Source: a virus. Taken from it: a DNA stretch of 64,000 nt. Position 1 is the stretch's first letter. Each line of letters starts with the position of its first letter. The DNA lies in IMG/VR virus record IMGVR_UViG_3300027888_000004, positions 62,001 through 126,000 of that record; one strand, 5' to 3'. Under the pieces are notes generated by a model. It was not told the DNA's origin, did no database searches, and saw only the letters and a list, made by a program, of their open reading frames with translations. Position numbers and translations under genes: made by a program. Shown here piece after piece: positions 1 through 64,000 of this stretch.

Positions 1-1
1 C

Positions 2-112
2 GGATTGGATAAAGAAGAGATGGAAGAGATGTATGAGTCCTTTCAAATCTTCAAAGAGCAAATTGAGGAAGATGACACTCCTGACATTAGCTCAGATGAA
101 GTAATTGTCTAG
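2..112 (+). CDS. C-terminal end of an unidentified protein (cut by window edge)
   Basis: An open frame runs from the window edge to a TAG at 110-112, leaving 36 acidic residues that end in DEVIV. The frame fits the upstream end of the head operon and is followed at once by a strong terminator. In T4-like phages, terminase or tail-tube genes often lie here. Too little sequence is visible to assign a function. Confidence 0.6.
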   Translation, partial: GLDKEEMEEMYESFQIFKEQIEEDDTPDISSDEVIV

Positions 113-118
113 AACTTA

Positions 119-172
119 AATAGAACTCAACAGTGGAGGTCAGTCTTCCTTCACTGTTGAGTCTATTTTTTT
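119..172 (+). terminator. Rho-independent terminator
   Basis: The 11-bp stem ACTCAACAGTG / CACTGTTGAGT (125-135 with 152-162) is extended by AATAGA/TCTATT and followed by seven T. It separates the partial first gene from the portal operon. Confidence 0.85.
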
Positions 173-190
173 GGATTTTTGGAAAATGCC

Positions 191-487
191 ATGAAAAAAG
201 AAAAACGAAGAGTGAAGATTCATGAAGCGAATCATGTAATAATATTTAGAGGTCGGCCAGTAAGAACTCCAGTTACTTTGGATGTTACCGATAAAGAATT
301 CGATTTTATTATGATGAATATACAGTCTAGAGGAATTATGAAATATGAAGTTGAAGACATAATTAAGAATGAGGCGCCTTTCGAAGAAAGTTTAGTTATG
401 AAAGTCCCTCAGGATATTGAAGAAGTAGTTGGTGTCGAAGAGTTCGAGGGCCAGTCAACCCTTGATAGAATTTTGGAAGAAAAATGA
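191..487 (+). CDS. Small hypothetical head-operon protein sharing a domain with the downstream peptidase
   Basis: This 98-aa protein is basic at the N-terminus and acidic at the C-terminus. ATG 191 is preferred; a TTG at 179 is the upstream alternative. Its middle (RTP, then a hydrophobic strand, DFI..IQSRGI, Y.VEDI) lines up by eye with residues 21-52 of the papain-like peptidase at 3965 (RTP, DLIFNQLRSAGI, Y.IDI). The two genes therefore appear to share a small domain, perhaps a virion-binding module. It overlaps the next gene by ATGA. Function unknown. Confidence 0.75.
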   Translation: MKKEKRRVKIHEANHVIIFRGRPVRTPVTLDVTDKEFDFIMMNIQSRGIMKYEVEDIIKNEAPFEESLVMKVPQDIEEVVGVEEFEGQSTLDRILEEK

Positions 488-762
488 AGGTTATTAAAAT
501 AATCCACGAAAATGCGGACCCTATTGAAGTTCACGACAACGATGAAAGAGATTTGGTATCATATGCCGAGAACCTTTCAAAACTTCTTGAAGCTAGTAAT
601 GTAACAATATTAGAGACCACTTCGGGGTCAGTTATAGTTAGGCCATCGCGAGTGTGCTCAATTGTAGTCTCCGAAGTAAATGATGAAGGTGAACTAGTTA
701 AAGAAACTGTGACTGAAACCGAAAGTATAGAAAGCGAGGACGTCGTTACTGACGGAGAATAA
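484..762 (+). CDS. Small acidic hypothetical protein
   Basis: This 92-aa protein starts within the stop codon of the previous gene (ATGA), showing translational coupling. The N-terminal half alternates short hydrophobic strands and the C-terminal 30 residues are Glu/Thr/Val-rich (ETVTETESIESEDV). No family recognised. Its position just before the portal suggests a head-assembly accessory. Confidence 0.7.
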   Translation: MKVIKIIHENADPIEVHDNDERDLVSYAENLSKLLEASNVTILETTSGSVIVRPSRVCSIVVSEVNDEGELVKETVTETESIESEDVVTDGE

Positions 763-763
763 T

Positions 764-1207
764 GTGTCACCATACATCCCTGTAGGTTTAGCTTCTATAG
801 CATTTTGTGCACTATTGTTTCTATTCAATAGATATCAAGATTCAAGAAAGAGAATGGAGGCAATAAAAAATTTCCCATCGTATGCTACTACACTTGGTTA
901 TCATTTAGAAAAAGCATATGAGATAATTCATAAAGACAGAATGCTTGTCTATTCTCTTGAAGCAACGAGAGTTCCAGATGAGCAGTTTAATGTTATTACA
1001 AAAGATTTTATAGGTTTAGTACTTAAATTAATGGGCCCTAAATTGACAAAAGAGTTCACTTATATTTATGGAAATCTCGATACTCTTATCTTTAATATAA
1101 CTGAGTTCTTTAATACTAAATATGAAGATGATGAGATAAGGCGAGATGCCATGACAGCAATGATTGAAAAAGAAATTGACGAGGGCGAGGAAACTACCGG
1201 AGAATAA
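764..1207 (+). CDS. Membrane-anchored hypothetical protein
   Basis: This 147-aa protein starts at GTG 764, just after the previous stop. Residues 5-22 form one hydrophobic helix, followed by a basic stretch (RYQDSRKRME) and a soluble alpha-helical domain. The predicted topology is one transmembrane anchor with a cytoplasmic C-terminus. It lies immediately upstream of the portal gene. T4 has a membrane-associated assembly factor near its portal (gp40), but no sequence similarity is evident, so any parallel is only positional. Confidence 0.7.
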   Translation: MSPYIPVGLASIAFCALLFLFNRYQDSRKRMEAIKNFPSYATTLGYHLEKAYEIIHKDRMLVYSLEATRVPDEQFNVITKDFIGLVLKLMGPKLTKEFTYIYGNLDTLIFNITEFFNTKYEDDEIRRDAMTAMIEKEIDEGEETTGE

Positions 1208-1209
1208 AT

Positions 1210-3111
1210 ATGCCACTCAGTGATACATTTGATAAATTAAAATCGTCAGTCCTTGGAGTAAAAACTACAAAGATTGATAAAACATTAGATAAAGCGGTTC
1301 GAGACATTTCAATGTATAAGTCTCAATCCGGAAGAAATGGATATATAGACTTAGTGCGTTCTGTTATTGCTAAGAGTGGTCAAATAGATATTGGTACTGG
1401 TGGACAAGGTTTATTTGGACAAGCAGCAACTCCTGCAATGATGGGTCAAGGTGGGAGGTTAATGCGCTATAGAACATATGAAGCAATCGTCTCAAATATA
1501 AGTTATTGTTTCAGGGCCCTAAGTGTTTTAACAGATAATATTCTTTCACCAGATGACATTACAAAAATTTCTCTTGATATTAAACCAATTGAACAAATAA
1601 CAGATGAAATATCGACTGAGACAATAGTGAATCTTGTAGAGGAGATTATCAAGAGGGTAAAACTTGAGCAACATTTAACTAGGATAGTTAGAAACACTTT
1701 AAAGTTTGGTGATTATTTTTGCGAGATTGCAGATACAAAAACAGCATTGACATCTAGAGCCATAATTGCAGAATATCACCAGTATTTAGATGCAAATAAG
1801 ATAAATACAGATAAGGAAACTATAGTAATAGAAAGTGATGAATTTAAGAAGTCTGATTTTAATACAAAAATTACTATTGATTATTCTGCCTTTACAGAAG
1901 CAGAAGTATCAGAAGAGGGAGAAAAAAGTAAAGATGATGATGAAGAAGATGAAATGAATTTAAATGATGTACATTTAGTTTACCATGAACCAAAATTTGT
2001 AGTAAAACTTCAAAGCGATCTTTTTCCTCTCTGTTTTGGTTATTTAATATTTCCTAGAGCACTGTCAATTCCTCAATTAGCAATTCAAGATCAAATAGTT
2101 AATAACATCTGTCTTGCAATCCTAAAAAACATTGAGAAAAGAATTCCTCAAGCAAAAGAATTACAAGATAACGAGGACTTGAAAGATATTATTAGAACAA
2201 TGATAAAAACCTCAGATTTTTCTAGATCGTTAAATATTAGGTTTGTACCTGCTGACAAAATAGAACACTTTCATATTCCATCAGATAAATATTTTCCATA
2301 CGGAGAATCCATATTTGATGCATGCCAATATAATGCAAAAGTCTTGATTGCTTTGGAAACTGCTTTAGCAATCCACAGATTAACAAGATCTATTGAGAAG
2401 AGAAAAGTTGCAATAGAGATTGGATTGCCGCGTGATGCTAAGAAAGCAATTGAGAAAATGAAAGAGGAGTTTAGAAAGAGAAAAATTAGTTTAGATTCAT
2501 TTGGTACAGTTGATACTATTCCAAGCATGATTACTACATTTGAAGATATTTATATTCCTCAGAAAGATGGGAAAGCATTCGTTGACGTTAGTACTTTTAA
2601 TGAAGGTGGTGTGGATGTTAGGGGTAAGGTTGATGAGTTGAAGTTTATGAGAGATAGTATTGTTGCGTGTCTTGGAGTTCCTGCTAGTTTTCTAAATATT
2701 GAGGAAAATCTCTCAAGTAAAGCTGCTCTATCAGAAGAGAATATTTTATTTGCGAGGACGATTGTTGGTCATCAAAAATATTTTACTCATCAAATAAATA
2801 ACTTGTTATATAAGGTCATAACTCTTGTTAAACCGGATATTGCACTGGAGTTATTAGATACAGTTCTAATAGCTCTCGCTCCACCCAAATCTCTACAATT
2901 TGAAAGAGAAGCAAGGTACCTAAGTGATCTAGCGAATATGATTGATACAATGGATAGAATAGGCATACCAAAAGAATATGCCAAGAAGAAATATCTTAGT
3001 CAAATTGACTGGTCTGAAATTGAGAAATATAAGGTTGATGAGGATATTGATAAAGGGATGGGTACTGAGAAAGAAGAGGAAACTCCAGGATTTGGTGGAG
3101 GCGCATTCTAA
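1210..3111 (+). CDS. Portal vertex protein (T4 gp20-like)
   Basis: This 633-aa protein would form the dodecameric portal at the unique head vertex, through which DNA is packaged and ejected. Family features include the stretch around residues 470-520, where ACLGVPASFLN is followed by SSKAALSEENILFARTIVGHQ and NNLLYKV. This matches the T4 gp20 clip/stem region (LSEEDI, FARTI, HQ.YF). An acidic insertion lies near residues 233-250 (EKSKDDDEEDEMN). The length is somewhat above T4 gp20. It sits 2 nt after the preceding gene and upstream of the prohead protease and capsid genes, the expected order. Confidence 0.9.
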   Translation: MPLSDTFDKLKSSVLGVKTTKIDKTLDKAVRDISMYKSQSGRNGYIDLVRSVIAKSGQIDIGTGGQGLFGQAATPAMMGQGGRLMRYRTYEAIVSNISYCFRALSVLTDNILSPDDITKISLDIKPIEQITDEISTETIVNLVEEIIKRVKLEQHLTRIVRNTLKFGDYFCEIADTKTALTSRAIIAEYHQYLDANKINTDKETIVIESDEFKKSDFNTKITIDYSAFTEAEVSEEGEKSKDDDEEDEMNLNDVHLVYHEPKFVVKLQSDLFPLCFGYLIFPRALSIPQLAIQDQIVNNICLAILKNIEKRIPQAKELQDNEDLKDIIRTMIKTSDFSRSLNIRFVPADKIEHFHIPSDKYFPYGESIFDACQYNAKVLIALETALAIHRLTRSIEKRKVAIEIGLPRDAKKAIEKMKEEFRKRKISLDSFGTVDTIPSMITTFEDIYIPQKDGKAFVDVSTFNEGGVDVRGKVDELKFMRDSIVACLGVPASFLNIEENLSSKAALSEENILFARTIVGHQKYFTHQINNLLYKVITLVKPDIALELLDTVLIALAPPKSLQFEREARYLSDLANMIDTMDRIGIPKEYAKKKYLSQIDWSEIEKYKVDEDIDKGMGTEKEEETPGFGGGAF

Positions 3112-3123
3112 GGAGATAATGTT

Positions 3124-4050
3124 ATGTCCGAAAGACTTCAAAAAATACTCGATGAATTAACAACTACGATGAATAGTACAATGTTCTGGGGTCCACATGG
3201 TTTTAGGCGTCAATCACAAGATGTAATAACTTATTATGACCCTAGAGCAGCTACTGGATGGGAAGATTATGCAACTTATACTGCGATTGGACCTATTGTG
3301 CCCCCTACAACTGCAATTGGTAGTACAATACCAGTAGAAGGTTATGGTCTGACAAATAAAAAAGTTGAAGAACAAGAAGAGGAAGAAAAGGAGCATGAAA
3401 AATTAGCAACTGAGCAACCCGTTCCTTTACAGCAGCCTCCTTCTGTTGGTGAGTTTGATGAAGATACTGAGGATAAAGAAAAGGAAGAAAAGATAAAAAA
3501 GGTTGATATATTACCAAGAAAGATAAGTGAACAACCCGAAGAAGAGGAAGAACCTGTCGAAGAACCTGCGGGTGGTGAAGAAGATATACCAGGTATGCCG
3601 GGAGAAGAGATGCCAGGTGAAGAAGAAGGTATACCGGGTATGCCAGGTATACCAGGTATGCCAGGTGAGGAAGATACAGGACCTGAAACACCAGGAGAAG
3701 TTGGTCGTATTTATGAATTAAAGAAGATATATGCGAGATTAATTTCTCTTGATCATCATCTGTCTTCATCTACTGATGAAGTTCTCCTAAAGTTACGTCA
3801 TATAGTATCTCAATCAATTGAAGTCTTCCGAGTTATGATTGCAAATGTTGATTTGTTTAAGGATAAGATGAATAGTATAATTGTTCTATATTATGAATTT
3901 CTTGAGAGAGTATATACTCTACTAAAGAAATATTATAATGCAAAGACTAAAGAGGAGAGACGGGATGCCAAGATTGAGGATAAACCAGAGAGGGTTTCTC
4001 CTGAATACGGGCCACAGTCAAGTGAGAACCCCCTGTATAATAGAGCTTAA
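3124..4050 (+). CDS. Hypothetical head protein with collagen-like tract
   Basis: This 308-aa protein follows the portal by 12 nt with the ribosome site AAGGAG. Layout: short N-terminal helix (SERLQKILDEL), aromatic segment, long Glu/Pro-rich disordered region (about 80-165), a PGMPGE collagen-like tract (about 165-200), and a helical C-terminal domain. ILDE near the N-terminus could be a prohead-protease site of LxE type. It overlaps the start of the next gene by 86 nt. The composition fits a scaffold or decoration protein; no specific family is recognised. Confidence 0.75.
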   Translation: MSERLQKILDELTTTMNSTMFWGPHGFRRQSQDVITYYDPRAATGWEDYATYTAIGPIVPPTTAIGSTIPVEGYGLTNKKVEEQEEEEKEHEKLATEQPVPLQQPPSVGEFDEDTEDKEKEEKIKKVDILPRKISEQPEEEEEPVEEPAGGEEDIPGMPGEEMPGEEEGIPGMPGIPGMPGEEDTGPETPGEVGRIYELKKIYARLISLDHHLSSSTDEVLLKLRHIVSQSIEVFRVMIANVDLFKDKMNSIIVLYYEFLERVYTLLKKYYNAKTKEERRDAKIEDKPERVSPEYGPQSSENPLYNRA

Positions 4051-4963
4051 TGATTTTAACCGAGATTTAATTTTTAATCAATTGAGATCAGCAGGTATTT
4101 CAAATTATATTATTGATATTCCTGTGGTAATTCAAAGACCTGGCGAGAAAAAAAGAACACAGTCATTTCCATACTCTCTCAATTATAAACCAGACCCTCT
4201 TGACATGAGAGATTATAGAATTTCTAAACTTATTGATAAACCACTCTCTTATTCTCTATCCGTAGATCACACAAGTAAAATGTCTCCAGTAAAAGATCAA
4301 GGTCAAAAAGGTTCTTGCGTTGGTTTTGCAGTTGTTGCGATGAAAGAATGGCAAGAACAAAAAGAACATATTAATGAAATAATAAAGGGAAAGGTATATA
4401 GAAGGAAAGCTAAACACTACGATTTATCAGAGCAATGGTTATATCATAAGACAAAAGAAATTGATGCTTGGCCAAACCAAGAGGGTACAAGTTTTAGATA
4501 TGCTCTTAAGATTCTTCAAAAAATGGGAGTTCCGCCTGAAAAAGCATGGCCATATAGTGATAGAACTTTAGGTAGTCCAAAAAGGTGGGCTAAAATGATT
4601 GCCCTTTGGACTATGTGTGGTCACTATTATAGACTAGAAGGCATAAAGCAGATTGAATGGACATTGAGTAATATTGGACCATGTGTTGCTGGGATTGGTT
4701 GCTATGAAGAGATATTCTTCGTTGGTAATGATGGATATGTGCCATATCCAGCAAGATCAGATATCCTCTATGGTGGTCATGCCATATGTCTCGTTGGTTA
4801 TGATTCTAAAAAGAAATTAGTTAAATTTAAGAATTCATGGGGAACAAATTGGGGAGAAAAGGGTTACGGTTATCTCTCTTATGATTATATCAATGATTTC
4901 TGTTGGGATGCTTGGGCGGTAAAAGATATTAATGTTACAAAGGAGATGCTTAAAAGCAAATAA
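3965..4963 (+). CDS. Papain-like (C1 family) cysteine peptidase
   Basis: This 332-aa protein starts at ATG 3965 behind GAGGAG; an upstream ATG at 3938 has no such site. The C1 catalytic set is visible: oxyanion Gln112 and Cys118 in DQGQKGSC, His272 in YGGHAICLVGYD, Asn290 in FKNSWGTNWGEKGYG. No signal peptide is present. The N-terminal 60 residues resemble the small protein at 191-487. Placement between portal and prohead protease suggests a virion component or a maturation protease. A role in attacking host proteins after ejection is equally possible. The family call is firm; the role is inference. Confidence 0.9.
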   Translation: MPRLRINQRGFLLNTGHSQVRTPCIIELNDFNRDLIFNQLRSAGISNYIIDIPVVIQRPGEKKRTQSFPYSLNYKPDPLDMRDYRISKLIDKPLSYSLSVDHTSKMSPVKDQGQKGSCVGFAVVAMKEWQEQKEHINEIIKGKVYRRKAKHYDLSEQWLYHKTKEIDAWPNQEGTSFRYALKILQKMGVPPEKAWPYSDRTLGSPKRWAKMIALWTMCGHYYRLEGIKQIEWTLSNIGPCVAGIGCYEEIFFVGNDGYVPYPARSDILYGGHAICLVGYDSKKKLVKFKNSWGTNWGEKGYGYLSYDYINDFCWDAWAVKDINVTKEMLKSK

Positions 4964-4974
4964 GAGGTGCTGCT

Positions 4975-5643
4975 ATGTCACACTTTTTTATTGAAAGTGC
5001 AATTATGCAAGAAGCTAAGTTAATGAGAGAAGAACCGGGTAAAGCAATATTTCGTATGGTTCTTCAAACTGCCGATCAAGTCAACCAGAATAAGAGGTTA
5101 TATCCACAAGCTGTCCTAGCTGAGGGAATGAAAGAAGTTGAGAATCGTATGAGTCGACGCGCATTTTTGGGCGAGTTAGATCACCCGGTTCCTACAGGAA
5201 ATCAGTTTGATGAAGTCAGACAAACAACAGTTATGCTAAAAGAGGTATCTCATCTAATTCGTGATTATGATTGGAGGGGGAAGCAACTAATAGGAGAATT
5301 AGAGACGACCAATACTCCCAACGGAGCAATCCTTTTAGGTCTATTAAAAGATCGTTCTGGTATTGGAATGAGTATGAGGGGAATGGCATCCTTAAAAAGG
5401 ATGAGAGAATATAATGAGGTTGAAGGTCCGTTAATGATCATTACTTATGACTCCGTATCCCTACCTAGTCATTCATCTGCAGTAGTTGACTTTAAAGAGA
5501 TGAAGTTTGAGAATAAATCTTTGTTAATTGAAAACTGTGATTGTGAAACTGTCTGTACAGCAGACGGTACTTGTTATTTAGCAAATTATTTTGATAAATT
5601 AGTTGAGACTCGAATGATTCAATTCTTCAAGACTTGGGTATAA
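4975..5643 (+). CDS. Prohead core protease (T4 gp21-like)
   Basis: This 222-aa protein would cleave the scaffold, capsid and internal proteins during head maturation, typically after (L/I)xE. Visible family landmarks are N.NKRLYP near residue 39, the catalytic-type His70 in FLGELDHP, Ser133 in SGIGMSMRG, and a C-terminal SLPSH segment. It overlaps no neighbour and has AGGTG upstream of ATG 4975. Its presence matters because several genes in this window begin with peptides ending in LxE that look like its targeting substrates. Confidence 0.88.
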   Translation: MSHFFIESAIMQEAKLMREEPGKAIFRMVLQTADQVNQNKRLYPQAVLAEGMKEVENRMSRRAFLGELDHPVPTGNQFDEVRQTTVMLKEVSHLIRDYDWRGKQLIGELETTNTPNGAILLGLLKDRSGIGMSMRGMASLKRMREYNEVEGPLMIITYDSVSLPSHSSAVVDFKEMKFENKSLLIENCDCETVCTADGTCYLANYFDKLVETRMIQFFKTWV

Positions 5644-5682
5644 GATTCTATCTTCCTACTGTTTTCCGCTTAGATAGAATCT
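5643..5682 (+). other. Perfect 10-bp intercistronic hairpin
   Basis: AGATTCTATC (5643-5652) is exactly complementary to GATAGAATCT (5673-5682), with a 20-nt loop. There is no T-tract, so it does not look like a simple terminator. It lies between the protease gene and the core-protein genes and could be an mRNA processing or stability element that lets the downstream genes be expressed at a different level. Confidence 0.6.
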
Positions 5683-5695
5683 GGGGATTTAGCTT

Positions 5696-6010
5696 ATGCA
5701 AATTAAAAAAACTAGTTTAGGTAAAAAGTTAGAACAAAACAAAAATCCATCCTCCGAGAACTTTATCTCGGAAGTCGTAGACAGAATTTTCCTAATTTGT
5801 ATGAATGATGAAAATTTTCAAGCACGGGAAAAACTGCAGTCAGTTGAAAACCAAGTTGAAATTCAACAAAAGAAGGTTACTAAACAAGAGAACCTTCTAA
5901 AAGAAGCAACGAAAATTAGAACCGAAGTAACTGAAAAAATATCTAATATCGAAGAAGAGACGATGAGTCTCAGAGAAATGCTTCTCGAATCTTTAGGAAG
6001 TGAACTATGA
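5696..6010 (+). CDS. Coiled-coil protein, probable prohead core/scaffold component
   Basis: This 104-aa protein is dominated by a heptad-rich coiled coil from about residue 45 onward (REKLQSVENQVEIQQKKVTKQENLL and beyond). It overlaps the next gene by ATGA. Gene order protease, coiled-coil proteins, capsid matches T4 21-22-23, where gp22 is the scaffold. That analogy, not sequence identity, is the basis for the call. Confidence 0.65.
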   Translation: MQIKKTSLGKKLEQNKNPSSENFISEVVDRIFLICMNDENFQAREKLQSVENQVEIQQKKVTKQENLLKEATKIRTEVTEKISNIEEETMSLREMLLESLGSEL

Positions 6011-6423
6011 AAATAGTTGAAACTTCAATTCCTGACGTTGATCTAAAAAACATCAATAAATCGAAATTACATCTTGCTGAAAAAATAGTTGAGGGCGTTC
6101 ATCCTTTACTCGACGATATTTATCGAGAAAAGGCAAATCAACTTGAGGAATTGAAGGAGCGTTATAAAAACCTCAGAAAAAGAATTTATAAAGAAAAAGA
6201 AGAACTAGAACAATTAATGAAGGAGCACAAGAGAAAGAAGAAGGTGAAAACTCTAGTTGAAAGAATTGCAAAATTGGTTTCAACTGGGTTAGTTCATGAA
6301 GGGGCTATGAGGAACCAGATGGTGGTTCTTTTAAAAATAGTCGATAATTTATCAGAGGAAAAGTTAAATCATCAGTTGAGAGAAATAACAAATATGGTAA
6401 GTAAGAGATTTTCAAGAGTGTAG
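6007..6423 (+). CDS. Coiled-coil protein, probable prohead scaffold
   Basis: This 138-aa, Lys/Glu-rich helical protein has a long coiled coil over residues 35-85 (KANQLEELKERYKNLRKRI). It is coupled by ATGA to the preceding coiled-coil gene and lies directly upstream of the major capsid gene, the position of T4 gene 22. With the previous gene it may form a two-part core. No diagnostic family motif is seen. Confidence 0.65.
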   Translation: MKIVETSIPDVDLKNINKSKLHLAEKIVEGVHPLLDDIYREKANQLEELKERYKNLRKRIYKEKEELEQLMKEHKRKKKVKTLVERIAKLVSTGLVHEGAMRNQMVVLLKIVDNLSEEKLNHQLREITNMVSKRFSRV

Positions 6424-6453
6424 GACTACATTAATGAGACAAGGAGGTAGTAT

Positions 6454-7908
6454 ATGAAAGAACTCTTAATGGAATGCTACAGGACTACGAAGAAGATTTC
6501 CGGTATTGATCCATCAAAACCTGGAAATCTGAAGGCCGTACTTGTAGATGATTCCGCGTTTGAGGCTTATGTTACAAGTCTTGCTGAGTCCATTGAGGAT
6601 AAGAAAGACCGCAAGAACTTCCTACAATTGGCTGAGAACACCAGGATCAACCTCCTGGAAAATTCAATGTTTCAGATCAACCCATATGAAACTTTGACTC
6701 TGCCAATTCTGCGCGTGTTTTATCCGAAGCTGATCGCTAAGGAACTTATCACTGTTTCGCCGATGGACAAACCGGAAACAATCAAGGCCTTCTTGACCGC
6801 CACCTTTTACAGACATGGTGACGCAACTGGGTACCCAGCACCCGCGCAGGCCACTGATATTTCGCAGGGTCCAGCTGTTGGTACTCCTGTGGCAGCCACG
6901 ATGCCTGTTCCAAGTAAGGCATACGATGTCCTGGCATTGATCGGTCTAACCAGCACAGAAGTTCACATTGAACGTGACTTCGAAATCACCGCTGTTAGCG
7001 CGGATGGTACTGCTTGGACCGAAGTTTCAATCATCCCTGCCGTTGAGGGTCACTTCTCTGGCGGAGTAACAGTCACTGGTGTTGGTGATGACGTAATCTC
7101 CGGTAAAGTTGACTATCTCAATGGTACTGTTGACATTTCCAGTGCTACTGGAGTTGTCACCGTTATCAGGTTTACCTGCACTACTTCACTTGAAGAGAAT
7201 AGGGTAAATCCATACGTCAAGCTGAATGTTGACAAGGTACGCCTCTATGCTAGGGATCGCCAGATCTCTGCAAACTGGACGATTAATATGGAGCAGGACA
7301 TGAGAGCTCTGTTTGATCTGTCCATGCAGGCTGAAATCGTCAATATCCTTGGTCAACAGATCGCCCTTGACATTGATAGGGAGATTATCAATGCCTTGAT
7401 TACGGGCAACACAAGGCTGAACCCAGCAACTCACCAGGATACCTTCAACCGTACTCCACCTGTAGGATATACTTGGGGTACTAAGTATTGGCATGAGAAT
7501 ATTATTCCAGTTCTGAATGTGCTGTCTGCCCAGATCTACACAGACACTAATATTGAAGCAGGTAACACCATTGCGGCCAACCCGCTTGATGTTGCTATTC
7601 TGGAAGATATTCAGACTTTCAATTACACTGGAACCTCAACTGTTGACGGTGACTTCGGCTATCGCTCTGCTACTGTTGCAGGTGGCAAGTGGCGAGTTCT
7701 AACCAGTGCCGTTGTTCCACAAGGTACCATGGTCATCGTTTACAAACCAGTGGAAGAACTGAAGGTTGTCTACTACTACTGTCCATACGTTCCTGCCGTG
7801 TTGCATCCATACCCACTTGGATATACTCCATCTCTGACCATCTTGAGTCGTTATGCGACTTCGTTGGTCAGGCCACTGGGTATTGCTACACTGACAATTG
7901 GAGCGTAA
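6454..7908 (+). CDS. Major capsid protein (T4 gp23-like)
   Basis: This 484-aa protein builds the head shell. It has a strong ribosome site (AAGGAGG) and a more C-rich codon choice than its neighbours, consistent with very high expression. The core stretch VRLYARDRQISANWTI...LFDLSMQAEI..LGQQIALDIDREI resembles gp23-type HK97-fold proteins. Between about residues 170 and 235 lies a beta-rich insertion (GGVTVTGVGDD, DYLNGTVDISS), probably a surface domain. Candidate prohead-protease sites near the N-terminus are LAE61 and LLE69, just before the mature-like NPYETLTLP segment. A strong terminator follows. Confidence 0.9.
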   Translation: MKELLMECYRTTKKISGIDPSKPGNLKAVLVDDSAFEAYVTSLAESIEDKKDRKNFLQLAENTRINLLENSMFQINPYETLTLPILRVFYPKLIAKELITVSPMDKPETIKAFLTATFYRHGDATGYPAPAQATDISQGPAVGTPVAATMPVPSKAYDVLALIGLTSTEVHIERDFEITAVSADGTAWTEVSIIPAVEGHFSGGVTVTGVGDDVISGKVDYLNGTVDISSATGVVTVIRFTCTTSLEENRVNPYVKLNVDKVRLYARDRQISANWTINMEQDMRALFDLSMQAEIVNILGQQIALDIDREIINALITGNTRLNPATHQDTFNRTPPVGYTWGTKYWHENIIPVLNVLSAQIYTDTNIEAGNTIAANPLDVAILEDIQTFNYTGTSTVDGDFGYRSATVAGGKWRVLTSAVVPQGTMVIVYKPVEELKVVYYYCPYVPAVLHPYPLGYTPSLTILSRYATSLVRPLGIATLTIGA

Positions 7909-7930
7909 TTCGACAAAAAAATAACAACAA

Positions 7931-7970
7931 AAATAACCCTCGGGTGATTCACACTCGGGGGTTATTTTTT
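7931..7970. terminator. Bidirectional terminator after capsid gene
   Basis: AATAACCC pairs with GGGTTATT, and the inner stem CGGGTG/CACTCG closes a short loop. T-rich tracts follow on the plus strand and precede it as A-rich runs on the other, so it can serve both the capsid gene and the convergent minus-strand genes. Confidence 0.9.
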
Positions 7971-7976
7971 CGTTTT

Positions 7977-8156
7977 TTAGTCTTTCCATGTTCCTCCCTG
8001 TCTCCTCCAAGGAATCATACTCTCTTTAATGAAGGCGACTTTAGGGGAAATTGGTTTTTCCTCAACCTCTTCCTTTTTCTCCTCTGTAGAAAACCAGGCC
8101 AATAGAAAGCAGCACACCATTAATATTAAAGGAAGATAAACTGCAAGATACTTCAT
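7977..8156 (-). CDS. Small single-pass membrane protein
   Basis: This 59-aa protein starts at the ATG at 8156 behind a perfect AAAGGAGG; a longer reading from 8210 lacks that site. Residues 4-20 are a hydrophobic helix (LAVYLPLILMVCCFLLAWF), followed by a Glu/Lys segment and a basic C-terminus. It overlaps the stop of the upstream gene (TAATG). It could be a lysis or envelope-modifying protein; nothing specific is recognised. Confidence 0.75.
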   Translation of the reverse strand: MKYLAVYLPLILMVCCFLLAWFSTEEKKEEVEEKPISPKVAFIKESMIPWRRQGGTWKD

Positions 8157-8296
8157 TAGATCCTCCTTTCTATTTCTGAAATTTCGATTTCTGGGGGACT
8201 TGCATCCCAAAACCAGGTTATTAATCTAAAACCCAAGATGATAAGGATAAGGAGGAGGGAAACCAAAGTGGCAATTAATCCCTTTAATGTTTTCAT
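8156..8296 (-). CDS. Tiny single-pass membrane protein
   Basis: This 46-aa frame reads MKTLKGLIATL, then a Leu/Ile-rich transmembrane helix (SLLLILIILGF), then a short acidic tail ending ERRI. Its start overlaps the stop of the 8293-8646 gene by ATGA, and its own stop overlaps the start of the next gene (TAATG), so three genes are translationally coupled. Its tail encodes the ribosome site of the next gene. Confidence 0.7.
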   Translation of the reverse strand: MKTLKGLIATLVSLLLILIILGFRLITWFWDASPPEIEISEIERRI

Positions 8297-8646
8297 TTGA
8301 TATCCCTCCATCTGATAACACCGGTCTCCTTATCGGGTTTGACGTTTTTCCATTCAATTTTTGATTTCTTGTTATCCTCGGGTAAGAGATCGAAGATTTC
8401 TCTAAAACTTAGAGTCTTTACACCGCTGTCTGAAAAGTAATATAGGACCACCTTATCTAGAGTTCCTCCACGAGTTGCTGCATGCTTCTTTGCTTCATCG
8501 CTTTTAATTAAATTGAGGTACTCCATAGCAACAGCGAGTTTTGACGATAAATATACATGCTCATCTGTTAAGTCCTCAGGTCCCATTCTTTTATTGAGAC
8601 AGAATTCACCAACGACTGCCAAAGCGGCTTCTTTTTTTGTAAGCAT
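8293..8646 (-). CDS. Hypothetical soluble protein
   Basis: This 117-aa protein has a helical N-terminal half (KKEAALAVVGEFCLNKRM, KLAVAMEYLNLIKSDEAKKHA) and a C-terminus with several Lys and Trp. A GGAGGGGTAA ribosome site precedes the start. It is the second gene of a four-gene minus-strand operon of small proteins. No family recognised. Confidence 0.7.
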   Translation of the reverse strand: MLTKKEAALAVVGEFCLNKRMGPEDLTDEHVYLSSKLAVAMEYLNLIKSDEAKKHAATRGGTLDKVVLYYFSDSGVKTLSFREIFDLLPEDNKKSKIEWKNVKPDKETGVIRWRDIK

Positions 8647-8649
8647 AGG

Positions 8650-8952
8650 TTACCCCTCCTTTTTCCCTAACCCACGACAGCAAAGATCGTGGTAGTTACA
8701 ATCATCTCTTCCACACACCTCGACAGCTCGTTTGAAGCAATCTTCGAATCCGTTCTTTATCTGCTTTGCTCGTACATAGTCAGTGATACATTGATCACAG
8801 AGACCTCCTGATAGATGGTGGTTATTATTGCCTTTGGTAAAAATCTTATTTATCCATTTTTCTTGCAGATTAAGAAGGAATATTTTGACGAGGCTATGAT
8901 TCTCAACGTTAACCGACCAAGTATATTTACATTTTACACATACGTACTTCAT
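8650..8952 (-). CDS. Small zinc-binding protein
   Basis: This 100-aa protein starts at the ATG at 8952 behind AAAGGAGG; an upstream start at 8973 has no ribosome site. Cysteine pairs CVKC (near residue 5) and CDQC (mid-protein), plus a C-terminal cluster CGRDDCNYHDLCC, suggest zinc binding. It is first in a coupled minus-strand operon and probably transcribed from an AT-rich TATATATA-containing promoter at about 8990-9004. Function unknown. Confidence 0.7.
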   Translation of the reverse strand: MKYVCVKCKYTWSVNVENHSLVKIFLLNLQEKWINKIFTKGNNNHHLSGGLCDQCITDYVRAKQIKNGFEDCFKRAVEVCGRDDCNYHDLCCRGLGKKEG

Positions 8953-9024
8953 AAATAATAACCTCCTTTCCAAAATGTTTTATCTTAATAAGTTATATAT
9001 ATAGCAGGAGGTTTTTTATATAAC

Positions 9025-9066
9025 CAAAAAAAAGACCTCAAGTATATTAATAACTTGGGGTCTTTA
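9025..9066 (-). terminator. Terminator of the IS110-like gene
   Basis: On the minus strand, the stem AAAGACCCCAAGT / ACTTGAGGTCTTT (9031-9065) is followed by eight T. It lies 22 nt after the stop of the IS110-like gene. Confidence 0.9.
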
Positions 9067-9087
9067 AGGAAAGTGAGAAATGGTGAC

Positions 9088-10251
9088 TCACCTAGAATGT
9101 ACGATACCCAATTTTTCTTCTTCATATGGAGCGGATATCGGTAGTCCTTCTAACTCCCTCCACTTCCTCCAGAAGTCAAGAAGAAATATTTTGAGCATAT
9201 AGCGAATACTCATATTCTTTATATGGTTATCGCTTATGATATTACTCAAGACAAACTTCTTTGCTTCTTTTAGAGTTGGTTGTTTTTTCTGTTTTGCCAA
9301 CCATTTCTTACATAACTCATATTTCTCAGAGTTAATGGTCAGGGTTCCCTCAGAATCATGGGGGTCTTTTTTATAGAGGATTTGTTTTTGCCTTAGAGCT
9401 CTTATGAAGAACTCCCTTCTTCCCTGCATTCTAGTTCTGTAATCATAGAAAATAGGTGAATAAATATTATCTTGCTTACGAAGGAAACTGGTTGCCAGGA
9501 CATGGAGTTTTGTTTTTAGGTATGGGGAATATGTTATACTCTTCTTTGTTTTGGTTTTACCAGACTTATCTGTATATTCCCTATCGACTAAGTGGTGAGA
9601 TTTCTTACTTCTACCTTCTCCTCTGACAACCTCTTCACCTTCGATCTCATCTAGAGTCCATACCACGTCAAGACCAGCATAACTCCAAAATGCGGTGACA
9701 TGGTTTGCCCTATGAGGATCAAGTTCGCTCACAAGAACGCCGCCCATTGTAGGACCAACTCCTTCAAGTCCTTTCAGGAATTCTGTCCAGATTGGAAACT
9801 CATCAAGAAATTTCTCAATTTGCTTATTGATCTTGTACTCCTGTTTGACAAGAGATATATAGGTGTCAACAAATATAAACATAATTTCACCAGAGATTAT
9901 ACCAGGGTGTGCATCCTTCATAATCTTAGGAATCTCTTTCATGTTTATCACAACACCGTCAGTGATTCTCTTGTATTCTCTAGAGATAAGTCCCATTAAC
10001 TCTTTTGGGAGACCATAAAGACCTTCTTTCTTTTCTCCCGGTTTTAGTCCAAAGCGACGATATAGATTACCAAGAATCCTATTTCCCATCCTGATCCTAT
10101 CCCTCTGAATATCGTCATATCCTCTAATTAATCCTCTCAATTCAATCTTTGGACTCCACAACTCAGGTACAGGTTGCACAGGTATGCTAAAACCTCTGCC
10201 CTTGAAAACATCTGCGATTGATTTTATAGGTTCTAAAACTTCCTTAGCCAT
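9088..10251 (-). CDS. IS110/IS116-type transposase-domain protein lacking the RuvC-like domain
   Basis: This 387-aa protein carries the C-terminal Tnp domain of IS110-family transposases: helix-hairpin GLEGVGPTMGGVLVSEL (about 161-177), then FWSYAGLDVVW (about 189-198), then a Ser/Lys/Gly-rich segment with SITYSPYLKTKL (about 238-249). In IS110 enzymes that region carries the nucleophilic Ser; Ser238 and Ser242 are candidates. Residues 36-68 (IELRGLIRGYDDIQRDRIRMGNR) match the coiled-coil linker that normally follows the N-terminal DEDD RuvC-like domain, but that domain itself is missing: only about 35 residues precede it. No terminal repeats or second insertion-sequence boundary are seen. 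The gene starts at the edge of a 1.5-kb array of short boxes (10265-11813). A normal transposition role is unlikely; an RNA- or DNA-binding role tied to the array is plausible. Confidence 0.8.
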   Translation of the reverse strand: MAKEVLEPIKSIADVFKGRGFSIPVQPVPELWSPKIELRGLIRGYDDIQRDRIRMGNRILGNLYRRFGLKPGEKKEGLYGLPKELMGLISREYKRITDGVVINMKEIPKIMKDAHPGIISGEIMFIFVDTYISLVKQEYKINKQIEKFLDEFPIWTEFLKGLEGVGPTMGGVLVSELDPHRANHVTAFWSYAGLDVVWTLDEIEGEEVVRGEGRSKKSHHLVDREYTDKSGKTKTKKSITYSPYLKTKLHVLATSFLRKQDNIYSPIFYDYRTRMQGRREFFIRALRQKQILYKKDPHDSEGTLTINSEKYELCKKWLAKQKKQPTLKEAKKFVLSNIISDNHIKNMSIRYMLKIFLLDFWRKWRELEGLPISAPYEEEKLGIVHSR

Positions 10252-10264
10252 AACACTTCTCCTT

Positions 10265-11813
10265 GGTTCACTATATATATATGGGATTCTTTAATTCGAT
10301 GGTTCACTCTACGTGCCGGTACGTCTCGATTCTTTGGAATCGGAAACACGCTTCTCTTGGTACACTACAATTTATTGATTTTTCTTATTCCTTGGTACAC
10401 TTTTTCTTCTAGATTTTTTAAGAGATATAGGTTCACTCATGTTCGTTGGATACTGCGGACTTCTGGTTCACTCCGGATGTTTGAATTTTATCAAATGATG
10501 GTTCACTGCCAACAAATGGTTTTTCCTTGCCAATACGGTTCACTTTTGAGTTCTGATTTTTTTGTGCTTGAAGGTCCACTTTATAGAAATGGGTTGCTGT
10601 AATTACATGGTTTACTAACACCCACAGGATTTCTCCCAATTCTAGGTTCACTTTTTTCTTCGGAATATTCTCCCCCACCTGGTTCACTTATCGTCTTAGG
10701 TTGTTTATCCATTCCGGGTTCACTCGGCAATTGGGTTTTTACTACGTAACTTGGTCCACTCCAACGCGCTGGGTTTCTGCGAGAGGACGGTTCACTCTTT
10801 TTTCAGGTTAATCTCCCCCACTTGGTTCACTCAAATTTTTGGGTTTCTGACATTTTATGGTCCACTCCGTGTCGCTGGATTCCTCTGCTCCCTGTTGGTT
10901 CACTATTCAAAAATTGGTTTTTTTCCTTAGATTGGTTCACTCCGGCGCACTGGGTTTCTGTTGCTGGGTGGTTCACTTGGTGAATGTGAATTATTACAGG
11001 GGAATGGTCCACTTTATCATATTAGATTTTTTTCGTCGTTGGTTCACTTTGAAAAATGGGTTTGCATGACTTTTTGGGTTCACTCAGTCATCATGAATAA
11101 CTGCCTTCAACTGGTTCACTGCAGCTCCCAGGTTTTCTCCGGGCTTATTGGTTCACTGGACTATAATGGTTTAGCTGTAGACTTTGGTTCACTTTCATGT
11201 ACGGGATTTTCTAGCCAACGTAGGTACACTCCTTGCATCGGTTACCTGATATGCTATGGTTCACTTAACAATGATGATTTTTTGTGTCTTTATCTGGTTC
11301 ACTTTCCAACGATGGGTTACTTCGCCAAAACGGTCCACTCAAAAATCCTGGTCTTCTGGCCTCGCTTGGTTCACACTAATTTCGGATTGGTACACTCTAA
11401 GGTGCCCTGCACCGACTGGTTTTTTACACTTTCCTTGAATGGTTTTCTCGCCCAGACCGGTTCATTCCCGTTTTCTGGTTATTATCCTCACTTCTGATTC
11501 ACTCGCCACGTCTGAGTTTTTTGATCACTACTGGTTCACTTTCGTCATTTGATTTCTGCTCAATTTTGGTTCACTTAAGATTCTTAGATACTTCTTTATC
11601 TTGGTTCACTAGACTGATTGGATTAATTGTACCACAGGTTCACTCGGCGGGTATGAATTTTTCTGGATGCATGGTTCACTCATTCTGTTTAGATACTGAT
11701 AAAGTTAGGTTCACTGAGGTTAGGAGGGTTCCTATTTCTCTCCTTTGGTTCACTCTCTCGCTCAGGTAATCTGTTTCACGATGGTTCACTTTGCAGAATA
11801 AATTACTAAAAAA
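10265..11813 (+). repeat. Degenerate two-box repeat array, about 43 units of about 36 bp
   Basis: Box 1, GGTTCACT (variants GGTCCACT, GGTACACT, GGTTTACT), recurs from 10265 to 11783 about 43 times. The spacing averages 36 and is usually 34-39. Exceptions are a 58-nt gap after 10301 and irregular units at 11368-11459. Halfway through most units lies box 2, TGGRTTTCT or a close variant, so a TGG occurs roughly every 18 nt. Between boxes are two variable segments of about 9 and 10 nt that differ in every unit inspected. Units of 35, 36 and 37 break any reading frame, so the array is not coding. It begins 14 nt upstream of the IS110-like start codon and ends at a terminator hairpin at 11808-11840. 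A TATATATATA tract inside the first unit (about 10272-10281) could be a divergent promoter. Confidence 0.9.
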
Positions 11814-11840
11814 AAGTACTCATAACGAGTACCTTTTTTT
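11808..11840. terminator. Bidirectional terminator bounding the repeat array
   Basis: GTACTC (11816-11821) pairs with GAGTAC (11827-11832), flanked by an A-run on the left and a T-run on the right, so it can end transcription from either side. It follows the last repeat unit directly. It would end a plus-strand array transcript, or a minus-strand transcript of the tRNA-like RNA. Confidence 0.85.
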
Positions 11841-11848
11841 CTAAAGGG

Positions 11849-11991
11849 TGGTAGGGGGTGGGAATCGAACCCAAAGACGGTATTGGCAGTTGAAAGGAGG
11901 AAAGACCGCCAACTTTGGAAAAGAGTCCTCCCGACCGTCTTGGATGGTGGTAGAACAACCATCCAGCATTCCGGTTGCCATTCCCCCTACC
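11849..11991 (-). ncRNA. tRNA-like structured RNA with a giant variable domain
   Basis: On the minus strand, the 5' end GGTAGGGG pairs with CCCCTACC at the 3' end (8 bp), followed by A and no encoded CCA. A near-canonical T-arm (GGG, loop TTCGATT, CCC) precedes it. An anticodon-like hairpin lies at 11941-11965, with an 8-9 bp stem and a loop containing TTCTA. A short D-like arm (GGC, AACCGGAAT, GCT) lies before it. Between the anticodon-like arm and the T-arm is a domain of about 65 nt closed by AGACGGT/ACCGTCT. At 143 nt it is far longer than a normal tRNA. It could be a tRNA with an inserted domain, an intron-containing tRNA, or a tRNA mimic. The T-arm and acceptor are the firm parts. Confidence 0.7.
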
Positions 11992-12029
11992 ATTAGAGTT
12001 TCCTGTGTATCTCTCATATGCGCCTCTCT

Positions 12030-12338
12030 CTAATTATAGGAAGAACGGCCTTCGGATTTGCTGTCTATTAGTCCGATATCCGAAAGTTCCAAATCAATCT
12101 CTGCTTCGATTCTTAATAATTCTAACTTATTATGGTACTTTATGTACACTTTTGTGGAAACAATTATTAGTGATATTCCACATAATATCGAAATGACTGT
12201 AATACTATACCAATAGTATCCCAGTCTACTTACATGGATAAGGAGACCAATGACTGAACCAACAAACATTGATAACAGTCCAGTTATCCATGCGGCAACA
12301 GCTACTGCTGTGAGCACCACGTGTCTAAGTTTAAACAT
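12030..12338 (-). CDS. Two-helix membrane protein
   Basis: This 102-aa protein has a strong ribosome site (GGGGAGAGGA) before its ATG. Two hydrophobic helices (about 8-33 and 42-62) are joined by a short loop, followed by a helical, mildly acidic C-terminal tail. The holin-like size and topology are suggestive, but there are many membrane proteins in this genome and no lysis gene is adjacent. It is last in a minus-strand cluster of small genes. Confidence 0.7.
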   Translation of the reverse strand: MFKLRHVVLTAVAVAAWITGLLSMFVGSVIGLLIHVSRLGYYWYSITVISILCGISLIIVSTKVYIKYHNKLELLRIEAEIDLELSDIGLIDSKSEGRSSYN

Positions 12339-12355
12339 AACATCCTCTCCCCTCC

Positions 12356-12529
12356 CTAGAAAACGGAGAAGCCCCCGTCTGTCTCCTTAGTTATTGTAAA
12401 AGTACCATGGTCTCTGGTACCGACTAACCAACTGTTAGAGGTCTTGAGATCAATTTTAATTACTTCAACTTTCTCGTTAAGATGTCTCCCTATCACATCT
12501 TCAAAGACTTTTCTCATGTTAATTAGCAT
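12356..12529 (-). CDS. Small hypothetical protein
   Basis: This 57-aa frame starts at the ATG at 12529 behind AGAGGAA and ends at TAG 12356, 18 nt before the membrane-protein gene starts. It begins MLINMRKVFEDVIGRHL and has an alternating polar/hydrophobic C-terminus (NSWLVGTRDHGTFTITKE) that looks like a small beta-sheet domain. It fills an otherwise empty gap between two minus-strand genes. No family recognised. Confidence 0.65.
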   Translation of the reverse strand: MLINMRKVFEDVIGRHLNEKVEVIKIDLKTSNSWLVGTRDHGTFTITKETDGGFSVF

Positions 12530-12545
12530 ATTATTCCTCTACAAA

Positions 12546-12914
12546 TTAGATGTTGACTCTTGCTTCTCTGATCTTCTTTGACAAATATTCCTTATTATTT
12601 GTTCTAAAGAAGATATCGAACCATTCATTGTCCAAATTTAAATTACTATAAAAATGACAGACAGTAAGGTTGTTTTGTCTTGCTCTCATGAGAAATCCAC
12701 CAAGACTTGTAAGCAACCCTGAGGTTCCAAATGCTTTAGCAGCTTCTTCATCTGTAGTAGGCCACATTTCATTCTTTAATGCCTCTATTGTAAGTCTGAC
12801 ATTCTCAACATCATCTTCTGTATAGGTAAATACAGAATCAACATGATAAATCAATTCTCCTGTTTCAAGACTTTTACGTTCGTTAACTCGTAAACCAATT
12901 AGGTAGTGATACAT
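12546..12914 (-). CDS. Hypothetical protein
   Basis: This 122-aa soluble protein starts [20 protein letters not shown], with an aromatic-rich C-terminal half ([23 protein letters not shown]). No signal peptide, membrane segment or catalytic motif is visible. It is the first gene of the minus-strand cluster ending at 12030 and is divergent from the nuclease-like gene at 12967, with a shared 52-nt intergenic region. Confidence 0.7.
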
Positions 12915-12925
12915 AGCTAACTCCA

Positions 12926-12940
12926 GAACAAAATATAAAT
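12926..12940 (+). promoter_or_regulatory. Candidate phage promoter, GAACA-TATAAAT motif
   Basis: GAACAAAATATAAAT lies 26 nt upstream of ATG 12967. Related GAACA plus A/T-rich boxes occur before genes at 19613, 33970, 42223 and 53944. The TATAAAT part resembles the T4 late promoter TATAAATA. This is pattern-based only. Confidence 0.45.
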
Positions 12941-12966
12941 GCTCAAATCGAGAAAGGAGAAACTCA

Positions 12967-13671
12967 ATGAAATATCCCGAATTTAGCGAGAAGGGTGAAG
13001 TAATTTGTCAAGAGTGTGGAGGAGCCTACAAAGTATTAACTGGATCCCACACTCGGAGAAAACACAACATGTCTATTGATGAATATAAGGCGAAATATCC
13101 TGATGCACCAACTTCTGGAAAGATGTTCTCCTTAACAATGTCACAGGTACAATCTAAACCTGAGATTTTCAAAGAGAAACCTGTTGAAGTTGATTTAAAC
13201 CAAACCGGTGAAGACGACGTAATTACTGACGACGAAGTATTAGATGATGAGCATGCCCCGACAATTGAAGAAATTCAAGAAAAACTTCAAGATACAGATC
13301 TAAGCGATCTCTTCCAAAGTGATGAAGTTAAGGATCCTGAACCATATAATGTTGAGGATGAAGATGTTCGAAGTCCAAGAGATAAAATTCAAATTCTCAA
13401 ATTTTTGAGACAGAAGTATCCCTTTATTCAGAACAACTATCTGATAAAGAAATTCCTCATGACAAATCATCTTGAATATGAATTTATCACAGATATGGCT
13501 GACCCTATAAATAAGATCGACTTTGAATTCCCAAATGCCTTTTGGCACAACAGGATGGCCTTTGAAGATCCTCGTAGAAATGAAAAATTGAAACGAGATG
13601 GTTGGAAGATTATCACTGTCAACTCAAGGGTTCCAAAGGTTAGTGAGGTTCAGAAACTAATTTCCAAATAA
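12967..13671 (+). CDS. MucR/Ros-type zinc finger joined to a Vsr-like endonuclease domain
   Basis: This 234-aa protein has an N-terminal zinc finger ([20 protein letters not shown], about residues 14-33) followed by [11 protein letters not shown], the hallmark of the Ros/MucR DNA-binding family. An acidic linker (about 70-130) leads to a C-terminal domain with [13 protein letters not shown] and [20 protein letters not shown]. This resembles the Vsr/homing-endonuclease PD-(D/E)xK core, in which Asp/Glu, His and a Trp-containing strand form the active site. It may be a site-specific or homing nuclease or a repair enzyme. It has a GGAG ribosome site and is followed by a strong terminator. Confidence 0.75.
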
Positions 13672-13730
13672 GTGTAGAACAAATAACAAATTACTATCTC
13701 ACTTAACGAGAAGAATTTACCACTCAGTTA

Positions 13731-13767
13731 CGGGGTGATGCTAAAAGGGCGTCACCCCAATTTTTTC
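13731..13767 (+). terminator. Rho-independent terminator
   Basis: GGGGTGA pairs with TCACCCC (13732-13758) and is followed by TTTTTT. It ends the zinc-finger/nuclease transcript and overlaps the 3' end of the convergent repeat-protein gene. Confidence 0.85.
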
Positions 13768-14327
13768 GTTATCACGTTGTTAGCTTTAGTATGTTTTAAT
13801 TTCTTATGACTCTCAATGGCAGAGTCTATACATGCCTCTTTTGTTTCCTTATCTATAAGTTCAAGAACCTCTGTTTCCTTCAATATGAGTTCATCCGAAT
13901 TAGAAGCTGTATTTACAGAATAAACCATTGAGAGGTTCTGAATCGTTATATACCTTGCTACCTCAGGATCTTGTTCTACTTCCCTGCAATAAATGTATGC
14001 CCAGTAAGAGTCCGTTATATACTTTCTTACCTCTGGGCGATTTTCGATCTCTTTACAATAATAGTATGCATCCTCTGGTTCGGTTATATATTTTCGTATG
14101 GTTGGATAATCCACACAGAACCTACAATAGAAATAGGCATATTCGGAGGCAGTTATTCGACGCCTGATTCTAATATCATCTTTAACCCACCTACAGTATT
14201 CATATGCCCACTTTGGAGATGTAATTAAATTAGCGACTTCAAATAGGTTCTTTACATCTCTGCAATATTCATATGCCCACTTAGAAATCTGTTCTTCTTC
14301 TAACCAAAGGTTCATAATGTCGTCCAT
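13752..14327 (-). CDS. Tandem-repeat protein with WAYxYCR repeats
   Basis: This 191-aa protein has about five tandem units of roughly 22-25 residues, each containing (W/Y)AYxYC(R/K), a charged stretch and RRYIT or KYIT. The units begin near residue 17 and run to about residue 130. A Leu/Glu-rich helical tail follows. Such short helical repeats usually form a curved interaction surface. The start codon sits directly after a hairpin and T-tract with no ribosome site; ATG at residue 5 is an alternative start. The function is unknown. Confidence 0.7.
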   Translation of the reverse strand: MDDIMNLWLEEEQISKWAYEYCRDVKNLFEVANLITSPKWAYEYCRWVKDDIRIRRRITASEYAYFYCRFCVDYPTIRKYITEPEDAYYYCKEIENRPEVRKYITDSYWAYIYCREVEQDPEVARYITIQNLSMVYSVNTASNSDELILKETEVLELIDKETKEACIDSAIESHKKLKHTKANNVITKKLG

Positions 14328-14380
14328 AAAAAAAATTAAAGTTGCCCTACTGACGAGCAGAGAAGACTCGTCAGTAGGGG
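14328..14380 (-). terminator. Strong terminator after the exported-protein operon
   Basis: On the minus strand, the 13-bp stem CCCTACTGACGAG / CTCGTCAGTAGGG (14345-14379) is followed after a short spacer by eight T. It ends the 14402-18885 operon. The repeat-protein gene at 14327 begins right after its T-tract, so expression of that gene may depend on read-through. Confidence 0.85.
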
Positions 14381-14401
14381 TTAATTGTCATATGAAGCTG
14401 G

Positions 14402-15184
14402 TTACTCCGCTAAAGGCTTCAGAGCAAACATTTGAATCCAGGGTTTACTCCTATATCCAGCCTCACCGCCGGAGAATCCGAAACCACCGGAACCAACACC
14501 ACCACTGTTCTGATTGTTTTTGGCAGTCTCAATCCATGCCTGAGTGTAGCTAAAACCAACGCCCCACCCGAAGGCCTTGATTACACGAGAATAACCTTCT
14601 GCAGTCAGAAACAACGTTTTGGCTCCCATGTCTAGAGCGGAAAGAGCAGCAGCCGCCAATACCTCCATTGAGGTTGAGTCTACATTCTTGCTTGATACAT
14701 AAATAAGACCAACCTGCTGAACGGGGTATGAAGGTCGCTTAATTATAATCTCAATGGTATCCTCAGCAGCTTTCTCGTCCTTCTTCTTTATAGGAACTAA
14801 GGATTTCGCATTGATCTTGATCCTACCGCCTGCCATGGCCTCCAGTTCAGCACGAGTCCACACCTTCTTGAAGAGCAACATAACGCCTGCTTTCTGGAAG
14901 TTGTAGTCCTCTGTGGGCTGACCGAAGTACTGTGGATATCCGGGGTAATTAACATCGCCCGGTACCGGGAAGCTTCTGGGAATCTCCGAACCATACGTAG
15001 TGATGGTTGCACTAGGACTCCCACCTATCTGAAGTTGCGACTGCTCATTGTTGCTAAGGTTCTGGTTATCAACTTCATTAGCGTTGGAGTTGTCACCATT
15101 TGCAATAGCATCAGCGAAAACAGCAGGCGCACTCAGCACCAAGCAGGAAAGTAGTGCGACCAGAATGAATAGCTTACGCCTCAT
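14402..15184 (-). CDS. Exported protein of unknown function
   Basis: This 260-aa protein starts at the ATG at 15184, behind a perfect GAAAGGAGG. A longer frame upstream is an artefact. A Sec signal peptide is clear: RRK, a hydrophobic core, then APAVFADA. The mature part has an Asn/Gln-rich start, a basic KKKDEK segment, an Ala-rich helix (EVLAAAALSALDMGA) and a Gly-rich C-terminus (GGVGSGGFGFSGG). It is last of six exported-protein genes. Codon choice is more G+C-rich than in neighbouring phage genes. It could be an assembly or carrier partner of the low-complexity proteins upstream; that is conjecture. Confidence 0.75.
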   Translation of the reverse strand: MRRKLFILVALLSCLVLSAPAVFADAIANGDNSNANEVDNQNLSNNEQSQLQIGGSPSATITTYGSEIPRSFPVPGDVNYPGYPQYFGQPTEDYNFQKAGVMLLFKKVWTRAELEAMAGGRIKINAKSLVPIKKKDEKAAEDTIEIIIKRPSYPVQQVGLIYVSSKNVDSTSMEVLAAAALSALDMGAKTLFLTAEGYSRVIKAFGWGVGFSYTQAWIETAKNNQNSGGVGSGGFGFSGGEAGYRSKPWIQMFALKPLAE

Positions 15185-15206
15185 AGGGTCTTTCCTCCTT
15201 TCCTGC

Positions 15207-16073
15207 TTAGAGACCGCCGAGTCCCTCATTATAGGTGATGGACCCGTCCAATACCGGGACCGATCCTGCGCTGTTGATGGTGAGTTTGGTATATGACTGA
15301 GATGCCTGTTGCTGGACTCCAGAAGCTCCAACAAGGACACCTTCGCCATCAAACACTGGCCGCTGTACCTGCTCTTGTATGAACACATTGTTCGCTTCAA
15401 GATCAAGATCAGCATCACCAACCATGCTTACTGCAGCGCCGACACATGACTCATGACCACCACTCTGCTGCATGGCCAAGAGAACAACATTTTCCATCAA
15501 CAGTTCGCCAGCTATTCCATAAGTTGGCATCCAGTCAATGTCAATGTCTATGTCAGTGTCAGAATCGAAGTCAGCCTCGACCTCGGTTTCTGATTCTGCT
15601 TCTGCTTCAGAATCGGACATAGCAAGGGCACCAGCGCCAGCAACGGCTCCTGAACCGCTCAGGGCACCAGCACCAGCTATTTCAATAGCTTCGCCCTCTC
15701 CGCTAGTATTTGCATTAGCGGTTGCATCACTGTCTCCAGTAGCGTTTGCATTTGCATCCGCATCCGAATCAGAAGTTGCGGTAGAGTCTGCAGTGGCATC
15801 GCTGCTAGCACTGTAACTCTCGTCGATGTTGATGTCTACAATCAACTGATCATTGAACACAGGATTCCAGCTGAGACTGAGACTCTCAATTGAGAGATCA
15901 ATCATGGACTGTTCGGCACAACAGGTTTCATGGTTGTTCCAAACAATACCATCAACTCCACTGGGTTGACCAATTGTCAGAGATGCATCGAGATCCTTGG
16001 GCGGATCAGCGAGAGACGGTACCGCAAAGGAGACCAGTGCAACAGCCAACAGTATAGCTAAGACTTTCTTCAT
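15207..16073 (-). CDS. Exported low-complexity Asp/Ser/Ala-rich protein
   Basis: This 288-aa protein has a Sec signal peptide (MKKVLAILLAVALVSFAVPSLA). The mature region contains a long Ser/Asp/Ala/Thr-rich stretch (about 90-180), many short repeats of SDAxAxA type, a pure Asp/Ile tract (DIDIDID), and an aliphatic C-terminal domain with Gln-rich repeats (QEQVQ, QQQASQ). The composition resembles secreted adhesive or fibrous proteins that bind calcium. It has a ribosome site AAGGAGG and lies second from the end of the exported-protein operon. Confidence 0.75.
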   Translation of the reverse strand: MKKVLAILLAVALVSFAVPSLADPPKDLDASLTIGQPSGVDGIVWNNHETCCAEQSMIDLSIESLSLSWNPVFNDQLIVDINIDESYSASSDATADSTATSDSDADANANATGDSDATANANTSGEGEAIEIAGAGALSGSGAVAGAGALAMSDSEAEAESETEVEADFDSDTDIDIDIDWMPTYGIAGELLMENVVLLAMQQSGGHESCVGAAVSMVGDADLDLEANNVFIQEQVQRPVFDGEGVLVGASGVQQQASQSYTKLTINSAGSVPVLDGSITYNEGLGGL

Positions 16074-16103
16074 GTCTTTTGCCTCCTTAATGTTTATGTA
16101 GGG

Positions 16104-16556
16104 TTAGTTAGTTGACGTTGATACAACTGAACTGGTGGATGTTTGTGTACTAGTTCCCGTTTGAACTCCGATATATCCGTTAGCTGCAAGACCAACTTGA
16201 TTCTGCACATTGGTCTGATAAGCGTTAGCACCACCGGATGTAAACACACGAGTCTTATCTGTACAGTTGAGATCAGTTGTTGATTGGATTACCTGAATGA
16301 CTTCCTGATCGGAAATCTGACTCATTTCTGCATCAGCGGGCATGGCCCAATACTTAGCATCATAATCCAAACCGACATCTTCAGCTGTTACCGTAAGACC
16401 CTGAGCACGATTTTCAAGACGTGTGCTCTGATCGTACTCTTGATATATGACCTGCTTAGCATCCGTATTGGCATTGGTGGCACCATCGTCCGCATAGACG
16501 GAACTAGTGAGTACGAAGACCAACACGAGAACTAGAAAGACTATTGTCTTCCTCAT
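16104..16556 (-). CDS. Exported Asn/Gln/Thr-rich protein
   Basis: This 150-aa protein has a signal peptide (RKTIVFLVLVLVFVLTSSVYAD). The mature chain has Asn/Gln-rich patches and ends in a Ser/Thr tail (TGTSTQTSTSSVVSTSTN). NVQNQVGLAANGYIGVQ in the C-terminal half is suggestive of amyloid-like or pilus-like strand repeats, but no family is recognised. A GAAAGGAGT ribosome site is present. Confidence 0.72.
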   Translation of the reverse strand: MRKTIVFLVLVLVFVLTSSVYADDGATNANTDAKQVIYQEYDQSTRLENRAQGLTVTAEDVGLDYDAKYWAMPADAEMSQISDQEVIQVIQSTTDLNCTDKTRVFTSGGANAYQTNVQNQVGLAANGYIGVQTGTSTQTSTSSVVSTSTN

Positions 16557-16588
16557 GTGGTCACTCCTTTCTCAGTGATCGGAGGTTC

Positions 16589-17575
16589 TTATCGAGGGAC
16601 GTTACATTCTAACACACCAGCTGCAGTGAAACTGCTAACTGACCCTGCTTGGTAACCGCCTTGAACCTGGCCAGCCACAACACCGTCTCCAGCCCAACTA
16701 AGGGTGGTACCACGGTGAGTTTCGAAAGAGCAGTTTTCAGCATAGGATCCGCTCATGGCCAAGGTTTCTGACTTAGTCTTGGTCTCATCCTTGGTCTCGG
16801 TCACACTCTTGTCCCAGCTCTCTGACTTATCTTTGGTCTCAGTTACACTTTTATCCCAAGATTCAGATGAGCTACCGGAACCTGAGAGATCGCCGGAGAA
16901 GGTGTGAGTATCTGTCTCGGTGACTGACTCTGACTTATTATAGTCACAGTCAGGGCAGTCAGAGTCTTCCTGAGTGTCGTTGTCAGTGAATGTCCCAGTT
17001 GAGGTTTCTGTCACAGTTTCCTCATCCGTACACTCTGCATTCGCAGCGATTTCAAATGAACCCTCACTGGAGGAGTCCTCATCGACTACTTTGGTCTCAG
17101 TCTTTGACTCGACGTAATCTTCATCGACAACCTTGGTCTTTTCCTTGGACTCGGTCTTCGTTTCATCATACTGCTTGTCGAACGACCAAGTACCATCTTT
17201 GGAACTTTCCATGGTGAAGTATTTGTCAATGTTGATTGAACCCTCACCCAAAGTGGCAAGTTGACCTTGACCATCAAACTGCATGGCCTCACCCTGAGCG
17301 CTCTGCATGGTGAAACCACCCACAACAGCATCTTCACAGTCTTCACAGTCGATGGTTGCGGAGGTATCAGCCTCAAGCAGCATCTCTTTCTTGGATGATT
17401 GGAGCATTTCTCCACCGATAGTATCTCCACCCTCATTCTGAATGGCCTGGGCACCCTGGAATTGCTCATCAGTCATGCCCTGGTAGAGTTCGGCCGAACC
17501 ACTGATATCTGCCAGCGCCGGGCCGGCAAAAATCAGCAGAACGATGGAAAGTAATACAATAACTTTCGTCTTCAT
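16589..17575 (-). CDS. Exported repeat-rich Ser/Thr/Glu protein
   Basis: This 328-aa protein has a signal peptide (MKTKVIVLLSIVLLIFAGPALA). The central region is built from repeated Thr-Glu-Thr-Lys-type units, including two adjacent copies of SESWDKSVTETKD (about residues 235-262) and copies of TKVVDED. Cysteine pairs CEDCED and CPDCDY may form disulfides. The C-terminus is Gly/Ala/Ser-rich with a final Cys. This looks like an extended extracellular fibre or stalk protein. Codons are biased toward C/G, like the capsid gene, suggesting high expression. Confidence 0.75.
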   Translation of the reverse strand: MKTKVIVLLSIVLLIFAGPALADISGSAELYQGMTDEQFQGAQAIQNEGGDTIGGEMLQSSKKEMLLEADTSATIDCEDCEDAVVGGFTMQSAQGEAMQFDGQGQLATLGEGSINIDKYFTMESSKDGTWSFDKQYDETKTESKEKTKVVDEDYVESKTETKVVDEDSSSEGSFEIAANAECTDEETVTETSTGTFTDNDTQEDSDCPDCDYNKSESVTETDTHTFSGDLSGSGSSSESWDKSVTETKDKSESWDKSVTETKDETKTKSETLAMSGSYAENCSFETHRGTTLSWAGDGVVAGQVQGGYQAGSVSSFTAAGVLECNVPR

Positions 17576-17688
17576 GTCTTTGTTCCTCCTTTCAAAGGGG
17601 AATTTAATTAGTTTGAAAAGTAAATACCTCTACCTCTAAAACCTACTTATGACCACCCCCTTCCATGTTTAGATTTGATCGCTGTTGA

Positions 17689-18231
17689 TCATTGAGAGAA
17701 GGATTGTTCCTTCTTGGGTTGTCTTACTTTATAATATGCATCACCAATAGCAACTAAAGGAAGCCCTTGGTTATCATAAAGGATGGCTCTCAATTTTACA
17801 GTAGAACCAGGATCAACAGGACCATAGATGGTGACATAATTATTAAGTTTGCTAGTGGGTCCACTAACATACTCAACCTTCCTGGTGCGCCCCTTAAAGG
17901 GTTTAGACACGTCTAGCCACGATTGAACTTTATACTCAATGTTTTTCGGATTTTTGATCCAGGCATTGAGTGTTACGCCCTTGACATTCTCAGGAAGATA
18001 CATTTTTTCGTTGACCTTGAAATAGATTGGATATGGTTCTAACTCCTCTCCTCCAAGATCTTTCATTATCCACCCTGCAGCATAATACTGAACCCTTATA
18101 TCTACCTCTGGATCCGGGACCCTTAGATATTCTTGCTCATTACTCATAGGGTATCCGTCGACCAAAACAGTCATATTTGGCGCACAGGAGACAGCAACAA
18201 AAATAAGTAACACATACATCTTACGCCACAT
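17689..18231 (-). CDS. Putative outer-membrane lipoprotein
   Basis: This 180-aa protein has a lipoprotein signal: RK, a hydrophobic core and a lipobox-like VSC at about residue 16. The mature part is beta-rich, with a cluster of Tyr and Trp and several Pro. It could anchor the exported proteins to the outer membrane, as lipoproteins do in pilus and curli systems. That role is inferred from operon context only. The 113-nt gap on its 3' side, before the next gene of the operon at 17575, holds only that gene's ribosome site. Confidence 0.72.
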   Translation of the reverse strand: MWRKMYVLLIFVAVSCAPNMTVLVDGYPMSNEQEYLRVPDPEVDIRVQYYAAGWIMKDLGGEELEPYPIYFKVNEKMYLPENVKGVTLNAWIKNPKNIEYKVQSWLDVSKPFKGRTRKVEYVSGPTSKLNNYVTIYGPVDPGSTVKLRAILYDNQGLPLVAIGDAYYKVRQPKKEQSFSQ

Positions 18232-18255
18232 AGGCGTCCTCCTTCCATTTTTTTG

Positions 18256-18885
18256 CTATCTCGGTTGTACTTCGTTTCTTGGACTACCCGTTGATGGTGA
18301 GGATGCATAAGAACCGTTGCTGCCCTGGTTTGGTTGAGATGAACTATTTACAGATTGACCATTAGATGGTCCACTACCCGGGTAACCTTTTGGGCAACCT
18401 GGACATACTACTTGTACTTGTGGGCAACAGGTAGTATGGCGTTCAAGCCAAATTTTGGTTATTCCTCCAACCTCTTGATGATCGGTTTTGGGATATTGAA
18501 GAGAAAACAGTTCATCCCTTGATTCTTCAACCTCGTCGTCATCTTCGGATTTTGGTTGATCTATGCATCTCGCTCGCATTGCTTGATCATATTGAGAGAG
18601 TGCAACCCCAGCCTTTTCTTTCTTGTCAATCGCTGCGAAGACTTGATCGCAGGTTGGAGTATTGTCAACGACAATCTTAGTGTCGATATCCGGGTCTTTG
18701 GTGTCATATTTGCCTGGTGGCAAACTTATGTTCTCGCCCGGATTGTCCATGGTAGGACTGTCTGCTTTCAATGGCAACTCAATCAACTCTATACCTGGGT
18801 CATGTACATTGTCTTCGGCTAAGGTAAAAGTTGATATTAATGCAATTGAAAGAATGATAAAAAATACTAGTAAGATTCTCCTCAT
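18256..18885 (-). CDS. Exported Pro/Asp-rich protein, first gene of the secretion operon
   Basis: This 209-aa protein has a signal peptide (MRRILLVFFIILSIALISTFTLA), an Asp/Pro-rich middle, a Cys motif TTCCPQVQVVCPGCP near residue 155, and a Gly/Ser/Asn/Gln low-complexity tail. It starts behind AAAGGAGG. The Cys cluster could bind metal or form disulfides outside the cell. It is the promoter-proximal gene of a six-gene exported cluster. Confidence 0.72.
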   Translation of the reverse strand: MRRILLVFFIILSIALISTFTLAEDNVHDPGIELIELPLKADSPTMDNPGENISLPPGKYDTKDPDIDTKIVVDNTPTCDQVFAAIDKKEKAGVALSQYDQAMRARCIDQPKSEDDDEVEESRDELFSLQYPKTDHQEVGGITKIWLERHTTCCPQVQVVCPGCPKGYPGSGPSNGQSVNSSSQPNQGSNGSYASSPSTGSPRNEVQPR

Positions 18886-18924
18886 ACACTACCTCCTTTC
18901 ATTTGTGGAAAAACTATATAAAAA

Positions 18925-18997
18925 ATTGGGTGGGGTAACTCCAATGGCGCGGTGCCGGAATTAATGGTTATGAATCGGGGAGCCCCCACCAATTTTT
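18925..18997. terminator. Large two-way terminator with a structured loop
   Basis: AATTGGGTGGGG (from 18925) pairs with CCCCCACCAATT, enclosing about 48 nt that contain further GC-rich inverted segments (GCGCGGTGCCG). T-runs follow on both strands. The loop is unusually long for a terminator and could have a second function. It separates the 19001 gene from the exported operon. Confidence 0.7.
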
Positions 18998-19000
18998 TCG

Positions 19001-19192
19001 CTACTTACAAGCGTCTTTTACAGCCTGGTTGATGATGTCTGTTGGTGTCATAAAAGACATCGTTGTGATAGGTTTCTCGATACCTGGGCTGTAGAACTCA
19101 ATACATTCCCTTTCAAAATTTACTTTGATTAAATCATTTGATTTAATCATCTCAATGATCTCAGGATCAAGATCTTGAATGTATGGTGACAT
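19001..19192 (-). CDS. Small hypothetical protein
   Basis: This 63-aa protein starts behind AAAGAGAGG. It has an acidic N-terminus (LDPEIIEMI) and a C-terminus ending VKDACK. It is a single-gene unit flanked by a structured terminator. No family recognised. Confidence 0.65.
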   Translation of the reverse strand: MSPYIQDLDPEIIEMIKSNDLIKVNFERECIEFYSPGIEKPITTMSFMTPTDIINQAVKDACK

Positions 19193-19291
19193 CGTATAAC
19201 CTCTCTTTTTACGGTTTTTAAAGAAAACATCAACCCTGGTCTAATTATTAGTAATTAATATATATAAGGATTAATTTAATAATAAAAAGAG

Positions 19292-19333
19292 AAGGTAGGC
19301 GAAGAGAGTAAAAACTAGTCCCTCTTCGCCTTT
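19292..19333. terminator. Stem-loop, probable terminator
   Basis: AGGCGAAGAG (19297-19306) pairs perfectly with CTCTTCGCCT (19322-19331). Flanking A/T runs are short, so termination may be weak. It lies between the TATATATA-containing region at 19250 and the GC-rich RNA element at 19339. Confidence 0.65.
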
Positions 19334-19338
19334 AGTTT

Positions 19339-19460
19339 GTGTGGAACTCTGGAGGCCACGACTCCCCCGCCGAATGCCCATTATGGCGGGCGCACCACTT
19401 CCCAGCGGCAGGTTCCTCCCACCGATTATGTGCATCCTACTGCACCACCTCCAGAGACAC
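19339..19460. ncRNA. GC-rich structured RNA candidate
   Basis: The 420 nt between 19193 and 19612 hold no credible gene, but 19339-19460 is a GC island in AT-rich DNA. It is closed by CTCTGGAGG/CCTCCAGAG (19347-19355 with 19448-19456) plus GTGT/ACAC. Inner hairpins include CCCGCC/GGCGGG and GTGCA/TGCAC with a 6-nt loop. This is a multibranched fold. The orientation is undecided. It lies upstream of the tail-fibre operon. Confidence 0.6.
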
Positions 19461-19558
19461 TAAAAAAACGAAACAAACCCACTACTCTAGAAATTAATAT
19501 ATATAGAACATATACTAAATACAAAAAATTAGATTATGCTGACAATAGATATTAATTA

Positions 19559-19573
19559 GAACAAATTTTAAAA
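19559..19573 (+). promoter_or_regulatory. Candidate phage promoter, GAACA motif
   Basis: GAACAAATTTTAAAA lies 39 nt before ATG 19613, the first gene of the long tail operon. It matches the GAACA plus A/T pattern seen at 12926, 33936, 42178 and 53904. Confidence 0.4.
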
Positions 19574-19612
19574 CCACAATAGACTTTATCCTAAGAGGGG
19601 AGATTAGGTAAG

Positions 19613-20860
19613 ATGGGTAATCCGACTCCAAGTCAAGAGAGAATAGTTGACCCTTATGCATCTTATCATAGCAATGTTGTAAACAGACTAACCCGGATGA
19701 TAACTACCGGACTCAATTGTTTATTTGGTACACATTCAATTGAAGTCACACAATTATCAACCACGGAAGTCGAATGCTCAGAGGGTCAATGTTTTAAGGA
19801 TGACGTACTGATTCAAACGACTGCTACCCTAACAGTTGATTTTGAAGATGAGGATTTTTATGTTGATCCATCTGGAGGGTGGTGGAACGAAATAGGATAT
19901 TACTATGTTGTCCTTGATTATGTTTATACAAAATCTAGACCCGCCCCAGAAGCTACCATCAAAATTATCCTACCAAGTCAAACTGCAACATTATTTAATT
20001 CTGATAGATATTTATTTCTAAAAGCAGTTGAAGTATCATGGAGCGGATCCGCATTTGAAATTGATGATGTGTGGGATTTTGACCCAGCAACTCCAACAAA
20101 TAGACGAGTCTATGCTCCTCTCTTTGCAGGTGTTCAAGATACAGTTCCGGCATTTGATCAGGATGAACATGAGGCTAGAATTATCTACGTAAGGTCGACT
20201 GACAGATTATATTGGGGCACGTCTGCTCGTTGGGAAACATTTAATGCAATTAGAGATAATATTGATACAATTGGAATGACTGTTGGTCAATTAGGTTATG
20301 TTGATGCAGGTGGTGCTATGCAACCTGCTATTGCCGATTCTATTGACCATCAAGCAGACGCAGTTATTATTCAAGTTGGTTATGAGGCCGATGGCAGCGG
20401 TAAAGTTAGAATGGCCGGTCGTGCTGATGACGTACCAGTTGAAACTGGAGTTACAGTTGCTATTGGTGATACTCTTTATTTATCTACAACCGAAGCAGGT
20501 ACAGTCACAAATGTTGTACCGCCTGCTTTTCGCCAGACAGTTGGAACAGCAATAAGTGCAGCAACAGGTCCAAGTACAATTAGTATATGGTTTTTCCCTG
20601 GTAATATGTATTTCGTTGCTGGTGCAAGTATTGTTAGAGATAACATTACTGCACCAGGTGATTGGACCCTAAGCGCTGGGAATTATTATTATGATGTTGA
20701 TATTTCTTCCCTTGGAGGTCTACAGGTAACTAGTGCATTTTTTGATGGGGTTGACAAAATCTATCCCATGCATGAAGAACTCATCACTGTCCCGCCTTAT
20801 AAACTCAGAGTATGGATGCCAGTGAATACCGTATCTCTCGACGCTATCATAATAGGTTAA
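19613..20860 (+). CDS. Tail or baseplate structural protein
   Basis: This 415-aa, beta-rich, low-Cys protein starts behind GGGGAGATTAGG. N-terminal residues 1-60 (IVDPYASYHSNVVNRLTRMI) look like an attachment domain. A repeat-like middle follows, then a VGQLGYVDAGGAM...AGRADDVPVETGVTVAIGDTLYLS segment typical of phage structural beta-sandwiches. It opens the fibre operon and is followed 13 nt later by a collar-domain fibre, so a baseplate or fibre-base role is likely. Confidence 0.7.
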   Translation: MGNPTPSQERIVDPYASYHSNVVNRLTRMITTGLNCLFGTHSIEVTQLSTTEVECSEGQCFKDDVLIQTTATLTVDFEDEDFYVDPSGGWWNEIGYYYVVLDYVYTKSRPAPEATIKIILPSQTATLFNSDRYLFLKAVEVSWSGSAFEIDDVWDFDPATPTNRRVYAPLFAGVQDTVPAFDQDEHEARIIYVRSTDRLYWGTSARWETFNAIRDNIDTIGMTVGQLGYVDAGGAMQPAIADSIDHQADAVIIQVGYEADGSGKVRMAGRADDVPVETGVTVAIGDTLYLSTTEAGTVTNVVPPAFRQTVGTAISAATGPSTISIWFFPGNMYFVAGASIVRDNITAPGDWTLSAGNYYYDVDISSLGGLQVTSAFFDGVDKIYPMHEELITVPPYKLRVWMPVNTVSLDAIIIG

Positions 20861-20873
20861 CGGAGGATTCTAA

Positions 20874-22076
20874 ATGAGTAAAAATTATGGAACCCAGATG
20901 GAAGGTCCGTTTATTGGACAACGAGTACCAACTCTTCCAGTATGGACTCCAGCAGATGAAGGAAGAGAAATCTATACAGAAGATACTAGATTAAGATACT
21001 ACGGTACTGATACAGGTTGGAGAGAGTACGGTGCAGGTGGAGGCGGCGGTTCTGAGTTTGATATGTACGCCGATATGCTTGGTCGGTCGATATATCTTAA
21101 TTGTGGTTGGGATGGGTTTCTTGATGAATCATTTGTTGACCTTTTAAACTCTACAATGACATATGATGCCACAGACAATAAGTATACTTTTACTCCTGGT
21201 CAAGTATTACAGAGTTTAAATTTCTATGATCCTTTACTAGGAATAACAATAACAGAATGTATGGTTTATATTGATTATGACGACACAGTATCTCCTACAA
21301 TAGAAGTTACAGCAGATGGTGGAGCAAATTGGGAAACTACTGCTAATGGAGGAGTTCATATATTTTCAAACACTGGAACAGATCTAAGAATGCGAATTAC
21401 TGGGGGCGGAAATGGAGAGGTTAGGAGTTGGGGTGTATTCTATAATCCAGACCCAACAGCAAACCAATTACTTAATGTAGTCCCCTCTGGTACAGTTACG
21501 ATGTTTGCTGGAATCGCCGCTCCTCCTGGTTGGTTATTATGTGATGGCAGTCCATATCTTGTAGCAGATTATCCGGAGCTACACTCAGCCATAGGTTATA
21601 TTTGGGGTGGGGCGGGAGCAACCTTTAATGTACCCGATCTTCGCCAAAGAGGTCCATATGGTCCTGGTGGTGGTCGAGCTGTAGGTGATACAGGCGGCAG
21701 CGAAACAAAAGATGTATCACATACTCATTCCTTCGATGATGGTGGTCATACACACACAATTGCGAGTGACGGCGATCATACACATGACGTTACTGTTTAC
21801 GCAAGTGATAAAACTGGAGTTATTGTTCCTCATAAACCTGAGCCTCTAACAGTATTTCAGGATAGTATTAGCGTTGATCAAGATTGGGCTGGTTTGTCAA
21901 AACCTGGTGTTTTTTCTGGAGTAGGAAAGATTGAAACAAGCGACGTAGACGGTGATCATGATCACGGCGGATCAACAGGATCAGCAAATGCTTCTGGAAC
22001 AACCGATTCAGGTGGATCTGCAAGTCAAGATGTCTTAAACCCGATTGCAGTTGTTAATTTTATTATTAAGTTCTAA
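20874..22076 (+). CDS. Tail fibre with phage tail-collar domain
   Basis: In this 400-aa protein, residues 203-265 match the tail-collar domain: GTVTMFAGIAAPPGWLLCDG, YPELHSAIGYIWGG and FNVPDLRQRGPYGPG. Downstream are HTHSF, HTHTI, HTHDV and HDHGG motifs, the GxHxH metal-binding repeats seen along T4 long-tail-fibre tips, where iron ions are held between strands. The C-terminus ends VLNPIAVVNFIIKF. It is probably the receptor-contacting part of a fibre. A stretch of about 60 residues is shared with the gene at 22095. Confidence 0.85.
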   Translation: MSKNYGTQMEGPFIGQRVPTLPVWTPADEGREIYTEDTRLRYYGTDTGWREYGAGGGGGSEFDMYADMLGRSIYLNCGWDGFLDESFVDLLNSTMTYDATDNKYTFTPGQVLQSLNFYDPLLGITITECMVYIDYDDTVSPTIEVTADGGANWETTANGGVHIFSNTGTDLRMRITGGGNGEVRSWGVFYNPDPTANQLLNVVPSGTVTMFAGIAAPPGWLLCDGSPYLVADYPELHSAIGYIWGGAGATFNVPDLRQRGPYGPGGGRAVGDTGGSETKDVSHTHSFDDGGHTHTIASDGDHTHDVTVYASDKTGVIVPHKPEPLTVFQDSISVDQDWAGLSKPGVFSGVGKIETSDVDGDHDHGGSTGSANASGTTDSGGSASQDVLNPIAVVNFIIKF

Positions 22077-22094
22077 TATGAGGGAGTATACCAA

Positions 22095-22916
22095 ATGTCA
22101 ATTGTCAAAGAAACGTCTAGTGGAGAGCACTATTTAGAGAAAATTACGACGGAAGGAGATGCACCTTATATCTCTGGTCTTCAATTGTATCAGAGAAATG
22201 TAGGTTCTGATGGAGCATCTGGTAATACTGTCTTTACTCTCACTAAACCTTATTCTCCAGGATCAAATACTCTTTTTGTCTATTTAAATGGTCAGAAATG
22301 TACTTTGGAAGCAGCTCCAAGTCTTCCAAATGAGTATGAAGAAACTGATCCAGTTACAGTTACATTTGGTGCTTCCCTTCTTGCAAGTGACATTATTGAG
22401 TTTATTGTAGTTGGTGCTTATGTACTTGACGAAACTGAGGCAGAAAATATTCTTGGTATTGTAACAGGAACTAAAATGTATTTTTATCAGGCTGCTGCTC
22501 CAACTGGTTGGACAATTGACGCTACCCTTGGAGATGCAGTATTGGCAGTTCATGGTTCTTCAAGTTATGCTGGTTCAGGTAGTGGTGGAGTGCAAGCAGG
22601 CACATGGACCCAACCGAATCATAACCATTCAATCACTGGTGAATCTGACCATACTCACGATGTTACAATCTATGCAAGTGATAAAACTGGAACTATTGTC
22701 ACTCATAAAGCAGAATCAGTAACAGCTATTATAACTGACGCGGTTGATGTTGCTTGGATCTCTACCTCAGGTCCAGCTAGTTATACTGGAGCAGGTAAAA
22801 TTGAAACGAGTGAGGCGGAAGGTGCACATGATCATGGTGGAGTAACAGGAAATGCAGCAACAACAAGTACCTGGCGCCCATTTGCTAATGTAGGTATTAT
22901 AGCAACCAGAAATTAG
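22095..22916 (+). CDS. Tail fibre tip protein with HxH motifs
   Basis: This 273-aa protein has an N-terminal beta-domain (GNTVFTLTKPYSPGSNTLFVYLNGQ). From residue 130 it carries a collar-like segment (KMYFYQAAAPTGWTIDATLGDAVLAV) and HNHSI, HTHDV and HDHGG motifs. From YQAAAPTGWTIDATLGDAVLA onward it is almost identical to the protein at 23608, indicating recent duplication. The block around HTHDVTIYASDKTGTIV is shared with the 20874 fibre. The ending RPFANVGIIATRN is a typical fibre C-terminus. Confidence 0.82.
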   Translation: MSIVKETSSGEHYLEKITTEGDAPYISGLQLYQRNVGSDGASGNTVFTLTKPYSPGSNTLFVYLNGQKCTLEAAPSLPNEYEETDPVTVTFGASLLASDIIEFIVVGAYVLDETEAENILGIVTGTKMYFYQAAAPTGWTIDATLGDAVLAVHGSSSYAGSGSGGVQAGTWTQPNHNHSITGESDHTHDVTIYASDKTGTIVTHKAESVTAIITDAVDVAWISTSGPASYTGAGKIETSEAEGAHDHGGVTGNAATTSTWRPFANVGIIATRN

Positions 22917-22926
22917 GAGAATCTAG

Positions 22927-23259
22927 ATGACTGTTTATTATAAGGTTTTTGATGAAGAAGGAAACTTTTCCCACTTCTCAAAATTTCCTACAAAAAAAGG
23001 GGATGAACCATATGCTTCTGATCACCCTGAAGTTATAACTGAGAGAAAGAGATCTATCAAAGATACTCTAAATCCTGATGAGAATTTATTTACTCACAGG
23101 GAGAAGAGGGGACCTGAATATCCTAATCATAAAGATCAATTAGATTATATTATGAAAGGGTTTAAATATCTGTATGACCAAGGGATTGATGTCGGGCCAG
23201 ATATTAAAGAGTGGCTCAATAAGTGTTTGGCAGTAAAGGAGAAATATCCAAAGGAGTAA
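22927..23259 (+). CDS. Hypothetical tail-operon protein
   Basis: This 110-aa protein starts 10 nt after the fibre gene. The N-terminus VYYKVFDEEGNFSHFSKFP resembles a small beta-domain; the C-terminal half is helical and charged. It lies between two fibre-tip genes. It may be a chaperone or linker for fibre assembly, but no family is recognised. Confidence 0.65.
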   Translation: MTVYYKVFDEEGNFSHFSKFPTKKGDEPYASDHPEVITERKRSIKDTLNPDENLFTHREKRGPEYPNHKDQLDYIMKGFKYLYDQGIDVGPDIKEWLNKCLAVKEKYPKE

Positions 23260-23263
23260 AAGG

Positions 23264-23608
23264 ATGTACTGCGATGGAGTCTGTGAAAAGGATGGGAAGA
23301 AATGTGGTCATTATATAACCCTTACTATGCATGATACTCAGACCACGAAGACAAGTGTTATTGATCTATGTAGATTTCAAGCTATACTTGATTCTCTTCT
23401 TAGGATGGAAAAAAATCACTTAGGTATTCAGCAAGCGGTTGAGAGTCAAAGAAATGAAGAAGTCAAAACCGGTGACAAACTTGCACAAGCAATGGATACT
23501 GGATTTAGACGAGTTGCAAAAGCAACAAAAGATTCTATAGTTTCGTTAAAACCAGAGAAGAAAAAAGTTAGCCAAAAATTACTAAGTTTTTTAAAGGGAG
23601 ATAGTTAA
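23264..23608 (+). CDS. Hypothetical Cys-containing protein
   Basis: This 114-aa protein has three Cys in the first 14 residues (CDGVCEKDGKKC), which could bind a metal. A helical, Lys-rich C-terminal half follows (KKVSQKLLSFLKGDS). It overlaps the next fibre-tip gene by one base. Function unknown. Confidence 0.65.
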   Translation: MYCDGVCEKDGKKCGHYITLTMHDTQTTKTSVIDLCRFQAILDSLLRMEKNHLGIQQAVESQRNEEVKTGDKLAQAMDTGFRRVAKATKDSIVSLKPEKKKVSQKLLSFLKGDS

Positions 23609-24030
23609 TGGCTGATCTAAGTTCATCAAATTTTCCACCCGAAGTAGTTCAATTTGCATCTGGTGTAAAGCAATACTTTTATCAGGCTGCTGCTCCAACT
23701 GGTTGGACAATTGACGCTACTCTTGGAGATGCTGTACTAGCTGTCCATGGTTCGTCAAGTTATGACGGTTCGGGTAGTGGTGGGGAACAGAGAGGAACAT
23801 GGACCCAACCAAATCATACTCACCCTTTCAATGCCGGAACTCACGTTCATACAGGTGTGACCTCGTCAGAACTTGGCCTTGGTCCGAATTTAAAGAGTAG
23901 TGGTGATGATAGTCACTATCACACATTTACTACTGACCCCACGGGCGTTTCTGGTACGACTTCTGGTGGAGCAACTGCAAGTTCTTGGCGTCCATTCGCC
24001 AATGTAGGTATTATAGCAACAAAGGACTAA
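23608..24030 (+). CDS. Short tail fibre tip, duplicate of the 22095 C-terminal domain
   Basis: In this 140-aa protein, residues 29-70 repeat the YQAAAPTGWTIDATLGDAVLAV block of the 22095 protein almost exactly. HTHPF, HVHTG and HYHTF metal-binding motifs follow, then RPFANVGIIATKD. The DNA identity between the copies (around 22485-22620 and 23677-23815) points to a recent duplication. The HxH region has diverged, as expected for a receptor-binding tip. Confidence 0.82.
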   Translation: MADLSSSNFPPEVVQFASGVKQYFYQAAAPTGWTIDATLGDAVLAVHGSSSYDGSGSGGEQRGTWTQPNHTHPFNAGTHVHTGVTSSELGLGPNLKSSGDDSHYHTFTTDPTGVSGTTSGGATASSWRPFANVGIIATKD

Positions 24031-24032
24031 TT

Positions 24033-24290
24033 ATGCCCATACCAGATATAAGGATCGCTATTAAAATATTAAAGGATTTTCAGATTGGCGTAAGTGATCC
24101 TAAAGTTTTAGAAAATGCAGCATCAATTATTTATGCAAATGATATTAAACCTATGTATGTAGTAAATGCAATTAGAAATCTGATTGACCCACCAGAAGAG
24201 GGTGGTTATGCTTATGCACAAGAATATATTGATCAGCAAATTGAAGATATAGTAAGAAGTTTACACAGACGAAAAACAGGAGTCTATTGA
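24033..24290 (+). CDS. Small helical protein, tandem paralogue 1
   Basis: This 85-aa protein starts at ATG 24033, just after the preceding stop. It begins MPIPDIRIAIKILKDF, has ASIIYANDIKPMYVVNAIRNL and ends with QEYIDQQIEDI. The next gene has the same layout (PVPNLEDAINILKTF, ASIVMANDIRPVDIIRAIRIL, QEYIDQAIQDL), so these are tandem duplicates. Possibly fibre-assembly helpers; unknown. Confidence 0.72.
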   Translation: MPIPDIRIAIKILKDFQIGVSDPKVLENAASIIYANDIKPMYVVNAIRNLIDPPEEGGYAYAQEYIDQQIEDIVRSLHRRKTGVY

Positions 24291-24544
24291 TGCCAGTTCC
24301 CAACCTTGAAGATGCTATTAATATCTTAAAAACTTTTAATGTTGAGACATCACCAATTACTTTGCTGCAACAAGCAGCATCTATTGTCATGGCCAACGAT
24401 ATTAGACCTGTTGATATTATAAGGGCAATTCGGATCCTTAATGTCTCTGAAGATGAAGATGATGAAGATGATGCACAAGAATATATTGATCAAGCAATTC
24501 AGGATTTAGAAAGAATAAGGGATGAGAGGCAAGGGTCTAGTTGA
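24290..24544 (+). CDS. Small helical protein, tandem paralogue 2
   Basis: This 84-aa protein starts at ATG 24290, overlapping the previous stop by one base; a TTG at 24287 is an alternative. It is a diverged copy of the previous gene, with an acidic insert EDEDDEDDA before the shared QEYIDQAIQDL. The tandem pair sits between fibre-tip genes and the module-sharing fibre cluster. Confidence 0.72.
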   Translation: MPVPNLEDAINILKTFNVETSPITLLQQAASIVMANDIRPVDIIRAIRILNVSEDEDDEDDAQEYIDQAIQDLERIRDERQGSS

Positions 24545-24575
24545 TATAAATAAAACTTATTTTCGGGAGAGGTTA

Positions 24576-24875
24576 ATGGAAAAGACAGGGAAAATGGCTC
24601 ACAAGTTTCTTCAACAACTAACTTCTGAAGATTCCAGGGAAATGTTTGAGGGTCTTGCGGATCTTGTGGAGGTATTAGAAAACAAAAATGACCCAGAACA
24701 AACCGAGATGTATCTAGTTCAAAATATCTATCATTTTTTCGAGAAATTGAAAGCTCTTGAAAATAACTTACATAGTTATGTAAGAGAGTCGGCAGGAGAA
24801 CTCCCTGGAAATAAGTTGGATATGTTGTATGATGAGACTAAAAGTACTGGGTCTAGTATCCTCTATGAAGATTAA
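24576..24875 (+). CDS. Hypothetical helical protein
   Basis: This 99-aa protein is started at ATG 24576 because GGGAGAGG precedes it; an upstream ATG at 24522 lies inside the previous gene without a ribosome site. It is all-helical and charged (MFEGLADLVEVLENKNDPEQTEMYLVQNIYHFF). No family recognised. Confidence 0.65.
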   Translation: MEKTGKMAHKFLQQLTSEDSREMFEGLADLVEVLENKNDPEQTEMYLVQNIYHFFEKLKALENNLHSYVRESAGELPGNKLDMLYDETKSTGSSILYED

Positions 24876-24889
24876 ACAAAAGGATCGAA

Positions 24890-25342
24890 ATGTTACGAGA
24901 TACATTTGTTGGACCCGGAGCCCAATTTAGGCAGGACAATGGTTTATTATTATTCTATGACCTCTTTAGGTTGAAATGGATAAGTGCTGCCAGAGAAAAT
25001 GTGGCTTTTGGAATCGACCATCGAAACATATCAAGTGATAGATGGATGTCCCTTATCTCTAGTATATATTCAAATGTTGTAGGTTATCGAATTCCTCGAA
25101 ACGCAACAATCACTGCCGTGACCATCCAAACACAAAATCTAACTACCTGTACATTTAGAATCCGAAAGAACAACTCACCGGCGAACATTATGAGTATAAA
25201 TTTAGCAGCAGAATCAGGAAAATCGAATGACGATCTTGATATTGATCTATCTGAAAATGACTTCTTACAATGTTATTTAGAGAATATAACAGGAAATGTT
25301 GATTATCCTACTTTATTATTAGAATTGGCATGGAGAGAATAA
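24890..25342 (+). CDS. Tail fibre domain protein (RIPRNAT module)
   Basis: This 150-aa protein consists of a beta-domain with RIPRNATITAV, CTFRIRKN and DIDLSENDFLQCYLEN and ends LAWRE. The same domain forms the C-terminus of the 25359 protein (RIPRNATIVSL, CDMRIRKNGTA, NVDLSAGDFLHSYLD, IAWRE) and, more diverged, of the 27327 protein. It is thus a stand-alone copy of a fibre tip module. Confidence 0.75.
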   Translation: MLRDTFVGPGAQFRQDNGLLLFYDLFRLKWISAARENVAFGIDHRNISSDRWMSLISSIYSNVVGYRIPRNATITAVTIQTQNLTTCTFRIRKNNSPANIMSINLAAESGKSNDDLDIDLSENDFLQCYLENITGNVDYPTLLLELAWRE

Positions 25343-25358
25343 ATAGGAGGTATTAACT

Positions 25359-26633
25359 ATGGCAGAAATGTGGACATTACAAATTAGAAATGACTCCACT
25401 GCCGATGTGTTTATCGAAGACCTTGGCATAAATGTTCCTGCTGGGGACACAATACCTTTTGCTGATCAATTTACATATCCAGAAATTGCAGCATCTGACG
25501 ATCTTCGAACAGCAGTAGGAGGGGGTGAATTAGTTCTCTATGGTTATGATGGAGACTTATCTGCTGCAGATGGACAAGAATATCTTGAGATGGTTCATAT
25601 TTATTATCTCAAAGATAACTATTATTCTAAAACTGAATTGCAAACGTCTGGTCAAGCTGAAGTTCATTGGGACAATCTTACTAATGTTCCACCATTTGGT
25701 TTCTTTACATGGACGGAACCAGTTCAAGCTAGAGTTCTTGTAATTCAAGCAACCCCTCCAGCAAATCCAGATACAGGTGATTTCTATGTAGATACTGATA
25801 ATGATTACCTATATAAATGGGATGGTACTGCATGGATTGATATGAAGCACCTGACTGAGGGTGATAGAGTAATCAACCTTGATTCAACTTCTGAGAACAT
25901 CTTTGAACTCACAACTGGAACATGGACTGATCTTGGTCAACCAGCAGATAATACTGCAGTCATTGTAAACTTTGATTACAATGATTTGCCAGCACTATGG
26001 GTTTATGATGACGAGATCTTGCTTGGTTGGATAAGAATAGCTGACTCTGAAATGTTTACCGGCAATACACTAGACCAAGCATATGATCAAGGTGGACCTG
26101 GAGCAGGTAGAACCATCTATGTCGACTCTGGTGCAGTTCAATTAAGTGCTTCTGGTGGTTATGCTCCTCTTGAATTAACTGATCTAGCTTCTGCTCCAAC
26201 TACTGGACTTGCTGATGGTCAATTGGCAGTGATTAATGGTCTGCTCTATGAGTATGACGATGTTCGGACAAAGTGGTTGAGTGTCCAAAAAATAAGTCTT
26301 TTCTTTGGTCGAAGTGGTAATACAAAGAATCAATACCTTAGTTTCGGCGTTGGTACTCTAGCATCAAATAATTCAGGTTTCCGTATTCCACGTAACGCAA
26401 CTATAGTTTCACTTTCTGGACAACTAGATGCATCTGGAACTTGTGATATGAGAATAAGAAAGAATGGTACAGCAACGAATATAGCCACACTATCAATTGC
26501 CGCTGCTCAAGGTGCCCACGATAATACAATAAACGTTGACCTGTCTGCTGGAGATTTTCTCCATTCTTATCTTGATGCTGTTGCTGGTGTTCCTGATCCA
26601 GTACTTATTGTTGAGATCGCTTGGAGAGAATAG
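25359..26633 (+). CDS. Modular tail fibre protein
   Basis: This 424-aa protein starts behind AGGAGG. The N-terminal 60 residues (IEDLGINVPAGDTIPFADQF...ELVLYG) form a plug-in domain also present at the start of the 26641, 27327 and 28136 proteins. A middle section has short structural motifs (GDFYVDTDNDYLYKWDGTAW) like those that bound fibre domains. The C-terminal 125 residues are the RIPRNAT module shared with 24890. This is a swap-ready fibre architecture. Confidence 0.8.
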   Translation: MAEMWTLQIRNDSTADVFIEDLGINVPAGDTIPFADQFTYPEIAASDDLRTAVGGGELVLYGYDGDLSAADGQEYLEMVHIYYLKDNYYSKTELQTSGQAEVHWDNLTNVPPFGFFTWTEPVQARVLVIQATPPANPDTGDFYVDTDNDYLYKWDGTAWIDMKHLTEGDRVINLDSTSENIFELTTGTWTDLGQPADNTAVIVNFDYNDLPALWVYDDEILLGWIRIADSEMFTGNTLDQAYDQGGPGAGRTIYVDSGAVQLSASGGYAPLELTDLASAPTTGLADGQLAVINGLLYEYDDVRTKWLSVQKISLFFGRSGNTKNQYLSFGVGTLASNNSGFRIPRNATIVSLSGQLDASGTCDMRIRKNGTATNIATLSIAAAQGAHDNTINVDLSAGDFLHSYLDAVAGVPDPVLIVEIAWRE

Positions 26634-26640
26634 GTGAATA

Positions 26641-27327
26641 ATGACAACATGGAAAGATATAATTGCGATCAACGATACAACGAGCGATATATTCCTGGAG
26701 GACCTGGGAGTAACTATCCCAGCGTCCTCCCAAGTTTCGCTACATGAGCAGTTCGAGTTTTCAGAAATAGCGAATGCTGATCCATTAAAAGTTGAAGTAG
26801 CAGCAGGAAATATAATCATAAATAATGGTACCTCAAATCTTTCAATATCAGATGCTTTATACTATATAGACTATTGGGGTAAATATGAGTATAACTCTGA
26901 ACAAGCATTTATTGAGGGTTATGTTTATGCGACTCAAACTTTAGTAGCGGATGATACTTATAAGGATTTAGAAATATCAAGTTTATCAGTTACACCCAAG
27001 AATGCTGAATTAAATAGTAATACAGAAGTTAAGGCATTAATAGGAGGAATCTATTCGATAAGTTATAAAGTTGCTTTCCTCTATACTGGTAATGCTGCAA
27101 TTATTCAATATACTACAATCGCCTCTAAGAATGCAGTTGATATATCTAGGTCAAGAAGAAATGACTGGTCTCAATACTCTAATACTCGGGTTACTCTTGA
27201 TTCAGGGAGGTTTTTGACAAGACTTAATGCAGATGATTTAGTAAAGATCAGAGCGAAGGTTAGTTGGAAATATGATAACGTAACTATTGAATATGCTAGC
27301 TTATTACTACAAAGGTTATATGAATAA
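26641..27327 (+). CDS. Modular tail fibre protein
   Basis: This 228-aa protein's N-terminus (DIFLEDLGVTIPASSQVSLHEQFEF...NIIINN) is the plug-in domain of the 25359 protein. The C-terminal 130 residues (VYATQTLVADDTYKDLEIS...) form a different beta-domain resembling trimeric C1q/TNF-like fibre heads by its strand spacing, an impression only. It ends at the start of the next gene with one base of overlap. Confidence 0.75.
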   Translation: MTTWKDIIAINDTTSDIFLEDLGVTIPASSQVSLHEQFEFSEIANADPLKVEVAAGNIIINNGTSNLSISDALYYIDYWGKYEYNSEQAFIEGYVYATQTLVADDTYKDLEISSLSVTPKNAELNSNTEVKALIGGIYSISYKVAFLYTGNAAIIQYTTIASKNAVDISRSRRNDWSQYSNTRVTLDSGRFLTRLNADDLVKIRAKVSWKYDNVTIEYASLLLQRLYE

Positions 27328-28139
27328 TGGCAGTATACTACTACAATATAACGAATAATACTAGTAATCCAATTAGGTTGCCTAGTAATCAAGTAGTAGA
27401 TGCCACTTCTACAGTTAGTTTAACTTTACTTGAGTTTAGAACTTATTGTGAACAAGATGATGAATTTTTGGAGTATGTATATAATGGAGATATAAGTGTA
27501 AGTTTTGGTCCTGGATATCAATCAGTCCATATACCAATACCTTCAGATGGAATTCATGAAGTATTGAGAAATACTGATAAGATAAAAGGAATTGAAGTTG
27601 ATGATTCTGGTATAAACCCTAGTTATTTCTTAACCTATAGAAGTGGTAGTGGGAAAATAGAATATCAACCCGTTGCTCAGTCATCCCTAACAACTCCTGA
27701 CACAACAGCGGTTCTTTGGATTGATACTTTAAATTCTCTCATATGCTTTTGGGATGAGGCAAGAGGTAAATGGTTAGCAACAGTCAAGAACGTTTTTGCA
27801 TTTGGTAAAGCTTCTCTATCAAGAAATACTTATTTGAATGTATCTGGTATTGCACCCAGTTCAGCAAATGTGGGTTATTTTGTATTTAGGTACGCAACTA
27901 TAACAGGAGTATGGTGCAAAGTAGCGAGTATGACTGGCGCTTCAGATCCCTATATGGAAATAAGGACTATATTAGATGGAACGTTGTTCACTTTTGAAAT
28001 ACCAGACCCAGGTCTTGTATATTATAATAATGAGTTGAATATTGATATAGATAAAGGGAGGGTTCTTCAATGTTGGGTTAGAGATAGGTTTGTAGACCCT
28101 GTTGTTCAAGTTGAAATGTCGTGGAGATGTGGAATATGA
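27327..28139 (+). CDS. Modular tail fibre protein
   Basis: This 270-aa protein's N-terminus (TSNPIRLPSNQVVDATSTVSL...NGDISVSF) is a diverged plug-in domain. The centre has the KWLATVKNVFAFGK motif that also precedes the tip module in 25359 (KWLSVQKISLFFG). The C-terminal module ends VEMSWRCGI, parallel to VEIAWRE and LELAWRE. It overlaps the next gene by ATGA. Confidence 0.75.
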   Translation: MAVYYYNITNNTSNPIRLPSNQVVDATSTVSLTLLEFRTYCEQDDEFLEYVYNGDISVSFGPGYQSVHIPIPSDGIHEVLRNTDKIKGIEVDDSGINPSYFLTYRSGSGKIEYQPVAQSSLTTPDTTAVLWIDTLNSLICFWDEARGKWLATVKNVFAFGKASLSRNTYLNVSGIAPSSANVGYFVFRYATITGVWCKVASMTGASDPYMEIRTILDGTLFTFEIPDPGLVYYNNELNIDIDKGRVLQCWVRDRFVDPVVQVEMSWRCGI

Positions 28140-29872
28140 GGAAATTCTTAAAAAATCCGGGAGCATCTGATTTCTTGATAGATGATATGGGTCAAGCGCT
28201 TCCTCCTGGAGATGAACTTGAGATTCTTCAACACCAACTTCATGCATATTTAAATAGTGAAGATTTAATACAAGCAATTAGAAATGGAGATATATTAGCT
28301 GGAGATGGTTGGACATACTATACAAACCCAGTAGAGGGTGAGTTATATTTTAGAACTAGATTCGATGATGATACTTATATTGTAGATGGCACATCAGTTA
28401 CACAAATTACTCCTGCAGTTGTTCAAGATCAAACAACTGGAAAAAAGGGTACAACTCTTTATATGAATCTCATAGGCATTATGAGGGAATTATATAATGC
28501 CCCTGAGAATCCTATATACGATCCTGACTTTCAGAAGTTTATTGGTCCTGGTGGAAGAGAAGTTGAGCATCTAGCACGAACTCTGAACCTTGAAGAAATA
28601 CATGATAAAACTGGGTTTCATTGGATAGAATTACATAAAGGTGGTTATTATAAACCATTTGATCTATTAACGTATTATGGATGGTTGAATTCCTTTAACT
28701 ATTCGGATAATAGCTGGAATAACGAAAGTGTTGCAAAAGATATGGCCAGATATAATTTGATTATATTTGGTGACGGTATACAAGATCCTGGTCATGGAGA
28801 TTATTCAAATACTGAGATTATAATACCAAGGGTAAAAGCATTAAATCCGTGCGCTCTTATCTTTGGATATGTAACTGCAAATCAATCTCAAGCAAATTTT
28901 GAAACCAAAGTTGATCAATGGAATGATCTTGAGGTACATGGGATCTTCATGGATGAGTGTGGTTATGATTATGGAATAGATCGTTCCGAATTTAATACTT
29001 TAGTTGACTACATTCATTCACAGACTAGTGCAAATTTAGTTATGACAAATGCTTGGACCACGGATCATATTATTGGTACGGCTAATGATCCTTCATATCC
29101 AAATTCAACTTATAATCCAGGTTTGGTTGAATCTCATCTAACAGCAGATGATTGGATACACCTTGAAAGTTTTCCAATCAATACAACTGAATATTCAGGA
29201 AATAACGGTTATGAATCTAGAACTGAATGGGCGAGTAGAGGTGTAAAAGCAATAGGACATAGAGATACATACGGTATTAATTTAGTTGCAGGTGGAATAA
29301 TTAATAACGATAATTCGAATGGACAAGACTTATTTGATTTTGGTTTTATCTCTGCCTGTATGTTTGCTTTAGATGGATATGGAACTTCAGATACAGGTTA
29401 TGGAGCAAGTTCAGCAACTGTTGAATTCTGGAATCGACCAGATGTCAAAGGAGCTGGAAGAGTATGGGCCCCTGCTCCATCTGTTCAGAATGATATTAGT
29501 GATAACCAGATCTACTGGAGATATACCGATTTTGCTAAATTTATGTTAGATTTCTCTAGTGGAGCAGAAGATAGTTCAATAACTATTTTTGGTCAAGTGA
29601 CTGCTACAGCACCTCCTGGTAGCGGTCCAACTATGAAAACAGGAACAACTACAACTAATAATCAAGGAGATGGATCGGTTACCTTTAATACCGCATTTCC
29701 GGATATGAATTATTCTATTGTGATGTCTGCACAATATCCAAACGATGTTGCTGTTTGTATGTGGCAAAATAAGACAGCTGGTGGTTTTGATATAAGAACT
29801 GAGAATGATCAAGGGAATAATGAACCAAATGTTACTGTCGACTGGGCTGCTACTGCTCATTATGATCCTTAA
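28136..29872 (+). CDS. Tail fibre/tailspike with GH114-like (spherulin-4-type) barrel
   Basis: This 578-aa protein is started at ATG 28136, overlapping the previous stop; an ATG at 28121 is upstream. The N-terminal plug-in domain (FLIDDMGQALPPGDELEIL) is followed at about residues 175-440 by a TIM-barrel-type sequence: LLTYYGWLNSF, NLIIFGDGIQDP, HGIFMDECGYDYG and TNAWTTDH. These fit endo-alpha-1,4-polygalactosaminidase-like GH114/spherulin-4 proteins, which cleave exopolysaccharide. FMDECGYDYG is the likely acid-containing catalytic loop. A beta-domain with GDGSVTFNTAFPDMNYSI ends the protein. It is probably a capsule depolymerase. Confidence 0.78.
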   Translation: MRKFLKNPGASDFLIDDMGQALPPGDELEILQHQLHAYLNSEDLIQAIRNGDILAGDGWTYYTNPVEGELYFRTRFDDDTYIVDGTSVTQITPAVVQDQTTGKKGTTLYMNLIGIMRELYNAPENPIYDPDFQKFIGPGGREVEHLARTLNLEEIHDKTGFHWIELHKGGYYKPFDLLTYYGWLNSFNYSDNSWNNESVAKDMARYNLIIFGDGIQDPGHGDYSNTEIIIPRVKALNPCALIFGYVTANQSQANFETKVDQWNDLEVHGIFMDECGYDYGIDRSEFNTLVDYIHSQTSANLVMTNAWTTDHIIGTANDPSYPNSTYNPGLVESHLTADDWIHLESFPINTTEYSGNNGYESRTEWASRGVKAIGHRDTYGINLVAGGIINNDNSNGQDLFDFGFISACMFALDGYGTSDTGYGASSATVEFWNRPDVKGAGRVWAPAPSVQNDISDNQIYWRYTDFAKFMLDFSSGAEDSSITIFGQVTATAPPGSGPTMKTGTTTTNNQGDGSVTFNTAFPDMNYSIVMSAQYPNDVAVCMWQNKTAGGFDIRTENDQGNNEPNVTVDWAATAHYDP

Positions 29873-29889
29873 TTCTACCGGAGGATAAT

Positions 29890-30975
29890 ATGCCAAAAAA
29901 ACCAAAACCGACAGAACCACCACCACAAACAACTACTAGCACGACGACATCAACTGTAACAACTAGTACTTTGACAACTACTATACACGCTGATTTATTT
30001 ACAACCACAACTTACTTTTTTGAGGAGGAAGAAGATATGTACTTTCGACCGAAAAACCTTTTGATTTATTATGGTTGGTTGAATGCTTTTAATTCTGCCC
30101 AGAATAGTTGGGATAATGAGAAGGTTGCTAAAGACCTTGCTAAATATAATTTGATTGTATTTGGAGATGGAGTACAAGATCCAGGTCATGGTGATTTTGC
30201 CAATACACAAGTAATCATTCCTCGAGTGAAAGAATTGAATGCTGATGCCCTCATCTTTGGTTATGTAACTGTAAATCAGGATTATTCTGTTTTTACTACA
30301 AAAGCAAGTCAATGGAATAGTCTTGCTGTCCATGGAATCTTTATGGACGAAGCAGGATATGACTATGGGAAAAATAGACAAGAGTTTAATCAAAGAGTAG
30401 ATTTTGTTCATAATCAATCAGAAGCGAATGTTTGTTTTGCAAATGCATGGAATATTGATCATGTCCTTGGAACTGATGAAGATGCTTCTTATCCAAACTC
30501 AACTTATAATCCAGGTTTAGTCGAATCTAACCTAGATGAGAATGACTGGTACTTGATGGAGAGTTTTCCAATCAATACAGATGCATATACGGGTGGTTAT
30601 GAACCACGAGCAGATTGGAAAGTTAGAGGCGAGAAAGCAGTTGATAAGAGAAATCAGTGCCTTATAAACCTAGCTGCTTGTGGAATTATAAATGATGATA
30701 ATGTTAACGGTCAAGTAATGTTTGAGTTTGGTTTTACTTCTGCCTGTATGTTTGCTCTTGAGGCATTTGGAACTTCAGATTCATTTTATGGAGCGAGTTC
30801 TGCAAAATCTCAGTTCTGGGCAAGACCACCTACCCTTGGTATAGGAATAATCTCAAAATATGACATAACAATTGCAGATGATACTGGAGATGTCTATTGG
30901 AGATATGTCGAATTTGGAAAGTTTATGCTTGACTTTACAAGTGGAGCCGAATCAAGTAGCATAACAAAATGGTAG
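29890..30975 (+). CDS. Second GH114-like fibre protein with Thr-rich linker
   Basis: This 361-aa protein's residues 50-361 repeat the barrel of the previous protein closely (LLIYYGWLNAF, NLIVFGDGVQDPGHGDF, HGIFMDEAGYDYG, CFANAWNIDH). The catalytic-loop Cys is changed to Ala. The N-terminus has no plug-in domain; instead there is a Pro/Thr tract (TTSTTTSTVTTST) like a mucin linker. The pair probably arose by duplication and now covers two glycans or two attachment modes. Confidence 0.78.
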   Translation: MPKKPKPTEPPPQTTTSTTTSTVTTSTLTTTIHADLFTTTTYFFEEEEDMYFRPKNLLIYYGWLNAFNSAQNSWDNEKVAKDLAKYNLIVFGDGVQDPGHGDFANTQVIIPRVKELNADALIFGYVTVNQDYSVFTTKASQWNSLAVHGIFMDEAGYDYGKNRQEFNQRVDFVHNQSEANVCFANAWNIDHVLGTDEDASYPNSTYNPGLVESNLDENDWYLMESFPINTDAYTGGYEPRADWKVRGEKAVDKRNQCLINLAACGIINDDNVNGQVMFEFGFTSACMFALEAFGTSDSFYGASSAKSQFWARPPTLGIGIISKYDITIADDTGDVYWRYVEFGKFMLDFTSGAESSSITKW

Positions 30976-30999
30976 AGTGTGGATCAAGGGGAATAATAA

Positions 31000-32115
31000 A
31001 TGCAGATTGGTCGTGTGGGAGATGTTATTCATGAAGATTTCACGGTTACTGATACTGCTGGTAATCGAATCCCCGGAATTGATTCCACTGCGTTTACATA
31101 TCATATATTCGATGATACGGGGGCCGAAGTAAGTGCAACGGTCCCTGTATCTTTTACGGAATTAGGGTTTGGAAATTATAGATCTAGCTTTATCCCAAAC
31201 GCAACTGGTGATTGGTATCTTATTGCTTATCATGATACCTATTTCCCTTGGGGTAAAGCGGATACTATTCAAGTGTTTGAGAATACATTTGATACTTTGG
31301 TACCTTTGCTTCAGAGGATTCTTGGCCTTGTTCAGGAAAACTTTTATATTGATCAGACGACATTCAACGAATTTGGATGTATGATAACTGGCCGAATTAG
31401 AATCTATGACGATGCTGGAGATGTTGGAACTGATATTGGGGTAATTGAGACATATTGTATTACAGCAACTTATGATGCCGAGGGAAGACTGGAAACATAT
31501 GAGGTTGTAACTTGTGGAAATCCCGGAAATCCAGGAAACCCTCATGGAATGCCGGTTCCACCAACTATAACTACAGTAACAACTACTACTGCTCCACCAG
31601 TAACTACAAGCACGTCAACTACAACAAGTACAACGACTACAACCACAACAACCTCAACAGCAACTACAACGAGTCCAGACTGGAGACTTTCAAAATCAAT
31701 TCTTTTAAGTTCAGGAACTATTAATTCTGGAACAATTGTTAATACCTATACTGAAAATAATACATACCTTATATTAAACGAGATAGCCGGAAATCCTGGA
31801 TTTGATTTTAGATTTGATTTTAATGATGTACCAACATCTAATATTGATATTTGTCTTGCTGGTTACTATCAAGGAAACCCAGCACATAATGTTAAAATTA
31901 GAGCATGGAACTTTAATACTTCTGTCTTTGACGACTTAACTGCTGCTACCACTGATTTTCCAAGTATAGTGGTGAAGAGTAGCTATAAATTTACAATTCA
32001 AAATGCTAATTATGTAAGTGGAGTTGGGCAAGCAATTATACAGATTATTCATACATCGAATGGGTCAGCGGGTCACTTGTTCCATATTGATCATCTCTAT
32101 TTGTGTGACCCATAA
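31000..32115 (+). CDS. Tail-associated protein with mucin-like Thr-rich linker
   Basis: This 371-aa protein has a beta-sandwich N-terminal domain (residues 1-95) and a mid segment GNPGNPGNPHGMP. A linker of almost pure Thr/Ser follows (about 185-225, TTSTSTTTSTTTTTTTTST), then a C-terminal jelly-roll-like domain (LLSSGTINSGTIVNTYTENNTY...). The Thr-rich linker is a typical O-glycan acceptor, notable given the glycosyltransferases and sulfotransferases elsewhere in the window. Confidence 0.72.
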   Translation: MQIGRVGDVIHEDFTVTDTAGNRIPGIDSTAFTYHIFDDTGAEVSATVPVSFTELGFGNYRSSFIPNATGDWYLIAYHDTYFPWGKADTIQVFENTFDTLVPLLQRILGLVQENFYIDQTTFNEFGCMITGRIRIYDDAGDVGTDIGVIETYCITATYDAEGRLETYEVVTCGNPGNPGNPHGMPVPPTITTVTTTTAPPVTTSTSTTTSTTTTTTTTSTATTTSPDWRLSKSILLSSGTINSGTIVNTYTENNTYLILNEIAGNPGFDFRFDFNDVPTSNIDICLAGYYQGNPAHNVKIRAWNFNTSVFDDLTAATTDFPSIVVKSSYKFTIQNANYVSGVGQAIIQIIHTSNGSAGHLFHIDHLYLCDP

Positions 32116-32132
32116 GTTGAGGGAACAAATAT

Positions 32133-32351
32133 ATGAATGCTACTAGTGTTGCTACAAAGGGGATAATTTGTTGTCCCTGTCCTGGTCTTATTCCCCCAGT
32201 AGGCGGCGCGGAAGTTTTGCGTATTGAAGAAGAAGAGATTAAAAGACCTTTGGTCATGGTTAAGAAAGTTGAATTAGAAGAAACTAAAGAAAGGGAAGAC
32301 CTTACAGTAATTGAAGTGACCAAAGTAAAGTTTGATAATAATAATGATTAA
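32133..32351 (+). CDS. Small hypothetical protein
   Basis: This 72-aa protein has a Cys/Pro-rich N-terminus (GIICCPCPGLIPP) and a Glu/Lys/Val-rich C-terminus (VMVKKVELEETKERED). It follows the Thr-rich fibre protein by 17 nt. The CCPC motif might anchor a lipid or metal. Unknown function. Confidence 0.65.
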   Translation: MNATSVATKGIICCPCPGLIPPVGGAEVLRIEEEEIKRPLVMVKKVELEETKEREDLTVIEVTKVKFDNNND

Positions 32352-32368
32352 TTAGAGAGGATATTGCT

Positions 32369-33148
32369 ATGGCACTTAAATTAAAAGTCAATGAGAAAAG
32401 AACCCTTCAATTTGAAGTTCAAATTGGCGGCATTGATTATAAGGAACTGGTCGGGACACTTCGAGTTGTAGTAGATGATATTGAATATGGATTTCCGGCC
32501 GAAGTGCGTAGTGAATCTATCTCTGTTGACTTGCCAGCATTAAATAGAGTCGTCAAGAGATCTCTAAAAGACGATGAACTGCTAATGACTAAATTAGAGA
32601 TCATAGGAAATGGTTTTTATATGGATCCTTGGAGAAGTGAATTTAGGGTAGTGAACCCTGTAAAAATAGAAGCAAAGGTTATTACCGAAGAAGATGAAGA
32701 AATCAAGAAAGAGAAAAAAGAGGTTAGTGTTAAATTAATAGAAGATGAAACTGTTATCCCTAAGAAGGGAGATAAGAGAAAGATTATAATTGACGACGAT
32801 GAAGATGAAGCAAGTAAGATGGTTGAGCAAAGACTAAAAAGAATGCAAAATGCTGTTGATCGCTTTCTGACTGAAGGATTTCCTTCACCAAAAAAGAGAC
32901 CTGTGAAAAAGAAGAGGACTTTAAAGAAAGAAGCCAAAACGCATATTCGGCCGGATCAAATTACTGAACAAGAAGTTTATAATTTAATGGAAGAAAAGGG
33001 TATGAAGAATTCTAAAGCACAGGAGGCTCTACTTGAGAGAGCAAAAGCAATGTGTCTCAGAGAAGATATGACATCTGAACCAGATCCCTCAGATGTCTAT
33101 GAGGTTATAGAGAAGATGCTCTCTCCGAGGGATATAATAGATGGATAA
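32369..33148 (+). CDS. Hypothetical structural-operon protein
   Basis: This 259-aa protein has a beta-rich N-terminal domain (RTLQFEVQIGGIDYKELVGTL, about 1-110), a long Lys/Glu-rich charged region (about 110-200, KKRPVKKKRTLKK), and a helical C-terminus. The basic/acidic block pattern suggests a nucleic-acid or scaffold contact. It overlaps the next gene by 8 nt. No family recognised. Confidence 0.7.
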   Translation: MALKLKVNEKRTLQFEVQIGGIDYKELVGTLRVVVDDIEYGFPAEVRSESISVDLPALNRVVKRSLKDDELLMTKLEIIGNGFYMDPWRSEFRVVNPVKIEAKVITEEDEEIKKEKKEVSVKLIEDETVIPKKGDKRKIIIDDDEDEASKMVEQRLKRMQNAVDRFLTEGFPSPKKRPVKKKRTLKKEAKTHIRPDQITEQEVYNLMEEKGMKNSKAQEALLERAKAMCLREDMTSEPDPSDVYEVIEKMLSPRDIIDG

Positions 33149-33560
33149 ATTCACGTTCTATGACTTTCTGCACGTGATTATTGCAGCGATTGCTACAGGT
33201 AGTATTGCATTACTGATATGGTTGGTTCAAGACTATTTCAAATTTAAATTTAATTATGCAAAAGAATCTCTTACAATAGAAAGGTGGGAAGAACTTTGTA
33301 AGCAGTATAGAATTACTTGTGATGCAAGAATTTGTAGAAAGTTAGAAAATTTAGTCAAGACAATGGATGGGTGTTCAATTACTTTATCTGACCTCACTCG
33401 AGAAGTGTCTATAGTTCAAACTAAAATGGAACCACAAGCAGAGAAAATAAAGGAGATAGATGCTTTAAAAGTAAATTTAGTCCGCTTAGAAACTGAATTT
33501 GAGAGATATAAGCGTGAGGTTAATAATGCTAAGAAAAATATTAGAGGTGCTGAAACCTAG
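33141..33560 (+). CDS. Membrane-anchored coiled-coil protein
   Basis: This 139-aa protein has an N-terminal transmembrane helix (VIIAAIATGSIALLIWLV, about residues 12-29). A helical region with two Cys follows (CDARICRK), then a coiled coil to the end. Topology (N-terminal anchor, periplasmic coiled coil) is like an inner-membrane spanin, but the partner gene that follows is not a lipoprotein, so the role is open. Confidence 0.68.
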   Translation: MDKFTFYDFLHVIIAAIATGSIALLIWLVQDYFKFKFNYAKESLTIERWEELCKQYRITCDARICRKLENLVKTMDGCSITLSDLTREVSIVQTKMEPQAEKIKEIDALKVNLVRLETEFERYKREVNNAKKNIRGAET

Positions 33561-33915
33561 TAAACAGAAAACTATTTTTAGCGGAGGGAAATCTCTCATA
33601 GGAGAAATTCTAGTAATGAGAGACAAGTGTACGAATGAGCAAGTTTTGGAAGCATTGGAGCAACAGAGAATAGAAGGTGCAGGAAGGAGAATAGGAAATT
33701 TGTTGTTACTAACTTGTAACCTTAGTCAAGATGATATTAGAGAGGCCCTTGAGATTCAGTCATATCTCCGAGAAGAAGTTTGTGCAAATAAATCTATGAA
33801 GAAACTTGAAGAGGCCACAAAGAACTTCATAATGCAGAAAGAGATTTTTCTAGAATCTCTACAAAATGTTCATAATACTCTCGATGAAGCAAATGGTACA
33901 TTGGACAATATATAA
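33526..33915 (+). CDS. MshEN-like (GspE N-terminal) domain protein
   Basis: This 129-aa protein is started at ATG 33526 behind GAGG. Residues 20-75 (IGEILVMRDKCTNEQVLEALEQQR, then IGNLLLLTCNLSQDDIREALEIQ) match the paired-helix repeat at the N-terminus of type II secretion/pilus ATPases, the MshEN domain, which in those proteins can bind c-di-GMP. The ATPase itself is absent. A helical tail follows. A c-di-GMP sensor or a decoy for host pilus or secretion machinery would be attractive but is not shown. Confidence 0.65.
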   Translation: MLRKILEVLKPSKQKTIFSGGKSLIGEILVMRDKCTNEQVLEALEQQRIEGAGRRIGNLLLLTCNLSQDDIREALEIQSYLREEVCANKSMKKLEEATKNFIMQKEIFLESLQNVHNTLDEANGTLDNI

Positions 33916-33935
33916 GTGATTTTATTGTTCAAACA

Positions 33936-33950
33936 GAACATATTATAAAT
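33936..33950 (+). promoter_or_regulatory. Candidate phage promoter, GAACA-TATAAAT motif
   Basis: GAACATATTATAAAT lies 19 nt upstream of ATG 33970. It matches the 12926 element closely and contains the T4-late-like TATAAAT. Confidence 0.45.
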
Positions 33951-33969
33951 TAAGATAGGAGTACAGATA

Positions 33970-34338
33970 ATGAAACTTGACAAGTATCTAAATCAGCTCA
34001 ATGAGCAAAAGGTAAAGATTCCGGTTGAGCACCCTGGTATTCTTGAAGTTCCTGAGGGAAAGAATGTTGAAGATCTTCCAATGTCCCATTTTCAGGATCT
34101 AATTAAGAAAAAAGGATGGGTAGAAATTTCAAAAGCTCTTATTAACTTGAAAGTCTGGAATCGTGAAAGAGATAAACCCCTTTCTAGCTGGGCTGATGGC
34201 ATGCAAGAGAAACTTGCAAAGTGGGTTGAGAGTCAGAGAGAAAAGGGAGAGATGAAAGAAGATGTTAAGCTTTCAACCTTCTCATATGTTAACTTGCTTA
34301 AAGAGCAAGCTAAGAGACAATTAAAACGTCCTCGCTAA
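33970..34338 (+). CDS. Probable internal head protein with capsid-targeting peptide
   Basis: This 122-aa protein begins MKLDKYLNQLNEQ, where YLNQLNE fits the YxxxLxE pattern of T4 capsid-targeting sequences (for example YQEFIAE) cut by the prohead protease. The rest is basic and helical (KPLSSWADGMQEKLAKWVESQREK). A basic, small, cleavable protein suits packaging with DNA. Inference rests on the N-terminal motif and a candidate promoter directly upstream. Confidence 0.65.
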   Translation: MKLDKYLNQLNEQKVKIPVEHPGILEVPEGKNVEDLPMSHFQDLIKKKGWVEISKALINLKVWNRERDKPLSSWADGMQEKLAKWVESQREKGEMKEDVKLSTFSYVNLLKEQAKRQLKRPR

Positions 34339-34349
34339 CGGAATCAGAT

Positions 34350-34634
34350 ATGAATCCGATAGTCGAAAGGTATTTGAAAATAATACAAAGATTGCCCTCC
34401 ACATACAATCGCTTGAAGGAGATTGAGAAGGATGTAAGTGGTAGGATAGTTAGAAGTTTGACTAATCCTCAATTAATTGAGTTACATAGAAAATGTCATA
34501 TGCTTTATGGAGCATGGACAAAGAAGGGAAATGTGAAGAGAGAAGCATTTGAATTTCTTTTCAATGTACATGAAAAAATAGTAGAAGAAATGCTTCGTCG
34601 AAAAATAAATCACAATACTCCGCTGGAGATTTAA
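34350..34634 (+). CDS. Small basic protein with YLKIIQR N-terminus
   Basis: This 94-aa, highly basic protein begins MNPIVERYLKIIQRLPS. The N-terminus resembles the targeting peptides nearby (YLxxIx), but the final Glu is Arg, so cleavage is doubtful. It ends 12 nt before a tRNA-Gly-like gene. Function unknown. Confidence 0.62.
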   Translation: MNPIVERYLKIIQRLPSTYNRLKEIEKDVSGRIVRSLTNPQLIELHRKCHMLYGAWTKKGNVKREAFEFLFNVHEKIVEEMLRRKINHNTPLEI

Positions 34635-34646
34635 AAATGAATACAC

Positions 34647-34714
34647 GCGGAGGCCGGGTGGCCGGGATGGACCTTCCAAGTCCAGAAGGGGTTCGACTCC
34701 TCTCCCCCGCTCCA
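34647..34714 (+). tRNA. tRNA-Gly(UCC)-like gene with shortened D-arm
   Basis: Acceptor GCGGAGG pairs with CCCCCGC with one A-C mismatch, followed by T and an encoded CCA. The anticodon arm TGGAC, loop CTTCCAA, GTCCA gives anticodon TCC (Gly). The T-arm AGGGG, loop TTCGACT, CCTCT is good. The D-region is only about 12 nt and can form GGCC/GGCC, so the molecule is 68 nt, shorter than a standard tRNA. A functional minimal tRNA or a tRNA-like element is possible. Confidence 0.72.
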
Positions 34715-34724
34715 AAAAATCTCT

Positions 34725-34909
34725 CCACTATGCTACAAAAATCCCTCCGATCTCAGCATAGTGGTTGGTGCGAGTCCAGCCCATGCCGTCTGCGAATCTG
34801 CGGCCCTAGACACAGTTCGCACCAGAAAATCCTGACTGTGACTAGCCGACTCCGAGGGAAGATGTGGTTTGAGGAGCCCACCCCTTTTTAACAAGATTCG
34901 CATCTCCTC
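34725..34909 (+). ncRNA. Structured RNA, copy A of a tandem pair
   Basis: The first stem, CCACTATGCT/AGCATAGTGG (34725-34734 with 34755-34764), is perfect. TGGTGCGA (34766-34773) pairs with TCGCACCA (34817-34824). CTAGACACAGT (34806-34816) pairs with ACTGTGACTAG (34835-34845), crossing the previous helix and so forming a pseudoknot. A final TGAGGAG/CTCCTC helix brackets a CCCCTTTTT tract. Copy B downstream shares TCTGCGGCCCT, AGAAAA and GATGTGG, followed by CCAC-CCTTTTT. No known RNA class is recognised. Confidence 0.68.
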
Positions 34910-35113
34910 GATGCTATTGCCGCTGCCTTTACCTCTGATCTGCCGGGGGTTTGTGTGGTGTTTTGAGTCATGTCAATTCGTGTCTGCGGCCCTGCACGTG
35001 GTAGAGTTCGGTCCACACTAGAAAAAGGCCGCTGAACTCGTCCTCCTTTGGGATAGATGTGGCTGAGGGGGTCCACTCCTTTTTTAAAAGGGTCGCAACC
35101 CCCTCAATTTTTT
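34910..35113 (+). ncRNA. Structured RNA, copy B of a tandem pair, ending in a terminator
   Basis: The same layout as copy A is kept with different bases. GTGTGG (34953-34958) pairs with CCACAC (35013-35018), GCGGCC (34986) pairs with GGCCGC (35027), and GAGTTC (35004) pairs with GAACTC (35034). The helix at the 3' end is TGAGGGGGT/ACCCCCTCA (35064-35106) followed by seven T, a clear terminator. Base changes that keep pairing between copies A and B support a real RNA. The stretch 34715-35135 has no credible protein gene. Confidence 0.68.
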
Positions 35114-35135
35114 TCGTTTATAGAAGGAGTGAATG

Positions 35136-35561
35136 ATGAATAAAATTGATGAGTTGAAAAAATGGTTCGAAGAAATTGCTAGATACTGTCGAGTTGATAG
35201 GTTTCTAGAAGTCGTTGAAGATGAGGGAGAAGGAGATGGGAAAGGTTATGAGCATCGACTACGAGTTAGGTTATATACAAATGATCATAAATATGCCATA
35301 GTTGCTCATGACCGCAGTAAGGACAAAGGTTACCTTGGTTGTGTAGTATCCACAAGAAAACCAAGAGCTGGAGAAGACTGGACTCGTGGTAACGATTTAG
35401 CGGATGGCCCTTTTGAGAAGGAGACGTGGGAAAGAATTAAGAATGATATTATTGCTTATGAATTGGTTCCTATTACACTAAAAGTTGAAGCTAAGGCAGA
35501 TATTCCAGTAGAGGGGCCTTCAATTGAACCAGGAAATGAGGTTCAGGATGTTGGATGCTGA
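35136..35561 (+). CDS. Hypothetical protein
   Basis: This 141-aa protein is started at the second of two adjacent ATGs, six bases after AAGGAG. An acidic loop (EDEGEGDGKGYEH) near residue 30 precedes beta strands (LRVRLYTNDHKYAIVAHD) and GCVVSTRKPRAGEDW. It resembles small phage proteins of unknown function. It overlaps the next gene slightly. Confidence 0.68.
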   Translation: MNKIDELKKWFEEIARYCRVDRFLEVVEDEGEGDGKGYEHRLRVRLYTNDHKYAIVAHDRSKDKGYLGCVVSTRKPRAGEDWTRGNDLADGPFEKETWERIKNDIIAYELVPITLKVEAKADIPVEGPSIEPGNEVQDVGC

Positions 35562-35733
35562 AACGTGGGTAAAATTCTGTGAGAAACTTTTTCCAGGATA
35601 TAGGAATCTTACGAAAGAGGAAGCAGAGACCCACCATAACTTTCTATACAATTTCTTTGAGGAACAGAAAGATCCTGATCCAGAAATTCAGGAGGTTATC
35701 AATAATCATTTTTGGGAATTATTTGAGGATTAA
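35548..35733 (+). CDS. Small hypothetical protein
   Basis: This 61-aa protein is started at ATG 35548 behind GAGG; ATGs at 35524 and 35536 are possible. It is helical and acidic (DAETWVKFCEKLFPGYRNLTKEE). It overlaps the previous gene by 14 nt. No family recognised. Confidence 0.6.
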   Translation: MLDAETWVKFCEKLFPGYRNLTKEEAETHHNFLYNFFEEQKDPDPEIQEVINNHFWELFED

Positions 35734-35736
35734 CAA

Positions 35737-35991
35737 ATGAAAATTGTAAGGTGTTTATTTCGACATAGGTTTGTTAGCCTCAATATGTGTGAGAGAGAAA
35801 TAGCAACCTGTAGATACCGTGGATCAAGAGTATGGGGAACTATATATGAGTTGTCTGGGCAATTGTCAAAGAATCCTAGTGAAGTAGATGTTATCAAACC
35901 AATGAAATGTAGAAACTTTATAAAACTAGAGGGTTATAAGAGGAATAGAAATGACAGGAACTATGATCTTAGGCACGTGCGCAAAATGTGA
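35737..35991 (+). CDS. Small basic Cys-containing protein
   Basis: This 84-aa, Arg-rich protein has four Cys (CLF, MCE, TCRY, KCRN) spread along it, consistent with zinc binding. It starts 3 nt after the previous stop and overlaps the next gene by 41 nt. Unknown function. Confidence 0.6.
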   Translation: MKIVRCLFRHRFVSLNMCEREIATCRYRGSRVWGTIYELSGQLSKNPSEVDVIKPMKCRNFIKLEGYKRNRNDRNYDLRHVRKM

Positions 35992-36184
35992 TGACCATGA
36001 AGTAAGGAGCGATCGGAGTTATTGTAAAAAAGAAAGTTGTTACTCTGAGATCTCGAAGTGTATTACAGTTGAGGCATTGAGGTTATTTTTAAAACAAGAC
36101 AGAATTCTATCGGTACATATAATCAATGAAATCAAAAAAGGCAAAAAATATATACCAAAACAAGGCATTGCTCAAGTCGATTAG
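35951..36184 (+). CDS. Small zinc-finger-like protein
   Basis: This 77-aa protein starts at ATG 35951 behind AAGAGGAA. Cys pairs CAKC and C..ESC, with a fifth Cys after, form a compact N-terminal metal site (residues 10-37). A basic C-terminal tail follows (KKGKKYIPKQ). Unknown function. Confidence 0.62.
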   Translation: MTGTMILGTCAKCDDHEVRSDRSYCKKESCYSEISKCITVEALRLFLKQDRILSVHIINEIKKGKKYIPKQGIAQVD

Positions 36185-36207
36185 AAAAGGTCGGAGGCAA
36201 ATGCGAA

Positions 36208-37182
36208 ATGGCGAAAAGTGGAGAACTCACAAACAAGTCTTTGGCAAAAAGAATTGATAAATTTATAGATAACCGAATTTTAGTTGTTGGTGATATAATA
36301 GTAGATGAATTTATATGGGGTCATGTCAAAAGAGTTTCCCCCGAAGCTCCAGTCCCAATAGTTAATGTTGAAAGGCGATCCATGATGCTCGGAGGCGCCG
36401 GAAACGTAGTACATAACATTATTTCTTTGGGGGGAAATGCTACAATCTGTGGAGTAATCGGGAGTGATTCTACAGGATGGAAGTTACGAGAAATGCTTAT
36501 AAGCATAAGCAGCCCTACCGACTATATTATAATAGATGAAGGAAGACCAACTACTGTAAAAACTAGAGTAGTAGCTCACTCTCAGCAAGTTGTTCGAGTC
36601 GACCTGGAAGATACAAAACCTATTAGCTCAGAATATACCAAGAAAATTCTAGATGCAATTACTGACCAATTACCAATACTACACGCTATTATAATTGCTG
36701 ATTATGGAAAGGGTGTTGTTACTCAAGAGCTTATGGACGGAATTCGCTCAATTATACCTAATGATCTTATTTTAGCAGTAGATCCTAAGGTACAGAATAT
36801 AGAATTATATAAAGGGGCCACACTAATTACTCCTAATTCTTATGAAGCTAAACTTATGGCAAATACAGATACTATAGATGAAGCTGGTCGATTACTACTC
36901 GATAAACTTAATTGTAAGACAGTATTAATAACACGTGGGGAAAAGGGAATGACCCTTTTTGAAGATAATCAAATTATCCAAATACCTACAATAGCAAGAA
37001 AGGTTTTTGATGTATCTGGAGCGGGTGATACTGTAATTAGTACCTTTACTCTATCGTTAGTCTCTGGACTAAACTCAAAGCAGGCAGCAATACTTGCAAA
37101 TGCTGCAGCCGGTTTGGTGGTTGCAGAGGTTGGTACTGCTGCTATATCAGCAACTAGATTAAAACAATTTTTATTGGAGTAA
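36208..37182 (+). CDS. PfkB-family sugar kinase, HldE domain 1-like (heptose-7-phosphate kinase)
   Basis: This 324-aa protein matches the kinase half of HldE/RfaE, which makes D-glycero-beta-D-manno-heptose 1,7-bisphosphate. Motifs: VVGDIIVDEFIWG (28-40), RVSPEAPVPIVNV (46-58), GGAGNVVHNI (64-73), IADYGKGVV (about 167), and the catalytic SGAGDTVIS near residue 270. The full-length kinase domain is present without the C-terminal nucleotidyltransferase. That half occurs as a separate gene at 47075. Together they supply two steps of ADP-heptose synthesis. The phosphatase GmhB is not seen here. GGAGG precedes the start at good distance. Confidence 0.88.
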   Translation: MAKSGELTNKSLAKRIDKFIDNRILVVGDIIVDEFIWGHVKRVSPEAPVPIVNVERRSMMLGGAGNVVHNIISLGGNATICGVIGSDSTGWKLREMLISISSPTDYIIIDEGRPTTVKTRVVAHSQQVVRVDLEDTKPISSEYTKKILDAITDQLPILHAIIIADYGKGVVTQELMDGIRSIIPNDLILAVDPKVQNIELYKGATLITPNSYEAKLMANTDTIDEAGRLLLDKLNCKTVLITRGEKGMTLFEDNQIIQIPTIARKVFDVSGAGDTVISTFTLSLVSGLNSKQAAILANAAAGLVVAEVGTAAISATRLKQFLLE

Positions 37183-37225
37183 GAGATGGATTATTATGAG
37201 ACAATAATTGAAAAAGGATTAGAGA

Positions 37226-37726
37226 ATGCTGAACGATCAAGAAAAGAGAAGTCCGAAGATGGTGATAATGTGCGGACTACCGAAGAGCGGGAAATCGACA
37301 ATAGTGGACCGAGAATTGCGGGAGTACCAAGTCATTTGTGGTGATGATATTAGACTTGCACTTGGAGTTGAATTTGATCCAAGACTAGAAGAATTTGTGT
37401 GGGGTACATTTAATACAATGGTAAGAGCTAGTCTAATTAGAGGATTAGATGTAGTTCTTGATGGAACACATACAACAAGATTTAGAAGAGAAAGAGTTAT
37501 TAATTTAGGGAAAGAATATGGAGCAGATATAACAATCATCCATGTAAAAACTCCATATGAAACTTGTATCAAAAGAGCAATCGAATCAGACTTTCCACTA
37601 GCTGTCATGGAAAGGATGCGAGCTAATCTAGAGCTTGAACCTCCATCGGAAGAAGAAGGTGTAGAAGTAGTTGAGAAGAGTGTTGAAATTATTCACGGAG
37701 CTGTTGTAATAACTGGATACAATTAA
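37226..37726 (+). CDS. P-loop kinase (polynucleotide kinase-like AAA_33 type)
   Basis: This 166-aa protein has a Walker A GLPKSGKST (17-25), then CGDDIRLALG (38-47), the lid/substrate-site DGTHTTRFRRER and THVK-type strand IIHVKTPYETCIKRA. This layout is shared by the kinase domain of T4 PseT and similar small P-loop kinases. It could phosphorylate nucleic-acid 5' ends or small metabolites. It lies 18 nt before the APS kinase. An overlapping frame starting at 37185 is ignored. Confidence 0.78.
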   Translation: MLNDQEKRSPKMVIMCGLPKSGKSTIVDRELREYQVICGDDIRLALGVEFDPRLEEFVWGTFNTMVRASLIRGLDVVLDGTHTTRFRRERVINLGKEYGADITIIHVKTPYETCIKRAIESDFPLAVMERMRANLELEPPSEEEGVEVVEKSVEIIHGAVVITGYN

Positions 37727-37743
37727 TTAATTAGAGGATTATA

Positions 37744-38079
37744 ATGGTATATTGGATTACAGGTAGATCTGGGGCTGGTAAAACAACTTTAGCAAAGCGT
37801 ATTGCAAAACAAACAAATGGAATTATTTTAGATGGAGATAAAATAAGGGAATATTTTCCCTCTGATTTTACAGACGAGGGAAGAGAAAACAATATAATGC
37901 TTATAGCAAAATTTGCTACGTTATTAGAGGAACAGGGGTTTACAGTTGTAGTCGCTTGTGTTAGCCCAAAAAGAGAATGGAGGAGGAAGGCACAATCATT
38001 ACTTAACGAATGTCTTGAAATTTGCCTTCCCTTTGGAGAATTATGGGAAGGAACTGACTATGAAGAACCAGAATATTAA
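37744..38079 (+). CDS. Compact APS kinase (adenylylsulfate kinase)
   Basis: This 111-aa protein has Walker A GRSGAGKTTLAKRI (7-20), LDGDKIREYFPSDFTDEGRENNI (31-53) and VVVACVSPKREWR, all APS kinase signatures. It ends GTDYEEPEY, matching the terminal YExP motif. It is much shorter than usual (about 170-200 aa): the lid segment between the SP and YExP motifs is nearly absent. It would produce PAPS, the donor used by the sulfotransferases that follow. The next gene overlaps it by 20 nt. Confidence 0.85.
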   Translation: MVYWITGRSGAGKTTLAKRIAKQTNGIILDGDKIREYFPSDFTDEGRENNIMLIAKFATLLEEQGFTVVVACVSPKREWRRKAQSLLNECLEICLPFGELWEGTDYEEPEY

Positions 38080-38731
38080 AGTAGTAATTGCACCGTGGGG
38101 TGGTCATGCGACATCCCATATCCGTAGATTCATGGATGCGTATATGCGACCTGATGTGGTTCTTGGTGCTAATGGTGACATATGTCATATGCCAAAACCG
38201 ACCATGCAAAAAGCATGGAAACATCGTACAGGAACCGATCTTGATATGAGTATCACTCTTAATGACAATTTAGTAAGATTTATTCATAACTCAAAAAAGC
38301 CAATTTTATTGAGTGGCGGAGTTTCCAAATTTAGTCCGTTTCTAACAATAAACTCAGTTAAAGCAATGTGTATTGTACGCAACCCTGTATATGCTTATTG
38401 TTCAATGTATAGTCGAAGGCATCCAGAAAAAGCTGAACCTTTTGGGGGAATAGATACAAAAGAATTAGCTATTTGGTATACAACTAGATGGAATAATATC
38501 GTGTATGACTTTCTTGAATCAGGAAATCCTATTATCAGGTTTGAGCATTGGACTGATGATATGAAGCGCCAAGACGTTGGCCAATTTAGAAAACTAATAA
38601 ATTCTATAGATCATAGGAGAGCATCTACTAAAAAACCAATAAGTAAAGAAATAGAAGATTTAGTTATTAAAAGAACCAGAGAATTATATGGAGAAATTAA
38701 TAAATTTCATAAGCGCCTAAGAGGGAGATAA
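38060..38731 (+). CDS. Sulfotransferase-like protein (diverged)
   Basis: This 223-aa protein is started at ATG 38060 behind GGAAGGAA, inside the APS kinase end. The PAPS-binding loop is degenerate (APWGGHATSHIRRF, 9-22), but a 3'-phosphate motif is clear (IVRNPVYAYCSMYSRR, about 111-126), as in sulfotransferase families. C-terminal helices are basic. It may be an active diverged enzyme or a subunit. The call depends strongly on context. Confidence 0.68.
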   Translation: MKNQNIKVVIAPWGGHATSHIRRFMDAYMRPDVVLGANGDICHMPKPTMQKAWKHRTGTDLDMSITLNDNLVRFIHNSKKPILLSGGVSKFSPFLTINSVKAMCIVRNPVYAYCSMYSRRHPEKAEPFGGIDTKELAIWYTTRWNNIVYDFLESGNPIIRFEHWTDDMKRQDVGQFRKLINSIDHRRASTKKPISKEIEDLVIKRTRELYGEINKFHKRLRGR

Positions 38732-38733
38732 TA

Positions 38734-39429
38734 TTGGGAGTAAAGATATTAGTAGTTGGTTTTCCAAGGAGTGGAACTACCCTTACATACAGAGTTTGTA
38801 AGAAACATCCCCAAGTGGCGGGCATGTTTAATGAAGAACATATTCTAAGAAGTAGATCTTTACCGGGATTTCGATTTGTGAATAAGCAGTATTTATATAA
38901 TAGGTACCCGAAATTCAAACTTAATTATGGAGAAAAACTAATTTATGAGAAAGGAGTTTTGGGTAAAAGGCATATATCAAATGTTACTGTAGTTGACTAT
39001 TGTAAACAGTGGAATAAAACATTTGGAAAAGATTCAAGAATAATTCAAATAGTGAGACACCCCTTTGATTCTTGGAATTCAATTATAAGGTTTAAATATA
39101 GGAGTCGAAGAATAGAGAAAGAAATACCAAGAATGTTTGATCAGTATCTTAAATGTATACCTAATTATACACAAGAAATTTCAGAATTGAAGACATGCTT
39201 AACTATCAAGTACGAGAATTTAGTTTTAAATTTTAAAGAGATCACTGCAAATATATATAAGCACTGTAATCTAGATCCCTTTAATTATAGCGAAGTTGTA
39301 AGGACAGGAAGAGCCTTTAACTACAAGAGAAATGGTTTTGGACTAAAGGTTGATTCAAGACTTAATAAAGTTATTGATGTATTCAATAGATTCGATGGAC
39401 CAAAATATGAGTTAGGAGATTCATCTTGA
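38734..39429 (+). CDS. PAPS-dependent sulfotransferase
   Basis: This 231-aa protein starts at TTG 38734 behind GAGGGAG. The 5'-PSB loop GFPRSGTTLTYRVCKKHP (9-26) and the 3'-PB motif IVRHPFDSWNSIIRFKY (about 108) are textbook. It would transfer sulfate from PAPS to a hydroxyl, probably on a glycan. It overlaps the next sulfotransferase by ATGA-type coupling. Confidence 0.85.
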   Translation: MGVKILVVGFPRSGTTLTYRVCKKHPQVAGMFNEEHILRSRSLPGFRFVNKQYLYNRYPKFKLNYGEKLIYEKGVLGKRHISNVTVVDYCKQWNKTFGKDSRIIQIVRHPFDSWNSIIRFKYRSRRIEKEIPRMFDQYLKCIPNYTQEISELKTCLTIKYENLVLNFKEITANIYKHCNLDPFNYSEVVRTGRAFNYKRNGFGLKVDSRLNKVIDVFNRFDGPKYELGDSS

Positions 39430-40214
39430 AATTTCCAGACTTTATAATAGCAGGTTTTATGAAATGTGGAACAACACAACTATTTCTAAATTTAAATAAA
39501 CACCCTGACGTAACAATGTGCAAACCAGCAGGGCCAATAAGACCAGGAGTCAGTGGTGGTACAGAAATGAGATTCTGGGGTTTAAATAATTGGAAGAGAG
39601 GAGTCGACTGGTATAAAAGTAGATTTCAGGGTGATATTTGTGGTGAGAAAAGTCCAGATTATGCAGGTTATAAAAAGTGTATGAGACTTATGTCTCAACA
39701 TTCTCCAGACACTAAGCTATTAATAGGTATTAGAAACCCAATTGATCGAGCATATTCACATTATCAGATGAATCTCCAGCAGAGAAAATTAAGTTGGCCA
39801 TTTAGTCTTGATAATTGTAAAAGTCAACCTAGGGGAAAACTCTATTTACAGTTGGGTATGTATCATAAGCTACTTACAAATAATGTTCTATTATTTTTCC
39901 CAAGAGAACAGATTTATATATACATTTGTGAGAGGATGAAAGTTAATTTAACTGAGGAGATGAAAAAGATATATAATTTTATTGGAGCTAAACTAATTGA
40001 ATTGCCAACTGAGAGAATACCTACGTCTAAGAGGTATAATAAAAAGACAGATGATATGTACGAGGATAGTCAGGAAAAAGTATATAAAGTTTGGTCAAGA
40101 AAATATGAACCTATAAAGAAAAAGGATAAAAGAGAGTTTAATGATTTTTATAAAGAACATAATGAAAAGTTATTTGACCTTCTAGGATACAGAATAGAGG
40201 AATGGGAGAATTAA
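39426..40214 (+). CDS. Heparan-sulfate-type sulfotransferase
   Basis: This 262-aa protein has AGFMKCGTTQLFLNLNKHP (9-27), the GxxKxGTT loop of carbohydrate sulfotransferases, GEKSPDY (about 72), and the 3'-PB motif IRNPIDRAYSHYQMN (about 101-115). These match the heparan/N-deacetylase-sulfotransferase family that sulfates glycans. It is coupled to the preceding sulfotransferase gene. Highest-confidence glycan sulfotransferase of the four. Confidence 0.88.
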   Translation: MKFPDFIIAGFMKCGTTQLFLNLNKHPDVTMCKPAGPIRPGVSGGTEMRFWGLNNWKRGVDWYKSRFQGDICGEKSPDYAGYKKCMRLMSQHSPDTKLLIGIRNPIDRAYSHYQMNLQQRKLSWPFSLDNCKSQPRGKLYLQLGMYHKLLTNNVLLFFPREQIYIYICERMKVNLTEEMKKIYNFIGAKLIELPTERIPTSKRYNKKTDDMYEDSQEKVYKVWSRKYEPIKKKDKREFNDFYKEHNEKLFDLLGYRIEEWEN

Positions 40215-40215
40215 T

Positions 40216-40587
40216 ATGGAAACAATGGCTAAAATTATGACCTTTATAAAAGATTTTGGGATTGTCATACTAGCAGTCATCATAGGTATTATATTCTTCA
40301 GCATGAGAACTGAAACGTCAGAAATGTTAAGAAATCAATTCGAATATAATATGAGGCAACAGGAGAATATATATAAGCTAGTTGACAGTCTACAAAATTT
40401 GGCTAAAGCACAGCAAGATTTTGTGACCAAATTCGAACAAAGAAAAGAAGTGGTACAAGAAATAAAAGTTGACTTAGGTAGATCAATACGAACGCTTAAC
40501 AGAAGTGTTAAGGAGCTAAAAAATGTTCAAGATCCTAAAGAATCCTATACTCTTCTTGCTAATTCTTGGAGTTGGAGTCCTAACTAG
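40216..40587 (+). CDS. Inner-membrane spanin-like protein
   Basis: This 123-aa protein has an N-terminal transmembrane helix (DFGIVILAVIIGIIFF, about 13-28) and a periplasmic coiled coil to about residue 105. This is the i-spanin layout that bridges inner and outer membranes in Gram-negative lysis. The next gene, a lipoprotein, starts inside its 3' end, the nested arrangement typical of Rz/Rz1. Confidence 0.7.
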   Translation: METMAKIMTFIKDFGIVILAVIIGIIFFSMRTETSEMLRNQFEYNMRQQENIYKLVDSLQNLAKAQQDFVTKFEQRKEVVQEIKVDLGRSIRTLNRSVKELKNVQDPKESYTLLANSWSWSPN

Positions 40588-41110
40588 TTGTGCAGGAGCA
40601 CAAAAATTCGAACCTCCTGATGAATTTAAACCAATTGAAGTAGAGGAAAGATTTACTAAACCATTTAAACTTAGAATAGACAAATTAGCTGAAATTTTGG
40701 AGAAGGTTCACAAGATGGATAAACCTGTTCCAATCTATCTTGTGAGAAAGGGGAATACTAGTGACTTTGATTGGGAAGGGGAAATTCCCGATGATGCTCA
40801 GATAATCGGTTACCTTGTGAAAGAGCATAATAAGATAGTTGCTAAAATAGAGCAAGGTAAGATGATGACTGAGATTGCTGACCTTCTTGTACAAAGAGTT
40901 CAAGTTGAAGTAGAACTTTATAACTCAATGCTAGAACTAGTCAAACTCCAAGATGTTACCGTTCAACGATATAGAACTTTATGGATAAATGCAGAGAATA
41001 GAGTCTTACAATTGGAGTATGAATTGAAGCAACAAAGAATAGAACATAAGGTTACACTTGGAGTTGTGGGAACTGTAGCGGTGGCAATAGCAGTAATATT
41101 AGCGTTATAG
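40523..41110 (+). CDS. Lipoprotein, o-spanin-like, with C-terminal membrane helix
   Basis: This 195-aa protein has a lipoprotein signal peptide (FLLILGVGVLTSCAG; lipobox Cys at about 23), a Pro/Glu-rich N-terminal mature part, coiled-coil segments, and a C-terminal hydrophobic helix (VTLGVVGTVAVAIAVILAL). It starts 65 nt inside the i-spanin-like gene. The terminal membrane helix is unusual for an o-spanin and would anchor both ends, as in unimolecular spanins. Confidence 0.68.
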   Translation: MFKILKNPILFLLILGVGVLTSCAGAQKFEPPDEFKPIEVEERFTKPFKLRIDKLAEILEKVHKMDKPVPIYLVRKGNTSDFDWEGEIPDDAQIIGYLVKEHNKIVAKIEQGKMMTEIADLLVQRVQVEVELYNSMLELVKLQDVTVQRYRTLWINAENRVLQLEYELKQQRIEHKVTLGVVGTVAVAIAVILAL

Positions 41111-41119
41111 GAGAATATA

Positions 41120-41848
41120 GTGAGTTATAATTTTATCTTTATTGTTGGTTGCTCTGGTTCAGGCACAACTATGATGCTTAGAATTATGAGTACTCCCGGC
41201 AATGTATTAACTCTTGGAGGAAATTACAAACCAATAAAAGACCCTTTAATTAATGAGTTTAACGAGTTAACAAAACTAATGTGGGATCGTTTTGGTGATA
41301 TAAAGCAGTATAAAGGAGCAAAGAAGCAGATAATTCCAACTTTAGATATGTTACTCAAAAAATATAATAGAAAACAATTTCTATTATATAAGAGGTCTGC
41401 TCCTTTTGGAAAGGGAGATCGTTATACGCCAGACTTAAAGGATATGATTGAATTATTTGACAATTTGAAAATAGTTATAATGACTAGAGATCCTATGATG
41501 TCTACATTATCATCTTTCCGAAGAAATTTTGGGACTAACCTTAGAAATACAGCCATTATCTGTAATGAGCAACTAACACTTTTAAATAATCAAGTATCAA
41601 ATCTTGATCCGAAAATATATAGGGTTATACGATATGAAGATTATTGTTCAACTCCAAAGAAGCAAGGAATAGAAATAGCCAAGTTCACTGGATTACCTCA
41701 AGGTTGTATACTTACAGGAAATGTTAGACATAATGTTAAATTAGATACAGGTAATAGTGTGAATTTAACAGATGAGCAAAGAGATTGGATAACCGAATTC
41801 TTTTCAAATAAAGAAGAAAGGTGGCCACTACTTATGAGGAGTATATAA
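41120..41848 (+). CDS. PAPS-dependent sulfotransferase
   Basis: This 242-aa protein starts at GTG 41120 behind GGAG. GCSGSGTTMMLRIMSTP (10-26) is a 5'-PSB loop; MTRDPMMSTLSSFRRNF (about 121) is the 3'-PB motif. It is the fourth sulfotransferase-type gene in the island, separated from the others by the spanin-like pair. Substrate unknown, probably a sugar or protein hydroxyl. Confidence 0.82.
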   Translation: MSYNFIFIVGCSGSGTTMMLRIMSTPGNVLTLGGNYKPIKDPLINEFNELTKLMWDRFGDIKQYKGAKKQIIPTLDMLLKKYNRKQFLLYKRSAPFGKGDRYTPDLKDMIELFDNLKIVIMTRDPMMSTLSSFRRNFGTNLRNTAIICNEQLTLLNNQVSNLDPKIYRVIRYEDYCSTPKKQGIEIAKFTGLPQGCILTGNVRHNVKLDTGNSVNLTDEQRDWITEFFSNKEERWPLLMRSI

Positions 41849-42120
41849 TGGCTCTAAAATTCCTATGGAGTGTAAGTAATCAGTCATCGAAGACAGCTTT
41901 CTTTGCTACTATTCTTACCGGAATGATTGTTGGAATGTTCCCCTTTGTTTGGTGGTTTCAAAAGCCTTACCCTGCAATGACCCCTGAACTCCTAGCAATT
42001 CTATGGGGAACATATATTGGTTCAAACAAAGTTGAGAGATGGGTTGGAGCTGCGAGAAAAGATAAACCTCCAGTACCCACAACTCCCCCACCAGGAGCAG
42101 ACCAAGTTCCTAAACCATAG
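41848..42120 (+). CDS. Small membrane protein, possible holin
   Basis: This 90-aa protein starts at ATG 41848, overlapping the stop of the sulfotransferase gene (TAATG). Two hydrophobic stretches (about 16-36 and 42-58) and a Pro-rich charged tail (KDKPPVPTTPPPGADQ) give a holin-like profile. It lies close to the spanin-like genes, supporting a lysis role, but this is inference. Confidence 0.62.
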   Translation: MALKFLWSVSNQSSKTAFFATILTGMIVGMFPFVWWFQKPYPAMTPELLAILWGTYIGSNKVERWVGAARKDKPPVPTTPPPGADQVPKP

Positions 42121-42177
42121 AGAAACACTTCCTTTAATTATTTTTAATGCTTTGTTGGTTATTATTCCTATATTCCG

Positions 42178-42192
42178 GAACAAATATAAAAT
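42178..42192 (+). promoter_or_regulatory. Candidate phage promoter, GAACA-TATAAA motif
   Basis: GAACAAATATAAAAT lies 30 nt upstream of ATG 42223 in a 100-nt gene-free gap. It fits the series at 12926, 19559, 33936 and 53904. Confidence 0.45.
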
Positions 42193-42222
42193 AAACTGGT
42201 AAAATAAGTTTAGGAGAAGATT

Positions 42223-42546
42223 ATGAAATTACTCAATGAATACTTAACTTATCTACAAGAAGCCGGTTTTAAAGCATACCCGAGAGGATGGACAAGGGAC
42301 AGTGTTAGAAGATTTGGACTAACTCTATCAAAGAGAGTTAAGGGCGGACCCAAATCTCCTGGATTTTTCAAACTGTGTGTCGAAAAGATGAAAGGGAAGG
42401 TTAGCGATCCTAACGCGTTTTGTGCAGCTGTTAAAGACGAAGTTCATGCATCAACCTATTGGAGAGGTAAAGGAAAATCTCCGTCACAAGTCCAGAAATC
42501 AATCAAATCACATCCGAAAGTTCCGGAGAAACCGAAGGGAAAGTAA
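42223..42546 (+). CDS. Probable internal head protein with capsid-targeting peptide
   Basis: This 107-aa protein starts MKLLNEYLTYLQEAGF: YLTYLQE followed by Ala is very close to the T4 targeting and cleavage pattern YQEFIAE-A. The mature part is basic with paired Cys (FKLCVEKMKGK, AFCAAVKDE) and ends in a Lys/Pro tail. It is expected to be packaged in the head and ejected with DNA. A candidate late promoter precedes it. Confidence 0.68.
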   Translation: MKLLNEYLTYLQEAGFKAYPRGWTRDSVRRFGLTLSKRVKGGPKSPGFFKLCVEKMKGKVSDPNAFCAAVKDEVHASTYWRGKGKSPSQVQKSIKSHPKVPEKPKGK

Positions 42547-42549
42547 AAA

Positions 42550-42708
42550 ATGAAGTTTAATTTGTCTACCTATGAACCCATCATCTATACCATTGTAGGA
42601 ATCATAATCGGCAGGCACCTAGACTCAATGTTGAAGCGTTTAGTAGACATATTTAGTGGAGGTTCTAGTGAACAAATTAGGTCCCCCGATAGAAAAGATA
42701 GATGTTGA
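42550..42708 (+). CDS. Tiny membrane protein
   Basis: This 52-aa frame starts at ATG 42550, 3 nt after the previous stop, with AAGGGAAAG upstream. Residues 8-24 form a hydrophobic helix (YEPIIYTIVGIIIG), followed by a basic tail. It overlaps the zinc-ribbon gene at 42668, whose ribosome site GGAGG lies inside it. Confidence 0.55.
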   Translation: MKFNLSTYEPIIYTIVGIIIGRHLDSMLKRLVDIFSGGSSEQIRSPDRKDRC

Positions 42709-42886
42709 GTGTAAATGTCCAATATGTGGAGAAAATCATTTTGCTAGAATGGAGTGGACAGGTCGTGGTACTCCTATAAAGTACTGCACAACTTGTAAGA
42801 AGTCTATAGCAAGCATAGATTACTTACAACTCATAGTAAATAAAGAAGCTATTAGAAAGTCTGCTTTGAGACCACCTTATGAATAA
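42668..42886 (+). CDS. Small zinc-ribbon protein
   Basis: This 72-aa protein starts at GTG 42668 behind GGAGG. CKCPICGEN (about 15-22) and CTTCKK (about 40-45) form a classical four-Cys zinc ribbon. It overlaps the next gene by 8 nt. It may bind nucleic acid or a host protein; unknown. Confidence 0.68.
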   Translation: MNKLGPPIEKIDVECKCPICGENHFARMEWTGRGTPIKYCTTCKKSIASIDYLQLIVNKEAIRKSALRPPYE

Positions 42887-43097
42887 AGAAGTTAGTAAAA
42901 TAATATGTGAGCATTGTATAGTTAAAGCGGTTTGCGATGATCCTTGTGTTCTATATTCTGAAGTATTTAACCCTCTATATAAGGAAATGAAAATAATAGA
43001 GAAGAAGATAGGAAGGCGGCTACATCCAAGTGAGGTATGGCAATTAGCGGTTAATAGTGCAAAGAGGATGAAAGAGGATGAGCGAAACAAAGTTTAA
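42879..43097 (+). CDS. SPASM-like mini-protein 1 (C-x2-C-x5-C-x3-C)
   Basis: This 72-aa protein carries CEHCIVKAVCDDPC at about residues 10-23, then a helical tail rich in Lys and Glu. The Cys spacing is identical in six other small proteins of this window and equals the core motif of SPASM domains, which bind an auxiliary Fe-S cluster. No radical SAM domain is present. It may be an Fe-S or zinc mini-protein. Confidence 0.7.
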   Translation: MNKEVSKIICEHCIVKAVCDDPCVLYSEVFNPLYKEMKIIEKKIGRRLHPSEVWQLAVNSAKRMKEDERNKV

Positions 43098-43332
43098 ATT
43101 TCCAACTATGAAACTATGGATTGTGGGAAGGTTAAATCTTGATAAAGGAATTAAAGATTATCCGTTTGTGTGGGAAATCATGGGCGTGTTCTCAGATGAA
43201 AATCTAGCTAGACAAGCATGTACAAAACCAGTAGATTTCGTTGGACCCATAAACATGAATGAAAAACTTCCTGAAGAAACTCAGGAGTGGCCCAGTTTAT
43301 ATTATCCCTTAGATCCTCTAGCTACGGAGTAG
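43078..43332 (+). CDS. Hypothetical protein
   Basis: This 84-aa protein overlaps the previous gene by 20 nt, with GAGGATG upstream. It reads like a small beta-alpha domain (MKLWIVGRLNLDKGIKDYPFVWEIMGVFSDENLARQAC). This resembles phage proteins of unknown function that handle peptide or nucleotide ligands, but no assignment is made. Confidence 0.62.
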   Translation: MSETKFKFPTMKLWIVGRLNLDKGIKDYPFVWEIMGVFSDENLARQACTKPVDFVGPINMNEKLPEETQEWPSLYYPLDPLATE

Positions 43333-43335
43333 GGA

Positions 43336-43614
43336 ATGAGTCTAAAAGATAAGATAGATGAATGGATTGGTAAGAAGTGGAGGAAAAGACTTGATCAATT
43401 ATTTCATTTAGCTTGGGCGCTTATTGCATTATACCCTGTTGCTAGTGATCCCAACTGGTACATGGGCGGAATAAGTGGTTTCTTATTGGGACTACCAAGA
43501 GAGACAGTTGATCAATGGCCCGTAAATAATTGGGAAGATACGGCCTTAGATCTTTTATTTTTCACAATTGGTGGTATTATTGTTGGGACATATGTACAAG
43601 TGAAGATACGTTAA
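43336..43614 (+). CDS. Membrane protein, two helices
   Basis: This 92-aa protein has helices around residues 22-38 (LFHLAWALIALYPVA) and 72-90 (LLFFTIGGIIVGTYV), joined by a Trp-rich periplasmic loop. The shape fits a small integral membrane protein, possibly antiholin or superinfection-exclusion type. Function unknown. Confidence 0.65.
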   Translation: MSLKDKIDEWIGKKWRKRLDQLFHLAWALIALYPVASDPNWYMGGISGFLLGLPRETVDQWPVNNWEDTALDLLFFTIGGIIVGTYVQVKIR

Positions 43615-43668
43615 TAGCGTATCAGTCGAAACGTATAGAAATATCCGTGAATAATGAAGGAGGAAAAA

Positions 43669-44010
43669 ATGACTGAATGGTGTATGGATTGTGGTAGAGC
43701 ACATATAGGTCCCTGTAGGTCTATATTTGGAGGTGTGGTTCCAGATTTCATCATACAAGAAAGAAGAAGGAAGAGAGCAAAAAAGTATTCTTCAACAGAA
43801 GTTGTCTTAATTAGTGATGAAAATTCAAAGAGTAATAAAGTACATATACAAAGGAAATGGAATCAAACTCGTTGTGGTATTAAACTATCTTCTGCTCGTC
43901 AGGTGTGGTCTGGAGATGAGATAGCCTTTGAGAATCTAAAAGAAGAGTATAATGTTTGTGGAAGATGTGCAAGTGCATTGAAGAGGAAAATTGCGAGAGA
44001 TAAGAGATGA
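43669..44010 (+). CDS. Zinc-binding hypothetical protein
   Basis: This 113-aa protein is started at ATG 43669 behind GAAGGAGG; the ATG at 43654 lies before that site. CMDCGRAHIGPC at the N-terminus and C.....CGRC near the C-terminus look like two halves of a metal-binding fold. The middle is basic (RRRKRAKKYSS). It overlaps the next gene by ATGA. Confidence 0.65.
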   Translation: MTEWCMDCGRAHIGPCRSIFGGVVPDFIIQERRRKRAKKYSSTEVVLISDENSKSNKVHIQRKWNQTRCGIKLSSARQVWSGDEIAFENLKEEYNVCGRCASALKRKIARDKR

Positions 44011-44213
44011 AAGAACATATGCGTATGTACCATGAGAATAAGAAAGCTATTAAAGATATAGTATGTAAAGAGTGTATAGTCAAAGCAACTTGTGAGGATT
44101 ATTGTGAGAATATGGATTATCTAATTATCATGTGTGCGGATGTTAGACACCATACAAATCCCTCTAAAAGAAAAGCTGAGTTGATAACAATCGCAAAAAG
44201 CATAAGTGAGTAG
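44007..44213 (+). CDS. SPASM-like mini-protein 2 (C-x2-C-x5-C-x3-C)
   Basis: This 68-aa protein contains CKECIVKATCEDYC (about 18-31), a near copy of the motif in the 42879 protein (CEHCIVKAVCDDPC), followed by a helical tail. Coupled to the previous gene by ATGA overlap. Confidence 0.7.
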   Translation: MKEHMRMYHENKKAIKDIVCKECIVKATCEDYCENMDYLIIMCADVRHHTNPSKRKAELITIAKSISE

Positions 44214-44226
44214 GGAGGAAATTATA

Positions 44227-44367
44227 ATGGGTAATTTCATATTTGGTGCATTGGTGGGTTTAGTGATAGGTTGGAATTTTCTCAAACAACCAGTATGGGC
44301 AAAAGAATTAGTTGATAAACTTATTGCCTGGATTAAGTCATTGTTTAACAAAGATGCCAAAGGTTAA
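44227..44367 (+). CDS. Tiny membrane protein
   Basis: This 46-aa frame starts at ATG 44227 behind GGAGG. The N-terminal helix (NFIFGALVGLVIGWNFL) is followed by an amphipathic second half (ELVDKLIAWIKSLF). It overlaps the next gene by 14 nt. Confidence 0.6.
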   Translation: MGNFIFGALVGLVIGWNFLKQPVWAKELVDKLIAWIKSLFNKDAKG

Positions 44368-44584
44368 GCAAAAATATCCTAAACCATTTGAGAGATATTA
44401 TAGAGAGCTTCCTTGGTGGGGTAAGATATTTCATTGGATCAAAGTTGTATTAGCTCTAGTTGCTATAGTTGTAATGTTTCTTGGATTTGCCTACCTTATA
44501 TTAATAATCTTTGGTCTATATGGTTTTATATTGAAAGTAAGGGATTTCATTCTACTTGATATAATGCATTGGATATTTGGGTGA
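44354..44584 (+). CDS. Small membrane protein
   Basis: This 76-aa protein is started at ATG 44354, inside the previous frame. A basic N-terminus (KVKQKYPKPFERYYREL) is followed by one long or two short membrane helices (VVLALVAIVVMFLGFAYLILIIFGLYGFIL, about 28-58). Unknown function. Confidence 0.62.
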   Translation: MPKVKQKYPKPFERYYRELPWWGKIFHWIKVVLALVAIVVMFLGFAYLILIIFGLYGFILKVRDFILLDIMHWIFG

Positions 44585-44588
44585 AGAA

Positions 44589-44825
44589 ATGAGGCTGAAA
44601 GAAGGCGAACATTTGTGTAGCAAATGTGATGGTCTTGGACTTGTTGTGTTGGTTAGAGATAGCCAACCAAAAACGACTATCTGTGACCGCTGTGATGGTA
44701 GAGGCAAGTATGACTGGATTGAACGTGCAACTGGTCAAGTAGGTGAGAATCGTCCTTATACAAAAGAAGCAGAGAATTGGTTTCTTAGAGATATGATGGA
44801 ATTCATAAGAGAAAAAGATGAATAG
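44589..44825 (+). CDS. DnaJ-type zinc-finger mini-protein
   Basis: This 78-aa protein has CSKCDGLG (about 10) and CDRCDGRG (about 33), two CxxCxGxG repeats, half of the DnaJ cysteine-rich domain and enough for one zinc site. A helical C-terminus follows. It starts at ATG 44589; TTG 44577 is an alternative. It could act as a protein-folding or protein-binding adaptor. Confidence 0.7.
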   Translation: MRLKEGEHLCSKCDGLGLVVLVRDSQPKTTICDRCDGRGKYDWIERATGQVGENRPYTKEAENWFLRDMMEFIREKDE

Positions 44826-45462
44826 AGAAAGAATCCTTGCAATCGGAGGTCATGTAATAAAAACTGCCAAATTAGATTTGGGGGAAGTTATCAAACGCGG
44901 AAATGTCGAGATGTTGATTCATAATGGTGGTTCAATATTTCATGACTTTCAATTATCAACTGATTTTGAACTTAATATTATTGGAAAACATTCTTATGAC
45001 TTAGATAAACTAATTGTGGATCCAGGTATTAATCGAGTTGCTAGTTCAGTTGTATGGAATTGGATCAAAGATAAAGAAGAGTCACCAAATGGTTCTATAA
45101 CAAAACTATGTGAAGACTTAGGAATACCAGTGCTTCTATTTACTGCACCAGGTTGTGATTTTTGGCATTTGTTTGAGGGTGAGGAATATTGGATTGAACT
45201 TGCTAAAAGGATGTATAGAGATTTTGGAGATCTCAGACTTAGACTAAAATTTCCTTTTCATTATGTTTGTATGGGATCTGCTGTTATCCATCCAGAGGTT
45301 TTTACTAAAGCAATATCTGGTATCAGAAAACCGGAATTTAGAGCTGATGTTGTTGATTTCCTTGATATGTATAGACCTAGGACTAGAGTGGCAAAGTATG
45401 GTAAATATTATAAAATGGAACATAAGGAGTATTTACAAAGATGGATCATGGGAAAGTTGTAG
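44818..45462 (+). CDS. Hypothetical protein with GGSIFHDFQ motif
   Basis: This 214-aa globular protein has a nucleotide-binding-like start (ILAIGGHVIK), the motif HNGGSIFHDFQ near residue 40, PVLLFTAPGCDFWHLFEG near 103, and VCMGSAVIHPEVF near 150. These glycine-rich loops resemble a Rossmann-type fold, distantly recalling deoxyhypusine-synthase-like enzymes, but the resemblance is weak. It overlaps the previous gene by 8 nt. Confidence 0.65.
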   Translation: MNRERILAIGGHVIKTAKLDLGEVIKRGNVEMLIHNGGSIFHDFQLSTDFELNIIGKHSYDLDKLIVDPGINRVASSVVWNWIKDKEESPNGSITKLCEDLGIPVLLFTAPGCDFWHLFEGEEYWIELAKRMYRDFGDLRLRLKFPFHYVCMGSAVIHPEVFTKAISGIRKPEFRADVVDFLDMYRPRTRVAKYGKYYKMEHKEYLQRWIMGKL

Positions 45463-45477
45463 ATTACGGTGGTAGAT

Positions 45478-45714
45478 ATGGATCAAGCTGAAAGACTGGC
45501 GAATTTAATTTTAACTTCATGTCGAGGGTGTCTAGTGTATACTGTATGTAGTATGCCCTGCGTAGATCTCTATAAAATGCTACGGCAGCATGGAGTTTCA
45601 ATACCCCCAAATCTTCCAAACCCCGTAGGGTTAGGGCACACTGTTCATCGAATTGTCAAGGAGTGGAGAGAGAATGGTCGAGAAAGGTTGGGAATGGAAA
45701 CCAGGGTGGGGTAG
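45478..45714 (+). CDS. SPASM-like mini-protein 3 (C-x2-C-x5-C-x3-C)
   Basis: This 78-aa protein contains CRGCLVYTVCSMPC at about residues 14-27, with the family spacing. A GTG at 45469 could be the start instead. A Pro/Asn loop and helical C-terminus follow. It overlaps the next family member by 41 nt. Confidence 0.68.
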   Translation: MDQAERLANLILTSCRGCLVYTVCSMPCVDLYKMLRQHGVSIPPNLPNPVGLGHTVHRIVKEWRENGRERLGMETRVG

Positions 45715-45907
45715 ACATACCCTAGCTGCTATAACAAGAGTAGTATGTGATGAGTGTTTAGTTAAATCAGTTTGTATGCGTGTGTGTCGCAACTATCATT
45801 TAATTCACGGTGTAATACTAAAATGGTATCAGAAGTACGAATATAATAGTTCAGAAGATGACTTCATGACAGAACTTAGAGACATAACACAACAATTCAT
45901 GCAATAA
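45674..45907 (+). CDS. SPASM-like mini-protein 4 (C-x2-C-x5-C-x3-C)
   Basis: This 77-aa protein is started at ATG 45674 behind GGAGAGAG, inside the previous gene. CDECLVKSVCMRVC (about 26-39) has the family spacing; an Arg-Asn-Tyr-His segment and an acidic helical C-terminus follow. Two family members in overlapping tandem suggest local duplication. Confidence 0.68.
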   Translation: MVEKGWEWKPGWGRHTLAAITRVVCDECLVKSVCMRVCRNYHLIHGVILKWYQKYEYNSSEDDFMTELRDITQQFMQ

Positions 45908-45912
45908 AAAAA

Positions 45913-46013
45913 GTTGGGAGACCTTCATCTCTCAACACTTGACTACACAAGTTAGTTAGTAATATATATAGTTAACAAGGCAAAAAAAGGAGTCGTGATG
46001 ACCTCCTTTTTTT
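45913..46013. terminator. Two stem-loops acting as terminators at a convergent junction
   Basis: GTTGGGAGA/TCTCTCAAC (45913-45936) has a T-run on the minus strand. AAAAAAAGGAG/CTCCTTTTTTT (45982-46013) is symmetric and has T-runs both ways. A TATATATA element lies between them (45962-45970). The region separates the plus-strand operon from a small minus-strand gene. Confidence 0.8.
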
Positions 46014-46016
46014 GTT

Positions 46017-46160
46017 TTACTCACTGCTCGTGAGTTCGTCGATAATGACTTCTATTAGCCTGATCATCTTATGTTTAAGACGATCGTCTAGAGTCATACG
46101 CGCTTCGTAGCGGTATTGACTCAAGTCATTAGCGGCACGGTCATCATAGTCTTCTGACAT
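46017..46160 (-). CDS. Small charged protein on the opposite strand
   Basis: This 47-aa frame starts at the ATG at 46160 behind a textbook AAAGGAGGTGATC. It is helical, with balanced charges (SEDYDDRAANDL..., LDDRLKHKMIRLIEVIIDEL). It is the only minus-strand gene between 20 and 64 kb and has its own structured leader and terminators, so it is separately regulated. Unknown function; an early regulator would fit. Confidence 0.68.
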   Translation of the reverse strand: MSEDYDDRAANDLSQYRYEARMTLDDRLKHKMIRLIEVIIDELTSSE

Positions 46161-46330
46161 ATGATCACCTCCTTTCCCCTTAGATCACAATGGGGCTACT
46201 CACGAGCAAAACGGAGTACTGGCGTGGAGGGTTTAAACTTCCGGAACCCTCCGTGTAGACCAGGACAACATCAACCTGATCTACCGCCAAATACATTCTC
46301 CACAAAATAACATATATAGTAAAGGTTTTT
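46161..46330 (-). promoter_or_regulatory. Structured 5' leader of the small minus-strand gene
   Basis: About 170 nt upstream of the 46160 start hold two clear hairpins: GTAGA..AGG/CCT..TCTAC (46255-46284) and GGAGGGTT/AACCCTCC (46229-46255). The ribosome site lies downstream. TATATA at about 46307-46314 may be the promoter. A regulatory leader (attenuator, riboswitch or protein-binding site) is plausible. Confidence 0.55.
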
Positions 46331-46334
46331 TAAA

Positions 46335-46544
46335 ATGAATGACTGGTGCCAATTCGAGAACATATGGGTAGATGATAATACTCGAAAATACAGGTGCCCG
46401 GAGTGCAACAAACGTCTCACCCCAATGGAGATTAACGACAGGTTTACAGGTGAGTTCATAGGTTTTAAATTACCCCCACATAAGACGAAAGGTTACAAGA
46501 TCAAACGTCTCAAATCTAGGTCCTCGAAGAGAAGGTCTAAATAA
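46335..46544 (+). CDS. Small basic zinc-finger protein
   Basis: This 69-aa protein has CPECNKR (about 21-27) and a lone Cys at residue 5, with an Arg/Lys tail (KGYKIKRLKSRSSKRRSK) suited to nucleic-acid binding. It starts 5-8 nt after AAAGG. Confidence 0.62.
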   Translation: MNDWCQFENIWVDDNTRKYRCPECNKRLTPMEINDRFTGEFIGFKLPPHKTKGYKIKRLKSRSSKRRSK

Positions 46545-46571
46545 CAGATAATCTTAGAGAGGAGGAAACTA

Positions 46572-46766
46572 ATGCCAAAAGACAATAAGAAAAGTAAATT
46601 ACTATCTCATCTAGTGGTTATCATCATAGCATTAATTATAGGTTTCTTCATTGGCCGTTCATTCACTTGTCCACCCCAAAAAGACTGCCCCGAACTAAGT
46701 AGAAGCGATTGGATACATGAACATGACTTAAGAACCGTACTAGACAACAGGAATAGTAATGGATAA
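46572..46766 (+). CDS. Small membrane-anchored protein
   Basis: This 64-aa protein starts behind GAGAGGAGG. A basic start is followed by a membrane helix (LVVIIIALIIGFFIG, about 14-28) and a periplasmic tail with CPPQKDCPEL. The two-Cys tail could form a disulfide. Overlaps the next gene by 8 nt. Confidence 0.65.
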   Translation: MPKDNKKSKLLSHLVVIIIALIIGFFIGRSFTCPPQKDCPELSRSDWIHEHDLRTVLDNRNSNG

Positions 46767-47082
46767 AAAGTTAGAGTCCGCCGGCCCCCTATGGGTTTCC
46801 CTCGGAGAATATAAATCAGGTGGAGACATAAGACTAAAGATGATAGGTCTAGACTATATGTTTGAGTGTGGTCTGTCAGCAAAAGAGGTTCTAATAAACG
46901 TATCAAAGACTATATGTACTGGTTGCCTTATAAATCCTACGTGTGGAGTGGTGTGTCCAGGATTCTTATTCACATACAGAGAAATAGTAGAGTGGTTGAA
47001 TAAGAATGAAGATAGACAAGTGAATGGTTTAGAAGTATTAGAGGTATTGATGGAAATTGCAGGAGATAAGAAACTTGAATGA
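46759..47082 (+). CDS. SPASM-like mini-protein 5 (C-x2-C-x5-C-x3-C)
   Basis: This 107-aa protein contains CTGCLINPTCGVVC (about 54-67) with the family spacing. It is longer than its relatives, with an N-terminal 50-residue extension and a helical C-terminus. It overlaps the following HldE-type gene by 8 nt. Confidence 0.68.
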   Translation: MDKKLESAGPLWVSLGEYKSGGDIRLKMIGLDYMFECGLSAKEVLINVSKTICTGCLINPTCGVVCPGFLFTYREIVEWLNKNEDRQVNGLEVLEVLMEIAGDKKLE

Positions 47083-47485
47083 CGAAAGAATATTTGTTTT
47101 CACAAATGGTTGTTTTGACATATTACATTGTGGTCATTTGAGGGTATTTCAGTATGCAAGAACCCTAGGTGACTATGTAATAGTCGGCCTCAATAGCGAC
47201 CAGTCCGTCAGGGAGTTGAAAGGTCCAGGTCGTCCCATTATACCCCAAGACGAGAGAAAAGAGATGTTAGAGTCTATTAGGTTCGTTGATAAAGTCATCA
47301 TATTTGATGAACTAACCCCACTGAAGTTGATAGAGGCCATACGACCTAACATTATAGTCAAGGGTGAAGATTGGAAGGATCGAGAAGTCGTGGGATCTCA
47401 CATTGCAAAGGTTAAGTTTGTACCCATATTGAAGAGGTACTCCACAACGGAGATTGTAGAGAGGATTAGAGGAGTTGAAAAATAA
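47075..47485 (+). CDS. Nucleotidyltransferase, HldE domain 2-like (heptose-1-phosphate adenylyltransferase)
   Basis: This 136-aa protein is started at TTG 47075, about 9 nt after AGGAG. FTNGCFDILHCGHLRVFQYAR (10-30) carries the HxGH signature; LNSDQSVRELKGPGRPIIPQDER, VKGEDW and RYSTTEIVERIR complete the RfaE2/HldE C-terminal pattern. It would make ADP-heptose from heptose 1-phosphate. The matching kinase half is the gene at 36208. The two halves are fused in many bacteria but are separate and about 10 kb apart here. Confidence 0.88.
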   Translation: MNDERIFVFTNGCFDILHCGHLRVFQYARTLGDYVIVGLNSDQSVRELKGPGRPIIPQDERKEMLESIRFVDKVIIFDELTPLKLIEAIRPNIIVKGEDWKDREVVGSHIAKVKFVPILKRYSTTEIVERIRGVEK

Positions 47486-47871
47486 TGCATGGCAGGCATG
47501 ATGAAGATAATGAGTATATAACTGTAAGTATGTTCTGTCAACAGTGCGATTTTGAGAGCGAACCCTTTGAATGTATCAATACTGAAGATGAGAGGTTAAA
47601 CCTAACCTGTCCCATTGAGGCGTGTGTGAATTATGGCGGGAGAATGTTACCAAGATTATACAGGGATGTCCCTGTGGAGCAACTTGGTCCTAAAATCCTC
47701 ACCCTTGATGATAAATGGGTAGAGTTTATAATGGATGAATTGAAAAGGGAAGATATTGAAGTTGGGACTAGAAGGTTCTCTGAATTAGTGAGAGACCGAG
47801 ATATACTGAAGATTATATGGAGAATAGTTAGGAGATGGAGGATTTCAGAGTATATAGACTGGGATACCTAA
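47485..47871 (+). CDS. Hypothetical protein with zinc-ribbon N-terminus
   Basis: This 128-aa protein has CQQC (about 18) and CPIEAC (about 42) as a four-Cys ribbon. The C-terminal half is basic and helical (KIIWRIVRRWRISEYIDW). It starts at the stop of the HldE-type gene (one base overlap). Confidence 0.65.
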   Translation: MHGRHDEDNEYITVSMFCQQCDFESEPFECINTEDERLNLTCPIEACVNYGGRMLPRLYRDVPVEQLGPKILTLDDKWVEFIMDELKREDIEVGTRRFSELVRDRDILKIIWRIVRRWRISEYIDWDT

Positions 47872-47923
47872 TGCCTTATAGGGGTGAAAATTTAGTTCTA
47901 TAAATTTTTGAGGATATTTGGAT

Positions 47924-48166
47924 ATGAAAAAACGGATATTACCCCGACTAAGGGATCCCTGTGCGAAATGCTTAGTAATAACTATATGTGGGGTTAGATG
48001 TGAGATAAAGGAGGGGTATGAGAAAAGGAAGCAATTAATGGGGGATTGGTGGGATATGGTTAAGTTAACTGGTTCATTTGCTTGTTTAATATGTATGCTC
48101 CCATTCGTTGCTTTTGCCTTTATGCTTACGAATCTCTTATATAGGGTAAAAATTGGGAACCCATAA
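47924..48166 (+). CDS. SPASM-like mini-protein 6 with membrane helix
   Basis: This 80-aa protein contains CAKCLVITICGVRC (about 11-24) with the family spacing, then a Lys/Glu stretch and a membrane helix (FACLICMLPFVAFAFML). It is the only family member with a transmembrane segment, placing the Cys motif near the membrane. Confidence 0.66.
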   Translation: MKKRILPRLRDPCAKCLVITICGVRCEIKEGYEKRKQLMGDWWDMVKLTGSFACLICMLPFVAFAFMLTNLLYRVKIGNP

Positions 48167-48233
48167 GATTGCCCTTGCTCAGAATGAGTAAAAATCTCGG
48201 ACGTAAAAAAAAGATAGAAAAGGCGAGTAATAG

Positions 48234-48560
48234 ATGATCCACGAAATGAAAGAAAAATTTTCTCAGAAATCAGTAAAATCCGGTGAAATAGTCGTTTCCG
48301 TCAAAAATGACTCAGATCCAATAAATGACCTAATTTGTTCAAAATGTCTACTCTATACTAATTGTTCAGCAGCTTGTGAGCACTTAGATGAGGTTTATTC
48401 GCATATTGGCCATGAATTCTACAATAAAGATTACATATACCAACCAAAACTCATGAGAGCCAAGGGAAAACGGGATGAAATACGTAGAATAGTTACTAAT
48501 ATAGTTAATGAATACCTAAAAGAAAAGGAGATACATAATGGCGGAGAAACAGATACTTAA
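48234..48560 (+). CDS. SPASM-like mini-protein 7 (C-x2-C-x5-C-x3-C)
   Basis: This 108-aa protein contains CSKCLLYTNCSAAC (about 35-48), the seventh small protein with this exact spacing. An acidic/aromatic middle and basic helical end follow. It overlaps the next gene by 23 nt. A possible 17-residue frame at 48184 overlaps its start and is not annotated. Confidence 0.68.
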   Translation: MIHEMKEKFSQKSVKSGEIVVSVKNDSDPINDLICSKCLLYTNCSAACEHLDEVYSHIGHEFYNKDYIYQPKLMRAKGKRDEIRRIVTNIVNEYLKEKEIHNGGETDT

Positions 48561-48861
48561 CATATTGAACGCTATTGAACCGCGTCTATGGTGGTTCTTG
48601 CTGCAAACTGTTATCGCATTTGGGATTGCTTTGGCCGCTAAGAATTATATAGATAGTTTAGTATCTTACTTTTACTTTATGGTTAATAAGAGACTGAACA
48701 TAAACGTCAAAGTAGAGGTGAGGGGGAAGCAAGGAGTCATAACTGGATATAACCGAAGATGGATCTTTATACGAACTGACGACAATTGTGATGTATTGGT
48801 GAATATGAAACGGTGGGAATTCGAGCAGTGGGTGATAGTTGACCCATATAAGATGACATAA
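48538..48861 (+). CDS. Membrane protein with small beta-domain
   Basis: This 107-aa protein has an N-terminal membrane helix (WWFLLQTVIAFGIALAA, about 18-34) and a second amphipathic segment. A beta-barrel-like domain follows (NVKVEVRGKQGVITGYNRRWIFIRTDDNCDVLVNMKRW). That part recalls the Sm-like beta-domain of MscS channels, but no pore helix is evident. Confidence 0.62.
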   Translation: MAEKQILNILNAIEPRLWWFLLQTVIAFGIALAAKNYIDSLVSYFYFMVNKRLNINVKVEVRGKQGVITGYNRRWIFIRTDDNCDVLVNMKRWEFEQWVIVDPYKMT

Positions 48862-48935
48862 CGGCGTATATGGCGCGTTATATGGCGGCATATATACGCG
48901 TATATATCGCGATATGGGACTCTGAATACCTGTTG
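48862..48935. other. Alternating purine-pyrimidine palindromic tract
   Basis: GGCGTATATGG, GCGCGTTATATGG and GGCATATATACGCG recur in a 70-nt gene-free stretch. ATATATACGCGTATATAT (near 48890-48907) is a perfect palindrome, followed by TCGCGATA. Alternating CG/TA steps favour cruciform or Z-form structure. It could be a transcription roadblock, a protein-binding site or a recombination site. Confidence 0.6.
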
Positions 48936-48977
48936 CCATAGGCTTTTCTTAGAAATTTTTCAAAAATGGAGGGTAGG

Positions 48978-49976
48978 ATGCAATCTGTGAATTATGAAAT
49001 CTTGTTGAATGATTTGTTGAGAGAGAATATGTCAGAGGATGGTTTCAAACTATGGACTGCAATGCTGACCAAAATAACTGCGATATGGAATCGTCCAACT
49101 TCGTCTACTGGGAAATACCATAATAAAGATGATGGGAGAGTTCCCACAGTTGCTGAGCATACATATGAGATGTTATATGCAGCAACAAAAGTTATGAGAA
49201 TGTATGGAGCAGAACCAAAATCAGTTGATGCAGACATCATATGTCTTGGAATTGCGTTGCATGATGCTTGGAAATATGGTGAAAATCCAAAATTGAGAGA
49301 TCATACAGCAAATGCTCACGACATGATCGCAGCAGATATGATTAGGAAGAACAAAGATGTCATCCTCCAACTATATTCTGAAGAAAAATTCGATCTTCTA
49401 GAAGAAATTATACGCTTCCACCAGGGAAGATGGTCTACAAACGTCAAATATGAACCCGATTTTGATTGGTCCACATATCATCCCTATACTCACTTCATAC
49501 ATGCCCTTGATATGCTCTCTGCAAACAACTGTCTCCACTCAAACAATCAAACAAAAGAAACAAAACTCCACCCCATACCAGATGACAAATCATATACCTC
49601 ACTAGCTACCATAATAACAGGTCTCCGAGTTAAAATAGACGAGACCATATATGACTCCGCACAACAACCCATCCTGCTCATCTTAACCGATCAAGACAAG
49701 TTGAACATCACAAATATGTCACCTGAGGCAACCAAGTACTGCGTATATCCCAAAGACCTTAGTCCAGACTCTATAAAAGAGTGGATGAAGGATGAGGGTT
49801 ATTTACCCCCCAGTATGGTTAAGCATACAAAGGACATTGAGCATATTGAGAGAATTGATAATAAGGGTCAGAATATCCCAGATGAAGAACTAAACAATGA
49901 TAATGATACTGAAGAAGACTCTAGTATACACTTACCTAAAATGACTGAATATGACCTTGATGACGTCTCTATATAG
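48978..49976 (+). CDS. HD-domain phosphohydrolase
   Basis: This 332-aa protein starts at ATG 48978 behind GGAGGGTAGG. The HD superfamily metal-binding set is visible: GRVPTVAEHTYEMLYA (His), ICLGIALHDAWKYGE (His-Asp) and a later HFIHALDMLSA with His and Asp. Such enzymes hydrolyse nucleotides or phosphoester signals. The C-terminal 80 residues are acidic and low-complexity. It could adjust nucleotide pools or destroy a signalling nucleotide. Confidence 0.8.
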   Translation: MQSVNYEILLNDLLRENMSEDGFKLWTAMLTKITAIWNRPTSSTGKYHNKDDGRVPTVAEHTYEMLYAATKVMRMYGAEPKSVDADIICLGIALHDAWKYGENPKLRDHTANAHDMIAADMIRKNKDVILQLYSEEKFDLLEEIIRFHQGRWSTNVKYEPDFDWSTYHPYTHFIHALDMLSANNCLHSNNQTKETKLHPIPDDKSYTSLATIITGLRVKIDETIYDSAQQPILLILTDQDKLNITNMSPEATKYCVYPKDLSPDSIKEWMKDEGYLPPSMVKHTKDIEHIERIDNKGQNIPDEELNNDNDTEEDSSIHLPKMTEYDLDDVSI

Positions 49977-49988
49977 GGGGATAGCATA

Positions 49989-50219
49989 TTGTCAGACAGC
50001 GATATATCCAGGATGATTGACAATGAGTTGAATAGGGACTATGAGGTCAACTGTAATAGGTGTGGGAAAAGACTGAAGACATGGTTTAAGTGTCCCCATT
50101 GTCAGTTGATACATTTCTGCGACTGTTACCAAGGACCCTCATGTGATTGTGTTAGTAGTCCCAATGATATACGAAGTATTATTGAGGATATGAAGCAACT
50201 GTGCAGGAGTTATATATGA
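49989..50219 (+). CDS. Cys-rich zinc-binding protein
   Basis: This 76-aa protein starts at TTG 49989 behind GGGGGATAG. CNRCGK, CPHC and a CDCYQGPSCDC cluster (about 22-55) give nine Cys in total, enough for two metal sites. The C-terminal helix ends in a Cys. It overlaps the next gene by 4 nt. Confidence 0.66.
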   Translation: MSDSDISRMIDNELNRDYEVNCNRCGKRLKTWFKCPHCQLIHFCDCYQGPSCDCVSSPNDIRSIIEDMKQLCRSYI

Positions 50220-50395
50220 ACCCCATAGACTACCTATCAAGGTTTTGGGAGAGTATATTATTCCCAACTGATAAACTTAAAATAGGACCGCCTCCTGTAT
50301 CTGCTGAAGTTATGGCATGGATAACTCTCATAGGTGGCATTATAGGTTTCATTATGTTCGTAGACTGGTTGTGGGATAAGGTTAAACCTAAATAG
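50216..50395 (+). CDS. Small membrane protein
   Basis: This 59-aa protein starts at ATG 50216 behind AGGAG. One membrane helix (AWITLIGGIIGFIMFVDWLW, about 35-54) and a short basic end. Unknown function. Confidence 0.64.
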   Translation: MNPIDYLSRFWESILFPTDKLKIGPPPVSAEVMAWITLIGGIIGFIMFVDWLWDKVKPK

Positions 50396-50401
50396 GAGTC
50401 A

Positions 50402-50725
50402 ATGAATATGTCAGTAAAAGACTTCAGGTGGGAGTTTCAGGCATTAATCAAGAAGGTTGTCACTACAACTAAATATGACGTTGAAGTGGACTTGGGATTT
50501 AGGATAAAACATAAGATGAGGATTTCGTTGTTAGGTTGGTCTGAGATATCAAATGATGCAGTCGATTATGTTAGGGATAAGGTTGAGGGTAAGATTGTCA
50601 TACTGAGACCAAGACATGCTGAAGTAGATGAGCAATATGTTGCAGATATAATACTCCTTGATGGTCGTGATCTAAAACTATTAATTAGGGGTTGGGAGAC
50701 TGGATATGATAAGGTTGGTACATAG
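50402..50725 (+). CDS. SNase-like OB-fold protein, active-site residues incomplete
   Basis: This 107-aa protein follows the staphylococcal nuclease strand order: YDVEVDLGFRIKHKMRISLLGWSE, a helix, VEGKIVILRPRHAEVDEQYVADIILLDGRDLKLLI. The first catalytic-type Arg (in MRISLLG) is present. The second Glu and Arg are not clear, so it is probably non-catalytic or altered. It overlaps the radical SAM gene by 20 nt. Confidence 0.62.
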   Translation: MNMSVKDFRWEFQALIKKVVTTTKYDVEVDLGFRIKHKMRISLLGWSEISNDAVDYVRDKVEGKIVILRPRHAEVDEQYVADIILLDGRDLKLLIRGWETGYDKVGT

Positions 50726-51683
50726 GATTATATTGACTGAACTATGTAATCAATCGTGCCCCCATTGCTTCAATGCAGACTTCCGGACTAAGGGTGTTAT
50801 GGATGCAGATATGTGGATCAAGTTTATACAGGATAACACCGACTATATACGAGGTCATGAACTAAAGGTAATGGGTGGGGAGCCTACTCTGCATCCTAGA
50901 TTTCTTGAGGTCGTTGAGGAATCACTTAATCACTATAGGACTATCTCTATATTCACTAATGGTTCTACGATGCATAAATATGCTTCTAATAGAATGCTGA
51001 TGAAGAATCACTTTAGGGGTAGAGTAGACTATAAGATAAATGGTTACGTATTTGATCCTAATAAGTTCGAGGAGTATAAGGAATATGTACACCAGATAGG
51101 TCTACACTGTGTTGTTCCTCTAGGAGATTCTGATCTATTTGTTAATAAGGTACTTGAATTTACATATTTGCACCCACAGGTTATGATATTGCTCTCTCCC
51201 GATACTCAGGTTAATATATTTGACGAGTCTATACTAAAGGAATATAGAGAAGTATGGATTAATGTTATTACAGACATTGTGCCTGAACTTAGAAGGATGA
51301 ATATACCCTTTGGTTATGACCATGTATTTCCTATATGCTTCTATACTCAAGAGATGATAGATATTCTACATACCTTTGATATGGATAGTCTATATAGAGA
51401 GAAGATATGTTGTTGTGGGGATTTGAATTTAGGGTTGATTGACTATAACTTTGATCTATACTATTGTAATCAGACAAGGATTAAGTTAGGATCTATTCTC
51501 AAAGATGATAATACTTTTAAGACGATGGACGAAATATTCAATATGATTCAATGTGCATCATCTATGAAAACTGAGTCTATCCTTGAGTTATCGGATAAGT
51601 GTAGATCATGTCATGTTGTAGCATCTTGTAAGACTGGTTGTTTTTATAACTCTCTTGTGGGGGGGTTAATGTGTCAAAGATAA
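50706..51683 (+). CDS. Radical SAM enzyme with SPASM domain
   Basis: In this 325-aa protein, C14-x3-C18-x2-C21 (CNQSCPHC) binds the radical SAM Fe-S cluster. KVMGGEPTLHP near residue 60 is the GGEP SAM-binding motif and FTNGS near 90 supports it. The C-terminus has CCCGDL and CRSCHVVASCKTGC, the SPASM C-x2-C-x5-C-x3-C motif. Enzymes of this class modify peptides or glycans. The same Cys spacing recurs in seven small proteins upstream. Confidence 0.85.
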   Translation: MIRLVHRIILTELCNQSCPHCFNADFRTKGVMDADMWIKFIQDNTDYIRGHELKVMGGEPTLHPRFLEVVEESLNHYRTISIFTNGSTMHKYASNRMLMKNHFRGRVDYKINGYVFDPNKFEEYKEYVHQIGLHCVVPLGDSDLFVNKVLEFTYLHPQVMILLSPDTQVNIFDESILKEYREVWINVITDIVPELRRMNIPFGYDHVFPICFYTQEMIDILHTFDMDSLYREKICCCGDLNLGLIDYNFDLYYCNQTRIKLGSILKDDNTFKTMDEIFNMIQCASSMKTESILELSDKCRSCHVVASCKTGCFYNSLVGGLMCQR

Positions 51684-52057
51684 GTAAGTGGTTATATCCA
51701 AGGTTTAAGTTTCCTATTGATCCTCAGTGGCCATTGAAGAGTAATTTCATAAATAGGTTGGCAGCTAGGATTACAGCTAGGATGATATTCCATGCGTTAG
51801 GGGAGTCTTATCAGTTTGGTGGATATACAGGAATGTTAATGGAACAATATGAAATGGTAGATGCAGATAAATTTCAATTGATGCATTGGATATTGAGGGA
51901 GGCTGGATATAATTGCTGTCCTGCAGATGTAATGGAGGCATGTGGTGTGGACCCAGATACTAGGAAGGCAACTGTAGGACCTAAGTCAATGGGTGATCAC
52001 ATAGCAATTGGTAAATGGGTAAGGAGACACGTAAGGGGGGATTTGACACTTGATTAG
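51671..52057 (+). CDS. Hypothetical protein
   Basis: This 128-aa protein starts at GTG 51671, 13 nt inside the radical SAM gene. It is basic and helical, with paired Cys (YNCCPADVMEACG) near residue 82. It may be a partner or substrate of the radical SAM enzyme. No family recognised. Confidence 0.66.
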   Translation: MSKISKWLYPRFKFPIDPQWPLKSNFINRLAARITARMIFHALGESYQFGGYTGMLMEQYEMVDADKFQLMHWILREAGYNCCPADVMEACGVDPDTRKATVGPKSMGDHIAIGKWVRRHVRGDLTLD

Positions 52058-52070
52058 AAGGAGGGTGAAT

Positions 52071-52268
52071 ATGTGGTGGCATAGACATTATTGGGGTAAT
52101 GGATTTGTTCCTGTACAGAATAGTAAAGGGGAACTTGAGTTGGTACCTAGTCGGTATTGTTGGGATCAAAACTGTAGAAAACACCAGGTATGGATAAAAC
52201 CTAGGTGGTTTGACTATCCGCCTAACTTTGAGATGAAGGGATTCTATTTTCATGCGCAATACATCTAA
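52071..52268 (+). CDS. Small Trp/Tyr-rich protein
   Basis: This 65-aa protein starts at ATG 52071 behind AAGGAGGGTG. It has many aromatic residues (MWWHRHYWGNGF) and one Cys pair (YCWDQNC). As a short peptide beside a radical SAM/SPASM enzyme it could be a modified-peptide substrate; this is speculation from size and position. Confidence 0.62.
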   Translation: MWWHRHYWGNGFVPVQNSKGELELVPSRYCWDQNCRKHQVWIKPRWFDYPPNFEMKGFYFHAQYI

Positions 52269-52698
52269 TGGAATAACTAAATATGTGGTTGGTTTTGCTT
52301 TCGATGAATGTAAGAAGAAGGTGATTCTTATCCGTAAATTAAGACCGGAATGGCAAAAAGGTGCACTCAATGGACCTGGTGGAGTCATTGAGGATGATGA
52401 GAGTGAGTATGAAGCAATGGCTAGGGAATTTTCTGAGGAAACGGGAGTTATTACTCTATCTGATTGGTGGAGGTGTAAAGTTGTTCTAGAGGGTGATGGT
52501 TGGAGAGTTTATTTCTTTTCAATTATATTAGATAATAAGGTATTCAATTCTGCTAAGACAGTAACTGATGAAAAAGTACAGGTTGTACCTACCAATAGGT
52601 TATTTGATTATTCAATGATAAATAATTTGACTTGGTTGATTCCCTTTTGTATGTACGAACCAGATATACCTGAGAGAGTATATTTTATAGGAGCTTAA
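52252..52698 (+). CDS. Nudix hydrolase
   Basis: In this 148-aa protein the full Nudix box is present: GGVIEDDESEYEAMAREFSEETGV (about 42-65) with catalytic REFSEE. Nudix enzymes hydrolyse nucleoside diphosphates linked to another moiety, for example ADP-sugars, NAD or capped RNA. In T4-like phages such enzymes decap host RNA or clear toxic nucleotides. The start at ATG 52252 has only a weak ribosome site. Confidence 0.85.
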   Translation: MRNTSNGITKYVVGFAFDECKKKVILIRKLRPEWQKGALNGPGGVIEDDESEYEAMAREFSEETGVITLSDWWRCKVVLEGDGWRVYFFSIILDNKVFNSAKTVTDEKVQVVPTNRLFDYSMINNLTWLIPFCMYEPDIPERVYFIGA

Positions 52699-52699
52699 T

Positions 52700-53278
52700 A
52701 TGGGACTATCACAGTCATATACTGGTATTGAGGTACCCAAATTAAAAGCGGGTGATATAATTCTCACTCGTGCTAAGAAGAATTGGTTTACTGACCTGTT
52801 CCTCAAACTTATTCAATATGGTGGGGGCGGGGACCCTGCTAGATTTACTCATGTATCTTGTATGGTAGCCCCTAACATGCTAATAGAGGCACAGATGAAA
52901 GTTGTTAAACGAGATATGCTTCAGGTTAAGAAGTATATGTCAAAGAGAGCATACAGGATTGTGAGGAAGAATGATTTGAGTGATGGGGATGCTGCCGGTA
53001 TTGCTGAGAGACTCCATTGGGAATTAGGTAGGAAGTTCAGTCTAGCTACTATATTCTGGCAACTCTGTGATAACCTGTTTAGAACTAATTGGTTTACAGG
53101 TACCTTGAATAGATCAAGTGGTATCGTATGTTCCTCTCTTGTAGCCAAGGCATGGCAGGACCAAGTAGGTCTTAGATTTAACGGAAGAGATTGGTTTTCA
53201 GTAGAACCAGATGATGTTGATGATGAAACACAGAAATCTGGTTGGACTGCCCTATCTGAGAAAGTAGAAGGTGTGTAA
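52700..53278 (+). CDS. Permuted NlpC/P60 (YiiX/YaeF-type) cysteine hydrolase
   Basis: In this 192-aa protein the permuted order is visible: LKAGDIILTR, His in FTHVSCMVA (about 50), Glu in LIEAQ, and Cys in SGIVCSSLVAKAW (about 145). These match YiiX-type, lipid- or peptidoglycan-acting thiol hydrolases. It may cut peptidoglycan or modify host membrane amides. It could contribute to ejection or lysis. Confidence 0.78.
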   Translation: MGLSQSYTGIEVPKLKAGDIILTRAKKNWFTDLFLKLIQYGGGGDPARFTHVSCMVAPNMLIEAQMKVVKRDMLQVKKYMSKRAYRIVRKNDLSDGDAAGIAERLHWELGRKFSLATIFWQLCDNLFRTNWFTGTLNRSSGIVCSSLVAKAWQDQVGLRFNGRDWFSVEPDDVDDETQKSGWTALSEKVEGV

Positions 53279-53279
53279 T

Positions 53280-53648
53280 ATGAATGGTGAGTTATTTGAT
53301 AGTATAGAAAAACCGCCAGAGGGTTTATCAAAAGATGAATTAAAAAAGTGGATGAGAAAACACCGTGATTACCCGGAGATGACTTTGGCTGAATATATGA
53401 TCTTACCCACAAGAGAAGAGTACCATGAGATTATATACTCAGTACCTAGAAATCACAGAGAGGGAGACAAATATAGACTTGGTGAGGATCCTAAGGTTGG
53501 CGATCTTGCTGTGTATATGGAGTTTATGGATATTGATAATAAGTTGAGAAAATCAGAACTTGCACCTGCCATGGACCCTGTAGATGTGCATGGTAATGTG
53601 CCGCTAACTACTATTACTTTACAACTAAGATTATGTTGGATTGTATAG
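53280..53648 (+). CDS. Hypothetical protein
   Basis: This 122-aa protein starts at ATG 53280, overlapping the previous stop (TAATATG). It is charged and helical (SKDELKKWMRKH), then beta-rich with DVHGNVPLTTITLQLRL at the end. No family recognised. Confidence 0.65.
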   Translation: MNGELFDSIEKPPEGLSKDELKKWMRKHRDYPEMTLAEYMILPTREEYHEIIYSVPRNHREGDKYRLGEDPKVGDLAVYMEFMDIDNKLRKSELAPAMDPVDVHGNVPLTTITLQLRLCWIV

Positions 53649-53657
53649 GAGGATATT

Positions 53658-53876
53658 GTGAGTAGTAAGGTTGAGGAATATCTGCTATATCTTGAAGAAA
53701 GAGATCGTCTATTAGAACAGTATCGTGCCTGTCGTGAGTATTGTAATAAATTGCCTGGAGATAAACAACTAGATTGCTTCAAAAGATGTGAATCTAAAGT
53801 TGTAGATCAGATGGAAAAATTAAAAACTAATATAGTTGTATTTGGTCGAGATTACCATGCTGAAGTGGGAGCATAA
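53658..53876 (+). CDS. Cys-rich protein with capsid-targeting-like N-terminus
   Basis: This 72-aa protein starts at GTG 53658 behind GGAGGA. The N-terminus KVEEYLLYLEER fits YLxxLxE. A twin CxxxC pattern follows (CREYC about 22-26 and CFKRC about 38-42), like disulfide-linked helical hairpins. Expected to be an internal, injected protein if the targeting call is right. Confidence 0.65.
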   Translation: MSSKVEEYLLYLEERDRLLEQYRACREYCNKLPGDKQLDCFKRCESKVVDQMEKLKTNIVVFGRDYHAEVGA

Positions 53877-53903
53877 TTTGCTGATAATGACTACTTGTAA
53901 TGG

Positions 53904-53918
53904 GAACAAATTCAAAAT
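53904..53918 (+). promoter_or_regulatory. Candidate phage promoter, GAACA motif
   Basis: GAACAAATTCAAAAT lies 25 nt upstream of ATG 53944 in a 67-nt intergenic gap. It belongs to the recurring GAACA series; the TATAAA part is weaker here. Confidence 0.35.
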
Positions 53919-53943
53919 ATGACCTACGCGTTGGGAGGATAAT

Positions 53944-54549
53944 ATGAATGAGTTAGTAGAAAATTATCTACAGCTCCTACAAGAAGATGAAATAATAACT
54001 GAGGATATAAGGTCTTTCCTAGGCCGTCTTTCAGATAGAAAACTTAATAACTTTAGGTATTTTTTATCTAAAGCTTTTAAGAGAAAAGATAAGGAAGGTA
54101 TTAAACGAATATTATCAACTGTTCCTGTTATTTCAGATGATAAATTGAAATATGTTGCTAAGAAATTCTCTCCAAATTTTAACTTACCTTATAGACTGAC
54201 CTTCTCATATATCAAACGTAAATATCCTAATGTTCCAGATACAATTGCTTCATATTTAGCTATTGCAGTTGGAGTAATGACTGGTCGTGAAGATAAACCT
54301 GAGGAGAAGACAAAAGACCTCTTATTGAAGTTTGATAAGAATTTGAAGAAAGCTCTTAGGGGTCAACTGAGGGAGCAAGATCCAGATGACCCTAGAACAG
54401 TCTTCTCTGGAGGTTTTGCATGGGGATTTTTTAGTTCAGCGCTTGTTACACTTCTTCTTGCATGGTTGTCTGCAGCAGGAACTCCTATGATAGCTGCTGG
54501 TATAGTTATATTAGTATTTGGTGCAATAATGGTAAAAGGATCAATTTAG
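53944..54549 (+). CDS. Probable internal head protein, membrane-active C-terminus
   Basis: This 201-aa protein starts LVENYLQLLQEDE: YLQLLQE fits the T4-like targeting and cleavage motif. The mature chain is basic and helical (SDRKLNNFRYFLSKAFKRKDK). Two hydrophobic helices lie near the C-terminus (WGFFSSALVTLLLAWL, PMIAAGIVILVFGAIM). A packaged protein that inserts into the host membrane during DNA entry is one possibility. Confidence 0.68.
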   Translation: MNELVENYLQLLQEDEIITEDIRSFLGRLSDRKLNNFRYFLSKAFKRKDKEGIKRILSTVPVISDDKLKYVAKKFSPNFNLPYRLTFSYIKRKYPNVPDTIASYLAIAVGVMTGREDKPEEKTKDLLLKFDKNLKKALRGQLREQDPDDPRTVFSGGFAWGFFSSALVTLLLAWLSAAGTPMIAAGIVILVFGAIMVKGSI

Positions 54550-54558
54550 GAGGAAGTT

Positions 54559-54909
54559 ATGAGCAAGATGGTTGATGAATACCTTCAAGTTTTACAGGAT
54601 GATAATATATCTGAAGCAGCAATTTCTCCAACTACTGCTCTTTTTATTGTTCCGACAGCAATTAGTTTAGCTGCTAAAGCATATAAGGCCTTTATTGATA
54701 AGGCGGAGAAGACCTGTAGGGATTATACTGGCCTTGAAAAGACTAAGTGTCTAAAGAGATTTAGAGCTCAAGCAGTTAAAGCTAAAATAGCTACTCTGAA
54801 TAAAGCTAAGGGAATGTGTGCTAAGGATAAGAACCCTGAGAAGTGCCGTGAGAAACTAGCGGGGCAGGTTTCTAAATTAAATGCTAAATTGAAGATGATT
54901 CAATTTTAG
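54559..54909 (+). CDS. Probable internal head protein
   Basis: This 116-aa protein starts MSKMVDEYLQVLQDDN: YLQVLQD is the same motif with Asp for Glu. The remainder is basic and Ala/Lys-rich with four Cys (TCRD, KCLKR, MCAKD, KCREK) in paired spacing. It starts 9 nt after the previous such gene, forming a run of candidate injected proteins. Confidence 0.67.
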   Translation: MSKMVDEYLQVLQDDNISEAAISPTTALFIVPTAISLAAKAYKAFIDKAEKTCRDYTGLEKTKCLKRFRAQAVKAKIATLNKAKGMCAKDKNPEKCREKLAGQVSKLNAKLKMIQF

Positions 54910-54918
54910 GAGGATGAT

Positions 54919-55149
54919 ATGAAAAGACCAACTGATAAATTAGAGGAATTGTACACCGGAGAAAAGAGACAACTGTTGCAGGAGCAGATAACAGTTGAAA
55001 TGTTTGGCCCTCCTTTTGAGGATGAGGAAGATGAAAGTGTTGAAGAACCTCTTCCACCCGGAGAAGCAGCTGGTGCTCCTGAAAAGAACCCTATGACTGG
55101 TGAAGATATGGAAGAAGAGGGAGAGGAAGAAGAAGAAGGTTTACTCTAA
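54919..55149 (+). CDS. Small acidic hypothetical protein
   Basis: This 76-aa protein has a basic N-terminal 20 residues with QLLQEQ (a possible LxE site), then a Glu/Pro/Gly-rich acidic tail ending EEEEEGLL. Charge-block layout resembles scaffold or internal head proteins. It is located between the targeting-peptide genes and a trypsin-like protease. Confidence 0.63.
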   Translation: MKRPTDKLEELYTGEKRQLLQEQITVEMFGPPFEDEEDESVEEPLPPGEAAGAPEKNPMTGEDMEEEGEEEEEGLL

Positions 55150-55163
55150 CGAAGGAGTAAATA

Positions 55164-56276
55164 ATGAGTAACATAATGACGGCAAAAAATGCTCTAGACG
55201 AGAATAAGAGTAATCTCCTTAAAAAGGCTAATGTAGTAGCAGTGGGGGTTGGACTCAAAACTGTAGCTGGAGTAACTACAGATGAAATATGTGTGATTGT
55301 GTCAGTTAAAGAGAAACTTCCAATTGAGAAACTCTCTGCTGCTGATGTGATTCCACAATCTTTTGGTGCTATAAAAACAGACGTTATCGAGACAGGAGAA
55401 ATTGTTGCGTTAAAAGAACGAAGTGACTGGTGGAGGCCATATCCTGCTGGTGTCTCTGCTGGTCATAAAGATATAACCGCAGGAACCCTTGGTGCGTTTG
55501 TTAAGCGTGGAGATACTATACTCCTGTTAAGTAATAACCATGTTTTTGCAAACTCCAATGAAGCTAGTGTAGGCGATGCCATATTTCAACCAGGCAGAGT
55601 TGATGGTGGTCGAGAGGAAGATACAATAGCTAATCTCTTAGATTATGTACCTATTTCTTTCTCTGGAGATACTGCACCTATATGTCCTATAGCCAAGAAG
55701 GTCGAGAAGATTATCAATAGTATAGGGAGATTGCTAAAATCCAGTCATAAATTTTCCTTATCAAAGGCAGCTGAACCTGGAGATCCTAATAAGGTAGATT
55801 GTGCTATAGCTACTCCTATTAATCCGGAGGATATGGAGCTGGTGATTCTTGAGATTGGTCATGTTAAGGGTGTAGCAGAAGCGACTCTAGGGACAGCAGT
55901 TCAGAAGAGCGGGAGGACGACAGCATATACACAGGATACTGTGATTCAGATCCACGTGACTGCACAGGTTAATTACGGTGGACCTATTGCTATATTTGAA
56001 GATCAGATAATGGCAGGCGCTATGAGTCAAGGTGGAGACTCTGGATCATTAGTATTAGATATGTTTAATAATGCTGTAGGTCTTCTATTTGCGGGTTCAG
56101 ATAGTGTTACACTAATGAACCCTATTCGATATGTTCTGGATGGACTTGGAATTGAATTTGTGACTGAGTTAGACTCGAAGCAACATGAGGTTGAAGTTAT
56201 AGTAGATGAGAAAGAGGAGGACGAATCTGGGTTTAAAGTATATACTCCGATGCATCCATGGTATCCACTACCTTAG
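55164..56276 (+). CDS. Trypsin-like serine protease
   Basis: This 370-aa protein has His in LLSNNHVFANSN (about 123), Asp in KVDCAIATPI (about 211) and Ser in SQGGDSGSLVLD (about 293), a full chymotrypsin-fold triad. The N-terminal region (VVAVGVGLKTVAG) is like that of stand-alone phage and bacterial proteases of this family. No signal peptide. The role could be virion maturation or cleavage of a host protein after ejection. Confidence 0.85.
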   Translation: MSNIMTAKNALDENKSNLLKKANVVAVGVGLKTVAGVTTDEICVIVSVKEKLPIEKLSAADVIPQSFGAIKTDVIETGEIVALKERSDWWRPYPAGVSAGHKDITAGTLGAFVKRGDTILLLSNNHVFANSNEASVGDAIFQPGRVDGGREEDTIANLLDYVPISFSGDTAPICPIAKKVEKIINSIGRLLKSSHKFSLSKAAEPGDPNKVDCAIATPINPEDMELVILEIGHVKGVAEATLGTAVQKSGRTTAYTQDTVIQIHVTAQVNYGGPIAIFEDQIMAGAMSQGGDSGSLVLDMFNNAVGLLFAGSDSVTLMNPIRYVLDGLGIEFVTELDSKQHEVEVIVDEKEEDESGFKVYTPMHPWYPLP

Positions 56277-56285
56277 GAGGATAAT

Positions 56286-56351
56286 ATGATGGAGAGTTAT
56301 CTTAAATTCTTATCTGAAAAGGGAAAGTGCCCTCCCGGGATGAGATGGTGA
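56286..56351 (+). CDS. Short frame encoding a capsid-targeting-like peptide, ended by UGA
   Basis: ATG 56286 (or 56289) follows AGGAGGATAAT, the strongest ribosome site in this stretch. The peptide is MMESYLKFLSEKGKCPPGMRW, then TGA at 56349. YLKFLSE fits the targeting/cleavage pattern. The downstream cupin gene is in the same frame, with no other stop in between, so the UGA interrupts what would otherwise be one fused protein. Confidence 0.6.
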   Translation: MMESYLKFLSEKGKCPPGMRW

Positions 56352-56378
56352 CCTGTCCGGAAAAAGTGTATCCGTGAG

Positions 56379-56783
56379 ATGCAGTATGAACAAGCTATTT
56401 ATAATGCTAATGACGGATTTGTGACTAATATTGAAAAAGATACAGTTGAAAATGATAATTTTCGAAAGGTTCTATATACTCCAAGGAATCTTCAATTAGT
56501 ATTGATGAGTATTCCTCCTGGCGGAGAAGTTGGTGAGGAGATCCATCCTGCTGTTGATCAATTCTTTAGGATTGATGCTGGTGAAGGTAAAGTAATTTTG
56601 AATGGGAGAGAAATCCCAATTGAAGATGGTTTTGCTTTTATTGTTCCCGAAGGAACAAAGCATAATATTGTAAATACTTCGGCTAAAGATGACTTGAAAC
56701 TCTATAGTATTTACTCTCCGCCTAATCACCCACCTGGGGTAATTCAGGCAACTAAAGCTGAGGCAGACGCCGAAGAAGAGTGA
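56379..56783 (+). CDS. Cupin-domain protein
   Basis: In this 134-aa protein the cupin barrel is recognisable: VLMSIPPGGEVGEEIHPAVDQFFRIDAGEGKVILNG (about 42-78) with metal-binding His/Glu, and GFAFIVPEGTKHNI with the second-motif His. The ATG at 56379 has only a weak site (CCGTGAG). Read-through of the upstream UGA at 56349 would join it to a targeting peptide and the linker PVRKKCIRE. Cupins bind small ligands such as sugars; substrate unknown. Confidence 0.78.
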   Translation: MQYEQAIYNANDGFVTNIEKDTVENDNFRKVLYTPRNLQLVLMSIPPGGEVGEEIHPAVDQFFRIDAGEGKVILNGREIPIEDGFAFIVPEGTKHNIVNTSAKDDLKLYSIYSPPNHPPGVIQATKAEADAEEE

Positions 56784-56790
56784 GGATAAT

Positions 56791-57219
56791 ATGAAAGATA
56801 AAAGACATCTCAGTGAACTTAAGCAGGTAGTATCTAGAAATATAGGTTATCTTAAGGAACAAGATGAGACCCATAAAGATATTAGGATGAGGATACTTGA
56901 TTTCTTTAAAGAGAATCCAAGACCTACAGATAATGAAGTTCATGGCCTTGCAGATGAACTTGGTATAAATGAGCATGATTTTGAAGAGCACATTTATGCA
57001 ATCCTTGGAGATATCTTTGCTTATGGAAGGGCCAATGAAAAAGGTTTTACTGAAGATAATGCTGATCCTGAGCAATTGAGGATGGGAATAAAAGTTGAGA
57101 TGGAGCATACTCGATGTCCTCAGATATCTAAAAGAATTGCATTAGATCATTTGGCTGAATTAGGGGACTATTATACTCGCTTAGCAAAGATGGAAGAAGA
57201 AGGTGGAGTAGAAGATTAA
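56791..57219 (+). CDS. DUF5661-like hypothetical protein
   Basis: This 142-aa protein has a C-terminal half reading DPEQLRMGIKVEMEHTRCPQISKRIALDHLAELGDYYTRL, the pattern of a small phage/bacterial family often called DUF5661, of unknown function. The N-terminal YLKEQDE near residue 20 may be incidental. It overlaps the next gene by one base. Confidence 0.7.
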   Translation: MKDKRHLSELKQVVSRNIGYLKEQDETHKDIRMRILDFFKENPRPTDNEVHGLADELGINEHDFEEHIYAILGDIFAYGRANEKGFTEDNADPEQLRMGIKVEMEHTRCPQISKRIALDHLAELGDYYTRLAKMEEEGGVED

Positions 57220-57848
57220 TGACACTACCATTCTCTACGAATCTAGTACAGGAGTTACAACATTGGTTTAGTAGAGCGGTTCTTCTCCGGGATCTTAACA
57301 AGGATAAGATACCTTATCCCGTTGATATACCAGTGATCTATTTAAAACCGAAATCATTTATTGAACTCCTGTTTAATGAATCGTATCCATATACTGAATA
57401 CGAATATTTTTTTCAAGATGTGGCCAGTAAGTCATCATGGCCATCTTTAGTTAGAGATAGGATTACTATTTATCCATCTTCTAGAGTTTATGAGGTTTGT
57501 GATAGTACCGCTGCATTTAATCTGTTTCAACTTAAACCTCATGATCTGACTCTATTGAATGCTCTGTTAGCATATCGAATTGATTCAACAAGTGTTACGA
57601 TGATTGATTCAACATCAGTAACCTTAGTTGATTCAACTGCCGGAATAACTCTATATGCTTCATTGGATTTCTTAGATACTAGTTTATCTAAATTGATATA
57701 TGTATATTTAAAATTGAAGATTGATGGGGATGCTTCAGGTTATGATAATGTAAATCTTTTCTCTCGACCATATGAGGTTTTGGAGAGTTGTTATGAGGCC
57801 TTTGTTATTGAGCAATTCTTTGAATTTATAGCTGCCAGAGGTACGTAA
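57219..57848 (+). CDS. Baseplate/tail protein with IDSTSVT repeats
   Basis: This 209-aa protein's N-terminal domain contains WFSRAVLLRDLNKD and FIELLFNESYPYTEYEYFF. Three consecutive short repeats lie at about residues 118-142 (IDSTSVT, IDSTSVT, VDSTAG). The C-terminus resembles a helical baseplate element. It is 2 nt before the tail protein I-like gene, so a baseplate-wedge partner is likely. Confidence 0.66.
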   Translation: MTLPFSTNLVQELQHWFSRAVLLRDLNKDKIPYPVDIPVIYLKPKSFIELLFNESYPYTEYEYFFQDVASKSSWPSLVRDRITIYPSSRVYEVCDSTAAFNLFQLKPHDLTLLNALLAYRIDSTSVTMIDSTSVTLVDSTAGITLYASLDFLDTSLSKLIYVYLKLKIDGDASGYDNVNLFSRPYEVLESCYEAFVIEQFFEFIAARGT

Positions 57849-57850
57849 GT

Positions 57851-58813
57851 ATGGGATTTAAAATTGAAGACTATTGGACAATATGGGGTTATCTGTACCA
57901 AAGGAGATTAGACCCTACCTACGATACGATTGACCTCGACAATAATACGAAAAATATAGCTGAATCTGAAAGGGGTGTTTCTGAGCAAGTTTTTGAGAGC
58001 ACTCTTGATCAATCTGTCTTTAATTCAAATGATTATAAGATGTTAAGAACTTTTCTTATAGACTGGTATGCTACACTTAGGACTGTTGGCACAACTGGAG
58101 CAACTGTATCTCAAGTATTCTCTATGCCGGATACTCACGTTCAGGAGTTGATTCAGTCGTTCGGATATGATGTACCAGTAGATATATTGACTTTTACAAC
58201 TAAAGTAAATTTCTTTCTTGACCTTGTTAATCTGTATAAGGTTAAGGGAACCCCCAATGCTCTCTATCAAGTTTTAGCATATTATGGTTTGAGTAACCTT
58301 GATATTGTTGAGTATGATGTGCAATATACTGAACCAGGGGATGCTCTAGGACCGGGTGAACTAGTTTTTAGAGGTAAATCTACAAGGCAATTGGGGCCAG
58401 GTGAAATGCCCATACCATGGCCAGATGTTCCTTTTGATGAAATGATTTATCCAGATCCACATTGGTTATTGACTAAAGAAGACGTTGAATATGCCCACCG
58501 AACTCAAGATATAAACCTTCCTTCAAGAAGTCCTTATTTTGGCATAAGACCAAGATTCTATATGTCTGAACTTTTCTTTATGATAGCTGTCCTTGTAAGA
58601 ATGGTTGAAAATCAGTATGACCTATGGGTTGCTACGGGTAGCGTTGAAGTAACTGACCCAATGTTCTCTCATATCTATGATGCTGCAGTCGAAAAATATG
58701 AGATGACCCTTCTGAATTATAATGTGTCTTTATTAGAATTGTATCTATCTTGTATATATGCCTTTAATAGGAGATACGGTCGAAGTGCTATCTATCCACC
58801 AACATGGCCATAA
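57851..58813 (+). CDS. Tail protein I-like baseplate protein
   Basis: This 320-aa protein contains FFLDLVNLYKVKGTPNALYQVLAYYGL (about 119-145), close to the KGTPxxL signature of P2 gpI-type and T4-like baseplate wedge proteins that link fibres to the baseplate. Aromatic-rich C-terminal helices follow. The next gene, a tailspike, starts 56 nt before its end. Confidence 0.72.
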   Translation: MGFKIEDYWTIWGYLYQRRLDPTYDTIDLDNNTKNIAESERGVSEQVFESTLDQSVFNSNDYKMLRTFLIDWYATLRTVGTTGATVSQVFSMPDTHVQELIQSFGYDVPVDILTFTTKVNFFLDLVNLYKVKGTPNALYQVLAYYGLSNLDIVEYDVQYTEPGDALGPGELVFRGKSTRQLGPGEMPIPWPDVPFDEMIYPDPHWLLTKEDVEYAHRTQDINLPSRSPYFGIRPRFYMSELFFMIAVLVRMVENQYDLWVATGSVEVTDPMFSHIYDAAVEKYEMTLLNYNVSLLELYLSCIYAFNRRYGRSAIYPPTWP

Positions 58814-60170
58814 TCAGTATTCTAATCTATGGGGAGAAGATGGAGAACAGTGGAGTCCTCAAAGTTACCTACCTGATTTTTCTTATGCTGGTTACCACCA
58901 TGGAGAAGAACCTCTACCAAAAATAAATCAGTGTGTAAGTATAGTGGATGATTTTGGAGCGAAAGGTGATGGTCGTGATAGTTCACAAGCATTTCTCGAT
59001 GCTATAGAAGTAAATAGACCTATCTATATTCCTTCTGGTCGTTATAAGATTACTAAGATTATTGAAAGTAAAGTATCACTCATAGGAGAGGACCCAGACA
59101 AGACGGTTTTATATTTCCCCAACCACCTGACTGATATTAAACCAGATTGGAAAATTACTCCTGAAATGAGAATTTCTAATTACTCATGGTCTGGAGGTTT
59201 TATCTGGATTAAGGGAAATTTTGAAAAGAGATTTCTTACATCTATTATTGCAGAAGCTAAGCGTGGAGAGGACTCTTTAATAGTTTCTTCAGCAGATGAG
59301 TTAAGGGTTGGCCAAAGGATTGAAATAAAATTTAGAAGAAAAAGTAATTCTTTAGTACAATATCTATACTCAGGCGATTCTGGTGATACTGATAATTGGA
59401 AAGATATAAAAGTCTCGTTAGTTTGTAGAATTACTGAGGTTAAAGGTAACCTAATTATATTTGATCGCCCCCTACGTTTCGATGTAAAATTGGAATGGTT
59501 ACCTGAAGTTTATCAATTTAATTCAAGTGTGACCAAAATTAGTATAGAGAATCTATGTTTTGAATTTCCAAATACGTTGTACGATGGTCATTTTTCTGAA
59601 CTTGGTTATAATGCTTTAGCTTTAAGTAATGTCTCAGACTGTTGGGTAAGAAATATAAAGATTGTGAATGCTGATAGTGGAATATTTATTGATAGAAGTA
59701 AATTCTGTACTATCCAAAATATTATTTTTGAATCAAACCGGAAAGGTAGAGATAATTGTGTTGGTCATCATGGTATATATCTACAGGGAGATGATAATCT
59801 TTTTACTAATTTTGAATTTAAAGTTCAATTTATACATGATATCTCAGTAAGTAATTGCTCAGGTAATGTCTGTTGTGATGGTAGAGGTATAAACTTGTGT
59901 TTTGATCATCATAAAAAAGCTCCTTATGAGAACCTGTTTACTAATATTGATGCTGGATTAGGAAGTCGTATGTGGATATCTGGTGGAGGAGAAAAACTCG
60001 GGAGACACTGTGGAGCACGAGGTACCTTCTGGAATATACGATCTAAAAATCCTCAGAAATATCCTATAGATTTTGGTCCCAATTCAGTAAATCTAGTAGC
60101 CATAAAATCCGAAAGTATTTATCCACAGAATATTTATAGGTCTCAATTAGCTAGAAGATTAAGGAGATAA
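58758..60170 (+). CDS. Tailspike with pectate-lyase-3-type beta-helix
   Basis: This 470-aa protein has VSIVDDFGAKGDGRDSSQAFLDAIE (about 60-84), the classic N-terminal signature of pectate-lyase-3/tailspike beta-helices, then many short parallel strand repeats (IENLCFEF, NIKIVNADSGIFI, TIQNIIFESN). It probably degrades or binds host polysaccharide. The start at 58758 lacks a clear ribosome site and overlaps the previous gene; GTG 58785 is an alternative. Confidence 0.8.
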   Translation: MPLIGDTVEVLSIHQHGHNQYSNLWGEDGEQWSPQSYLPDFSYAGYHHGEEPLPKINQCVSIVDDFGAKGDGRDSSQAFLDAIEVNRPIYIPSGRYKITKIIESKVSLIGEDPDKTVLYFPNHLTDIKPDWKITPEMRISNYSWSGGFIWIKGNFEKRFLTSIIAEAKRGEDSLIVSSADELRVGQRIEIKFRRKSNSLVQYLYSGDSGDTDNWKDIKVSLVCRITEVKGNLIIFDRPLRFDVKLEWLPEVYQFNSSVTKISIENLCFEFPNTLYDGHFSELGYNALALSNVSDCWVRNIKIVNADSGIFIDRSKFCTIQNIIFESNRKGRDNCVGHHGIYLQGDDNLFTNFEFKVQFIHDISVSNCSGNVCCDGRGINLCFDHHKKAPYENLFTNIDAGLGSRMWISGGGEKLGRHCGARGTFWNIRSKNPQKYPIDFGPNSVNLVAIKSESIYPQNIYRSQLARRLRR

Positions 60171-60172
60171 AT

Positions 60173-61090
60173 TTGTGGGGTTTGACTTCATTCTTTAATC
60201 CTATTGGATATAAGAACAAGGTTAAGAATTATAGGAAGTTTAGGTTATCTAGTCAAAAGCAAGGGTTGAAACTTTTATGTGTTGAGTTATCATTCGGAGG
60301 TAGGGAACCTGAGTTAACTAAAGATGATGCTGATATTTTGATCCAACTAAGATCTAATACGATATTATGGCAAAAAGAGCGTTTACTAAATATTGGTCTA
60401 AGAAATCTTCCGGATGATTGTACTAAGATTATCTGGATTGACTGTGACATTATTTTTCAGAATGATAATTGGGTTGAGGAAGTATATAAATCTTTGGATA
60501 AGTATTTTGTTATTCAACCTTTTTCATTCGTTATTAGATTACCAAAGGATGGAATAATAAGTTCTGAGGATTTGCCTTTTGGATTAGAAGAGGGTCAAAA
60601 AATTCATAGTATGGGTTACGGTATGCGAGATTCTGATAGGGAAAAGCTCTTTGATTTTTTTATACATGGTCATTCTGGGTTTGCCTGGGCTGCCAGAAGA
60701 GAGATTTTTAATAAGCACGGTTTTTATGATAGGTTAATTCTTGGTTCTGGTGACTTGATGATGGCCCATACTTTCTACGGTCATAAATTTAATTATATTA
60801 GGAGTTTGTCTTCTGAACCAATGCAATTAGATCAAGATGTGTGGTTTGAGGAAATTTATAATATAGTTAAAAGCAATGTTTATTTTGTTCCTGGTCTAAT
60901 TTTTCATCTATGGCATGGAGATAAAATTAATAAGCTTCATGATGAGAGATTTGAGATTCTTGTCTCGGAGAATTTTGACCCCAGAAAAGACATTAAACTA
61001 GATAGTAATGATTGCTGGACTTGGGCAACTAACAAACCAAAATTGCACCAATGGTGTGAGAAATATTTTAGTTTTAGAAAAGAAGAGTAA
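60173..61090 (+). CDS. GT-A type glycosyltransferase
   Basis: This 305-aa protein starts at TTG 60173 behind AAGGAG. The nucleotide-sugar motif IIWIDCDIIFQND (about 84-96) is the DxD-type metal site. FDFFIHGHSGFAWAARREIF (about 162-181), GSGDLMMAHTFYGH and a late FHLWHGDK (His for metal) match the galactosyltransferase/GT2-27 fold. It would add a sugar to a phage or host glycan. Confidence 0.8.
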   Translation: MWGLTSFFNPIGYKNKVKNYRKFRLSSQKQGLKLLCVELSFGGREPELTKDDADILIQLRSNTILWQKERLLNIGLRNLPDDCTKIIWIDCDIIFQNDNWVEEVYKSLDKYFVIQPFSFVIRLPKDGIISSEDLPFGLEEGQKIHSMGYGMRDSDREKLFDFFIHGHSGFAWAARREIFNKHGFYDRLILGSGDLMMAHTFYGHKFNYIRSLSSEPMQLDQDVWFEEIYNIVKSNVYFVPGLIFHLWHGDKINKLHDERFEILVSENFDPRKDIKLDSNDCWTWATNKPKLHQWCEKYFSFRKEE

Positions 61091-62013
61091 TGAAATCTAT
61101 TCGATTAGAAGCTACAACAATTTGTCAACTAAAGTGTCCCTCTTGTCCGACATCTTCAGGAGATGTGAGTAGGTATCTTGGATCTGGACATCTTCGAATT
61201 GAGGATTTTAAAAATCTCGTTGATAGTAACTCTTGGATTTCGAATATTGAACTTTCTAATTGGGGGGAGATTTTTCTCAACCCGGACTTGATACCTATTT
61301 TTTACCACGCTTATAAGAGAGATGTAGGTTTGAGTGCTGATAATGGTGTAAATCTAAATACTGTTAGTCGAGATATTCTTGAAGCAATGATTGTATATAA
61401 ATTTCGAAGTATGAAATGTTCTATTGATGGAGCTACACCAGGGACTTATAGTATCTATCGACGCAGAGGAGATTTTAATGCTGTGATAGAGAATATTCAA
61501 ACTATCAATTATTTTAAGAAGCAGTACAATTCTAGATATCCACAGTTAACTTGGCAATTTATAATGTTTGATCATAATATACACGAACTTGAAAGTGCAG
61601 GGGAAATGGCTAAAAAGTTAGGTATGAGTTTTTTCCCTAAACTTTCTTGGGAAAATTTTTATGTTAAAGATTCTATAGCTAAACCTGAGAGAGCTCCTAC
61701 ACGAGAAGAATTTAAGAACAGATTTGGTAAGCATTATATTCGAAACCTCTGTACTCAACTATGGACAAAACCTCAAATTAATTATGATGGAAAAGTCCTT
61801 GGTTGCTGTGTTCAGTATTGGGGAGATTTTGGTAATGCTTTTAAAGAAGGTCTCAGAGAGAGTTTGAATAATGAGAAGATTGAATATGCTCGTCAGATGC
61901 TCTTGGGAGAAGAAGATAGCCGTCAAGACATTGCTTGTAGTTCCTGTGAGGTTTACCTGGAGATGAAAGAATCTCAGAATTGGATAAAGATGAGTGAGGT
62001 CCATGAAATTTAA
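61090..62013 (+). CDS. Radical SAM protein with C-terminal Cys cluster
   Basis: This 307-aa protein has C12-x3-C16-x2-C19 (CQLKCPSC), then ELSNWGEIFLNPDLIPIF (SAM-binding, GE motif), MKCSIDGATPGTYSIYRR and a C-terminal region (GCCVQYWG, CSSC) fitting a SPASM/twitch auxiliary-cluster domain. Sandwiched between two glycosyltransferases, it may modify a sugar or peptide in the same pathway. Confidence 0.82.
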   Translation: MKSIRLEATTICQLKCPSCPTSSGDVSRYLGSGHLRIEDFKNLVDSNSWISNIELSNWGEIFLNPDLIPIFYHAYKRDVGLSADNGVNLNTVSRDILEAMIVYKFRSMKCSIDGATPGTYSIYRRRGDFNAVIENIQTINYFKKQYNSRYPQLTWQFIMFDHNIHELESAGEMAKKLGMSFFPKLSWENFYVKDSIAKPERAPTREEFKNRFGKHYIRNLCTQLWTKPQINYDGKVLGCCVQYWGDFGNAFKEGLRESLNNEKIEYARQMLLGEEDSRQDIACSSCEVYLEMKESQNWIKMSEVHEI

Positions 62014-63031
62014 ACTTTGTGTTTGGTATAATGGAATAGCTTTAGCTACACATACTCCAATTGCTAGGGCTATAAATGAGTTAAAGGATTATGGTTATCA
62101 ATTCTCTAATAACGATTACGATATATTGATAATAAATTTTGCTTTTATTCCAAAAGATGTTCACTATCATACTTATTCAAAAAGGATCAACGACGAGTCT
62201 AGTCCGATAATAATATTTAATGAGCAAGTTTCTACAGGTAAATTGAATTTCTGGCATCTTGAACAAGAGCGAGTCATTGGTTGTACAAAGATGTGTCTCT
62301 TTAAGGACCTACACCTATATAGGTTTAAACTACCATATTACCACTATCATTTAATAAGTCCTATATACGAGATACCTCAGGTATACACTCCTAGGAATAA
62401 GTGGAATCCTGACCTCCTTTCAAAAATATATCTTGGTTGGAATTTAGGTCTATACGATTTCTTTACGAGGCATGCACCAGATTTTAGTGTTGAGAGACCA
62501 ATTGATATTCACTTTAGTATTGGTCTAGAACCATTCTATGAGGGCGATGAGCACTATCAACTTCACAGAAATCATTTTGTTAGTGAGGTTAAAAAGTTAT
62601 GTGAGGAGTATAAATTTACCACTTCCGGAAAATGTGGGGAACTTAGAAGATTCCCTGTTCAGAAAAGTAGAGAAGATAAAAAATATCACTTTTTAATGAG
62701 ACACTCAAAAGTCTGTATTAGTCCGCTTGGAGATGGGGAATTATGTTGGAGAGATTTTGAAGCAATAGTTCATGGAGCAATATTGATTAAACCAGAGATA
62801 ACACATATAGAAACATGGCCAGATATTTACAAACCTATGGAAACTTATATACCCGTCAAATTAGATCTATCAGATTTTAGAGAAACTGTCTTTCAAGTCA
62901 TAAAAAATTATTCTAAGTACAAATATATAACAATTAATGCGTATAACGCGCTAAAAGAAGTTCTAGACAATAATGTTTTTGCAGAAAGATTTGATAAGGT
63001 GATAGGAAAGATTATTGAAAAGGAGAATTAA
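62003..63031 (+). CDS. Exostosin-like glycosyltransferase
   Basis: This 342-aa protein is started at ATG 62003 behind GAGG; GTG 61994 is an upstream alternative. The C-terminal region HSKVCISPLGDGELCWRDFEAIVHGAILIKP (about 232-262) is the nucleotide-sugar-binding GT-B motif seen in exostosin-type and capsule transferases, with the acidic ExxxxG site. It overlaps the radical SAM gene by 11 nt. Confidence 0.76.
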   Translation: MKFKLCVWYNGIALATHTPIARAINELKDYGYQFSNNDYDILIINFAFIPKDVHYHTYSKRINDESSPIIIFNEQVSTGKLNFWHLEQERVIGCTKMCLFKDLHLYRFKLPYYHYHLISPIYEIPQVYTPRNKWNPDLLSKIYLGWNLGLYDFFTRHAPDFSVERPIDIHFSIGLEPFYEGDEHYQLHRNHFVSEVKKLCEEYKFTTSGKCGELRRFPVQKSREDKKYHFLMRHSKVCISPLGDGELCWRDFEAIVHGAILIKPEITHIETWPDIYKPMETYIPVKLDLSDFRETVFQVIKNYSKYKYITINAYNALKEVLDNNVFAERFDKVIGKIIEKEN

Positions 63032-63033
63032 AT

Positions 63034-64000
63034 ATGGGTGAAGTTATTGATATGGAACAGAAGGAAGATGGAATCGTTGAGATGAAGGAAAAGCAACCTG
63101 AATCCGGTTTTACAATTCAGGATAAAAGGAAACTTGCTCCGCACCCTCAACCTGAACCCCCTAAACAGTTTAAGCAAAAGAGTGTAGGGAAGGGTAAGAA
63201 AGAGAAGATTTGTATTGTCACAAACTTCATGGAGTTTAATCCTCGCTACTCATTAACTGGAATTGTTAAAGACCACATTCAAGCACTCACGAAAAATGGG
63301 CACAAAGTTGGCCTTATTGTCAACGAAAAATATAGGGATCAGGATTTTAAGGGTGTTGAGATGCTCAAAGTCCTTCCTTTTGCCCATTTAAAAGATTACC
63401 ACAATATAAATGACCTAAAAGAAGAACACAAAGTTACGATTGATAAGACAGAACAGGTACTTAAAAAAGTGTTTACTAATACAGATGGAGATGGAGATGT
63501 TTATGAATTAGCTTTCTGCCATGATATAAATTTCCAAGGTTGGTTCCTACCTTACAAATTAGGTCTCGAAAAAGCATCTTTTCAACTTCCCCATGTTAGA
63601 TGGCTTCATTGGGTTCATAGTATTCCAAGTGGTATGCGCGAATATTGGAAAATTCCAAGCAAGAAGCATAAGATCATATTTCCTAATGAAACTGATAGAC
63701 TACGAGTTGCTGAACAATTTAGAGGGGAGTTGGATGATGTTCGAATTGTTCACCATATAAAGGATATGAGAACCTTTATGGATTTTGATCCAATTGCTTG
63801 TAGGATGATAGATCAATATGACTTAATGAATGCTTCTATTATTCAAGTATATCCGGCTTCAGTTGATCGTCTTCATGCTAAAGGTGTTGATTATGTTATA
63901 AGAATCTTCTCTAACCTAAAGAAGCAGGGAGAAAGTGTTAGACTTATTATTCTAAACCAGTGGTGTAATGTTGACAAACATCGTCAAACCGTTGAGCAAT
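63034..64000 (+). CDS. GT-B (GT4-like) glycosyltransferase, cut by window edge
   Basis: ATG 63034 follows AGGAG. The visible 322 residues have a charged 50-residue N-terminal extension (QPEPPKQFKQKSVGKGKKEK). A Rossmann-type start follows: ICIVTNFMEFNPRYSLTGIVKDHIQALTKNGHKVGLIVN, then a WLHWVHSIPSGM helix, IIFPNETDRLRVAEQF, and IIQVYPASVDRLHAKGVDYVI at the start of the C-terminal donor domain. The gene continues past 64000. It is part of the glycan cluster. Confidence 0.78.
   Translation, partial: MGEVIDMEQKEDGIVEMKEKQPESGFTIQDKRKLAPHPQPEPPKQFKQKSVGKGKKEKICIVTNFMEFNPRYSLTGIVKDHIQALTKNGHKVGLIVNEKYRDQDFKGVEMLKVLPFAHLKDYHNINDLKEEHKVTIDKTEQVLKKVFTNTDGDGDVYELAFCHDINFQGWFLPYKLGLEKASFQLPHVRWLHWVHSIPSGMREYWKIPSKKHKIIFPNETDRLRVAEQFRGELDDVRIVHHIKDMRTFMDFDPIACRMIDQYDLMNASIIQVYPASVDRLHAKGVDYVIRIFSNLKKQGESVRLIILNQWCNVDKHRQTVEQ

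What the first reader, a model, noticed from the sequence alone, without database searches (positions are those of the whole stretch)
9088..11840. RuvC-less IS110-like protein beside a 43-unit two-box array: candidate multi-guide RNA system
IS110 recombinases use a bridge RNA with two short guide loops. Here a protein that keeps the IS110 coiled-coil linker and Tnp domain but lacks the RuvC-like domain starts 14 nt from an array whose every unit has two conserved boxes and two variable 9-10 nt segments. The array ends at a terminator. Two variable segments per unit echo the two guides of a bridge RNA, but repeated about 43 times. If the units are transcribed and processed, this would be a new guide-RNA array type, perhaps for targeting, modification or exclusion without DNA cleavage. 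The adjacency and unit structure are seen; the function is inference.
Basis: partly seen in the sequence, partly recalled or inferred. Interest (0 to 1): 0.96.

Follow-up and report, generated by a model that had tools for sequence, protein, structure and literature searches.

The report
Phage TIGR-TasA dual-guide RNA array
A large phage carries a long array of paired short guide segments next to a nuclease-free guide-binding protein; this belongs to the TIGR-Tas family described in 2025, and comparison with related phages shows that some of its guides are conserved, which gives a handle on their still unknown targets.

Summary
It is not a new array type: the locus meets the sequence-testable features of TIGR-Tas (Faure et al. 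2025, PMC12045711), subtype TasA. A profile of the protein family matches solved TasH (4.9e-54) and TasR (1.6e-45) far better than IS110 transposases (8.4e-10). Array: 42 edge repeats (AGTGAACC and variants), 38 regular units of 34-39 nt, each with two ~9-10-nt spacers and a degenerate loop repeat. A DNA-only search with the edge repeat found 101 viral stretches, 58 with a Tas gene. Not found in the paper's main text: the phage carries a second array 143 kb away without a Tas gene beside it, three related contigs hold it at the same place, and some spacer pairs are conserved beyond the neutral expectation. No target was found in 25 TIGR contigs (2.95 Mb) or E. coli rRNA. Inferred function: guided DNA binding without cleavage.

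The parts
9088..10251 (-). tasA: 387-aa protein with Nop / IS110 C-terminal-type core and no nuclease domain
   Evidence: Pfam PF02371; phmmer 9mty 3.2e-13, TasH 1.4e-5; family profile TasH 4.9e-54, TasR 1.6e-45, IS621 8.4e-10; AlphaFold2 model, pLDDT 79.1; Foldseek best TasH/TasR
10265..11790 (-). TIGR array: 42 edge repeats, 38 regular dual-spacer units, 3 irregular intervals
   Evidence: strand from 52 of 52 co-directional array/tas pairings
10259..10264 (-). ribosome-binding site AAGGAG abutting the last edge repeat, 7 nt before the tasA start codon
   Evidence: sequence; same layout (edge repeat, then GAGGAG) in L003
10309..10366 (-). irregular 58-nt interval with an imperfect palindrome (ACGTACCGGCACGT); L003 has a similar interval near the same end of its array
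11377..11466 (-). irregular intervals of 20 and 70 nt, with a GGTGC-AGG-GCACC hairpin; with the next unit (down to 11340) readable as a three-spacer unit; counterpart in L003
11808..11840 (.). terminator-like hairpin with T runs on both strands, between the tRNA-like element and the array; upstream of the array on the tas strand

Best explanation
It is a TIGR-TasA system of a large tailed phage. The array is probably transcribed in the direction of tasA and cut within the edge repeats into ~36-nt tigRNAs, each with two ~9-nt spacers between box C/D-like motifs. A TasA dimer would hold one tigRNA; spacer A pairs with one DNA strand and spacer B with the other, opening an ~18-bp site. TasA has no nuclease, so the effect would be occupancy and bending of the target: blocking transcription or replication. 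Shown here: anatomy, family membership by sequence and predicted fold, gene-array association, co-direction, conservation of some spacer pairs. Carried over from the published family: processing, dimer, two-strand DNA pairing. Inferred: targets lie outside the phage genomes searched, most likely in the host chromosome or in rival mobile elements, and both arrays of this phage serve the single TasA.
For: Family profile hits solved TasH and TasR first, IS110 second; so does the predicted fold, then IS621, then weakly Nop5. No room for RuvC: the profile position that aligns with TasR residue 122 falls near residue 45 here; only 33 residues, with one helix (2-18), precede the long helix 34-66. Unit length 36 in 711 of 1045 parsed units over the array loci (only spacings of 33-40 were kept). 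Array and tas on the same strand in 52 of 52 pairings, near-identical contigs included. DNA-only pattern: Tas gene in 58 of 101 viral but 2 of 46 cellular stretches; in 22 of 26 whole records. Spacer pairs shared with L003: 3 differ at <=1 and 5 at <=2 of 18 positions, against 0.06 and 0.35 expected at the 39% divergence of 4-fold sites of tasA.
Against: No RNA data. No target found: in the units' own contigs the predicted layout gives 0, 0, 20, 409 sites at 0-3 mismatches, three control layouts 0, 1-2, 17-25, 339-345; in all contigs 0, 14, 485 at 0-2 against 0-2, 19-25, 423-453. Structural matches are modest in global terms (TM by query 0.36-0.44, rmsd 8-16 A for the ten best) and the model's alignment had 24 sequences. 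The loop repeat is degenerate. No promoter is evident: 17 nt separate the hairpin from the first edge repeat. 38 regular units is more than the 5-15 most often reported. Most units have no counterpart in L003.
Confidence: 0.9

Rival explanations
1. A decayed IS110 insertion sequence whose bridge-RNA region expanded into a repeat; a transposase remnant.
For: Pfam Transposase_20 domain; the two best PHROGs families are annotated 'transposase'.
Against: Intact ORF conserved at 83% protein identity in L003; profile and fold match Tas better than IS110; the same array-gene pairing recurs in many viral contigs.
Confidence: 0.02
2. A box C/D sRNA-like system that guides RNA binding or modification (rRNA, tRNA) instead of DNA binding.
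For: Box-like motifs around two short guides; weak fold resemblance to Nop5 (E 0.15 and worse).
Against: Exact matches of 1045 distinct spacers (25 TIGR contigs) to E. coli 16S+23S rRNA are not above shuffled spacers: 17 sense and 9 antisense against 20.2 and 12.9; E. coli is not the host, so the test is weak. None of 9 neighbouring window proteins matched an RNA-modification family in PHROGs. The studied Tas relatives act on DNA and TasR did not cut RNA (PMC12045711).
Confidence: 0.06
3. TIGR-TasA whose guides regulate the phage's own genes.
For: A nuclease-free binder could act as a regulator. In the own contigs, sites with 3 mismatches were more frequent in the predicted layout (409 against 339-345), a weak excess that I did not resolve.
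Against: No perfect or one-mismatch own sites in the predicted layout in 25 contigs, the 277-kb contig that contains this array included.
Confidence: 0.08

Closest known systems
TIGR-TasA with dual-repeat array (Faure et al. 2025, PMC12045711; example FpTIGR)
   Same: solo Nop-type protein; [quoted passage not shown] units of about 36 nt; ~9-nt spacers; phage carriage; array beside the gene
   Different: 38 regular units (paper: most often 5-15; several relatives here are as long, e.g. L089 with 42); degenerate loop repeat; hairpin-bearing and three-spacer irregular intervals; a second array 143 kb from tas in the same phage; insertions in TasA relative to most homologues
TasH and TasR (PDB 9w04/21kl, 9mty)
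   Same: Nop core by profile and fold
   Different: they carry N-terminal HNH or RuvC nuclease domains; this protein does not
IS110-family recombinases (IS621, ISCro4)
   Same: coiled coil and C-terminal domain; RNA with two short guides (the latter from PMC12045711)
   Different: no RuvC-like domain here; an array instead of one bridge RNA; more distant in profile and fold
Archaeal box C/D sRNP (Nop5)
   Same: Nop fold, weakly matched
   Different: acts on RNA with partner proteins (established knowledge); partners not looked for here beyond

Membership tests
TIGR-Tas | Nop-domain Tas protein | tested here: met
   profile TasH 4.9e-54, TasR 1.6e-45; Foldseek TasH/TasR best
TIGR-Tas | dual-repeat array with two ~9-nt spacers and ~36-nt units beside tas | tested here: met
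   38 regular units, 17 of them 36 nt; 711 of 1045 units at 36 nt across array loci
TIGR-Tas | box C/D-like motifs that agree between edge and loop repeats | tested here: inconclusive
   edge AG..ACC; loop AG start 24 of 38, CC or TC end 38 of 38; L003 AG 39 of 50, CC 45 of 50, but my parser scored for these letters. The paper's TasR motifs are UG..CCA; it states that motifs diverge between loci and covary within one
TIGR-Tas | array processed into 36-nt tigRNAs bound by Tas | not testable with these tools
   needs small-RNA sequencing
TIGR-Tas | two-strand DNA targeting | not testable with these tools
   no natural target identified
TIGR-Tas, subtype TasA | no RuvC or HNH domain | tested here: met
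   no nuclease family in Pfam at E <= 1; short N-terminus
IS110 | N-terminal DEDD RuvC-like domain | tested here: not met
IS110 | catalytic serine of the C-terminal domain (recalled) | not tested
   its position was not located in the alignment
CRISPR-Cas | 25-36-nt repeats with spacers of similar size | tested here: not met
   8-nt edge repeat and two ~9-10-nt spacers per unit
CRISPR-Cas | cas genes | not tested
   no search was run
box C/D sRNP | fibrillarin and L7Ae partners | not tested
   no dedicated search was run

The most novel reading that the evidence does not exclude
This phage lineage runs a guide programme from two separate arrays (60 parsed units on the 277-kb contig) served by one nuclease-free TasA, partly in trans, with guides kept by selection and shared between the arrays, aimed at slowly evolving host sites: RNA-guided host take-over without DNA cleavage.
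Probability: 0.25. Interest if true: 0.85.

Novelty: new member of a known kind. Interest (0 to 1): 0.5.

Why it matters
The natural targets and the role of nuclease-free TasA are open in the founding paper, which says that genuine targets are hard to identify because loci are mostly metagenomic (discussion). A phage lineage with related arrays, drifting orthologous spacer pairs and a second array without tas gives a comparative way in: a true target should fit both the window's and the relatives' version of a pair. It also shows array evolution directly: unit turnover, loop-repeat change beside conserved spacers, and units common to two arrays.

Tried and rejected
Targets in own and other TIGR contigs: layout 5'-spacer B, gap 0-3, reverse complement of spacer A-3' (gap 0-2), against control layouts or shuffled pairs: nothing clear. 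Excesses seen and not resolved: three mismatches, L003's units on their own contig 36 against 22 for shuffled pairs, but the opposite-strand layout of the window's units also rose (85 against 62.7), 409 against 339-345. Two perfect sites both fell in a control layout.

Viral-collection scans for targets of three conserved pairs gave 10, 2 and 0 stretches. The 10 fall into seven places once near-identical or similar contigs are joined; the places share no DNA or protein beyond the site. Five of the seven have no gap between the halves. No chance expectation is given by the tool; I judge them chance.

Codon-like spacing of differences between related spacers: within-spacer distances divisible by 3 in 13 of 48, no signal. 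Positions 3, 6 and 9 hold 39 of 87 differences, a post hoc choice of frame, not pursued. For that count nine cellular loci were dropped as repeat-type matches (L138, L140, L145, L148, L151, L152, L155, L158, L160).

rRNA targets: no excess in E. coli 16S/23S. The host was not identified: no TasA relative among cellular contigs by the protein scan; no match in the phage collection for TasA or for window bases 1-25000; window bases 25001-64000 were not tried.

Cellular pattern hits: 46 stretches, 2 with a Tas gene; the other 44 were not examined one by one, and some look like short-period repeats. In one search the duplicate stretches L039, L068, L091, L099, L104 and L108 were left out.

Full report
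What is there. The window is part of a 141,943-base virus record. The ORF at 9088-10251 (-) encodes 387 aa. On the same strand, just upstream, 10265-11790 holds 42 copies of an edge repeat (AGTGAACC and close variants), forming 38 regular units of 34-39 nt and three irregular intervals. A regular unit reads edge repeat, about 10 variable bases, a loop repeat of the form AG...CC, about 10 variable bases. Chance does not make this: 30 exact copies in the window, 29 of them in the array, against 1.91 expected.

What the protein is. Pfam sees only the IS110 C-terminal domain. phmmer against solved structures gives 9mty (3.2e-13) and TasH (1.4e-5); 9mty is the TIGR-TasR complex (title). A profile of 24 homologues gives TasH 4.9e-54, TasR 1.6e-45, IS621 8.4e-10, ISCro4 4.3e-9. 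The AlphaFold2 model (24 sequences, mean pLDDT 79.1, pTM 0.73) has TasH and TasR as its ten best Foldseek matches (E 6.2e-8 to 4.0e-5), then another TasH chain and IS621 (1.5e-3), then Nop5 (0.15, weak); the global TM-scores are modest (0.36-0.44 by query for the ten best). The position that aligns with TasR residue 122 is near residue 45 here, so a RuvC domain of TasR size has no room; by the paper's naming this is TasA.

Association in relatives. A DNA-only pattern of three spaced edge repeats found 101 viral and 46 cellular stretches. An iterated profile search of their ORFs found Tas genes in 58 of 101 viral and 2 of 46 cellular stretches; among the 60 viral stretches of 8 kb or more, 40 have one. 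Of 26 whole records chosen for their arrays, 22 have a Tas gene; the four without (G004, G005, G006, G018) are records of 30-73 kb, probably fragments. Array and gene share a strand in 52 of 52 pairings, near-identical contigs included. Two homologues, in L107 and L050, have N-termini that look HNH-like by eye, but Pfam reported no HNH.

Two arrays. Contigs of 277 kb (G001) and 224 kb contain the window's array identically. G001 has a second array at 75563-76508, about 143 kb from the first, with no Tas gene in the stretch around it (L082); the whole contig has one Tas match, at the first array. G004, G005 and G006 come from related phages: 77 of 102, 43 of 59 and 32 of 44 of their mechanical ORFs of 80 aa or more match G001, and their arrays sit between counterparts of the same two G001 genes. 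One unit of the window's main array has both 9-nt spacers identical in arrays of all three while its loop repeat differs. The paper's main text has no hit for 'orphan' or 'second array'; it describes arrays upstream and/or downstream of tas and, for a stem-loop system, three subarrays. Its supplement was not seen.

Spacers are selected. L003 (83% identical TasA) has 50 regular units. Among 36 units of the main array used here, 7 have a counterpart in 48 units of L003 at <=3 of 18 differences, 5 at <=2 and 3 at <=1. Four-fold degenerate sites differ at 44 of 112 (39%) in tasA and 76 of 237 (32%) in the major head gene. Had all 36 units been inherited and drifted at 39%, 0.35 would be expected at <=2, 0.06 at <=1 and 1.35 at <=3. 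The reference rate rests on one gene (it would be laxer at 32%) and counterparts were picked by similarity; but one shuffle of the pairing over 890 distinct pairs gave none at <=2 (3 at 3, 9 at 4), while shuffled L003 pairs gave a mean of 1.97 at <=5 against 7 seen. Most units have no counterpart, so turnover is high too. Between different loci there are 39 pairs at 1-4 differences; those at 4 are near the chance level.

Targets. With the geometry that I derived from the paper (8-nt 3' overhangs and the C-5 rule), neither the own contigs nor all 25 contigs show sites clearly above control layouts; weak excesses are listed under what was tried. E. coli rRNA shows none. That the guides aim at the host or at rival elements is inference from exclusion plus conservation. 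The host is unknown.

Literature. PMC12045711: abstract, main text from introduction to discussion, figure legends, two methods sections and search passages. PMC12385481: passages only. Searches for TIGR-Tas, tigRNA, TasA, TIGR array and Tas names showed, by the titles listed, no other primary paper on these systems; one search listed 20 of 402 papers, and the library lacks most subscription journals and bioRxiv. The TasH structures were seen only as PDB entries.

Verdict. A well-spotted system of a known kind: a TIGR-TasA locus with a long array, a second array in the same phage lineage, and conserved spacers that make the target question approachable.

Noticed in passing
window 11849-11991, minus strand: tRNA-like RNA of about 143 nt with a tRNA-type 3' end (GGTTCGATTCCC...CCCCCTACCA) and extra helices; ARAGORN and Rfam at gathering do not call it; a tRNA-Sec match is below threshold (22.3 bits against 47, E 0.031). 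L003 has a counterpart of similar folding energy.
   Followed up: partly
L011 16780-16859 (G001 about 76.8 kb); L181 3131-3210: In 2 of 4 pieces with the second array a tRNA-His gene lies about 275 nt upstream of the array on its strand, recalling the tRNA-like element before the first array; none is called there in L183 and L184.
   Followed up: partly
L003 4390-4665: A 91-aa ORF with its own ribosome-binding site sits inside the array between two edge repeats; PHROGs phrog_16275, unknown function.
   Followed up: partly
window 10309-10366 and 11377-11466: Irregular array intervals with palindromes and a readable three-spacer unit, with counterparts in L003; role unknown.
   Followed up: partly
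window 11791-11807: Only 17 nt separate the terminator-like hairpin from the first edge repeat, so the array's promoter is unexplained; L003 has a longer gap there.
   Followed up: no
window 3938-4963: Phage ORF matching a PHROGs peptidase family (5.2e-27), next to the head maturation protease.
   Followed up: no
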